Assembly: GCA_016204945.1 (NCBI GenBank)
Contig: JACQJQ010000208.1
Span: 1 to 44,665 of the forward strand
DNA: 44,665 nt
Direction of reading: 5' to 3'
Origin: Elusimicrobiota bacterium
Lineage (GTDB): Bacteria > Elusimicrobiota > Elusimicrobia > UBA1565 > UBA9628
Position 1 is the first letter of the stretch; the number at the start of each line of letters is the position of its first letter. The notes under the pieces are model-generated. The model saw nothing but the letters and a program-made list of their open reading frames with translations, was not told the DNA's origin and made no database searches. Of this stretch, positions 1 to 44,665 are shown one piece after another. The position numbers were made by a program, and so were the translations under genes.

Positions 1-303
1 CCGCCCTACATGGCGCCCGAGCAGGAGCAGGGGACCGTGCGCCGCGAGTCCGACGTGTACGCCCTGGGCGTCTGCCTCTACGAAATGCTGACCGGCCGCC
101 TGCCTTTCGCGGGCGGGGGGGCGGCCATGCTCTTGGACAAGCTCAACGGAAAGCACGTCCCCCCGAGCCGGCGCAACACGGCCCTGCCGGCGGCCCTCGA
201 CGCGGTCATCGCCCGGGTTCTGTGCCCCGATCCGGAGAAGCGCTACCGCACGCCCTCCGAGTTGGTCGCCGCCTTGGACGCGGTCATCGCCCGGGGCGCG
301 TAG
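1..303 (+). CDS. Ser/Thr protein kinase, C-terminal fragment (5' truncated by window edge)
   Basis: Reads PPYMAPEQEQG...ESDVYALGVCLYEMLTGRLPF from base 1; APE motif and subdomain IX (SDVYALG) of Hanks-type kinases; closely similar to the C-terminus of the next gene. Confidence 0.9.
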   Translation, partial: PPYMAPEQEQGTVRRESDVYALGVCLYEMLTGRLPFAGGGAAMLLDKLNGKHVPPSRRNTALPAALDAVIARVLCPDPEKRYRTPSELVAALDAVIARGA

Positions 304-360
304 GCGCGTTTTAAGCGGTATTTTGAGCCGTTAAAGCTTGGTAAAAACGCTTATCTCGCC

Positions 361-389
361 TTGACAGGACTTCGAGCCCCTTTTACACT
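361..389 (+). promoter_or_regulatory. sigma70-like promoter TTGACA-N17-TACACT
   Basis: TTGACA 361-366, 17-nt spacer, TACACT 384-389; ATG of next gene at 396. Confidence 0.75.
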
Positions 390-395
390 CAAATC

Positions 396-2918
396 ATGAG
401 CCACAGACCCCCTTTCCTGGTTTTAGCCGTGTCCTTGCTGATTATTCCGGTCCTTTGCATTGGATCCGAACCGATTCATGTTCACCCAACCTCGGAAACC
501 GACGACAAATCGACGGCGTCCAGCGCAGATGTCGGGACGGCGGATCAAATCAAGGATGCGCAGCTTTTGGAGCGTTTTAACGTGGATTACCAGGAAAAGC
601 TGAGCGCCGCTCCGCCGCACATGAGAGGGGTAATCACGGAGATCTACAATCTGACCGTCGCCGATATCAGTGGCGACAAGACCCCTGGGTACCGAGCCAA
701 CCAAATAGAAGTTTTCGGCCGCCTGTTGGATATTCACATACGAGAGTACCAGGCGCTGCAGTCGCTGCGCGGGCAACATTTATCCCGAGCGGAGCTCGCG
801 GCGCGCCGGAAACAAATCCGGGCAGAGAGCAGTGAGGCCATGAGCAAGGTGCCGCCGGGACCCGTCATGGATTCTTTTCACAAGAACTATGTCGTGGCGG
901 TCAAGCACCAACGCGACAGGTATCGCGACCAATGGCAGGGCATGCCCAGCCTCCCGGATTCCGGGCACATCGGCGACATGCTCAAGAACGATCCCGGCAA
1001 CGCGGCCACCTGGACGCTGAGCGCGCAGTCGAGGCTCGGCGCCGGCGACCGCTCCGGCGGCCTGGCCGACCTCAACCGCGCGATCGCCAACGGCGGCACG
1101 GCCGACGCCTACGCCCTGCGCGGCGGCCTGCGCCTGGACGACAGGGATTTCGAGGGGGCCTATCAGGACGCGAAGAAGTCCCTCGAACTCAATCCCGGGG
1201 ACAAGGACGCGATGGGCCTGCTCAAGTCGGCGGAGGGGCGCGTCTCCCCGGAGTTCGCGGCCTCGCTCGCCGCCGGCGGCTCGGGCTCGTCCGCTGAGTC
1301 GGGCGCCTCGGGCGACGGGCGCCGCTCGGCGGGCGGGAGTCACGGCAGCGGTCTTCTTCCCTCGGGCATGACGACCGCGGCGGTCCTGGCCTCGGCGCAG
1401 AAGCTCGACGAGGCGCGGCGCGCCATGGCGCTGGGCGATTTCCAGACGGCCGTCGCCTTGGCCCAGCGGGCGCTCGAGCTCAACCCGGGCAACGCCGCGG
1501 CGCACAATCTCCTGGCGGTCCTCTACGCTCGCGCGGGCGACTACCGGAAGGCGATCGCGTCGGCGGATGCGGGCCTCGCCGTCGCGCCGCGCGACGCGAC
1601 CTTGCTCAACAGCAAGGCCTTCGCGGAGAATCGCTTCAAGCGCTACCGCGACGCGCTCGCCAGCGCCAACGCCGCCATCGAGGCCGGCCCGCGCAATCCG
1701 TACGCCTTCGCCAACCGCGCCTACGCCTTCGGCGGCCTGGGCGATCGGGAGTCGATGCTCGCGGACATCAACCGCGCGGCGGCCATGGATCCTCGCTTCC
1801 AGCAGGCGGCCGCGGACGCGGCGTCTCTGCAACTGCCCTCGAACGCGGACGTCCTGTTCCTGTTTCCCGGGGAGAATTCGGCGGGCCCGGCCTCCGATCC
1901 CGCGCGCGGCAGGCGCTTCGGGCTCGTGGTGGGGGCCGGAATCCTGGGCGGCCTGCTCTTGGGGCTCGGCCTGCTCTCGACCGTGCTGGCCCCGCTCAAG
2001 GACTCGGTGGTGTCGGCCTTCACCAAGGCGACGCGCGGCGGGCCGTCCGTCCGCGCCCTCGAGGAGCCGCCCGCCGCCTCGGCTTCCGCGGGCGTGATCC
2101 GGGGCCAGTACGAGATCCTTCGGCAGATCGGCGCGGGCGGCATGGGCATGGTCTACGAGGGCACCGACCGCTCGCTCGGCCGCCGCGTGGCGATCAAGAA
2201 GATGCGCGAGGAGCTGCGCGTCAACCCGCGGGAGCGCGAGCGCTTCGTCATCGAGGCCAAGACCGTGGCCTCCCTGCACCACGCGAACATCGTGGACATC
2301 TACGCGATCGCCGAGGAGGGCGACGACGTCTATCTCGTCTTCGAGTACGTCGACGGCAAGACCGTGCACGACCTGGTGCAGTCGCGGGGGCGGCTCGCGC
2401 CGGCGGAGGCGCTGCGCGTGGCGTCGGCCATCGGCGAGGCGCTCGCCTACGCCCACTCGCGCGGGGTGGTCCACCGCGACATGAAGCCCTCGAACGTGAT
2501 GCTGAACGGCGAGGGCCAGGTCAAGGTCATGGACTTCGGCATCGCGCGCATGGCCAAGGACGCGCTGACGCGCTACTCGATGACGAACACCGTCGTCGGC
2601 ACGCCGCCCTATATGGCGCCGGAGCAGGAGCAGGGCGTGGTGCGCAAGGAGTCGGACGTGTACTCGCTGGCGATCTGCGCCTATGAGATGCTCACGGGCA
2701 AGCTGCCGTTCATCGGCATCGGCGCGGGGATGCTCATGAACAAGATCAACATGAGCTACATACCGCCCTCGCGCGCGATCGCCGGCCTGCCCGAGGCGCT
2801 CGACGAGGTCTTTCTCAAGGCCTTCAAGGCCGACCCCGATCAGCGCTACCGCGCGCCACAGGAGTTCGTGGCGGCGTTCGGGGCGGCCCTGGGCGGCGCT
2901 CGGGCCAAGAGCGGTTGA
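396..2918 (+). CDS. Signal peptide/TPR domain/TM/cytoplasmic Hanks-type Ser/Thr kinase
   Basis: N-terminal signal (FLVLAVSLLIIPVLCIGS), TPR-like repeats (e.g. ALELNPGNAAAHNLLAVLYARAGDYRKAIASADAGL), TM FGLVVGAGILGGLLLGLGLLSTVLAP, kinase GAGGMG / AIKK / HRDMKPSN / DFG / APE. Confidence 0.93.
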   Translation: MSHRPPFLVLAVSLLIIPVLCIGSEPIHVHPTSETDDKSTASSADVGTADQIKDAQLLERFNVDYQEKLSAAPPHMRGVITEIYNLTVADISGDKTPGYRANQIEVFGRLLDIHIREYQALQSLRGQHLSRAELAARRKQIRAESSEAMSKVPPGPVMDSFHKNYVVAVKHQRDRYRDQWQGMPSLPDSGHIGDMLKNDPGNAATWTLSAQSRLGAGDRSGGLADLNRAIANGGTADAYALRGGLRLDDRDFEGAYQDAKKSLELNPGDKDAMGLLKSAEGRVSPEFAASLAAGGSGSSAESGASGDGRRSAGGSHGSGLLPSGMTTAAVLASAQKLDEARRAMALGDFQTAVALAQRALELNPGNAAAHNLLAVLYARAGDYRKAIASADAGLAVAPRDATLLNSKAFAENRFKRYRDALASANAAIEAGPRNPYAFANRAYAFGGLGDRESMLADINRAAAMDPRFQQAAADAASLQLPSNADVLFLFPGENSAGPASDPARGRRFGLVVGAGILGGLLLGLGLLSTVLAPLKDSVVSAFTKATRGGPSVRALEEPPAASASAGVIRGQYEILRQIGAGGMGMVYEGTDRSLGRRVAIKKMREELRVNPRERERFVIEAKTVASLHHANIVDIYAIAEEGDDVYLVFEYVDGKTVHDLVQSRGRLAPAEALRVASAIGEALAYAHSRGVVHRDMKPSNVMLNGEGQVKVMDFGIARMAKDALTRYSMTNTVVGTPPYMAPEQEQGVVRKESDVYSLAICAYEMLTGKLPFIGIGAGMLMNKINMSYIPPSRAIAGLPEALDEVFLKAFKADPDQRYRAPQEFVAAFGAALGGARAKSG

Positions 2919-2922
2919 CGAC

Positions 2923-3915
2923 GTGATGATCGGTCGATTTGTCCTCGCCGTCCTGCTGACCCTTGCCGCGGGCCGCGCCCGCTCGGAGGTTTCCGAGGAC
3001 GCCGAGCGGGGGCGCCGCGGGGTCGCCGGGACCATCGGCGGCGTCGCGGGCAGGCTCGCGTCCGGGGACGTTCCCGGCATCTACTCCGAGCGGGCGCCCG
3101 CGCAGGCGGCCGGCGGCGTCTACGCGGGCGGCGGGTCCGCCCTCGCTCCCGCGCCCGAGATTTCTGTTCCGATTCCCCAAGCCGCGCCGTCCGAGGTCCC
3201 GGTTCCGTTCGCGGAAGACGCGGACGGCCGGCGGAGACACGTCGATGCGATTCTCGGCCTCGTTCGGGGCAACGGCGCGAGCGCGGAGGCCGTCGCCAAC
3301 GCCAAGGCGGTGCTGGAGGGCATGCTGGGCCGCGCCGCTCCCGACGTCCTCCAACGCCTCGCCGGCAACCTGGCGACCGTGGATATCATCCCCAAAGACG
3401 GGAAATTGACCGACCTGCCGGCCTTCCGCTACCTCAAAGGCCGATACACCATGGACGCGCGGGCCTGGGATCAACTGCGCGGCATGGGCTGGACCACCCA
3501 CGACGTCAAGGGTTCCTGCGCTTTCGGGGAAGAGAACATGGTGGGAGGCGGAGGGAGGCAGTTCCCGCGCTATCACCTGCTTCTCCACGAGTTCGGCCAC
3601 ACGGTGCATCGCGGGGGCCTTGCTTATGCGAGCAGCGAGGACAAGGTCCTTGATCGGCTCGGCGTTCGGGGGATCAAGGCGCCGACGGTGGAGGACGTCA
3701 AGGCCGTCTATGTCGAGAGCATGAAGCGCGGGAGCAAGACGGCGCTCGGCGCCTACGCGGATTCCAACGAGGGGGAGATGTTCGCCCAGGGAACCGCGGC
3801 TTTTTTCGACCGGGGCCTGTTTGGCGAGGACGCGGAATTTCTCAGAAAGAAGAACGAGAGGCTCTACGAGCTTCTCCGGGCGATCTACGGCGCGCCGAAG
3901 AGCTTGAAGCCATGA
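2923..3915 (+). CDS. Secreted HExxH-motif (putative zinc metallopeptidase-like) protein
   Basis: N-terminal hydrophobic signal; LLLHEFGHTVHRGG (HEFGH encoded at 3586-3600); 4 nt after the kinase stop. Confidence 0.6.
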   Translation: MMIGRFVLAVLLTLAAGRARSEVSEDAERGRRGVAGTIGGVAGRLASGDVPGIYSERAPAQAAGGVYAGGGSALAPAPEISVPIPQAAPSEVPVPFAEDADGRRRHVDAILGLVRGNGASAEAVANAKAVLEGMLGRAAPDVLQRLAGNLATVDIIPKDGKLTDLPAFRYLKGRYTMDARAWDQLRGMGWTTHDVKGSCAFGEENMVGGGGRQFPRYHLLLHEFGHTVHRGGLAYASSEDKVLDRLGVRGIKAPTVEDVKAVYVESMKRGSKTALGAYADSNEGEMFAQGTAAFFDRGLFGEDAEFLRKKNERLYELLRAIYGAPKSLKP

Positions 3916-4235
3916 AGCCCTGGATGGGACTCGCCGTTCTCGTGTTTTTATCCGCCTGCTCCAAATCCGGAACCATGGAGCCCGGCTCGGCCTGGGACGT
4001 CTTCAAGGGCGACAAGAAGGTGCTCGTGATCAAAAATCAGCCGGGCCCCATTCTCAGCACCGCGATCCTGCCACCCGGGGCCGAGCCCGTTCGGCATCGC
4101 TTCATCACGGCCACGGCGGAGGACCCCTTCGAAGAGCACGTCCTGGGGGAACTGTTGGGACAATCCCGAGACTTCGCGCAGTTCGTTTCCCTCCTCGAGC
4201 GGAAAGGCTATCGCTTGGCAAGGCATGAGCCGTAG
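3912..4235 (+). CDS. Small lipoprotein of unknown function
   Basis: MKPWMGLAVLVFLSACSKSG lipobox LSAC; ATGA overlap with upstream gene. Confidence 0.7.
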   Translation: MKPWMGLAVLVFLSACSKSGTMEPGSAWDVFKGDKKVLVIKNQPGPILSTAILPPGAEPVRHRFITATAEDPFEEHVLGELLGQSRDFAQFVSLLERKGYRLARHEP

Positions 4236-5982
4236 GTATTGCGCGCCGCTGCTCGCGCTCCTGGCCTTCGCCGCGTCCGCCAATGCCCGGGCGAAGAATC
4301 CGGACGTTTACACGCATTTGACGATCGCCGACGCCGACAGCCTGGATCCGGACTGGGCTTACGACAACCCCAGCAGCCTGGCGATCCAAAACATCTACGA
4401 CGCTCTCTTCGAGTTCGAAAAGGGCTCGACGGAAAGGCTGCTTCCGGTCATCGCCGCGCGGGTGCCGTCGCGGCGCAACGGGCTTCTCTCGGCCGACGGC
4501 CGCACCTACACCATCCCCATCCGCAAAGGCGTGAAATTCCATGACGGAACCCCGTTGACGGCCGAGGACGTCCGCTACTCCTTGCTGCGCTTCCTGCTCA
4601 CGGACCGCGTCGCGGGGCCGTCCGCGCTCCTGCTCGAGCCGCTGTTGGGCTATATTTCGACTCGAGACGGGAAGGGGGTTTTGAAGCCGAGCGCCTTCAA
4701 GGACGCGGAAAAAGCCGTTTCCGTCGATGGAGACAGCGTGGTCCTGCGCCTGCCCCGTCCGTTCGCGCCTTTGCCGGCGATTTTATGCTCCTACGCCCAG
4801 ATCGTGTCGAAATCGTGGGCGGTCAAACACGGCGCCTGGGATGGAAGCGAAGCGAGCTGGGCTAAATTCAACAATCCCGATAAGGGGGACACTCCGTTTC
4901 ATGCCGCGGCCAACGGCAGCGGGCCCTTCAAGCTCGAGCGCTGGGACCGCAAGACCAAGGAGCTGATCTTGACGCGCAACGCCGCTTATTGGAGGTCTCC
5001 GGCGAAGCTGCGCACCGTCGCGATCCGAGCCATCACCGAGTTCGGCACGCGCAAGCTCATGCTGGCGGCCGGCGACGCCGACAGCATCAACGCCGAGCGG
5101 CCGGCGCTGAGCCAGCTGCAGGGCCTTCCCGGCGTCGAGATCATCGACGATTTGCCCACGCTGGAGATGCGGCCGGTCGTGTTCTTCGCCTTCGTCATCA
5201 ATCCGACCGCCAATCCGTATGTCGGATCGGGCCGCCTGGACGGCGACGGCATTCCGGCGGACTTTTTCGCGGATAAGGATGTCCGCAAAGGCTTCGCCTA
5301 CGCTTTCGACTATAAGGGCTACATCCAGGACGTGTTTCGCGGCAAGGGAACCCAGGCCACCGGCTGCATTCCGGCGGCGCTTCCCGGTCACAACGCCAAG
5401 CAGGAGACTTACACGTACGATCTGAAAAAGGCGGAGGCGCACTTCCGCAAGGCCCGGGGAGGGCAGGTCTGGGAGAAGGGCTTTCGATTCTCGTTGGCGT
5501 ATCAATCCGGCAACATTCCCAGCCAGGCCTTGGGGCAGATTCTCAAGCGCAGCGTGGAGAAGCTCAATCCGAAGTTCCGCGTGGACTTGAGGCCGATGGA
5601 TTGGCCCGCGATGCTCGACGCCGCCAACGCGGGCAAGCTGCCGCTGTCCGTCATGGGCTGGGGCGCGGACTACCCCGATCCGCACAACTTCGCCTTCAAC
5701 TTCATGCATTCGAAAGGATCTTTTTCGTCCGTCCTGAAGTACGCCAATGCGAAGGCGGACGAGCTCGTCGAGGCCGCCGTGGCGGCGGCGAACATCGTCA
5801 AACGCAAGGAGCTCTACGCCCGGCTACAGGCGCTGGAGTTCGAGGATGTCCCGCACTTCGTGGTGGTCGATTCGGTCCGTTTCCGCGCGCAGCGCAGCTG
5901 GGTGAAAGGCTGGAAGTTCGGCCCGGTCGATCCGGACGCGCCCTACGGCGGTTTCTTCCGCGAGCTGTCGAAGACGGAGTAG
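4225..5982 (+). CDS. ABC transporter substrate-binding protein, peptide/oligopeptide type (SBP_bac_5-like)
   Basis: Signal peptide; SLDPDWAYDNPSSLAIQNIYDALFEF, KFHDGTPLTAEDVRYSL, ADYPDPHNF: DppA/OppA family hallmarks. Confidence 0.92.
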   Translation: MSRRYCAPLLALLAFAASANARAKNPDVYTHLTIADADSLDPDWAYDNPSSLAIQNIYDALFEFEKGSTERLLPVIAARVPSRRNGLLSADGRTYTIPIRKGVKFHDGTPLTAEDVRYSLLRFLLTDRVAGPSALLLEPLLGYISTRDGKGVLKPSAFKDAEKAVSVDGDSVVLRLPRPFAPLPAILCSYAQIVSKSWAVKHGAWDGSEASWAKFNNPDKGDTPFHAAANGSGPFKLERWDRKTKELILTRNAAYWRSPAKLRTVAIRAITEFGTRKLMLAAGDADSINAERPALSQLQGLPGVEIIDDLPTLEMRPVVFFAFVINPTANPYVGSGRLDGDGIPADFFADKDVRKGFAYAFDYKGYIQDVFRGKGTQATGCIPAALPGHNAKQETYTYDLKKAEAHFRKARGGQVWEKGFRFSLAYQSGNIPSQALGQILKRSVEKLNPKFRVDLRPMDWPAMLDAANAGKLPLSVMGWGADYPDPHNFAFNFMHSKGSFSSVLKYANAKADELVEAAVAAANIVKRKELYARLQALEFEDVPHFVVVDSVRFRAQRSWVKGWKFGPVDPDAPYGGFFRELSKTE

Positions 5983-5985
5983 GCC

Positions 5986-6014
5986 TTGCTGCCGGCCCGG
6001 CGGCCTGTTATACT
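5986..6014 (+). promoter_or_regulatory. tmRNA promoter TTGCTG-N17-TATACT
   Basis: TTGCTG 5986-5991, 17-nt spacer, TATACT 6009-6014; predicted +1 falls at or next to the tmRNA 5' end (6023). Confidence 0.75.
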
Positions 6015-6022
6015 AGCTCGTC

Positions 6023-6377
6023 GGGGGTGATCTAGCTTCGACAAGCGTCGTTGAGCCGTCGGCCGCAGGCACGGGTTGGTCAGGGCCCGTTAAAAACCGG
6101 ACCAAACAACAACTGCCAACACTCAGTTGGCTTGGGCTACCGCCTAAACCGCGGTGAGCACACGCTGGTCCTTGACGCCTGCTAGAGGGTCGCCAGTGTA
6201 ATGAGCAGGATGCGGTCCTTCCCCGTTATTCCGTGGGCGGGGGGCCTAAGACCGAACGGAGTTAGCCCGGGGAGCACGCGTCCATCGGTTTTCCCCGGGC
6301 GAAACCAAGGATGGGCTAAGCCTGTAGTGGTCTCGGTCGGCGACGTTTGGACGCGGGTGCAAATCCCGCCACCTCCA
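6023..6377 (+). ncRNA. ssrA: tmRNA (transfer-messenger RNA)
   Basis: 5' GGGGGTGATCTAGCTTCGAC; acceptor stem GGGGGTG (6023-6029) pairs with CACCTCC (6370-6376, one G-U); 3' GGACGCGGGTGCAAATCCCGCCACCTCCA; tag ORF GCC AAC ACT CAG TTG GCT TGG GCT ACC GCC TAA (6115-6147) with the stop in the loop of a hairpin (GCTACCGC/GCGGTGAGC). Confidence 0.95.
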
Positions 6378-6385
6378 CCGTTTTA

Positions 6386-7698
6386 ATGGGCGACTCGCAT
6401 TCGAGAGCGGTGACTCTGCTTGGGTCGTACGGGCTCTTCGCGGGGCTGGCGCTGCTCGTCGTGGCCCGCCCCGAGCTCGGCCCCGGGGTCGTCTCCGCCT
6501 GCGGCCTGTGCCTGCTGTGGTCGGATTTGCGGCGGGACGGCGAATCCCCGATCGTCCTCACCTTCCTGGCCACCGTCGTCGCCGTCGTGCTGATGCTCCG
6601 CTCGGACGGCGCCCGCCCGCTTCTCGCGGCCGGCCTTGGCGGCCTCTGGCTCCTGGCCGGAGCGCAGGCCGCGCACCGCGGCCGGCAGTTCGCCGACGAG
6701 CGCGAGACCCTGCTCGAGCAGATGAACCTGCAGGACGGCATCCGCGACGACGAGCGCGACCTGAAGTACTACCGCTCGTACGAGGAGACGGTCGCCGTGG
6801 ACACGCGGCTGCGCCGCGACCTGTCCGACGCGGCCAAGAGCCTGTCGGGCACGCTCGACGGCCACGAGGTTCAGGCGCGCCTGATCACGATCCTATCCGA
6901 GCGCTTTCCGTCCGCGCGCGTGTCCGTCGTGGGCGGCGCGGGCGAGGACCCCCTGCTGCTCGCCGCCCAGCGCCGCCGCGGGCCCATCCTGATCAAGGAC
7001 GCGCGCGCGGAGGCGCAGATCGTTCCGGGCGCGCGCTTCGCCTCGGGGGTGGCGATCCCGCTCAAGGTGATGCGCGAGGCAGCGGGCTTCGTCAAGCTCG
7101 AGAGCGACGCGCCGGGCGCGTTCGGCCCCGACGAGGTCCGCGCCGCGGACCTGTTCGCGACGATGGCCTCGCTCTCGCTCGAGAACATCCGTCTCTACGA
7201 GAGCGTCCATCGCCAGGCGACGCACGACGCGCTGACCCAGCTGCACAGCCACCGCGCGTTCCAGCAGCGCCTGCAGGAGGAGGTGCTGCGCTCGGGCCGC
7301 AGCCAGACGCCGCTGGCCCTGATCATGCTCGACGTGGATCATTTCAAGCGCTACAACGACCAGTTCGGCCACCAGGCCGGCGACCAGCTTCTGCGCACTC
7401 TGTCCGCGATCCTGGCCTCGTTCGCGCGGCCGGTGGATTTCGCCGCGCGCTACGGAGGCGAGGAGTTCGCGCTGATCCTGCCCAATTTCGTGCGTTCGGA
7501 GGCCGTCCAGCTCGCGGAGCGCGTCCGCGCGCGCATCGCCGAGGAGCCCTTCGTCTTCAACGGAGCGCCGACGCGGGCGACGGCGAGCCTCGGCGTGGCG
7601 GCGTTCCCGACCGACGCGACCACGGCGTCCCAGATCGTGCGCGTGGCGGACGAGCGTCTGTACCGCGCCAAGCACGGCGGCCGCAACCAGGTCGTCGG

Positions 7699-7702
<4 letters not shown>
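6386..7702 (+). CDS. Membrane-anchored GAF-like + GGDEF diguanylate cyclase
   Basis: N-terminal TM segments; RYGGEEFALILP active site; RPVD I-site five residues upstream of GGEEF. ORF track start (6347) lies inside tmRNA, so ATG 6386 preferred. Confidence 0.9.
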
Positions 7703-9003
<1,301 letters not shown>

Positions 9004-9016
9004 CCGGCGCGGGGCC

Positions 9017-9045
9017 TTGACGAATCCGCCCGGCGGACTGATAAT
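9017..9045 (+). promoter_or_regulatory. sigma70-like promoter TTGACG-N17-GATAAT
   Basis: TTGACG 9017-9022, 17 nt, GATAAT 9040-9045; followed by a leader with SD-like AAGGAG before ATG 9085. Confidence 0.65.
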
Positions 9046-9084
9046 ACCGGTGATGCCGCCGCCCCGCGCATCAAGGAGCCTCTC

Positions 9085-10113
9085 ATGGACCCGATTCCCG
9101 GCGCCGTTTCCGAGCCGCACGCGCCCGGCCCGCGCCGCGTCAAGCGCCGCCTGATCGCGGCGCTCGTCGTTTTGCACGCGGCGGCCGTCCTGGCGTCCGT
9201 TGTCCTGATCGTGCGATCCAAGGACGACGCCGCGAAAGGGGGGGGCGGCTCCGCGAAGAGCCTGCTCAACCTGGCGCCGAAGGACTCGGTCGGCTGGGTC
9301 TCGATCCGGGGGCCGATCCTGTCCTCGGAGCTGGGCAAGCCCTGGGAGCGCGGCGCCGAGCAGTGGGCGCGGCGCATCGAGCAGCTCGCCGAGACCAAGG
9401 GCGTCAAGGCGATCGTTCTCGACATCAACTCGCCCGGCGGCAGCGTCGGCGCGGTGCAGGAGATCTACGCGCGCATTCAGCGCGTGAAGAAGGAGAAGAA
9501 GATCCCCTTCGTCGCCTTGTTCGGCGACGTTTCGGCCTCCGGCGGCTACTACCTGGGCGCGGCCTGCGACAAGATCGTGGCGCATCCCGGGACCTTGACC
9601 GGCTCGATCGGCGTTATTTTCTCCGTGTCGAATCTGGAAGGCCTTTTCGCCAAGGTCGGCTACAAGGCCGACCCGATCAAGTCGGGCCGGCACAAGGACA
9701 TCGGCTCGCCGGCGCGGCCGATGACGCCCGAGGAGCGCAAAATCCTCCAGTCCCTCATCGACGACGCCTACGGCCAGTTCGTTCAGGCGGTGGCTGACGG
9801 CCGCAAGATGACGGTTGAGCAGGTCAAGCCGCTGGCCGACGGGCGCATTTACTCCGGCAATCAGGCGCTTGCGCTCAATCTTGTCGATCAACTCGGCGAT
9901 TCGGAGGACGCGACCAAGCTCGCGGCCCAGCTTGGCGGCATCAAGGACGAGAAGCCGCGGGTGCGCCGGGACGCGGAAAAGCTCAACGACATCTTCGAGC
10001 TGCTCGAGACGCGCGCGCGCCTGACCTTGGGTCTCGGCGCCGCGGGCGTGACCTTGAGCGCCGGCTCCGCGATCCCCCGCGGGCTGCTCTACGCCTGGTC
10101 CGGGGGCTGGTGA
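9085..10113 (+). CDS. sppA: Signal peptide peptidase SppA (S49 family)
   Basis: VLDINSPGGSVGAVQEI, GDVSASGGYYLGAACDKIVAHPGTLTGSIGV: S49 Ser/Lys dyad region; N-terminal TM. Confidence 0.95.
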   Translation: MDPIPGAVSEPHAPGPRRVKRRLIAALVVLHAAAVLASVVLIVRSKDDAAKGGGGSAKSLLNLAPKDSVGWVSIRGPILSSELGKPWERGAEQWARRIEQLAETKGVKAIVLDINSPGGSVGAVQEIYARIQRVKKEKKIPFVALFGDVSASGGYYLGAACDKIVAHPGTLTGSIGVIFSVSNLEGLFAKVGYKADPIKSGRHKDIGSPARPMTPEERKILQSLIDDAYGQFVQAVADGRKMTVEQVKPLADGRIYSGNQALALNLVDQLGDSEDATKLAAQLGGIKDEKPRVRRDAEKLNDIFELLETRARLTLGLGAAGVTLSAGSAIPRGLLYAWSGGW

Positions 10114-10689
10114 ATGGACTCCGTCGAGCTTATTTACGATTACTTCGAGGATAGGGCCCATGCCGCGGCGCTGATCCGCCAGCGGCGGCCGGCGGCTCTC
10201 GGCCTGCTCGCAATCCTGCTCGGGACGGCGAGCCTGTACGTCGCCCAGTCCTTGGCCGGGCGCGCGATCCTGCCCTTCGGCTGGCCCGGATTCGCCCTGG
10301 CCTTGCTGTGGCACGTCGTCCTGATCTTCCTAGGCACGGCGCTGCTGCACCTTATCCTTGAATTCGGCGGCGCGCGGGGCGACGCCCGCGTCCTGTTCGT
10401 GCACCTCGGTCTCTCCGAACTCGCCTGGCTGGCGGCGGTGCCGCTCGTCCTCCTGTGCCAGAGCGTCCTCTCCAAACCCGCCTGGAGCCTGCGCCTGGTC
10501 TTCTTCTTCGTGGGCCTCTGGTCGCTGTCCTACAAGGCGCGCGGAATCCGCGACGAGTACGGCGTCGGAGGCGGGCGCGCGTGGCTGACCTTGGGCTTGC
10601 CGTATCTCGTCGCCGTGCTCGTCCTGCTTCTGATGGCCTTTCTCGCGACGCTCGGCTTCGTGCTCGCCGCGATGAGCTCGTGGGCATGA
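10114..10689 (+). CDS. Multi-pass membrane protein, Yip1-like
   Basis: About 5 hydrophobic segments; abuts the sppA stop codon. Confidence 0.55.
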   Translation: MDSVELIYDYFEDRAHAAALIRQRRPAALGLLAILLGTASLYVAQSLAGRAILPFGWPGFALALLWHVVLIFLGTALLHLILEFGGARGDARVLFVHLGLSELAWLAAVPLVLLCQSVLSKPAWSLRLVFFFVGLWSLSYKARGIRDEYGVGGGRAWLTLGLPYLVAVLVLLLMAFLATLGFVLAAMSSWA

Positions 10690-11420
10690 AGGAGCCGATT
10701 CCCGAGGTTTGGGAAGGCCTGCCCGTGGTCAGCGCGGCGGCGATGCGGGCGCTCGACCAAGCCGCGGTCGAGAAGCACGGCATCAAGGCGCTCGACCTGA
10801 TGGAGAACGCGGGCAAGGCCGTCGCCGCGGAGTGCGCGGCGTTCCTCGCCGCCAAGGGCGTCGCGCTCGCGCGGGCGGACGTGGTCGTCTGCTGCGGCCG
10901 CGGCGCCAACGGCGGCGACGGGCTCGTCGCCGCGCGGCACCTGCGCGCGGGCGGCGCCGCGGTCGGCGTGTTCCTATGCCCGCCCAAGAACGACGGTTCC
11001 GGCGGCGGGAAATATCCCGAACTCGTGCGCGTCAATCTCGCCGCGGCCAAGGCGGCGGGCGTGACCATCGTCGAGGCGGGCCCGGAGTCGGGCCTCGCCG
11101 CGGCGCTCGCGCGGTGCGATCTCGCGATCGACGCGCTGCTCGGCACCGGCTCCAACGGCAAGCCGGCGGGAGCCGTCCACCACATGATCCGCGAGCTCAC
11201 GCGCGCCAAGAAGCCGGTGATCGCCGTGGACATCCCCTCGGGCCTTCATCCCGACACCGGCTACCACAGCGGCGTCTTCGTCGCCGCCGACCTCACCTTG
11301 ACCTTGGGCCTGCCCAAGCGCGGCCTGCTCGCGCCGCACGCCAAGCCGCAGGTCGGCGTCCTGAAGGTGCTCGATATCGGCTACCCGCCCGCTCTGTTGA
11401 AAGGGCGCTCGCTTAAGTGA
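10686..11420 (+). CDS. nnrE: NAD(P)H-hydrate epimerase (YjeF N-terminal domain)
   Basis: DLMENAGKAVA, VVCCGRGANGGDGLVAARHL, IDALLGTGSNGKP, VIAVDIPSGLHPDTG; ATGA overlap at 10686. Confidence 0.93.
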   Translation: MKEPIPEVWEGLPVVSAAAMRALDQAAVEKHGIKALDLMENAGKAVAAECAAFLAAKGVALARADVVVCCGRGANGGDGLVAARHLRAGGAAVGVFLCPPKNDGSGGGKYPELVRVNLAAAKAAGVTIVEAGPESGLAAALARCDLAIDALLGTGSNGKPAGAVHHMIRELTRAKKPVIAVDIPSGLHPDTGYHSGVFVAADLTLTLGLPKRGLLAPHAKPQVGVLKVLDIGYPPALLKGRSLK

Positions 11421-11959
11421 GGCGCCTGGCCTGCGCGGTCCTGCTGCTCGGCGCCGCCTGCGCCCGTCAGCCGGGCCCCTACGCGATCTTGGAGACCTCG
11501 AAAGGCCGCATGGTCGCGCGCCTGCACGGAGCCGAGACGCCGAAGACGGTCGCGCATCTGCGCGCGCTGGCCGGACGCCCGAAGCCGTTTTACGACGGGC
11601 TTGTCTTTTTCCGCGTCGTCCCCGGTTTCCTGATCCAGACGGGCGATCCCGCGGGCGACGGCCGGGGCGACCCGAAGCTTCCCGTGCCCGACGAGATCCG
11701 TCCCGGCGACCGTTTCGACCGGCCCGGGCTGCTCGGCATGGCGAGCTGGGGTCCGGGGACGTCTCAGACCCAGTTCTTCATCACGCTCGCGCCCGCGCGC
11801 GATCTCGACGGCCTCCACACGATTTTCGGCGAGCTGATCGAGGGCCTCGAGGTCGCGCAGGCGATCGCGGCCGTGCCGCGCGAGACGAAAGACGGCGTCG
11901 ACCGGCCCTACGATCCTCCGGTGATGAAGTCGTTTAAGATCGTGTCCGTTCGTCCTTGA
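11417..11959 (+). CDS. Cyclophilin-type peptidyl-prolyl cis-trans isomerase, probable lipoprotein
   Basis: KTVAHLRALA, FYDGLVFFRVVPGFLIQTGDPAGDG, GLLGMASWGPGTSQTQFFITLAP; lipobox-like N-terminus; GTG start. Confidence 0.92.
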   Translation: MRRLACAVLLLGAACARQPGPYAILETSKGRMVARLHGAETPKTVAHLRALAGRPKPFYDGLVFFRVVPGFLIQTGDPAGDGRGDPKLPVPDEIRPGDRFDRPGLLGMASWGPGTSQTQFFITLAPARDLDGLHTIFGELIEGLEVAQAIAAVPRETKDGVDRPYDPPVMKSFKIVSVRP

Positions 11960-12007
11960 GATCGTCGCGAACGATCCAAGCCGGCCGTCCAAATGCTAGA
12001 ATGAGGC

Positions 12008-12517
12008 ATGAAGATTTTATTCCTGATCGCGGCCGCTTTTCTCGCCGCTTCGCCCATCCATGCCGCGGACTGCGATTCCTATGCCCCGCTCCTGAAGATC
12101 GGCTGGCGCCTCCACTATGAACGCATCGATGGACCGTCGCGCTCGGCGATTCTTGATCAGTCGGAGTGTTCGATCGCGTTCGCGGACCATGGCATCGGCG
12201 ATTTCGACGACGCGGATAAGCCAGGCGCGCCGTCCAATCCCGCGCCGCGCCTTCGTTTCTGGTCGGAAACGAGCCCTTATGAAATCGACGTCGAGCTGAG
12301 GAACGGGTGGGCGCGCGTCGCGCTGTTCAAGCGTGAAGGCCGCTACCGTAGCATGATGGCCCGCATCGATCAGGTCGCCGAAGACGAGTTGGCGGCGATG
12401 GCGCTGGACTACACGGGCAACGTCGACGACCGGGAATATCCGGCGCTTCGCGTCGGACCAGGCGTGCGCAAGACCGTGCGCTCCGCCCGAGTGCTTCTGA
12501 CGCCCGTCGGGCGCTGA
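12008..12517 (+). CDS. Hypothetical secreted protein
   Basis: Signal peptide MKILFLIAAAFLAASPIHAAD; -10-like TAGAAT 5 nt before the ATG. Confidence 0.65.
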   Translation: MKILFLIAAAFLAASPIHAADCDSYAPLLKIGWRLHYERIDGPSRSAILDQSECSIAFADHGIGDFDDADKPGAPSNPAPRLRFWSETSPYEIDVELRNGWARVALFKREGRYRSMMARIDQVAEDELAAMALDYTGNVDDREYPALRVGPGVRKTVRSARVLLTPVGR

Positions 12518-12532
12518 GCGCGGCCCGCGGGA

Positions 12533-13306
12533 TCAGTCTCGGCCCGTCGCGACGCGGACCTTCGCCGCCATCCTCGCCAGGCGTTCCTTGACTCCCGGCG
12601 CGCGCTTTTCCAGCAGAGGCAGGACCTCGCGGCGCACCCAGTTGCGGGTGAACTTGGGGTCGCGGTTGCTCGCGTCCTCGCGCCAGTCGAGCCCGTGCAT
12701 CTTGAGGTAGAGAAGGACCTCGGCGCGCGTCAGCGGCAGGAGTGGGCGGATCAACTCGACGCCGGGTATCAGTTCGCGCCGCGGCGCGATGCCGCCGAGG
12801 CCCTCGAGGCTCGTGCCGCGCAGCAGGTGCAGAAGCACGGTCTCGGCCTGGTCGTCGAGCTGATGGCCGGTCGCGACCGCCGTGAAGCGTCCGTGCCGCG
12901 CCCGCGCGCCCAGCGCGCGGTAGCGCGCCTTTCGGCCCGCCTCCTCGAGGCCGAGCCCGCGCTTGGCCGCGAGCGCGCGCACCGGCGCGCGGACGACCGA
13001 GACGGGCAGCCCGAGGCGATCTCCCAGAGCCTTGACGAAGCGCGCGTCGCCGTCCGCGGCGCGCCCGCGCAGGCCGTGGTGGACGTGGACGAGCGCCACC
13101 GTCAGGCTCTTTTTTCGCGCCTGGACCGACAGCCAATGCGCCAGGCACACCGAATCCGGACCGCCCGACACCGCGGCCAGCACCCGGCGCTCCGGCGTCA
13201 GGAGTCGGTGCGCGGCCTCGAAGGCCGCGAGCTTGGACCAAACGCGGGCGGCGAATTCCTTGCGTTTCAGGGAGGCTCTCCGACGTGGACGATGCCTTAT
13301 TCCCAT
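12533..13306 (-). CDS. tilS: tRNA(Ile)-lysidine synthetase TilS
   Basis: PP-loop VLAAVSGGPDSVCLAHWL; TGHQLDDQAETVLLHLLRGT; start at 13306 (ATG) or 13312 (TTG). Confidence 0.93.
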   Translation of the reverse strand: MGIRHRPRRRASLKRKEFAARVWSKLAAFEAAHRLLTPERRVLAAVSGGPDSVCLAHWLSVQARKKSLTVALVHVHHGLRGRAADGDARFVKALGDRLGLPVSVVRAPVRALAAKRGLGLEEAGRKARYRALGARARHGRFTAVATGHQLDDQAETVLLHLLRGTSLEGLGGIAPRRELIPGVELIRPLLPLTRAEVLLYLKMHGLDWREDASNRDPKFTRNWVRREVLPLLEKRAPGVKERLARMAAKVRVATGRD

Positions 13307-13370
13307 CGACAAATCAATGCGGAAGTTGTTCCTTGAGCGCCGTTTCGGGTTCGATGTCAGGGTCAGGGTC

Positions 13371-13399
13371 TTGACGGGGGGACCAACATGTACTATAAT
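13371..13399 (+). promoter_or_regulatory. Strong sigma70-like promoter TTGACG-N17-TATAAT of TA operon
   Basis: TTGACG 13371-13376, 17 nt, TATAAT 13394-13399; ATG at 13408. Confidence 0.85.
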
Positions 13400-13407
13400 A
13401 CGTACGC

Positions 13408-13662
13408 ATGAAGACCGTCACCGCCACCGGCGCCCGCAGCGGCCTCTTTAGCATCATCAAAGACGCCGCCGCGACTCACAGCCCTTACCGCATCACCTCG
13501 CGGTCCGGCACGGCTATCTTGATTCCCGAGGAGGACTTCGATAGTTTATTGGAGACCTTGGAGCTTCTCTCCACTCCCGGCGTTCTCGCCGGAGTGCGCA
13601 AGGCCCGGCGCGATATCGCGGAAGGCAGGACCTATTCCCTCAAAGATGTTTTCGGATCCTGA
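13408..13662 (+). CDS. Type II antitoxin, Phd/YefM-like
   Basis: Size, N-terminal KTVTATGARSGLFSIIKDAAATHSPYRITSRSGTAILIPEEDFDSLLETLELL pattern; immediately upstream of RelE-like ORF. Confidence 0.88.
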   Translation: MKTVTATGARSGLFSIIKDAAATHSPYRITSRSGTAILIPEEDFDSLLETLELLSTPGVLAGVRKARRDIAEGRTYSLKDVFGS

Positions 13663-13665
13663 TTC

Positions 13666-13920
13666 GTGCCGTATGACGTCCGGATCACCCGACAGGCGCG
13701 CAAAGATATCGCCACCTTGCTCCCAAGACTGCGGCGCAAACTTCAGGATATCCTGATACATGTCCTCGCGCGAAATCCGTACGAGGGCAAGAAGTTGCTT
13801 GGGGACCTTGCGGGAAGTTATTCCTACCGCCTGAACTACAAGGACCGCATCGTTTACAGCGTGGATGAGCGGATGAAGACGGTGTATATCGAGCGCGCCC
13901 GCACCCATTACGGGAACTGA
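13666..13920 (+). CDS. Type II toxin, RelE/ParE-like
   Basis: YDVRITRQARKDIATLLPRLRRKL...LLGDLAGSYSYRLNYKDRIVYSVDERMKTVYIERARTHYGN; GTG start 4 nt after antitoxin stop. Confidence 0.88.
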   Translation: MPYDVRITRQARKDIATLLPRLRRKLQDILIHVLARNPYEGKKLLGDLAGSYSYRLNYKDRIVYSVDERMKTVYIERARTHYGN

Positions 13921-15260
13921 GGTCCGGGCGCCTGCTTCAACGTCGTCCCGAGTTCGAGCAGAGCTTCGCGGGCCGCGGCCATCGGGACGTCCTCGGCGCG
14001 CTCGAAGGGGCGCGAGTCCCAGACGCGGCGGGGGTCGGGCGCGTCGATCAGGTCGTGGGGCAAGGAGCGGGAGAGCCTGTCGAGCTCGGAGTCGCCCGCG
14101 TAGTATCGCGGCTCGCGGAGCATGCCGAAGGGAACCGAGCCGGTGATGAAGGCGTGGGCGTCGTTGCAGTCGCCGAGGGGCCCGTAGCCGCCCATCGCCA
14201 GGCCGAAGGCTTTGGCCTTGGCCGCGAGCTCGCGGCTGACCCAGGCGGCGCGCTCAAGGAGCGCGGCCGCGTCCTTTCCCGACCAAGAGCGCGCGACGCG
14301 GCCGCCGACCCAGCCTTGGTTGGTCGTGTCCTTGGCGCGGAACGCGGCGCGTCCGTCGATGCCGTAGTAAAACGCCAGGGAGGCGTTGACGCGCGGGCCG
14401 CGGACGCGGATGTCGAGCTCGCTGTGCGCGACCGGGGAGACGAGGCGGCGGCCGCTCGGCAGGACGATGCCGGTGTCGATCAAGGTCGGCGTCGCGACGT
14501 CGCGGCGCGCGCCCCCGGCCTCCAGGCGCAGGTCGCCGAAGTTCGCGTAAAGGCGGACGTCGTCGATCTCGATCACGTGGCCCGCGGAGAGCAAGGAGTC
14601 AAGCCAGGCGCCGACGCCCGCGCGGCGCGCGCCGGCGTCGAGGATGAAGCCGGCGGGAGCCGAAGGATCGTTCGCGGAAAGGTGGTTCAGCGCCTCCGCG
14701 ACCGCCCTGCTGTCGCCCCACGGCGCGCCGGCGCCGAACAAAGTCTCGTCGCCGTAGAGCAGGCCGCGGCCGATGGGCTTCAAGTAGAGGTCCTTGGGCG
14801 GGTCCAGGGGCGCCCCGGGGAGCGTCAGGGCGAGCTCCTCCGGTCGCGCGGGCTCGGGCGTCATGCCTTGGCGCGAGGCGTACAGCGAGGCGGCGGCGCC
14901 GGCCTGGGCGGGAGTCAGGGTGGGGAAACGGTCGAGCACGGAGGGGTCGGCGCGGCTCAGGGCTTCCTTGATCCGCGCGCGGAGCGCGGGGGTGTCGAGC
15001 GCGGAGCCGAGCGAGCCGGTTTTGGCGACGAGCAGGTCGAGCAGTTCGTCGACGGCCGCCGGGTCCCGGCCCAGGGCGCGGGCGAGGTCGGACAGGGACA
15101 GCGGCGCGTCGGCGGCGCGGGCCGCGGGCGAGACCGCCGGCGGGGCTGCCTGCCTCCTGCTGCCGTCGAAAAGCGCGCCGGCCGCGGCCGGAAGGTCCTC
15201 GAGGCGCTGGGCGGCGGCGCTGAGCGGCGCCAGGAGCAGGAAAGGGAGGAGGCGGTTCAC
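13908..15260 (-). CDS. Hypothetical secreted protein (~450 aa)
   Basis: GTG start giving a VNRLLPFLLLAPLSAAAQ signal peptide; no family recognised; tail overlaps toxin stop by 13 bp. Confidence 0.65.
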   Translation of the reverse strand: MNRLLPFLLLAPLSAAAQRLEDLPAAAGALFDGSRRQAAPPAVSPAARAADAPLSLSDLARALGRDPAAVDELLDLLVAKTGSLGSALDTPALRARIKEALSRADPSVLDRFPTLTPAQAGAAASLYASRQGMTPEPARPEELALTLPGAPLDPPKDLYLKPIGRGLLYGDETLFGAGAPWGDSRAVAEALNHLSANDPSAPAGFILDAGARRAGVGAWLDSLLSAGHVIEIDDVRLYANFGDLRLEAGGARRDVATPTLIDTGIVLPSGRRLVSPVAHSELDIRVRGPRVNASLAFYYGIDGRAAFRAKDTTNQGWVGGRVARSWSGKDAAALLERAAWVSRELAAKAKAFGLAMGGYGPLGDCNDAHAFITGSVPFGMLREPRYYAGDSELDRLSRSLPHDLIDAPDPRRVWDSRPFERAEDVPMAAAREALLELGTTLKQAPGPQFP

Positions 15261-15296
15261 GCCCCCATATTGTAACACGCCCCATGGACTTCCTTC

Positions 15297-15318
15297 GCGC
15301 GAATTGATAAATTCGCGC
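15297..15318. repeat. Perfect inverted repeat GCGCGAATT-gata-AATTCGCGC
   Basis: 9-bp arms 15297-15305 and 15310-15318, one base before the response-regulator ATG (15320). Confidence 0.9.
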
Positions 15319-15319
15319 C

Positions 15320-15694
15320 ATGGCCAAGAAAGTCCTTGTCATCGACGACGAACCGGAGATGCTCAACCTCGTGAAGTACACGCTCGAGCACGGCGGTTTC
15401 GAGGTGCACACCTGCGACAACGGGCGCCACGCCTGGGACGCGATCGCCAAGGTCAAGCCTGACGTCCTCGTCCTGGACGTCATGCTGCCCGGCATCGACG
15501 GCTACTCGCTCCAGCTCAAGATCTCGGTCGAGCCGACCACGAAGGACCTCCCGATCGTCGTCCTGACGGCGCTCGAGCCGTCGAAGACCTTGTTCCAGAA
15601 ATTCCCGCAGGTCGTCGGCTTCATGACCAAGCCCTTCAAGCCCGAGGAGCTTCTGAAGACGGTCTCGGACGCCTCCGCCAAAGTCGCGGGTTGA
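15320..15694 (+). CDS. Stand-alone receiver-domain response regulator (CheY-like)
   Basis: VIDDEPEM acidic pair, VLVLDVMLPGIDGY phospho-Asp, VVLTA Thr, MTKPFKPEEL Lys; no output domain. Confidence 0.95.
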   Translation: MAKKVLVIDDEPEMLNLVKYTLEHGGFEVHTCDNGRHAWDAIAKVKPDVLVLDVMLPGIDGYSLQLKISVEPTTKDLPIVVLTALEPSKTLFQKFPQVVGFMTKPFKPEELLKTVSDASAKVAG

Positions 15695-15699
15695 CCGGC

Positions 15700-17004
15700 A
15701 TGGCCGAAGAGCCCAGCTACGACGCGATCGTCGTCGGCGCCGGCCCCGCCGGACTCTCCGCCGCCGTCGTCATGGCGCGGGCCGGCCTCAAGGTCGTCGT
15801 GCTCGAGCGCGGCGAGTATCCCGGGGCCAAGAACGTGCAGGGCGCGGTGCTCTACTCGAAGATGCTCCACGAGATCGTGCCCGAGTTTTGGAAGGCCCCG
15901 GACGCGCCCGTCGAGCGCCCGATCGTCGAGCAGAAGACCTGCGTCACGACCGAGGACTCCTACGTCACGGTCGGCTACAAGTCCCTGAAGTTCCTCGAGG
16001 GCGTCCCGAACTGCTACACGATCATCCGCGTCCATTTCGACCAGTGGTACGCGAAGAAGGCCGAGGAGGCCGGGGCCGAGGTGTTCTGCGGCGTCATGGT
16101 CCGCGACGTCGTCAAGGACGCCTCCGGAAAGATCACCGGCATCAGGACGGCCGAGGGCGACGAGCTGACCGCCAGCGTCGTCATCGCCTGCGACGGCGTC
16201 AACTCGATCGTGGCGCAGAAGGCCGGCTTCATCGACGAGCTGAAGCCCACCGAGGTGGCGCTCGGCGCCAAGGAAGTCATCGCGCTCGCCCCCGGCGTCA
16301 TCGAGGACCGCTTCCAGCTCAATGCCGGCGAGGGGGCGACGATGGAGATGTTCGGCTCGACCTCCCTCGGGATGCTCGGCTACTGCTTCCTCTACACGAA
16401 CAAGGAATCCCTGGCGCTGGGCGTCGGCTGCAAGCTGTCGGACTACCAAAAGAAGGGCCTGCGCCCCTCCGATCACCTCGAGTACGTCAAGCAGCATCCG
16501 CTCATCAAGAAGCTGATCTCGGGCGGCAAGACGCTCGAGTACTCCTCGCATCTGATCCCCGAGGGCGGGTATAAATCCATGCCGCCGCTCGCCGCCGACG
16601 GATTCCTCGTCGCGGGCGACGCCGCGCAGATGACGAATCCCGCCTATCGCGAGGGCTCGAATCTCGCCATGACGGCGGGCAAGCTCGCGGGCGAGACCGT
16701 CATCGAGGCCAAGAAGAAGGGCGACTTTTCGAAGGCGACTTTGTCCGCCTACGTGGGCAAGCTGAAGAAGTCCTACGTGCTTTCCGACATGGAGGACATC
16801 CAGGACCTGGAGGAGCACGTGGAGGGCTCTCCCGGCTTCCTGGAGTTTTATCCGAAGCTGGCCTGCGAGCTGGCCCAGCTGCGCTTCTCGGCCGACGGCG
16901 TGCCGAAGCGCGAGCACCTGAAGAAGGCGCTCGGGATGGTCCGCGAGCGCGGCTTCCTGCGCGTCGCCAGGGATCTGTTCCCCCTCAGGAAGGTGGCGAT
17001 CTGA
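15700..17004 (+). CDS. fixC: FixC-like flavoprotein (ETF:quinone oxidoreductase family)
   Basis: VGAGPAGLSAAVVMARAGLKVVVLERGEYPGAKNVQGAVLY; DGFLVAGDAAQMTNPAYREGSNLAMTAGKLAGE; fixX immediately downstream. Confidence 0.92.
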   Translation: MAEEPSYDAIVVGAGPAGLSAAVVMARAGLKVVVLERGEYPGAKNVQGAVLYSKMLHEIVPEFWKAPDAPVERPIVEQKTCVTTEDSYVTVGYKSLKFLEGVPNCYTIIRVHFDQWYAKKAEEAGAEVFCGVMVRDVVKDASGKITGIRTAEGDELTASVVIACDGVNSIVAQKAGFIDELKPTEVALGAKEVIALAPGVIEDRFQLNAGEGATMEMFGSTSLGMLGYCFLYTNKESLALGVGCKLSDYQKKGLRPSDHLEYVKQHPLIKKLISGGKTLEYSSHLIPEGGYKSMPPLAADGFLVAGDAAQMTNPAYREGSNLAMTAGKLAGETVIEAKKKGDFSKATLSAYVGKLKKSYVLSDMEDIQDLEEHVEGSPGFLEFYPKLACELAQLRFSADGVPKREHLKKALGMVRERGFLRVARDLFPLRKVAI

Positions 17005-17312
17005 TGGACATCAAGATCGAGACGACGGTCGAGAGCAAGCTGGGGACGCTTGATTGGAAAAAGTCCCCGGACACGCACATCAACCTCAAGAACTCCGGCG
17101 CCGACTCTCCCTGCGCGACCTCCTGCAAGGACAAGCCGTGCACCACCGTCTGCCCGGCCAAGGTCTACGAGTGGGAGGCCTCCCACCGGAAGGTCATCGT
17201 CAACTACGAGAACTGCATCGAGTGCGGCGCCTGCCGCATGCTGTGTCCGTGGGACAACATCACGTGCGACTGGCCCGGCGGCGGCATGGGCGTCAAGTAC
17301 AAGTACGGCTGA
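17004..17312 (+). CDS. fixX: Ferredoxin-like protein FixX
   Basis: CATSCKDKPCTTVCPAKVY ... NCIECGACRMLCPWDNITCDWPGGGMGVKYKYG. Confidence 0.93.
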   Translation: MDIKIETTVESKLGTLDWKKSPDTHINLKNSGADSPCATSCKDKPCTTVCPAKVYEWEASHRKVIVNYENCIECGACRMLCPWDNITCDWPGGGMGVKYKYG

Positions 17313-17352
17313 GGCGGCGCCCAAACTCCAAGTTCTCGGGGTTTTGAAGGCA

Positions 17353-17370
17353 ACTGTTTCCGGAAACAGT
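17353..17370. repeat. 18-bp perfect palindrome ACTGTTTCCGGAAACAGT
   Basis: Self-complementary by direct inspection; intergenic downstream of fixX. Confidence 0.95.
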
Positions 17371-17522
17371 CGGGACAACGTCGTTTTGAACGGAATGGCG
17401 CCTCGAGGCGGAAACGAACGGGCCCTCCGCTCTCCGCCCTCAAAAGCCCGGGAACTTGGTGGCCTAAAGCCTGGCGCGACGCGGCGTCGGGAGCTATACT
17501 GGCGTCGAGACGTTTCCTGCCC

Positions 17523-18551
17523 ATGCCCCTGATTTTCAGCCAGCTCTTCTGCGTTTTCCTGGCCGTCGCGGCTCACGCGGGTCATGACGCCTCGTTGTTC
17601 GACGCCCGCGTTCCAGGCTCCCTGAAGCCGGGGCAGCGGGAGATGATTCTCGCTCTGGAGAACGGGCGCTATGTCCTGGAGAAGGGCTATTTCCGCGACA
17701 CGCGCGCCCCCGACCCGGCGCGATTTTTGCTCACGAACGCGCGGGTCGCGGAACTGCTCGCAGGTCTCGGCGTCAAGGGGCGTTTGGAGCGCTCCGGAGA
17801 CGCGACGGGCGACGCGGCCCGTCAGCGGGCGCTTGCGCGCATTGCGAAAAGCCGGCTTATCCATCCCAATTTTGATGGCGGGCTTGCGCGCGGAGACGAC
17901 ATTCAGAGTGCGCCGATCGCTCATGCCGCGGGATTGCCCGGCGCGGCGCCGCATTTCAGCGAGAACCAGGCCCGCAAGGTCCGGGGCGTTCCGTTCGCGG
18001 ACGCCCCATCGCAGCGAAAGCCGGTCCAGGCGATCGGCAAGGCCGCTATCGAAGACCTCGGCAAGTTTCCCGGAGGGGGCGGCCGTCCGCTGAGCCGTGA
18101 TGAGCTGGAAACCGCGAAAGAAATATTCAGGGATAAAATAGACTACTCGAAAGTGCGGATCGTATCCGGAGAGCATATGACGATCTGGGGAAAAATACTC
18201 ACTTTCCGCGATCATGGCGTGGCCTTGGGAAACACCATTTATTTCCCCAATAACGCTCATGGAGCGAGTCTGTACTCCCATGACTTCCAGCCTGATTGGT
18301 ACGTGCATGAAATGGTTCACGTCTATCAGTACGCGAAGGACGGCTGGAGCTACGCCGTCCGATCCATTTGGGAGCAGTTGACCAAAGGTCCCGGCGCCTA
18401 CAGATATGAGCTGGTTGGCGGCAAGATGTTTTCAAAATACGACGTTGAGCAGCAGGCCGCGATCGTGCAGAAGTACTATTCGGGGGCCATGTCCCCGTCC
18501 GACATGGCCATTGCGGAGAAGATGCTGAGAACGGAGGGGCTGCTTCGGTAG
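17523..18551 (+). CDS. Secreted HExxH-motif protein of unknown family
   Basis: Signal-like N-terminus (LIFSQLFCVFLAVAAHAG); DWYVHEMVHVYQYAKDGWSYAVRSI (HEMVH encoded at 18306-18320); upstream TATACT 17495-17500. Confidence 0.65.
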   Translation: MPLIFSQLFCVFLAVAAHAGHDASLFDARVPGSLKPGQREMILALENGRYVLEKGYFRDTRAPDPARFLLTNARVAELLAGLGVKGRLERSGDATGDAARQRALARIAKSRLIHPNFDGGLARGDDIQSAPIAHAAGLPGAAPHFSENQARKVRGVPFADAPSQRKPVQAIGKAAIEDLGKFPGGGGRPLSRDELETAKEIFRDKIDYSKVRIVSGEHMTIWGKILTFRDHGVALGNTIYFPNNAHGASLYSHDFQPDWYVHEMVHVYQYAKDGWSYAVRSIWEQLTKGPGAYRYELVGGKMFSKYDVEQQAAIVQKYYSGAMSPSDMAIAEKMLRTEGLLR

Positions 18552-18582
18552 CCGTACCGGCATCGAGCGGGGGAAAACTGCG

Positions 18583-19110
18583 ATGAATGGGTTGTCAGCC
18601 GTGCTGGCGCTTATTTTGGGATCGGCCGTTCATGCCGCGGCTTCCGCCGGGCCGGTATCCGTCGACGTCGTGATGGCCGACCATGCGCCGTTCTTTATCC
18701 TGGAGACGCCTCGTGAAATCGAGTTTCTGCGCGTCAGCGAACTGCTCGATAAGACTAAGTCCGGCGCGGCCAGATGGCGGCGCGGCAACATGAAGACGAT
18801 GTGGGTTATCGGCTACGACGCTCAAACGGAAGTGAAAAAAAGAAAATATTTGAAGCTGGACCAGATCGCGTACGGTCAGAAGTTCGAAGAGTTTTCCTGG
18901 CAGGAAGGGCCGTCGGAGCTGCGGAGAAACGTGGAGTATCTGGTTGAGATCAGCATGGGCGGGAAATTCGCGAAAGAAACTTTCACCATTTTGGATGACG
19001 GCAGCGTCGCCACCTCGGTCTCCGGCCGCGGACGGGCAAGAAAACGCGCCTATTCCATCTCCATCGATCAAAAAGGACGCAGGAGGCTCGTGCCCGTCCC
19101 GGGAAACTGA
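18583..19110 (+). CDS. Hypothetical secreted protein
   Basis: Signal peptide MNGLSAVLALILGSAVHAAASAG; no recognised family. Confidence 0.6.
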   Translation: MNGLSAVLALILGSAVHAAASAGPVSVDVVMADHAPFFILETPREIEFLRVSELLDKTKSGAARWRRGNMKTMWVIGYDAQTEVKKRKYLKLDQIAYGQKFEEFSWQEGPSELRRNVEYLVEISMGGKFAKETFTILDDGSVATSVSGRGRARKRAYSISIDQKGRRRLVPVPGN

Positions 19111-19141
19111 TCGGTTTTAGTTTCAGGGGGGCCCGTCTATA

Positions 19142-19327
19142 TCAGTGGTTGCCGTGGTGGCCGGTGTGGGGGCTGTGCCCGTGCTTCCTGGCCTTGCGCG
19201 TGCGGTGCTCGTGCCGGAGCATCCAGTAGAGAACGCAGCCGATCAAAGCGCCGATAACCCCGAGCAGAACGGCGGTCAGGACCGGCTGCGAGGTCTTGAC
19301 GATCATCGGTATGGTCAAGGGATTCAT
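19142..19327 (-). CDS. 61-aa single-TM protein with His-rich tail
   Basis: TM VLLGVIGALIGCVLYWML then RHEHRTRKARKHGHSPHTGHHGNH; 2-nt gap after the Omp85-like gene stop. Confidence 0.55.
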   Translation of the reverse strand: MNPLTIPMIVKTSQPVLTAVLLGVIGALIGCVLYWMLRHEHRTRKARKHGHSPHTGHHGNH

Positions 19328-19329
19328 AG

Positions 19330-20715
19330 CTAGAAAGAGTAATTAATGTCCATGAACACCGCCAAGCCTTCCTGGCCGACGCCGAAGTCCACGGAGCCGA
19401 CGACCTGGGGCTTGGCGACCGCGCGGATCGCGCCGCCGAAGACCGGACGCGCGTAGCGGGCGGCGGCGCGGTTGGGATTGTCGAACGCCTCGCCCAGGCC
19501 GACGAAGGGCGCCAGCTGGAACTCGGTCGTCACGCCGGCCGTCTTCGCCTCGACGAGCTTGAAGCGCTGCTCGACGTTGACCGACGCCATGCCTCGGTCG
19601 ATGTAGCGGCCGTCGCCGTAGGCGCGCAGGCTGTACTTGCCTCCGAGCCGGGATTGCATCCAGAACGGGGGCGTCGGGCCCAGGAGCTGCTCGTATTTGG
19701 CTTGGATCGCGAAGACTTTGTCCTTGTCCGACTCCCAGGGGCGGAACCAGCGCGCGTCGAGGCCGTAGCGGCTGTAATCATACTGGCTTTCGTAGCCGCG
19801 GAGCGCGTACTCGGCGAACGACTGGATGTACGCGCCGCGGCTCGTGGTGACGCCGTGGTCGCGGGAGTCGTAGCCGAGGCTGAAGCGGTTTTCGTTCGTC
19901 TGCTGATAGCGGCGCGAGACCGAGGACGGGTAGGCGGAGGAGAACGCCGAGAGGCCCGTCAGCGGGCCTTCCGTGATGCGCCCCGCTTGGAAGTGCTTCG
20001 AGAAGCCGACGCGCCACGGCGAATCGCGCGCGAGGGGCGCGCCGATGCCGAGCTTGTACTGGGTGTATTCTTCCTTGTAGTTGGACTCGCCGTCCTTGGG
20101 CGAATCGGGGCCGAAGCCGAAGAAGCGCTGGCCCGCGTCGATGTTGTACTGCAGCCGGATGAATATGTCGAAGTCGGTGCCGGCGATGCTGCCGTCCTCG
20201 TACTCGCCCAGAGCCTCGCGCTCGAATTTCGAGTAGGAGGCGCGGGCGATCAGGGTCGCGTCCTCCTGGGGGTAGAAATAATAGCGGTAGGTCGGGATAG
20301 TCTCGAAGTTCTTGTTGTAAGTCAGGGAGGGCGCGTGAATCTGCTCGATGCGGTCGTCGTTCCTTCCCTGGAGAACCCAGATCGGCATGACGCCGACGGT
20401 GATGCCGCGGTTGGGGTCGGTGTCCATGACGGGCAGGCGGATGAACATGCCGCGCCGGAGGGGCTTGATCATCCAGCGGATGGCGAGAGGGCTCTCTTCC
20501 TCCGTGGGCGCCTGCCGGACCGATTGGGGAAACTCGCGGCCCGGGATGACGTCCCGGGAGTCGGCGTCCTCGTTGCGCGTCGGAGACGACGCTCGGGGGT
20601 CGACGGGCTTGGCGACCCGCGCGCGCTTGGCGCGCTTGGCCGGCCGCGGACCGGCCGCGCGCGCCGAAACGCCGATGAGGAGAATGAGCGCCGGGAGCAG
20701 GCGGATCGTGCGCAT
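19330..20715 (-). CDS. Omp85/BamA-type surface antigen beta-barrel lacking recognisable POTRA domains
   Basis: Signal MRTIRLLPALILLIGVSARAAG; aromatic-alternating beta strands; LGGKYSLRAYGDGRYIDRGMASVNVEQRF (Omp85 RGY-like motif); C-terminal VFMDINYSF. Confidence 0.82.
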   Translation of the reverse strand: MRTIRLLPALILLIGVSARAAGPRPAKRAKRARVAKPVDPRASSPTRNEDADSRDVIPGREFPQSVRQAPTEEESPLAIRWMIKPLRRGMFIRLPVMDTDPNRGITVGVMPIWVLQGRNDDRIEQIHAPSLTYNKNFETIPTYRYYFYPQEDATLIARASYSKFEREALGEYEDGSIAGTDFDIFIRLQYNIDAGQRFFGFGPDSPKDGESNYKEEYTQYKLGIGAPLARDSPWRVGFSKHFQAGRITEGPLTGLSAFSSAYPSSVSRRYQQTNENRFSLGYDSRDHGVTTSRGAYIQSFAEYALRGYESQYDYSRYGLDARWFRPWESDKDKVFAIQAKYEQLLGPTPPFWMQSRLGGKYSLRAYGDGRYIDRGMASVNVEQRFKLVEAKTAGVTTEFQLAPFVGLGEAFDNPNRAAARYARPVFGGAIRAVAKPQVVGSVDFGVGQEGLAVFMDINYSF

Positions 20716-20737
20716 CGAGATCGGCGATTCTACCAAT

Positions 20738-21802
20738 CTAAGGCGCGGGGGACAATTGAGCCGGCGCGGAATCATGGGAAGCGCGGATGGCGTCAAGGCT
20801 CCAGCGGGCCTGCTCGGCGAGCACGGGGTCGGCGCCGGCGGCGTAGTTCTCGAGAACGGGTCGATAGCGCTCCAGGCGCGAATTCCCCATCGCGAGCAGG
20901 GCGTTGCGCGTCAGGCGCTTGCGCACCGCCCGCGCGACGGGAAGCCCCTTCAGGCGAGCGCGTACGCCCGCGGAGCCCGGGCCGGCGAGCTCCTCGAGCG
21001 GCAGCTCGGTCGGCGCCGCCGGGGGAGGCAGGGCGCGGGACGGCTTCTCGAAGCGGTTCCAGGGACAGACCTCCTGGCAGACGTCGCAGCCGTATATCCA
21101 GTCGCCGATCCCCTCGCGAAACGACGCGGGGATCGCGCCTTTGGACTCGATCGTGAAGTACGCGACGCATTTCGAGGCGTCGAGCACGCGCTCCCGCGGG
21201 AAAGCGCCGGTGGGGCAGGCCTCGAGGCATTTCGTGCAGGTGCCGCAGCGGTCGGGCCCGGGCGAATCGGCGGGAAGGTCGACGTTCACGGCCAGGCCCG
21301 CGATCAGGAAGTACGAGCCGATGTCGGCGCCGAGCAGCATCGTGTTCTTGCCCTGCCAGCCGAGTCCGGCGGCGGCGGCGTAGGAGCGCTCGAGAATCGG
21401 GCTCATGTCGCAGAACGCCAGGCCGCGCGCCTCCGGAACCGCCGCGGTCAGCCAGTCGCGGACTCCGTTCATGCGGCCGCGCAGGATCTCGTGGTAATCC
21501 TTGCGCACGGCGTAGCGCGCCAGGCGTCCGCGGCCCTCCTTCGATGAAGGGCGGGTTCCGGGCTCTCCGTAGGAGAAGCCGCACATGAGAACGGATTTCG
21601 CGTCCGTCATCCACGCGCGGATGTCGCGCCGCGACTCCGCGTTGCGGGACATGTACGCCATCTCGCCGTGCATGCCGGCTCCGAGCCAGGCGTCGTACGC
21701 GGGGGCGTCGGGAGAGGGAGCCGCGGCGGCGATGCCGGCGAGGTCCGCGCCGGCGTCGCGCGCGCGCTTCTTGAGCTCGGCCGCGAGTTCGAGACGGTTC
21801 AG
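20738..21802 (-). CDS. queG: Epoxyqueuosine reductase QueG
   Basis: CGTCTKCLEACPTGAF and CDVCQEVCPWNRF double 4Fe-4S; ORF-track ATG at 21673 truncates the conserved N-terminus; reading continues in frame to a CTG at 21802 overlapping the greA stop. Confidence 0.92.
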   Translation of the reverse strand: MNRLELAAELKKRARDAGADLAGIAAAAPSPDAPAYDAWLGAGMHGEMAYMSRNAESRRDIRAWMTDAKSVLMCGFSYGEPGTRPSSKEGRGRLARYAVRKDYHEILRGRMNGVRDWLTAAVPEARGLAFCDMSPILERSYAAAAGLGWQGKNTMLLGADIGSYFLIAGLAVNVDLPADSPGPDRCGTCTKCLEACPTGAFPRERVLDASKCVAYFTIESKGAIPASFREGIGDWIYGCDVCQEVCPWNRFEKPSRALPPPAAPTELPLEELAGPGSAGVRARLKGLPVARAVRKRLTRNALLAMGNSRLERYRPVLENYAAGADPVLAEQARWSLDAIRASHDSAPAQLSPAP

Positions 21803-22269
21803 GCGGAGCGCGAGACTTTGAGGATTTTGAAGGTGCGCGGGCCGTTGGGAAGCTGGATCTCGACCGTCTCCTTCGACTTGCGCCCGAGCAGGCCGGCGCC
21901 GAGCGGAGACTGGACGGAGATTCGGCCCTCGTTCGGATCCGACTCGTCCTCGCCGACGAGCGAGTACTCGACGGTGTCGCCGTCCGAGTCCTGGAGATGC
22001 ACGGTCGTGCCGATCGCGACGGTGTTCTTCGGGATGTCCATCTCCTCGATGATCTTGGCGCTTTGCAGCTTGTCCTGGATCTTGCCGATGCGGCCCATGA
22101 CCTCGCCCATCTTCTCCTTCGCGGAGTGGTACTCGGCGTTCTCCTTGAGGTCGCCTTTTTCCCGCGCCTCGCCGATGTCGAGCGAGAGCTGCGCCTTCTG
22201 CTTCATGAGCGCTTTAAGCTCCTCGCCGAGCTTGGCGTGCCCGGCGCGGGTCAGATAGGTTTCAGCCAT
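21799..22269 (-). CDS. greA: Transcription elongation factor GreA
   Basis: YLTRAGHAKLGEELKALMKQK..IGEAREKGDLKENAEYHSAKEKMGEVMGRIGKIQDKL; GLLGRKSKETVEIQLPNGPRTFKILKV. Confidence 0.96.
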   Translation of the reverse strand: MAETYLTRAGHAKLGEELKALMKQKAQLSLDIGEAREKGDLKENAEYHSAKEKMGEVMGRIGKIQDKLQSAKIIEEMDIPKNTVAIGTTVHLQDSDGDTVEYSLVGEDESDPNEGRISVQSPLGAGLLGRKSKETVEIQLPNGPRTFKILKVSRSA

Positions 22270-22276
22270 GCGCCGA

Positions 22277-22831
22277 TTATATGAAATTGCCCGCCCGACG
22301 GGCGCGGGAAAGGCGGGCCATGGCGGCGCGCAGCACGGGAGCGATTCCGACGCGGCGTTTGACCAATAAACGGAGAGAAGTCGAGCGTTTCAGCGGAGGG
22401 GGGTTGTTCACGTTGACGCCGAAGCCGACCGCGAGCCAGTGCAGACTTCGGGAATCTCCCGCCGCCTCGCAGAGGATGCCGCACAGCTTGCGCGCCTTGC
22501 CGTCCGGGCAGAGCGCCATGACGTCGTTCGGGGGCTTGACCGTCGCGGCCGCGCCGAATGCCCGCAGGGTCTCGGCCAGCGCCTTGCCGCAGGCGAGCGA
22601 GAATTCGCCCAAGCGATCGGGCGCGAACTTCGGGCGCAGCAGCCAGGAGGCGTACAGTCCGCCCGGCGCGGAGCGCCAGCGCCGGCCCATGCGCCCCCTG
22701 CCCGCGGTCTGCGAGAGAGCCCAGACCATGGTCCCGTCGGGAGCGCCCGCCTCGGCGAGCCGACGCGCGGCGGCCTGGGTCGAATCCGCGCGTTTCAGGC
22801 GCACGAGACGCCGGACCCCGGGCAGCTTCAC
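22277..22831 (-). CDS. birA: Biotin--[acetyl-CoA-carboxylase] ligase, catalytic domain only
   Basis: ADSTQAAARRL, QTAGRGRMGRRWRSAPGGLYAS, KPPNDV, KLCGILCE, GFGVNVNNPP; ATGA overlap with nadC. Confidence 0.88.
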   Translation of the reverse strand: MKLPGVRRLVRLKRADSTQAAARRLAEAGAPDGTMVWALSQTAGRGRMGRRWRSAPGGLYASWLLRPKFAPDRLGEFSLACGKALAETLRAFGAAATVKPPNDVMALCPDGKARKLCGILCEAAGDSRSLHWLAVGFGVNVNNPPPLKRSTSLRLLVKRRVGIAPVLRAAMARLSRARRAGNFI

Positions 22832-23676
22832 GCGGCGGAGAGATCGAGGCCGATGTCGAGCGCCGGCGCGCTGTGCGTCAGGCGGCCGATCGAGACGCGG
22901 TCGGGGCCGAGCTTCGCCAGCGCCCGCATTTCCTCGAGAGCGACGCCGCCGGACACCTCGATCTTGACGCGCGGGGCCAGGCGCCGGATGCGACGGATCT
23001 CCCGGCGCAGCCGCGGGCCGCGCATGTTATCGAGGAGGATGACCTCGGGCTTCAGCGCGAGAGCGCGCGTCACCTGGGCCGCGGTATCGCACTCGATGAT
23101 CAGCGGCATCTTGGGGAACGCGCGGCGCAGCCGCGCCGCGCCTTTTTCCAGGCTCCTGCCGTAATAATGGTTGTCCTTGATCATCGCCGCGTCATACAGG
23201 CCCAGGCGATGGTTCTGTCCGCCGCCGCAGGCGACCGCGTACTTGTCGAGCGCGCGCCAACCCGGCACGGTTTTGCGCGTGTCGAGCACTTTCGCGCCCG
23301 TGCCGCGCACGCGATCGGCATAGCGGCGGGTCAGCGAGGCGACGCCCGACATGCGCTGCAGAAAATTAAGCGCGGTGCGCTCCGCCGCGAGCAGGCCGCG
23401 TCCGCCCGAGACCGCCATGACCGCTTGACCCGCGCGCACGCGCGCGCCGTCGCGGGCGAGCAGAGTGACGCGGGCGCGCGGCTCGCAGGCCTTGAAAGCC
23501 GCGGCCGCGATCTCGAGGCCGCAGATGACGCCGGCCTCGCGGCTGACGACGCGGGCTTTGAGGCAGGCGTTCTTGGGCACGAAGAAGCGCGTCGTGACGT
23601 CGCCGTGTCGGCCCAAATCTTCTTTAAGCGCGCTGCGCAGCAGCGCGCGCCAGTCCGCGGCGGAAAGCCGGCGCAT
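22828..23676 (-). CDS. nadC: Nicotinate-nucleotide pyrophosphorylase NadC
   Basis: LKEDLGRHGDVTT, ERTALNFLQRMSGVASLTRRYADRV, LDTRKTVPGWRALDKYAVACGGGQNHRLGLYDAAMIKDNH, EVSGGV; start at 23676, not 24207 as in the ORF track. Confidence 0.96.
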   Translation of the reverse strand: MRRLSAADWRALLRSALKEDLGRHGDVTTRFFVPKNACLKARVVSREAGVICGLEIAAAAFKACEPRARVTLLARDGARVRAGQAVMAVSGGRGLLAAERTALNFLQRMSGVASLTRRYADRVRGTGAKVLDTRKTVPGWRALDKYAVACGGGQNHRLGLYDAAMIKDNHYYGRSLEKGAARLRRAFPKMPLIIECDTAAQVTRALALKPEVILLDNMRGPRLRREIRRIRRLAPRVKIEVSGGVALEEMRALAKLGPDRVSIGRLTHSAPALDIGLDLSAA

Positions 23677-23678
23677 GC

Positions 23679-24305
23679 CTAGCTCTTCCTCGCGCGGCCG
23701 AGGCGCTCGGGAACGACCGCGCCCGCCGAGAGCGCGACCTGGATGCCCTGCTGGACGCTCATGTCGGTCGCGACGACGTGCTCGCTCGGGACGAAGATCA
23801 AGTCGCCGATGTAGACGTGGTTGGTGGGGACGTAGACCGAGGACAGCCTCTTGTGCCCGCCGTCCGGCAGGTCGAGGACGGTCTCGCCGGTGACGAAGCC
23901 GAGGCTGTAGACGCCGGGGCGGGGGAACTCGACGAAGACGACGCTCCGGAAGGAAGCCTTGTTCGCGGGCGAAAAGGCCTCGGTCATCTGCTTGATCGTT
24001 CCGTACACCCATTTGAAGACGGGAATGCGGGCGAGGACGTCCTCGGCGAACTCGAGCAGGCGCTCGCCCACGACGTGGGAGGCCAGCGCGCCGGCCGAGA
24101 GGATCAGCAGGATCGCGGCGATGAGGCCGAGACCCGGCAGGTGGAAGCCGAGGGCGGCGTCCAGGACGGGAGCCAGGGTCCGGTCTACCCCGCTGACGAA
24201 GGTCCACACGACGAGCACGGAAAGACCGATCGGGATCAAGGTGAAGAATCCCGAAATGAAATAACGCCTCAGCCGCGCTTGGATTTTGCGCCCCACGCCC
24301 TTCAT
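23679..24305 (-). CDS. DUF502-like membrane protein
   Basis: YFISGFFTLIPIGLSVLVVWTFV, YGTIKQMTEAFSP, FRSVVFVEFPRPGVYSLGFVTG, VYVPTNHVYIGDLIFVPSEHV. Confidence 0.88.
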   Translation of the reverse strand: MKGVGRKIQARLRRYFISGFFTLIPIGLSVLVVWTFVSGVDRTLAPVLDAALGFHLPGLGLIAAILLILSAGALASHVVGERLLEFAEDVLARIPVFKWVYGTIKQMTEAFSPANKASFRSVVFVEFPRPGVYSLGFVTGETVLDLPDGGHKRLSSVYVPTNHVYIGDLIFVPSEHVVATDMSVQQGIQVALSAGAVVPERLGRARKS

Positions 24306-24332
24306 CCTATTATTTTTTGCTACAGTCCCGGC

Positions 24333-24896
24333 ATGATCAAACTTCTGATTGCATCTTGTTTCGCTGTCCCTGCTTCCGCCGCCGTGCCCGCGCCTCTTGA
24401 GGCCATGCGCGCGATCGCTCTCGAGATCGGCGTCACGGCGCCCATCGATGCGCCCCTGCCGGCCGCGCCGGCGACGGCCATGCCGGTCAGAAGTCCTCGC
24501 CACTCGGTCGCCGTCTCCGGCACCGCCAACCTATTCGCCCGGGGCCGGCTGAGCTGCGACTCCTGGAGCGCGGAAACGGGCCGGATGCACGGGAAGGTAA
24601 CCGTTTTCGGCGACGTCACCATTTTCTGGAAGGACGTCCACGCTCAATTCCGGATCGAGGGGCTCGCGCTGGTGGAGGGGACCTGCTCCGAAGGCGCGGG
24701 GTGGGTCGAGGGCGAGGCCATTCTCTCTGGAACCGGCGACGCGGTCATCGTCAACACGAGCCCCAGTGTGAGCGGGGGAACGATGATCGTCAACACGAAG
24801 GTCAAGATCAGAGTTCAAGCCCGAGCCGCCTACGTCGATGCAATACTCGCTCCGGAGACGGGGCTGCCGGCGACCTTTCACCCGATCGATTTCTAG
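24333..24896 (+). CDS. Hypothetical secreted protein
   Basis: Signal peptide MIKLLIASCFAVPASAAVPA; TACAGT 6 nt upstream of ATG; tail-to-tail CTAG overlap with uvrB. Confidence 0.6.
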   Translation: MIKLLIASCFAVPASAAVPAPLEAMRAIALEIGVTAPIDAPLPAAPATAMPVRSPRHSVAVSGTANLFARGRLSCDSWSAETGRMHGKVTVFGDVTIFWKDVHAQFRIEGLALVEGTCSEGAGWVEGEAILSGTGDAVIVNTSPSVSGGTMIVNTKVKIRVQARAAYVDAILAPETGLPATFHPIDF

Positions 24897-26920
24897 CCTT
24901 TGTTCCTGATGCCGCGTTTCGCGCGCCCGCTCGAGGGACGGCTCGCGGACATGGACTTCAGCTCGAAGAGCTGATCGCGCAGGAGGACGGCCGTCTCGAA
25001 ATCGAGCGCGTCGGCCGCGGCGCGCATGCGGTTTTCGACGTCCTTGATGATCGCGGGCAGCTCCTTGGCCGAGAGCGGCGCCTCGGCGTCGCGCAGGAGC
25101 ATGAGGCTCTCCCTCTTGGCCGCGCTCTGGAATTCCTCCAGCTCCTCGACCGCCTTGATGACGGTCTTGGGCTTGATGCCGTGCGTCTGGTTGTAGGCGA
25201 GCTGCTTGACGCGGCGCCGGGCCATCTCGTCCAGGGCGCGCTTCATGGAGCCGGTGACCGCGTCGGCGTAGAGGACGACCTGGCCGCCGACGTTGCGCGC
25301 GGCGCGGCCCGCGATCTGGATCAAGGTCGTCTCGGAGCGCAGGAAGCCCTCGTGGTCGGCGCCTAGGATCGCGACCAGCGACACCTCCGGGAGGTCGAGG
25401 CCCTCGCGCAGCAGGTTGATGCCCACGAGGACGTCGAAGACCCCCGAGCGGAGGTCCTGCAGAATCTGAATGCGCTCGAGCGAGTCGATGTCGGAATGCA
25501 GGTAGCGGACCTTGAGGCCCTTGGTCGTCAGGAAGGCGGCCAGGTCCTCGGCGGTGCGCTTGGTCAAGGTCGTGATCAGCGCGCGCTCCTTCTTGGCGAC
25601 GCGGCCGCGGAGGCGGGCGATCAAGTCGTCGAGCTGGCCCTCGGACGGCCGGATGATCGTTTCCGGGTCGATGAGGCCGGTCGGCCGCACCACCATCTCG
25701 ACGATCTCCCCGCGCGTCTTCTTGAGCTCGTAGGGGCCGGGCGTCGCGGACACGAACACGGTCTGGCCGACGAGCTTCTCGAACTCGGCGAATTGAAGCG
25801 GGCGGTTGTCCAACGCCGACGGCAGGCGCCAGCCGAAATCGATGAGGGTTTGTTTGCGCGCGCGGTCGCCCTCGTACATGCCGCCGATCTGCGGGATCGC
25901 GACGTGGGACTCATCGACGATGAGAAGATGATCCTCGGGAAAAAAGTCGATGAGGCAGTAGGGCCGCTCGCCCGGCGGCCGTCCGGAAAGGTGCCGGGAG
26001 TAATTCTCGATGCCGTGGCAGAAGCCCAACTCGCGCAGCATCTCGAGGTCGTGGCGGGTGCGCTGCTCCAGGCGCTGCGCCTCGAGCAGGCGGCCTTCGG
26101 ACTTGAAGCGGGAGAGGCTCTCGGCGAGCTCGAGCTTGATGGAGGCGATGGCGCGCTCGCGCCCCGGGCCGTCGGTGACGAAATGCTTGGCGGGGTAGAC
26201 CCACTCCCGGCCCAGGTCCTTGAGCTTGGCGCCGGTGAGCGGGTCGAACTCGATGAGCGAGACCACGCCCTCGTCGCCCAAAGTCGCGCGCACGGCGGTT
26301 TCCATATAGGCTGGAAAAACGTCGATGACGCCGCCTTTGACCCGGAATTTTCCGCGCGTGAACTCCGTTTCGTTGCGCTCGTAGTGCACCTCGACGAGCC
26401 GCCTGATCAGCTCGCCGCGGGTCACTTTCCAGCCGACCTCGAGCGGGACCGTGCGGTTCTCGTAGGCCTGCGGCGAGCCGATGTTGTAGATGCAGGACAC
26501 CGAGGCGACGACAAGCACGTCCCGGCGCGCGAGCAAGGAGCTCGTGCACCGCAAGCGAAGGCGGTCGATGCGGTCGTTGATCGAGGAGTCCTTCTCGATG
26601 TAGGTGTCGGTCGAGGGGACGTAGGCCTCGGGCTGGTAGTAGTCGTAGTAGGAGATGAAGAACTCGACGGCATTGTCCGGGAAAAAGGACTTGAACTCGG
26701 CGTAGAGCTGGGCAGCGAGCACTTTGTTGGGGGAGAGAACCAGAGTGGGCCGGTTCAACCGCTCCACGACGTTGGCCATCGCGAACGTCTTGCCCGAGCC
26801 GGTGACGCCGAGCAAGGTCTGGGCGGGAGCGCCCTCTTCGAGCCGCGAGACGAGCGTTTCAATGGCGGCGGGCTGATCGCCGGCGGGCTGGAACGAGGAG
26901 CGAAGGCGGAACGCGGTCAT
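24893..26920 (-). CDS. uvrB: Excinuclease ABC subunit B
   Basis: LLGVTGSGKTFAMANV; SYYDYYQPEAYVPSTDTYIEKDSSINDRIDRLR; GINLLREGLDLPEVSLVAILGADHEGFLRSETTLIQIAGRAARN; C-terminal UVR motif. Confidence 0.98.
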   Translation of the reverse strand: MTAFRLRSSFQPAGDQPAAIETLVSRLEEGAPAQTLLGVTGSGKTFAMANVVERLNRPTLVLSPNKVLAAQLYAEFKSFFPDNAVEFFISYYDYYQPEAYVPSTDTYIEKDSSINDRIDRLRLRCTSSLLARRDVLVVASVSCIYNIGSPQAYENRTVPLEVGWKVTRGELIRRLVEVHYERNETEFTRGKFRVKGGVIDVFPAYMETAVRATLGDEGVVSLIEFDPLTGAKLKDLGREWVYPAKHFVTDGPGRERAIASIKLELAESLSRFKSEGRLLEAQRLEQRTRHDLEMLRELGFCHGIENYSRHLSGRPPGERPYCLIDFFPEDHLLIVDESHVAIPQIGGMYEGDRARKQTLIDFGWRLPSALDNRPLQFAEFEKLVGQTVFVSATPGPYELKKTRGEIVEMVVRPTGLIDPETIIRPSEGQLDDLIARLRGRVAKKERALITTLTKRTAEDLAAFLTTKGLKVRYLHSDIDSLERIQILQDLRSGVFDVLVGINLLREGLDLPEVSLVAILGADHEGFLRSETTLIQIAGRAARNVGGQVVLYADAVTGSMKRALDEMARRRVKQLAYNQTHGIKPKTVIKAVEELEEFQSAAKRESLMLLRDAEAPLSAKELPAIIKDVENRMRAAADALDFETAVLLRDQLFELKSMSASRPSSGRAKRGIRNKG

Positions 26921-26927
26921 GCGGGCC

Positions 26928-27359
26928 TCAGCGCTTGCCGAGGGGGCCTCGAAGCTTCACCGACGTGCGTTGCGGGTCGAGGACGTTGGCTTCGAGGCGG
27001 AAGCGGTCAGCGCCCCCGACGACGGCCAGGGTCTCGAGGTCCACGCTGCTCCGGAGCTTCTCCCGAAGCTGGGCGCCGTCGGGCGCGGAGGCCAGGAGCG
27101 TCTCGAGGTCGCCGGCGAAGACCCCGTGCGCGCCGCGGTAGGCCATCTGCAGATCGTACAGCCGCATCAGGCACAGATGCGACTGGTAGCGGATCTCCGC
27201 GATCGCGCGCTTCGGCTTCAGATAAAGCCGCCAGCCGACGCCCGCGCCGGCCGCTCCGAGCGTCAGCGAGAGCGCGATGCGCAACAGCGTTCGCGGCTCG
27301 AAGAGCCGGCTCCCGAGGCTGGAGAAAAAGGACGGAGAGGGCGGGGCGGTATCTCCCAT
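26928..27359 (-). CDS. Single-TM protein with pilin-like C-terminal half
   Basis: MGDTAPPSPSFFSSLGSRLFEPRTLLRIALSLTLGAAGAGVGWRLY... RLYDLQMAYRGAHGVFAGDLETLLAS; stop 7 nt before uvrB start; upstream ATG (27371) lies inside the putative -10. Confidence 0.6.
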   Translation of the reverse strand: MGDTAPPSPSFFSSLGSRLFEPRTLLRIALSLTLGAAGAGVGWRLYLKPKRAIAEIRYQSHLCLMRLYDLQMAYRGAHGVFAGDLETLLASAPDGAQLREKLRSSVDLETLAVVGGADRFRLEANVLDPQRTSVKLRGPLGKR

Positions 27360-27369
27360 GGGTCGGTTC

Positions 27370-27398
27370 ATTATGGAACGGGCCACGGGCCCTGTCAA
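27370..27398 (-). promoter_or_regulatory. sigma70-like promoter TTGACA-N17-CATAAT driving pilin-like gene/uvrB
   Basis: On minus strand: TTGACA (27398-27393), 17 nt, CATAAT (27375-27370); ATG at 27359. Confidence 0.75.
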
Positions 27399-27453
27399 GA
27401 CTCCGGAAGGTGTAGAATTCCGGGCGTGAGAACGTTCGAAGGGGGGCGCTGAC

Positions 27454-28644
27454 GTGTTCTCGGCCTTGAGCCACCGCAATTTCCGGCTTTTCTTCTTCGG
27501 CCAGTTGGTCTCCATGATCGGGTCCTGGATGCAGGTCACCGTCCAATCGTGGCTGGTCTACCGCCTGACGAAGGACCCCCTGATGCTGGGCCTGGTCGCC
27601 TTCGTCGGCCAGTTTCCGGCGTTCGTGCTCGGCTTCTACGCGGGCTTCGCCATCGATCACGCCGACCACCTGCGCCTGGTCAAGCGCACGCAGTTCTTCG
27701 CCATGGCGCAGGCCGCGGCGCTGGCTCTGCTGACCTGGGGGGGGCACATCCAGGTGTGGCAGGTCTTCGTCCTGTCCCTGGGCCTCGGCGTGGTCAGCGC
27801 CTTCGATATGCCCGCGCGCCAGGTCCTGATCGGCGAGCTGGTGTCCGTGGAGCACCGGCACAACGCGATCGCGCTCAATTCGACCCTCGTCAATATTTCG
27901 CGCATCATCGGTCCCGCTCTCGCGGGCCTCGCGATCGCCTATACGGGCGAGGCGGGATGCTTCGCGATCAACGCGCTCAGCTATGTCGCCGTGCTGGCCG
28001 CGCTGAAGGCGATGCGGGGCGTGCGCCAGCCTCCTCCCCATGAGCCGGCGGAGGGGCCGTGGCGGGAGATCGGCGAAGGCATGGGCTACGCGTTCGGCCG
28101 CGAGCCGATCCGGCTCGTCCTTCTGACGCTTGGTGTTTTCAGCTTCGTCGCCTTGCCGGTGTACACCCTGCTGCCGGTGTTCGCCGAGGACGTTCTGCGC
28201 TCGGGAGTCCGGGGACTCTGCCTTCTGTCCTCGTTCTCGGGAGCGGGGGCGACGATCGGGGCCTTGGTCTTGGCGCGGCGGCGCGGCGCGGCCGGCGTGG
28301 GCGGCGAGATCATCGCCGGCATGGCCGGCATGGCCGCGGCTCTAGCGGGCATGGCCTGGTCGCGCCGCCTGCCAGCTTCCTGCTTTTTCATGGCGCTCGT
28401 CGGCTGGTGCACGATCAGCGTGCTCGCCGGCGCGAATACGGCGCTCCAGGAGCTTTCCGACGATCGTCACCGCGGCCGCGTGGTGAGCTTCTACTCGATG
28501 ATCTTCGTCGGGATCGCCCCGTTGGGGAGCTTCCTGGCGGGCGGGCTCGCCTCGCGTTTCGGCGTGGCCTGGACCACCGCGGGCATGGCGGCCTGCATGG
28601 TCGCGCTCGCCGCCGGCTACGGCCGCCGCATGCGTGCGATCTAG
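27454..28644 (+). CDS. MFS transporter (MFS_3/EntS-like)
   Basis: FRLFFFGQLVSMIGSWMQVTVQSWLVYRLT; SFYSMIFVGIAPLGSFLAGGLASRFG; ~12 TMs; GTG start. Confidence 0.9.
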   Translation: MFSALSHRNFRLFFFGQLVSMIGSWMQVTVQSWLVYRLTKDPLMLGLVAFVGQFPAFVLGFYAGFAIDHADHLRLVKRTQFFAMAQAAALALLTWGGHIQVWQVFVLSLGLGVVSAFDMPARQVLIGELVSVEHRHNAIALNSTLVNISRIIGPALAGLAIAYTGEAGCFAINALSYVAVLAALKAMRGVRQPPPHEPAEGPWREIGEGMGYAFGREPIRLVLLTLGVFSFVALPVYTLLPVFAEDVLRSGVRGLCLLSSFSGAGATIGALVLARRRGAAGVGGEIIAGMAGMAAALAGMAWSRRLPASCFFMALVGWCTISVLAGANTALQELSDDRHRGRVVSFYSMIFVGIAPLGSFLAGGLASRFGVAWTTAGMAACMVALAAGYGRRMRAI

Positions 28645-28716
28645 ACCTTATGTCCTACGAGGAGCCGGGTCTTTAGACCCTTCGCCCGGAGCCGTCCTCG
28701 CGGCTACACTATGGGC

Positions 28717-29043
28717 GTGAACTCCACGGAGATGTACGTCCAGTTCATGTTCACCCTCGCGGTCGGACTCGCGGGCGTCGGCATGGTGCTGAAAACGCTC
28801 CTCGACACGATTCTGCGGGAGTGGGACGCGGTGTACGAAATCCGGAAGCGCTGGCAGTCGCTGTTCCATGCCCGTCCTTACGCGGAATCGGTGCGCGCCG
28901 AGGACATCCTGATGGAGATCGAGCGCGACCACGTCAAGCGCCGCATGCCCGAGCGGCTGATCGACCGCCGCCGCGAGGCCCTGCGCGGCGTCCGCGAGGC
29001 CGAAGACCGGCTCTCCTCGCCGCGCGTCCCCGAAAGCGTCTAG
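28717..29043 (+). CDS. Small membrane protein of unknown function
   Basis: VNSTEMYVQFMFTLAVGLAGVGMVLKTLLDTILREWD; ATG at 28711 directly abuts TACACT (28705-28710), so GTG 28717 is the likelier start. Confidence 0.5.
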   Translation: MNSTEMYVQFMFTLAVGLAGVGMVLKTLLDTILREWDAVYEIRKRWQSLFHARPYAESVRAEDILMEIERDHVKRRMPERLIDRRREALRGVREAEDRLSSPRVPESV

Positions 29044-29091
29044 GCGAGGCCTTCGACTGGCGCGGCCGGGTCGGTTTCGGTACACTGAGGC

Positions 29092-32000
29092 ATGAGCCTT
29101 GAAAAGCGCGCGTTCGGCTGGCGCGCCCAACGCCGACGGGCCGTCGCCCTCGAAGCCGCGGTCCGCATCCTGGGGTGGGGGCTCGCCGCCGCCGCGGCGA
29201 TGGCCGCGGCGGATCGATTGTTGGTCCTGCCGCGTCCGGCGCGGATGGCGGCGTGGCTAGCCGGCGCGGCGGCGCTTGTTCTCGCCGTCCGGCGCGAGCT
29301 CGCGGCGCCTTGGCGCGCGGGAGGCTGGGAGTCTATTTTCGCGGACGCGGCGCGCCGCTGGCCCGCGACGCGCCCGATGTTCTCCTCGGCGTGGGCGCTG
29401 GGCGGCGACCGAGGCGGGCGGGGCGTATCCGAGGAACTGCGCCGCGAGCATCTCGCGCGCGCCGACGCCCTGGCCGCGGGTCTGCCGGAGGAGCCGTTGT
29501 ACCCGTGGAAGCCCACGCGCGCGGCCCGCGCCGGCGCGTTCGCCGGAGCCGCGGCGCTGGCGTTGGGCCTTGCGGCCGGGGCGTCCTGGACGCGCGTGCT
29601 GGCGCCTTGGCTCGATGCGCCTCTCGATCGCCTCGTCGTCCTTTCGCCCGGAGACGCCGGCGTGGATTGGGGCGCGCTGGTCCTCCTGAGCGCTCGGCTT
29701 ACGCCGGAGGGGAAGGCGGCCGGTTTGCGCGGGGCCGACCTGACTCTTGAGACGCGCGGCGCCGACGGAGCGTGGCGCGCGGCGGCGTGGGACGCGGTGG
29801 ACGGGGAGAGCGCCTCCTTCGAGACCGGCGCCCTGACGGGCCGCTTGGACTATCGGGCGCGCCGGCGCGGCATGGTCACGAGCGTCAAGCGCCTGCTTCC
29901 GGTTCCCGCGCCCCGCTTCAAGGACGCGAGGGCGGTCGTTCACGGCTCGCGCGGCGTCAAGACCTTCATCCTCGGGGAGGACGCCGCGGCGCGCGCGCGG
30001 CGCGGAGATTGGGTGACGGTGCGGGGCGTCTCGGAGGCCCCGCTCGCCTCGGCGCTCCTGCGCCTGTCGACTTTGCCCGCGCCGATCGCCATGCGCGAGG
30101 CCGGCGGCGCATGGTCGGCGGGATTTATGGCGGAGGAGGACGCGGCGCTGTCGTTCCTCCTGGTCTCGAGGGACGCGCGGCGCGATCCGTCGCCGCCGGT
30201 CTACGCGTTGTCCGTGCTCGGCGACGCGAAGCCGTCCGTCGAGCTGTTGTCGCCCCAGGTGCCGCTGCAGGCCGGGCCGCGGGATTCTGTGACGATCGCC
30301 TACGCCGCGCGCGACGACGGGGCGCTCACGCGCCTCGAGCTCGTCGTTCATGCGCCGAAGGGGGACGTTCGCCGCGCGCTGACTCTCGAGCGCGGATCGG
30401 CGGAGACGATCGGCGACGCGGCGCTGGCCTTGCGCGAGCACGCCCCGGGCAGCCTCGTCGAATTCTGGCTCGAGGCGTTCGACGACGCGTCTCCGCCGCA
30501 GTCCGCGCGCTCCGAAAAAGGTTCGGTCGAGGTCGTCGACGTCGACGCCGCGCACACGGCGGCCCTCGCGGCGCGCGAAAGGGCGCTGACGGCGCTCGAC
30601 CGCGCCGCCGAGGCGGCGGAGGCGGCCGCGAAGGCCTCCGCCGCCGGCGACGATCGCGCCGCGCGCGAGACCGCGCGGCGCGTCTCGGGGCTGTGGCCGG
30701 TCGCGGCGGGCGCCGTCATGGCCTGGAATGAGGCGATGAGGGACGACGTCCGGGCCAACCCCGGCCTTGCCGACCAGGCCGCGGCCGCCGCCGAGAGCCT
30801 GGCCGCCGCCGGCATGGAGGGCCTGCCGAAGGCCGCCTCGGCCCTGGAACGGGGCGACTTCGCGGGATCCGCGCGCGAGCAGACGGCGCTGGCCGAGCAG
30901 GCGCGCGCGGCCTCGTCGGCCCTGCGCGCCGGCTCGAGCGTGCAGAGCGCCCAGGACATGGCCGATCGCGCCTACGATGCGGAGCGCGAGGGCCGAGAGA
31001 TCGGCGAATCCATCGAACGCATGAAGGGCGCGCTCGCGCCCGCGCAGGCCGCGGAGCTCCAGCGGGCCCTGGACGCCGTGGACTCTGCGCTCGAGGAGCT
31101 CCGGAAATCGATCGACGCGCTTCCCGAGGCGTCGCCGGAAGCGGGCCAGGTCCGGGAGCTGCCGCTCAATGACGCCCGCGAGTCGGCGGCCGCCCTGCGC
31201 CGCGCCCTGCGTGGCGGCGACGCCGCCGGCGCCGCCAAGGCGGCGAGAGAGCTCGCGGAGAGGCTCTCCCGGGTCGCGAAGGGCTTGCGCGAGTCGGGCC
31301 GGCGCGTCGCCGGCGGGCAGGCCGGCCGCGCGAAGGAGGCGGCCGAACGCGTCGCCCAGGCGTGGCGGGAGGCGGTCGCGCGCCAGGAAAAAGCCGTCGA
31401 GGCCGCGCGCCGTCGGGAGAACGCGCGGCTGGCGGGAATGGTCCGCGCGCAAAAGGAGCTGCTGCTGCGGACGCAGGACGCGATCGACTCGGCGCTGTCC
31501 TCCGCCCCCTCGGCCGAGACCGAACGCGCGGCCCGGGCGGCGCGCGAGAGCCTCTCGGCGGGCAGGATCGACGAGGCGGTCGGGCGCCTGCGCGCGGCGA
31601 AGGCGCTCCATGCCGCCGCGGCCGCCCTCGAGCGCGGCGTCGGCGCCCCCGTTCCCGACCCGGGCGCGGCGCGCGAGGCGGCCGACGCGCAGGCCTCGGC
31701 GCGCGAGTCGGCGGGCCGCTTGCGGCGGGAGGTCTCCGGCGCGGCCGGCCTTCTCGGCTTCATGCCCGGGGGGCCGGTGCGCCGCATCGACGACGCCATG
31801 TCCGAGCAGGCGGCGAGCGAGGCGTTTCAGCGCCGCGGGGACGCGGCCGAGGGCCTGCGCCGGGGCGAGGCCGCTCTCGCGATCCTTCAGGAGGGCGACA
31901 AGGATTCCTCCGGCGGCCCGTCAGGGGGGGGCGCTTCCGGCATGGGCGGGGCAATGAGCCGTCCGTTCGAAATGCCGGGAAGCGTCGTGCGCGCCGCGCC

Positions 32001-32166
32001 TCGCGGCGCCCGGGGAAGCGCGACGGGACGCGTGCGCCTGCCCTCCGCCGACGAATACAGGCCTCCGCGCGAGCTGCGCGAGGAGCTCGAGCGCTCCCTG
32101 CGCGAGCCGCGTCCCGCCGCCCACGATTCCGCGATCAAGGAGTATTTCCGCCGCCTGGTCCGGTGA
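29092..32166 (+). CDS. Large membrane-anchored coiled-coil/helical protein, DUF4175-like
   Basis: Two N-terminal TMs (ILGWGLAAAAAMAAADRLLVL; MAAWLAGAAALVLAVRREL), third TM near residue 150, beta-rich middle, long Ala/Glu/Arg-rich helical C-terminal half. Confidence 0.7.
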   Translation: MSLEKRAFGWRAQRRRAVALEAAVRILGWGLAAAAAMAAADRLLVLPRPARMAAWLAGAAALVLAVRRELAAPWRAGGWESIFADAARRWPATRPMFSSAWALGGDRGGRGVSEELRREHLARADALAAGLPEEPLYPWKPTRAARAGAFAGAAALALGLAAGASWTRVLAPWLDAPLDRLVVLSPGDAGVDWGALVLLSARLTPEGKAAGLRGADLTLETRGADGAWRAAAWDAVDGESASFETGALTGRLDYRARRRGMVTSVKRLLPVPAPRFKDARAVVHGSRGVKTFILGEDAAARARRGDWVTVRGVSEAPLASALLRLSTLPAPIAMREAGGAWSAGFMAEEDAALSFLLVSRDARRDPSPPVYALSVLGDAKPSVELLSPQVPLQAGPRDSVTIAYAARDDGALTRLELVVHAPKGDVRRALTLERGSAETIGDAALALREHAPGSLVEFWLEAFDDASPPQSARSEKGSVEVVDVDAAHTAALAARERALTALDRAAEAAEAAAKASAAGDDRAARETARRVSGLWPVAAGAVMAWNEAMRDDVRANPGLADQAAAAAESLAAAGMEGLPKAASALERGDFAGSAREQTALAEQARAASSALRAGSSVQSAQDMADRAYDAEREGREIGESIERMKGALAPAQAAELQRALDAVDSALEELRKSIDALPEASPEAGQVRELPLNDARESAAALRRALRGGDAAGAAKAARELAERLSRVAKGLRESGRRVAGGQAGRAKEAAERVAQAWREAVARQEKAVEAARRRENARLAGMVRAQKELLLRTQDAIDSALSSAPSAETERAARAARESLSAGRIDEAVGRLRAAKALHAAAAALERGVGAPVPDPGAAREAADAQASARESAGRLRREVSGAAGLLGFMPGGPVRRIDDAMSEQAASEAFQRRGDAAEGLRRGEAALAILQEGDKDSSGGPSGGGASGMGGAMSRPFEMPGSVVRAAPRGARGSATGRVRLPSADEYRPPRELREELERSLREPRPAAHDSAIKEYFRRLVR

Positions 32167-32201
32167 GTGCCGGGCCCGACACTTATCGTATAATCGCGCC
32201 G

Positions 32202-32855
32202 ATGTCATTCCAGGGAAGCGTCGAGGCGAACTGCCCCTCCTGCGCGGACGGATTCACCGCTCCGGTCTGGAGCTTCGTGCATGGCGGCAAGGACGCGGTC
32301 CTGCGCGATCAGGCCAAGGCCATGGAGTGCAATATGCTCCTGTGCCCGAGCTGCGGGGCGGCGTTCCTGCCCGAGGCCGCCTGGATCTACTACGAGCCCG
32401 AGGAGGAGATACTGGCCTTCGTCTTCCCGGCGTCGTTCAAGGCCGAAGAGGCCAAGTGGCGCGACAAAATGAAGGCGGATTTCGTCGCCATGCGCGAGGC
32501 GCTCGGCGACCATCTGCCGGTCGGCCACGAGCCCGAGGTGTTCTTCGGCCCCGAGGGCCTCGCCCGGCTCCTCGAGCTCGAAGATTGGCGCCGCGACGAG
32601 CGCGACGTCATGGCTTCTTTCGCCGCGGAACTCAAGCTCTCCCTGTACAAGTCGAGCCCCGCGTGGGCGCGCGAGCATGGCGCTCCGTCGTGGCTCCCCT
32701 ACGAGGGCAAGGCGCCGACGCGCGGCGCCGTGATCGCCGGCATCAAGAAGCTCGTCGAGGCCAACGACCGCCTCACGACCTGGTCCGATTATCTGGGGCG
32801 GCTCGAGAAGGATCCCGCCGCGGGCCTGCCGCCCGCCGCGATGGCGGCGCATTGA
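32202..32855 (+). CDS. CpXC-domain protein
   Basis: ANCPSCADGF ... LLCPSCGAAFLPEAAWIYYEPEEEILAFVFP; TATAAT 32189-32194 upstream. Confidence 0.8.
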   Translation: MSFQGSVEANCPSCADGFTAPVWSFVHGGKDAVLRDQAKAMECNMLLCPSCGAAFLPEAAWIYYEPEEEILAFVFPASFKAEEAKWRDKMKADFVAMREALGDHLPVGHEPEVFFGPEGLARLLELEDWRRDERDVMASFAAELKLSLYKSSPAWAREHGAPSWLPYEGKAPTRGAVIAGIKKLVEANDRLTTWSDYLGRLEKDPAAGLPPAAMAAH

Positions 32856-34024
32856 GCGGGCGCCCCGTCCGCGCCGCCGTTCCCTCCGCGGCGGCGAAGA
32901 TCCTGGGGCCGCTCGCCGAGGAGGCGCGCGCGCGCGGCACGCCGCTGTACGCCGTCGGCGGCCCCGTGCGCGATTGGCTCATGCGGCGCTCCAATTTCGA
33001 CCTCGACCTGACCGTCGCGGGCGACCCGGACCCGATCGCCGCCGCGGCGGCCCGCCTGCTCGGCGGGCGCGTCGAGGCGTTCGGCCGTTTCGGCACGCGC
33101 CGCATCGTATCGGGGGGGAAGTTCCGCGTCGACGTCGCGACCACGCGTTCCGAATCCTATCCCAAGCCCGCCTGCCTGCCCGTGGTTCAGGCGGTCCGGG
33201 TTCCCATCGAGCGCGACCTGTTTCGGCGGGACTTCACGATCAACGCGCTGGCCATGCGGCTTGACGACGGCTCGCACGCCCTGACCGACCCATACGGCGG
33301 ACTGCGCGACATGAAGGCCCGGGTCCTGCGCGTCCTTCATCCCGCGAGCTTCCGCGACGATCCGACGCGCGTGTTCCGCGCGGCGCGCTTCCTCGGCCGG
33401 TTCGGCTACCGCCCCGCCGCCGGCATGGTCGATGAAGCCAAGGCCGCGCTGGCGGCCGGCCACGCCGCCCGGCTCTCCGCGCACCGCCTGCTGCACGAGC
33501 TCGTGAGCCTCCTGGGCGAGAGGGATCCGCGCGCGGCGTTCGCGCTGCTGAAGGCTTGGGGCTACTCAGGCCTTCTGCATCCGGCATTGCCGCTCAAGCC
33601 CGCCCTGCCGCCCGGCGTCGAGCCGCGTCTGGCGGCGCTGGCGCTCGGGCTGGGTCCGGCGAGGGGCCGGACCTTCGTGGACGCTTTTCCCCATGAGCAC
33701 AAGCGCCGCACGCGTCTGCACGAGACGCTGGAGCTGGCTTTCTCGGACAAATCCCCGCGCGTCGTATGCGAGGCCTCGGTCGCCGCCTCCGTGCGCCGCT
33801 TTTTTCCGAAACTGCCCCCGAGCGCGCTCAAGCCGCGCTTCCTCGCGGGTTCCGACTTGATCGCCGCGGGACTCAAGCCCGGACCGGATTTCCACGGGCT
33901 GTTGGACGAGGCCGCGCGCCTGCAGCGCGCGGGGGAATTGACGACCCGCGCCGCGGCCCGGGCTTGGCTCAAGAAACGGCTCCGTCCGGCAATTCCGATT
34001 TTGTACAATCCGGGCCTTCCATGA
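32852..34024 (+). CDS. CCA tRNA nucleotidyltransferase / poly(A) polymerase family
   Basis: [57 protein letters not shown]; probable TTG start overlapping the upstream stop. Confidence 0.92.
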
Positions 34025-34815
34025 GAAAATCCGCCACGTCTGGAATGCAGGCCGTCATTCTCGCCGGCGGGTTGGGCACGCGGATCAGCGAGGAAACCTC
34101 CCTGCGGCCCAAGCCGATGATCGAGATCGGCGGCAAGCCGATCTTGTGGCATATCCTGAAGATTTATTCCCGCCACGGCATCAACGACTTCATCGTCTGC
34201 CTCGGCTACAAGGGCTACGTCATCAAGGACTACTTCGCCGACTACTTCATGCACACGTCGAGCGTCACCTTCGACATGCAGAAGAACCGGATGACCGTGC
34301 ACGACAACAACTCCGAGCCCTGGCGCGTGACTTTGGTCGACACCGGCGACGAGACGATGACCGGCGGCCGCCTTAAGAGGGTTCAAGCTCACCTCGGCGG
34401 CGGTCCCTTCTGCCTGACCTACGGAGACGGCGTGTCGGATGTGGACATCTCCGCGTCGATCGCGTTCCACCGCCGGAATAAGGCCGTCGCGACGCTGACC
34501 GCGGTCCAGGCTCCCACGCGCTTCGGCGTTCTCGACATGAAGGGCGACCGCGTGACCAGCTTCCGCGAAAAGGTTCCGGGCGACGCCGGCTGGATCAACG
34601 GCGGCTTTTTCATCGTCGAACGGGAGGCGCTCGGGCTCATCAAGGACGACGCGACGCGCTGGGAAGCGGGGCCGCTGCAGACCCTCGCCCGCAAGGGCCA
34701 GCTCGCGGCGTACAAGCACAAGGGCTTCTGGCAGCCGATGGATACCCTGCGCGACAAGGCGTACCTCGAGGAGCTGTGGGCGTCGGGCCGGGCCCCCTGG
34801 AAGGTCTGGGCGTGA
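34021..34815 (+). CDS. rfbF: Glucose-1-phosphate cytidylyltransferase
   Basis: [68 protein letters not shown]. Confidence 0.96.
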
Positions 34816-35941
34816 GGGCCGCGTTCGGAGGCGCCTTCTCCGGACGCGTCGTTCTGGTGACCGGGCACACGGGCTTCAAGGGCGCGTGGCTGGCTCTTTG
34901 GCTGCGCGAGCTTGGCGCGAAGGTCGTCGGCTGCGCCCTGCCGCCGGACGCCGAGTCGGGTCTTTTCGAACGGGCGGGCCTCGGGCGCCTCATCGACTCC
35001 CGCTTGGGCGACGTGCGCGACCCCGCGTTTCTCAAGGGAATCCTCGATGAGGCGCGCCCGGAGATCGTCTTCCACCTGGCCGCCCAACCGTTGGTGCGCG
35101 CCTCCTACGAGCGGCCCGCCGAGACCTTCGCCACGAACGTGCTCGGGACCTCGAATCTGCTCGAGGCCGTGCGTCATCAGGATTCCGTGCGCGCCTGCCT
35201 GATCATCACCACGGACAAGTGCTACGAAAACCGCGAGGCGGACCGCGCCTACCGCGAAAGCGATCGCCTCGGAGGCCGCGACCCTTACAGCGCGAGCAAG
35301 GCGTGCGCGGAGCTCGTCGTCTCGGCTTACCGCGACTCGTTTTTCTCCGGCGCGGCCGCCAAGGGGCGCGCCGTCTCGGTGAGCTCGGCTCGCGCCGGCA
35401 ACGTGATCGGCGGCGGCGACTGGGCGCGGGACCGTCTGGTTCCCGATTGCATCCGCGCGCTCGAGGCCGGGCGGCCGATCTCCGTGCGCAATCCGCGCTC
35501 CGTGCGGCCTTGGCAGTTCGTCTTGGAGCCGTTGTCGGGCTACCTGAGCCTCGCCGCGCATCAGCTCGCGGCGTCCGGAAGCGGCGCCGAGGCTTGGAAC
35601 TTCGGCCCGCCGTCCGGGGAGGAGCGCACGGCGGCGCAGATCGCCGAACTCGTCGTGCGCGGCTGGGGTTCAGGACGCTGGACCGCCGCGGACGACTCGG
35701 CGGCTCCGCATGAGGCCGGACTTCTCAAGCTCGACAGCTCCAAGGCTCGAGAGCGGCTCTCCTGGAGGCCGGTTTACGGCGTCGACGAGGCCGTCGCTCG
35801 GACCGTGGCCTGGTACCGGGCGGCCGCCGCCCCCGGCTTCGACGCGCTCGCGTTCACGCGCGGCCAGATCGCGGACTACGCGGAGGCGGCGCGCAGGACG
35901 GGCCTTCCCTGGGCCGGGGAGCGCGCCGCCTCGGGCCTCTC

Positions 35942-35945
<4 letters not shown>
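34812..35945 (+). CDS. rfbG: CDP-glucose 4,6-dehydratase
   Basis: [71 protein letters not shown] start overlapping rfbF stop. Confidence 0.95.
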
Positions 35946-37285
<1,340 letters not shown>

Positions 37286-37286
37286 C

Positions 37287-38117
37287 ATGGCTACCGCCGA
37301 TGACCGCCGCCTTGATCCGAGGACGCTGCGCCGCCATATCGTCCGCATGGCGTCCGCCGGGAACTCCGTCCATTTGGGGTGCGCCTTTTCCGTCGTGGAG
37401 ATCATGGCCGTGCTGTATTCCCGCTTTTTGGCGGCGGGCCCCGACGTGGCCGGCTCCCCGGATCGCGACTACATGATCCTGTCCAAAGGCCACGGCGTCA
37501 TGGCGATGTACGCCTGCTTTCGGGAGATCGGCCGTCTGCCGCAGGAGGCGCTCGATCGTTATTTTTCCGACGGCTCCCTTCTCCACGGGCTTTGCGAATG
37601 GACGGTTCCCGGCTGCGAAGTCACGACCGGCTCGATGGGGCATGGCCTGCCGATCGCCGCGGGTGTCGCGCTCGGCCTCAAGCGCCGGGGCAGGACGGAC
37701 CGGAAGGTCTACTGCCTGGTCGGCGACGGGGAAATGAACGAGGGGCCCATGTGGGAGGCCCTGCTTTTCGCCGCGCACCATCAACTGGACAATCTGATCG
37801 TGATTCTCGATGCGAACGGATTCCAAGCCATGGGCCCGACCTCCGCCGTGCTGAACTTGGAGCCGCTTGCCGCGAAGTTCCGCGGCTTCGGCTTCGAGAC
37901 GCGGGAGTGCGGCGGCCATGACGCGGCCGCGCTGGAAGAAAACATCCGCGCGTTGACGGAGAATAAATCCGGGACCGCGCCCAAGGCGCTGATCGCCCGG
38001 ACCGTCAAGGGAAAGGGCGTGAGCTTCATGGAGGGCAACAACGACTGGCATTACCTGCGCCTCGACGCGGAAACGAAGGCGCGCGCGTTGAGCGAGCTGG
38101 GGGGGGCGGATGCGTAG
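37287..38117 (+). CDS. Transketolase-like, N-terminal (ThDP-binding) subunit
   Basis: LSKGHGVMAMYACF; GSMGHGLPIAAGVALGLK; YCLVGDGEMNEGPMWEALLFAAHHQLDNLIVILDANGFQ. Confidence 0.93.
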   Translation: MATADDRRLDPRTLRRHIVRMASAGNSVHLGCAFSVVEIMAVLYSRFLAAGPDVAGSPDRDYMILSKGHGVMAMYACFREIGRLPQEALDRYFSDGSLLHGLCEWTVPGCEVTTGSMGHGLPIAAGVALGLKRRGRTDRKVYCLVGDGEMNEGPMWEALLFAAHHQLDNLIVILDANGFQAMGPTSAVLNLEPLAAKFRGFGFETRECGGHDAAALEENIRALTENKSGTAPKALIARTVKGKGVSFMEGNNDWHYLRLDAETKARALSELGGADA

Positions 38118-39012
38118 CCTCCTGGCGGATCTGATCGCGCGCGCGGCCGAGCGGGACCCCGATTTCCTGGCGCTCTCCGGCGACCACGGCTACGCGCTCT
38201 TCGATCCCATCCGCAAGGATCGGCCCGGGCAATTCTTGAACGTCGGCGTGATGGAGCAGGCGATGGTCGGGATCGCGGCCGGCCTCTGCAAGCAGGGCTT
38301 CAGGCCGATGCTGTACGGCCTCTCCGCTTTCGTGCCGATCCGCGTCCTCGAGCAGATCAAGCTCGACGTCTGCTTCCCCGGCCTTCCCGTGATTTTCGTG
38401 GGCGACGGGGCGGGGCTCGTCTATTCGACCTTGGGCGCCTCGCACCAGTGCGGGGAGGACGTCGCCGCGCTGCGTCCTCTGCCGAACATCCGGATCTACT
38501 CGCCCTGCGACGCGGAGGAGCTCCGCGCGTGCTGGCGGGAGATCCTGGGCCGGCGCGGCCCGTGCTACCTGCGCGTCGGCAAGAGCGACCGCCCGGCCGT
38601 CCATCAATCCCCGCTCCAAGGCACGGAGCCCCATTTCACGCACCAAGTCGAGAGCTCGAAGACCTGTCTCGTGGCGCACGGCTCGATGGCCGTCGCCGCG
38701 ACCGAGAGGGGGCGCGCGATGCGACTGCCCGTCTTGTCCGTGCCGCGCGTCAAGCCGCTGGGAGACGCGCCCGCGGCGCTTTTGCGTCCGTTTTCGAACA
38801 TCATCGTGCTCGAGGAGCACAGCCGCCACGGCGGCCTGGCTTCGGCCTTGGCCGAGCTTTTTTGCGGGATGCCGCCGCCCGCCCCGCGGATTCGGGCCGT
38901 CGCGCTCGAGGACAAGTTCGCCGCGCGGTGCGGCTCGTACCAGTACGCCCTTTCGGAGCATCGGATGGCCGACCACCAGCTCGAGGCCCGGATCGGGGAG
39001 CTTTTGGACTGA
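38110..39012 (+). CDS. Transketolase-like, C-terminal (pyrimidine) subunit
   Basis: NVGVMEQAMVGIAAGLCKQGFRPMLYGLSAFVPIRVLEQIKLDVCFPGLPVIFVGDGAGLVYSTLGASHQCGEDVAALRPLPN; overlaps partner ORF. Confidence 0.93.
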   Translation: MRSLLADLIARAAERDPDFLALSGDHGYALFDPIRKDRPGQFLNVGVMEQAMVGIAAGLCKQGFRPMLYGLSAFVPIRVLEQIKLDVCFPGLPVIFVGDGAGLVYSTLGASHQCGEDVAALRPLPNIRIYSPCDAEELRACWREILGRRGPCYLRVGKSDRPAVHQSPLQGTEPHFTHQVESSKTCLVAHGSMAVAATERGRAMRLPVLSVPRVKPLGDAPAALLRPFSNIIVLEEHSRHGGLASALAELFCGMPPPAPRIRAVALEDKFAARCGSYQYALSEHRMADHQLEARIGELLD

Positions 39013-39035
39013 TCGTCGAGGAGGGTGCGCGCACC

Positions 39036-39965
39036 ATGAAACTGATCAGCGTCGTCACGCCCTGCTACAACGAGGAGGACAACATACGCGCCCTCCACGA
39101 GCAGATCAAGGCCGAGTTTGCCCGCCTTCCCCGGTACGCCTACGAGCACATCTGCATCGACAACGCCTCGCAGGACCGGACCGTCGAGGTCCTGCGCGAG
39201 CTGGCGCGCTCCGACAAGAACCTCAAGGTCATCGTCAACGCCCGCAATTTCGGCCATATCCGCTCCCCGCACCACGCCATGCTCCAGGCCAAGGGCGACG
39301 CGGTCGTCCTGATGATGAGCGATCTGCAGGACCCGCCCTCGATGCTTCCCCGCTTCATCGAGAAGTGGGAGGAGGGCTACAAGATCGTTCTCGGAATCAA
39401 GACCGAGAGCGACGAGTCCCCGGCGATGTTCTTCGTCCGCAGGCTCTATTACGACCTGATCGGCCGCCTGTCCGAGATCGAGCTCGCCAAGAACAGCACC
39501 GGCTTCGGCCTCTACGACCGCGTCGTGATCGACGTCCTGCGCACCATCGACGATCCCTATCCGTATTTCCGCGGCCTCATCTGCGACATCGGCTTCGAGC
39601 AGGCGCGCATCGAATACCACCAGGCCCGCCGCCGCCGCGGCGTCACGAAGAACAATTTCTACACGCTCTATGACATGGCGATGCTCGGCATCACCAACCA
39701 TTCGAAGATCCCGCTGCGTTTGGCGACGATGCTGGGATTCGTGATGTCGGCGATCAGCTTCGCCATCGGCTTCGCCTACTTGATCGCCAAGCTGGTTTTC
39801 TGGAACCAGTTCCTGCTCGGCACGGCCCCGATCCTGATCGGCCTGTTCCTGTTCGCGTCGATCCAGCTCTTCTTCATCGGCATTCTCGGCGAGTACATCG
39901 GCGCGATCTACACGCAGGTCCATAGGCGTCCCCTGGTCATCGAAAAAGAGCGGATCAATTTCTAA
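39036..39965 (+). CDS. Family 2 glycosyltransferase with two C-terminal TMs (DPM1/ArnC/GtrB-like)
   Basis: ISVVTPCYNEEDNIRALHEQI; MMSDLQDPPSMLPRFIEKWEEGYKIVLGIK; two C-terminal hydrophobic helices; SD GAGGAGG upstream. Confidence 0.93.
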   Translation: MKLISVVTPCYNEEDNIRALHEQIKAEFARLPRYAYEHICIDNASQDRTVEVLRELARSDKNLKVIVNARNFGHIRSPHHAMLQAKGDAVVLMMSDLQDPPSMLPRFIEKWEEGYKIVLGIKTESDESPAMFFVRRLYYDLIGRLSEIELAKNSTGFGLYDRVVIDVLRTIDDPYPYFRGLICDIGFEQARIEYHQARRRRGVTKNNFYTLYDMAMLGITNHSKIPLRLATMLGFVMSAISFAIGFAYLIAKLVFWNQFLLGTAPILIGLFLFASIQLFFIGILGEYIGAIYTQVHRRPLVIEKERINF

Positions 39966-39969
39966 AGGC

Positions 39970-41013
39970 GTGGAACGCTCTCCCTTGGCCGGCGATCTCG
40001 ACGAGATGCTCGAGCGGACGCCCCGGCTGTGGGACGGCCTGCGCGGCGCGCGTCTCTTCATCACGGGCGGCACCGGCTTTTTCGGGACATGGCTGCTGGA
40101 AAGCCTGCTGCACGCCGACCGCGAGCTCGGCCTCGGAGCGAGGGCGCTCGTCCTCACCCGCGACGAGGCTCTTTTCCGCGCCCGCTCGCCGCGGCTGGCC
40201 GCCGATCCGAGGCTCGGCTTCCATCGCGGCGACGTGCGGACGTTCGCGTTCCCTCCGGGCGGCTTCACTCACGTCGTCCACGCCGGGGCGGAGGCGAGCC
40301 TGCGCCTGGACCCGGAGCGATCGGAATTGGCGCGCGACGTGATCGTATCCGGCACGCGGCGAGCGCTCGAGTTCTCCGCGCGGTGCGGCGCGAGGAAATT
40401 CCTGTTCGCCAGCTCCGGCGCCGTGTACGGCCGCCGCAAGCCCGGCGCCGCGCCCGTGGCCGAGAACGACCCGAGCCTCTCCGCCCCCTTGGACGCGCCG
40501 TCGGCATACGGAGAGGGCAAGCGCGCGGCCGAGCGCCTGTGCGAGCGGGCGGCCGAGGGCGCGGTGGACGCGACGATCGCGCGCGGGTTCTCCTTCGTCG
40601 GCCCGCATTTGCCTTTCGACGATCAATTCGCCGTCGGGAGCTTTCTGCGCGACGCCCTGCGAGGCGGCCCCATCGAGGTCCGCGGGGACGGAACGCCGGT
40701 GCGCTCCTACTTGTACGCCTCAGATCTCGCCGCGTGGCTCTGGACGATCCTGCTCCGGGGCCGGCCCGGGCGCTCCTACAACGTCGGCTCGGAGCGCGGC
40801 GTCTCCATCGCCGAGCTGGCCCGGCTCGTGGCCCAGGAAGCGGCTCCCGGCGCCCGGGTCTCGATCGCGGGGCGGCCGACTCCGGGCCTCGCGCCTGAGG
40901 CGCGCCTGCCCGACACATCCCGCGCCCGCGCCGAGCTGGGCCTCTCCGAAACCGTCGGCCTCGAGGAGGCGCTCCGCCGCACGGCCGCCTGGGCGCGCGC
41001 CCGCTCCGTTTGA
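39970..41013 (+). CDS. NAD-dependent epimerase/dehydratase (extended SDR)
   Basis: FITGGTGFFGTWLLESLL; FASSGAVYG; SAYGEGKRAAE (YxxxK); GTG start. Confidence 0.88.
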   Translation: MERSPLAGDLDEMLERTPRLWDGLRGARLFITGGTGFFGTWLLESLLHADRELGLGARALVLTRDEALFRARSPRLAADPRLGFHRGDVRTFAFPPGGFTHVVHAGAEASLRLDPERSELARDVIVSGTRRALEFSARCGARKFLFASSGAVYGRRKPGAAPVAENDPSLSAPLDAPSAYGEGKRAAERLCERAAEGAVDATIARGFSFVGPHLPFDDQFAVGSFLRDALRGGPIEVRGDGTPVRSYLYASDLAAWLWTILLRGRPGRSYNVGSERGVSIAELARLVAQEAAPGARVSIAGRPTPGLAPEARLPDTSRARAELGLSETVGLEEALRRTAAWARARSV

Positions 41014-41038
41014 CCGCCATCAGCGCATAAGTTAAGCT
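41010..41038 (+). promoter_or_regulatory. sigma70-like promoter TTGACC-N17-TAAGCT
   Basis: TTGACC 41010-41015, 17 nt, TAAGCT 41033-41038; ATG at 41048. Confidence 0.55.
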
Positions 41039-41047
41039 GTCGACGCG

Positions 41048-44000
41048 ATGGCCGCGGACCCCAAGGCGCCGCAGAGCGCCGAAGCAAGCGATCCCCGGTT
41101 TTTTTTCCGGGAATTCCTGGCCGCGTCCGCGGTGTGCGGGCTTTTCATCGGCTGGTACTTCCACGCGCCGCTGCTGTCGCGGCAGGTCGCTTTCGGGTCG
41201 CCCGTGACGGAGGTTCTGAAGTACGTCACCGAGGGGCAGTACCAGACTTTTCCGGCCCGCGTCGTGATCGCCAAGTTCATCCGCCGGGGAGTTTTCCCGG
41301 CCTGGACGCCCCACGCCCAGGGGGGGACTCCCCTCATCGGGAAGATGGGGCCGGGCGTATTTTCGCCGTTCAACCTTCCGTATTACCTGTTCTCCGAAAG
41401 TCGCCCGCACTCCCTGGCGATCGCGCTCGGGGCGCTCAAGTTCTACTTCGGATTCATCTTCCTCTACCTTTTCGCGCGGCTTCTCGGCGTCGGCTGGTTC
41501 GGCTCCGTTTTCGCCGCGCTGTCCTTCGTCACCGTCACCCGATTTCACGGCTTCATCGACGGCGGGCTGCCGACGTCGGCGCTCTTCGTTCCGTTGCTGC
41601 TCCTGCTGAGCGAGCTCTACTTTCACGGGAAGCGCAGGCTGTCGCTTCTGCTGCTGCCCTGGGCCTGCGCGCTCGCCTTCTTGGGCGGACATTTCGAGGT
41701 TTCCTTTCTCGCCAACCTGATGGCGGTCGTTTATTTCGCGGCGAGGCTCCGGGGGGCTCCCGCGTCGTCTTTCCCCGGCAAGCTGCGCGACCTGTCGGCT
41801 TTCGCCGGGGCCATGCTCGGCGGGGCCTGCCTTTGCGGCTTCTATCTCATGGCCGGCCAGGAGTACGTCCGCGACAGCTACACGACGGTCTGGCGATCCC
41901 TGCCGGACTACGGCTGGCATTATCATGTGATCGCGAAGCATTTGACCTGGGAGGATTTCCCCGTCGCGTTCTGGGGCGCGGCCCTGGCCCTGCTCTCCGT
42001 CTGGCTCCTGAAGAGCCTGCCGACGTCATGGCGGGAGGGCTCGTGGCGGAGACGGTCGGGCCACTGCGTCCTCGCCGCGGCCGTTCTGGGCGCCGCGATG
42101 GCGCTTCTGGCGAATCTGGGCCTGGACCTTTCGTTTCTCATGATCGGAACCCACGCCCAGGACGGCGGGCTCGTCCTTCGGGCGGCCGACCTCCTGTTCG
42201 TATTCCTGGCTCTCTGGGCTTGGGGGACATCCGAGTCGCCCGCGCTGAGGATACTCGGCTGGCTCATGCTGGCGCTGCTGCTGGTTCGGTTCAAGCTGCC
42301 GCCGCTGACCAACGGGATGATCCAGCTCCCTTTCTTCAAGACGTTCAACAATAACGACTACCACTTCACGTTCGACGCGGCGGCGGGGGTGTTGTGCGGG
42401 GCGGCCTTCGACCGCCTGCGCCTATTGTTCAGGGAGGACGGCGCCCGGCGGCGCGCAGCCGCGGGCCTGGCGTTCGGGTTCCTCGGCGTTCTCCTCGCGG
42501 CGGTCGCCGCGGCGGGACCTCTCGAGGGCCTGGCCGCGCGGAGTTTTTCGACCGGCGTCGTCCTTCCTCCGCGAAGCTCGGGCCCGACCCCGCCGCCCGG
42601 CGGCATCATGGGTCCGGAGCGGGTCAGAACCTTTTCCCGTTCCAGGACGTTCGCGGGCTGGGTCCCGAGCTATCCTCCGGCGTCCTCGATCCGCGTGGGC
42701 TTTTTGGAAAACGACCAATTATCCGGCGCCGTCGAGGCGAAGCGGCAGCTGCCGTGCGCGTCCGGCCGGTGCTATTTCAACGCCGAGATGCTTCTGCCCG
42801 CCCCTCCCGCCGACGCCACGACGGCGGCTGTCGTCGATTACGGCCCGGGTCGGCAGCTGGCTTATTACGGCCCGATCGTGAGCGCCATGCGGCTCGGGCA
42901 CGGCCGCTGGGCGGAGGCGGTCTTGGCGGCGATCGTCGCCCTTTTCGCGCTCGTTTTTTGGCTGCCTCCGCGTCTTCTGGGCGTTTTATACCTGGGATTG
43001 GTCGCGGCCTGGTGCCAGCCCATAGCGACCGCGGCCTGGCCCGCGGACGAGGCGAGCTACAGCCTTCCGGGGGCGGACAAGATCAAGGAGGACCCGGAGC
43101 TTTTTCGCGTCGGCGGATTCGACCTTAAATTTCTTCACGCGGACTTTCTCAATATGTACGGGTTGTCCGATTTCCGAACGGGCGGGGATAATCTGGACGT
43201 CTTCAGCATGATCGAGTTCTCCAGGCTGTGCTACAACTTCCTGGGCAACCGCGGAGACCTGAAGTCGATGGATTTAGGTCTGCGCCTGCTGGGTTTAGCC
43301 AACGTGCGCTATCTGCTCAGCCCGTCCGCCGAGGCCGTGGAGCACCCCGGCCTTGAGGCCGTGTATCAAGGCCGGGACATGCGGGTCTATCGCAATAGGC
43401 GGGCGATGCCCCGCGCCGTTTTTTTCGATCAATATATCCACATCCCGCTGAAGGCCGGTGACCTGGCCAAGCCGGATGTGGAAAGCCGCATCCTGGGCGG
43501 CATTTTGGGCGCGGTGGCGCAGGGGGCTTTGGATCCCGCCCGCACCGTGCTGCTCCATGATCTGCCCGCTCCGGCCGCCGCCGCGGCGGAGCCCGCCCGG
43601 AGTTCCGCGGCGTCGGTCATCGTCCGGGAGTATGAAGCCGACCGGGTGCTTCTCGACGTGGACGCTCCGCATCCCGGATTCGTTTTTTTGAGCGACAACC
43701 ATTTTCCGGGCTGGCGGGCCTTCGTCGACGGGCGGCCCGCGGCCATCCTGAGAAGCTGGATTTCCTTCCGGGCCGTTGCGGTTCCGGGCGGGAAGTCCGT
43801 CGTGGAATTCTTCTACCGCCCCGTTTTCGCGGGCCTGCCGCTGCTGGTCAGCGTCCTGTCCTGCGGCGCCTGGTTCGTTCTTTTTCTTCGGTATCGGGAT
43901 GAGCCGGCCGCGCCGGCGCCGTCTCGGAAAGCCTCCGCGGCGGCGCCCAAAGCGCCTTCTCCGGCGCCGGAGGCGGGAGAATGCGCCCGGATGACGCGGC

Positions 44001-44182
44001 TCCTGTGCCTGGCGCTGATCGTCCCCGTGCTGCTTTTCTGGCTTGTTTGGGCGGGATTCGTCTACCGGGGGGCCGGCGTCAACCGCGCCGCCCGCCTGTC
44101 CTTGGCCGCGGGGCTTGTTTTTTGGGGCCATTCCCTCCGCCGCCGCGCGAATGCCCTGGAATTGCCCGCCGGGAAACGCTAG
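41048..44182 (+). CDS. YfhO-like large polytopic membrane protein (GT-C-like)
   Basis: Multi-pass N-terminal half; FPAWTPHAQGGTPLIGKMGPGVFSPFNLPYYLF; C-terminal FLSDNHFPGWRAFVDGRPAAILRSWISFRAVAVPGGKSVVEFFYRP. Confidence 0.82.
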   Translation: MAADPKAPQSAEASDPRFFFREFLAASAVCGLFIGWYFHAPLLSRQVAFGSPVTEVLKYVTEGQYQTFPARVVIAKFIRRGVFPAWTPHAQGGTPLIGKMGPGVFSPFNLPYYLFSESRPHSLAIALGALKFYFGFIFLYLFARLLGVGWFGSVFAALSFVTVTRFHGFIDGGLPTSALFVPLLLLLSELYFHGKRRLSLLLLPWACALAFLGGHFEVSFLANLMAVVYFAARLRGAPASSFPGKLRDLSAFAGAMLGGACLCGFYLMAGQEYVRDSYTTVWRSLPDYGWHYHVIAKHLTWEDFPVAFWGAALALLSVWLLKSLPTSWREGSWRRRSGHCVLAAAVLGAAMALLANLGLDLSFLMIGTHAQDGGLVLRAADLLFVFLALWAWGTSESPALRILGWLMLALLLVRFKLPPLTNGMIQLPFFKTFNNNDYHFTFDAAAGVLCGAAFDRLRLLFREDGARRRAAAGLAFGFLGVLLAAVAAAGPLEGLAARSFSTGVVLPPRSSGPTPPPGGIMGPERVRTFSRSRTFAGWVPSYPPASSIRVGFLENDQLSGAVEAKRQLPCASGRCYFNAEMLLPAPPADATTAAVVDYGPGRQLAYYGPIVSAMRLGHGRWAEAVLAAIVALFALVFWLPPRLLGVLYLGLVAAWCQPIATAAWPADEASYSLPGADKIKEDPELFRVGGFDLKFLHADFLNMYGLSDFRTGGDNLDVFSMIEFSRLCYNFLGNRGDLKSMDLGLRLLGLANVRYLLSPSAEAVEHPGLEAVYQGRDMRVYRNRRAMPRAVFFDQYIHIPLKAGDLAKPDVESRILGGILGAVAQGALDPARTVLLHDLPAPAAAAAEPARSSAASVIVREYEADRVLLDVDAPHPGFVFLSDNHFPGWRAFVDGRPAAILRSWISFRAVAVPGGKSVVEFFYRPVFAGLPLLVSVLSCGAWFVLFLRYRDEPAAPAPSRKASAAAPKAPSPAPEAGECARMTRLLCLALIVPVLLFWLVWAGFVYRGAGVNRAARLSLAAGLVFWGHSLRRRANALELPAGKR

Positions 44183-44194
44183 AATTCCGACGGA

Positions 44195-44665
44195 ATGAAG
44201 CGCGCGGATGTCGTCTTTTCCGGCATGCGTCCGACCGGCCGCCTCCACCTGGGAAACCACTGGGGGGCGCTCAAGAACTGGGTCGCCCTGCAGGCCCGGT
44301 GCGACTGCTTTTTCTCGGTCGCCGATTGGCATATGCTCACGACCGGCTACGGCGACACCTCCAAGCTCCGAGAGAACGTCCGGGAGATGGTCCACGACTG
44401 GCTCGCGGCCGGGCTCGATCCCAAGACCTCCGTGATCTTCAGGCAGTCCGACGTGCCCGAGCACGCCGAGCTGTCCTTGATGCTGGGCATGGTGACTCCG
44501 CTGGGCTGGCTCGAGAACAATCCGACTTGGAAGGAGCAGTTGCAGGAACTCGCAAAAACGAAGCATGAACAGGTTTCCGCAGGCGCGGCCAAGGCCGCGA
44601 CGGCCGTCGCGGCGAAGGGCGTCGCCGCCGCCCAGCAGGAACTTCGCACGTACGGATTCCTCGGC
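44195..44665 (+). CDS. trpS: Tryptophanyl-tRNA synthetase (3' truncated by window end)
   Basis: VVFSGMRPTGRLHLGNHWGALKNWV (HLGN = HIGH-type signature); FFSVADWHMLTT; MLGMVTPLGWLENNPTWKEQLQEL...TYGFLG. Confidence 0.93.
   Translation, partial: MKRADVVFSGMRPTGRLHLGNHWGALKNWVALQARCDCFFSVADWHMLTTGYGDTSKLRENVREMVHDWLAAGLDPKTSVIFRQSDVPEHAELSLMLGMVTPLGWLENNPTWKEQLQELAKTKHEQVSAGAAKAATAVAAKGVAAAQQELRTYGFLG

Follow-up and report, generated by a model that had tools for sequence, protein, structure and literature searches.

Tags encoded by tmRNA in a broad lineage of Elusimicrobiota end in Trp-Ala-x-Ala (W-A-x-A), and the full-length ClpX protein was found in none of the searched genomes that carry such a tag. 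Sequence comparisons indicate that, after ClpX was lost, the tag was probably re-specified for some protease other than ClpX, a judgment that applies to non-ClpX proteases collectively and not to Lon in particular. The starting point was a 44,665-nucleotide stretch of DNA (the window) from one such genome, G000. Families (f1 to f17) and genomes (G followed by three digits) are given working codes; the clade of the window comprises f1 to f5 and f11 to f13.

The tmRNA gene and its tag reading frame

The window contains a one-piece tmRNA gene (ssrA) at positions 6023 to 6380 of the forward strand. ARAGORN reported a single tmRNA at 6023 to 6379 (+) with the tag ANTQLAWATA followed by a stop, and Rfam model RF00023 matched 6023 to 6380 over its full length (model positions 1 to 374; 146.1 bits against a gathering score of 47; E = 1.6e-57). 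The acceptor stem is GGGGGTG/CACCTCC, and the 3' end reads ACCG, the CCA end being incompletely encoded. This is the only copy above the Rfam cutoff in G000, which also encodes SmpB (TIGR00086, 149 bits, above the cutoff). The gene is a real, working-looking tmRNA. A scan of the region near it returned no promoter above threshold; a subthreshold TATACT hexamer resembling a −10 element immediately 5′ of the gene (6009 to 6014, +) and a weak −35 element, TTGCTG, 17 bases upstream of the hexamer are only suggestive of a promoter. Directly 3′ of the tmRNA lie two tandem GGDEF-type genes (6386 to 9003), the first confirmed by Pfam and the second recognized by a GGEEF motif only.

The tag reading frame spans 6115 to 6147 (+), with the codons GCC AAC ACT CAG TTG GCT TGG GCT ACC GCC TAA. 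The Rfam alignment places the resume codon GCC (6115 to 6117) opposite the conserved GCA codon of the family and therefore fixes the frame, which starts at the conserved resume codon and stops at helix 5, as required of a tmRNA. An earlier sequence-only reading of the window had proposed the same tag, with its stop codon in the loop of the helix 5 hairpin. ARAGORN, the Rfam alignment, and the codons themselves all agree on the tag, and the RF00023 covariance alignment, inspected for a resume codon in another frame, kept this one. Helix 5 (6136 to 6159, +) pairs 6136 to 6143 with 6151 to 6159, with a bulged base at 6156 and the stop codon in the loop. Across 17 relatives, 91% of cells were paired and both sides had changed in 11 cells; when the partner strand was slid by 1 to 3 columns as a control, pairing fell to 18 to 55%. 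The hairpin was not chosen when the short segment was folded alone, so the evidence for it is comparative, and this covariation bears out the proposed position of the stop.

Conservation of W-A-x-A tags in the clade

In the clade of the window, 90 of the 93 tags that were read end in W-A-x-A, where x is T, V, H, N, A, C, or L. The three exceptions are AMNRLTARDWAFAA (G020), which ends in DWAFAA; AMPNMAFATA (G034), in which Phe replaces Trp; and ANVDTSTVAWSVA (G039). Four genomes without a tmRNA above the cutoff (G007, G026, G053, and G046; loci L061 to L064) were excluded from the count. The N-terminal residues and the length of the tags are variable, as in ANSNELAWAHA, GNNYNNNVWATA, and ADNVGYAWATA. 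A few f12 tags, read by eye and with an uncertain first residue, begin with AGC or ACT, not GCN or GGC; this apparent Ser or Thr start is seen at loci L346 to L349, L351, L353, L354, and L125 (e.g., SNNNQVAWANA and TNDNQVAWANA).

Against this variable background the Trp, the next Ala, and the terminal Ala show almost no variation across the 93 genomes, while codons change synonymously. Among the 38 genomes that share the 10-residue layout of the window tag, third codon positions vary and the peptide hardly does, as expected under selection on the peptide. Could the W-A-x-A end instead be a by-product of the RNA structure of helix 5 and its flank? The last three tag codons do lie within helix 5. 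However, helix 5 covaries and its sequence is therefore free to change, the Trp codon (TGG, 6133 to 6135) lies outside it, the Ala codon after the Trp is GCC, GCT, GCG, or GCA in different relatives, and tmRNAs of the same kind encode LALAA in relatives that have ClpX. We regard this structural explanation as very improbable and attribute the conservation to the peptide.

When 84,980 species genomes were searched with a tag-region pattern, 49 matches were obtained; because the pattern was built from clade tags, W-A-x-A tags of different make-up elsewhere would be missed. Forty of the matches fall in records named Elusimicrobia, Elusimicrobiota, Elusimicrobiales, or Elusimicrobium, the other 9 are labeled only "bacterium," and none belongs to another named phylum. 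The same pattern had no match in viral contigs.

Tags of other Elusimicrobiota families

Five families of the same class (f6 to f9 and f14) encode ANTELALAA, ANSELALAA, ANEQLALAA, ANEELALAA, or GEPLALAA. Tags of most other classes also end in -AA (ANTYAYAA, ANNNLALAA, and ANTEMAMAA), including the long tags of f15, of which DKQIVPNSMFKPFMGFGAMPIAA is one example. The f15 tags of this type (loci L095, L111, L074 to L077, L082, L088 to L092, and L094) are about 18 to 35 residues long. Their first residue is Asp or Asn, not Ala, their last residues are PIAA, PLAA, PFAA, or the like, and several were misread by ARAGORN. In G060, a c-di-GMP-I riboswitch (Rfam, 58 bits) lies near the tmRNA (L079, 2666 to 2778). 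Families f16 and f17 differ in their tags, which read ASYTPVVAHA, AVYTPVVAYA, AEYTPVVVAHC, and AEYTPAYATA.

The sequence-only reading had pointed to close relatives as the place where a standard LAA tag would tell against an atypical one. Members of the same genus, family, and order carry W-A-x-A with few exceptions, and standard LALAA tags are seen only in more distant families, all of which have ClpX.

Absence of ClpX from genomes with W-A-x-A tags

Profile searches for ClpX covered 77 and 248 Elusimicrobiota genomes, some of the genomes whose tags were read lying outside both sets. Full-length ClpX was present in 88 of the 248, all in families in which every tag that could be read ends in -AA; it occurs in f6 to f9, in f14, and in most other classes. 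None was found in any searched member of the window's clade, G000 included, or in the searched f16 and f17 genomes. All 10 of the ClpX sequences that were checked retain the GYVG and RKH loops, which bind the ssrA tag in Escherichia coli.

The position that clpX would occupy is also empty. ClpX-bearing genomes have the gene order clpP-clpX-lon (n = 19), and in 41 genomes, 37 of the window's clade and 4 of f16 and f17, clpP and lon are adjacent without clpX between them; spacing in ClpX-less genomes is mostly 40 to 280 bases. In G000, the start of Lon comes immediately after clpP (contig C41, 2671 to 3297); this Lon frame was identified by its likeness to the Lon starts of relatives. It runs to the end of the contig, and for that reason the assembly holds no whole Lon. 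Most f12 genomes do not have clpP next to lon, and in G059 both genes are missing, which may reflect a single assembly gap. Neither ClpX nor Lon was seen in G195, a genome that is only 79% complete.

A ClpX-like ATPase of 500 to 600 residues, with GYVG and IGF-like motifs, is encoded by a minority of both ClpX-bearing and ClpX-less genomes. We rejected it as a replacement reader, since it is patchily distributed over both kinds of genome and has neither the zinc domain nor the RKH loop. At L220 (2268 to 3782, −) and at L156 to L158, a winged-helix-like N terminus replaces the zinc domain of this AAA+ protein, and in G031 its gene adjoins one of 180 amino acids.

Most of the genomes are draft metagenome assemblies, and ClpX might only appear to be absent because of incomplete assembly or divergence beyond the reach of the model. 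Several observations make this highly improbable: the absence holds in genomes that are 90 to 100% complete, the 41 adjacent clpP and lon pairs leave no clpX between them, the same model recovers ClpX in 10 bacterial controls as well as in the 88 members of the phylum, and the ClpX-like ATPase lacks the features of ClpX noted above.

The adaptor SspB (PF04386) was detected in 0 of 23 genomes, with the E. coli and Caulobacter controls positive, and was accordingly rejected as an adaptor in these genomes. The sequence-only reading had framed recognition of the tag around ClpX, ClpA, and SspB; in G000, however, no true ClpX was found, its place in the operon is empty, and SspB was not found.

Coincidence of ClpX loss with tag change

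On a Lon tree of 57 genomes, ClpX changed three times, each change a loss, and the tag end changed twice. Each tag change falls together with one of the two larger losses of ClpX. The third loss affects a single genome, G079, and brought no tag change: in this complete f15 genome (L224, 68 to 3877) tig is followed directly by lon, clpP and clpX are both gone, and the tag still ends in -AA (FAAMAA); the loss looks recent. The root of the tree was not inferred; we took ClpX and the -AA end as ancestral because clpP-clpX-lon occurs both in this class and outside it, a choice that general knowledge also favors. Since the phylum offers two independent switches only, a sign test has no power and significance by phylogenetic pairs is unreachable. 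The link between ClpX loss and tag change is supported by anatomy rather than statistics.

We propose the following sequence of events. The ancestor would have had a clpP-clpX-lon operon and a tag ending in -Ala-Ala, the element read by ClpX. The clpX gene would have been lost from between clpP and lon twice, once in an ancestor of the main clade and once, independently, in an ancestor of f16 and f17. With ClpX gone, the constraint on -AA would fall away, and the tag end would then have become fixed as W-A-x-A in the main clade or as (V/Y)-A-x-A in f16 and f17. A new reader would need a bulky or aromatic residue, an Ala, almost anything, and a final Ala. The sequences show the tag, how well it is conserved, that ClpX is missing, and how the operon changed; that tagged proteins continue to be degraded, and by which protease, we infer.

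In an alternative that we consider unlikely, constraint was simply relaxed: the tag end would drift into a weak degron, and trans-translation would survive as ribosome rescue. The -AA end is indeed gone from two large ClpX-less lineages, and tmRNA is generally useful for ribosome rescue by itself. Drift, however, would not conserve the Trp, the following Ala, and the final Ala in tags whose codons, N termini, and lengths vary as described above. The fixation of these three residues after ClpX loss makes a new reader likely and, together with the absence of ClpX, lends support in kind to the earlier suggestion that the W-A-T-A end could imply altered recognition of the tag.

Candidate readers of the tag

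Lon is our first candidate reader, with a likelihood that we place slightly short of even. The Mycoplasma tag ends in YAFA, and Gur and Sauer in 2008 and Ge and Karzai in 2009 reportedly found that the Mycoplasma and Mesoplasma ssrA tag is read by Lon. This precedent, the presence of Lon in nearly all clade genomes searched, and G206 led us to put Lon first; G206 (99% complete; L336) keeps the tag ANTQLAWATA with no detectable ClpC and so favors Lon.

A close second, held more tentatively, is that ClpCP and not Lon reads the new tag, a possibility that shares the re-specification and in which ClpP would have been kept because ClpC feeds it. ClpP and ClpC are present in G000 and in most of the clade, where SmpB is also mostly retained, and the ClpC of most W-A-x-A genomes is 57 to 100% identical to the reference copy; Lon is thus not singled out. 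G020 (97% complete; L047, 301 to 667), in which neither ClpC nor ClpB was detected, is among the few genomes with a deviant tag, which could favor ClpC. Set against this are G206 and the finding that many ClpX-bearing relatives whose tags end in LALAA likewise encode ClpC, the pore loops of which (KYRG and GYVG) look alike in the ClpX-bearing and ClpX-less groups. FtsH or another protease is an unlikely reader, and we give a similarly low likelihood to the tag no longer being a degron.

Changes in Lon and ClpC, whether shared or confined to a clade, were considered as a sign of the reader and rejected, as they did not exceed those of control clades: Lon shared changes at two sites, versus 0 to 4 in the control clades, and ClpC shared none.

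Comparison with known tags

The terminal Ala-Ala-COO− is the key element for ClpXP (PMC7652416). The E. coli ssrA tag (ANDENYALAA), which is directed to ClpXP, resembles the window tag in its tmRNA fold, Ala resume codon, A-N start, 10 encoded residues, stop at helix 5, and SmpB partner. The window tag differs in ending in W-A-T-A, not L-A-A, and thus in Thr-Ala instead of Ala-Ala, in a genome where neither a ClpX gene nor SspB was found. The nearest relatives with LALAA tags, f6 to f9 and f14 of the same class, have tags of comparable length, most of them beginning with A-N; they differ in the LALAA end and in the presence of clpP-clpX-lon.

A review describes strong conservation of the ALAA end, with Mycoplasma as the exception: there the tag ends in AFA, and ClpXP, ClpAP, and Tsp are missing (PMC3985003). 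In both Mycoplasma or Mesoplasma and the Elusimicrobiota clade, ClpX was lost, and an -AA tag end gave way to Ala-x-Ala preceded by an aromatic residue. Mycoplasma differs in having reduced genomes and no ClpAP, whereas genomes of the Elusimicrobiota clade are about 1.2 to 4.9 Mb and have mostly kept ClpP and ClpC. The Mycoplasma tag is also longer than that of the window, clade tags having about 10 to 14 residues, and Lon, its reader there, is only a candidate reader here.

Our literature search found no open-access paper that links Elusimicrobiota to tmRNA tags or ClpX loss, although single tags from this phylum may be listed on the tmRNA Website. The tmRNA system itself is known; what is new is a class of tags linked to loss of the protein that ordinarily reads them. 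On balance, we favor the view that W-A-x-A tags form a new class of natural ssrA degron, which arose after ClpX loss in a broad Elusimicrobiota lineage that keeps ClpP, ClpC, and Lon. With f16 and f17, there would be two further independent cases besides Mycoplasma in which a tmRNA tag converged on (bulky residue)-Ala-x-Ala to suit a protease other than ClpX.

A large part of this phylum departs from the usual tag end, and the departure tracks the loss of ClpX. The clade makes a clear prediction for purified Lon and ClpCP and supplies candidate tags for degradation systems without cross-talk to ClpXP. It also offers a natural test of the coevolution of degron and protease, in bacteria that still have ClpP.
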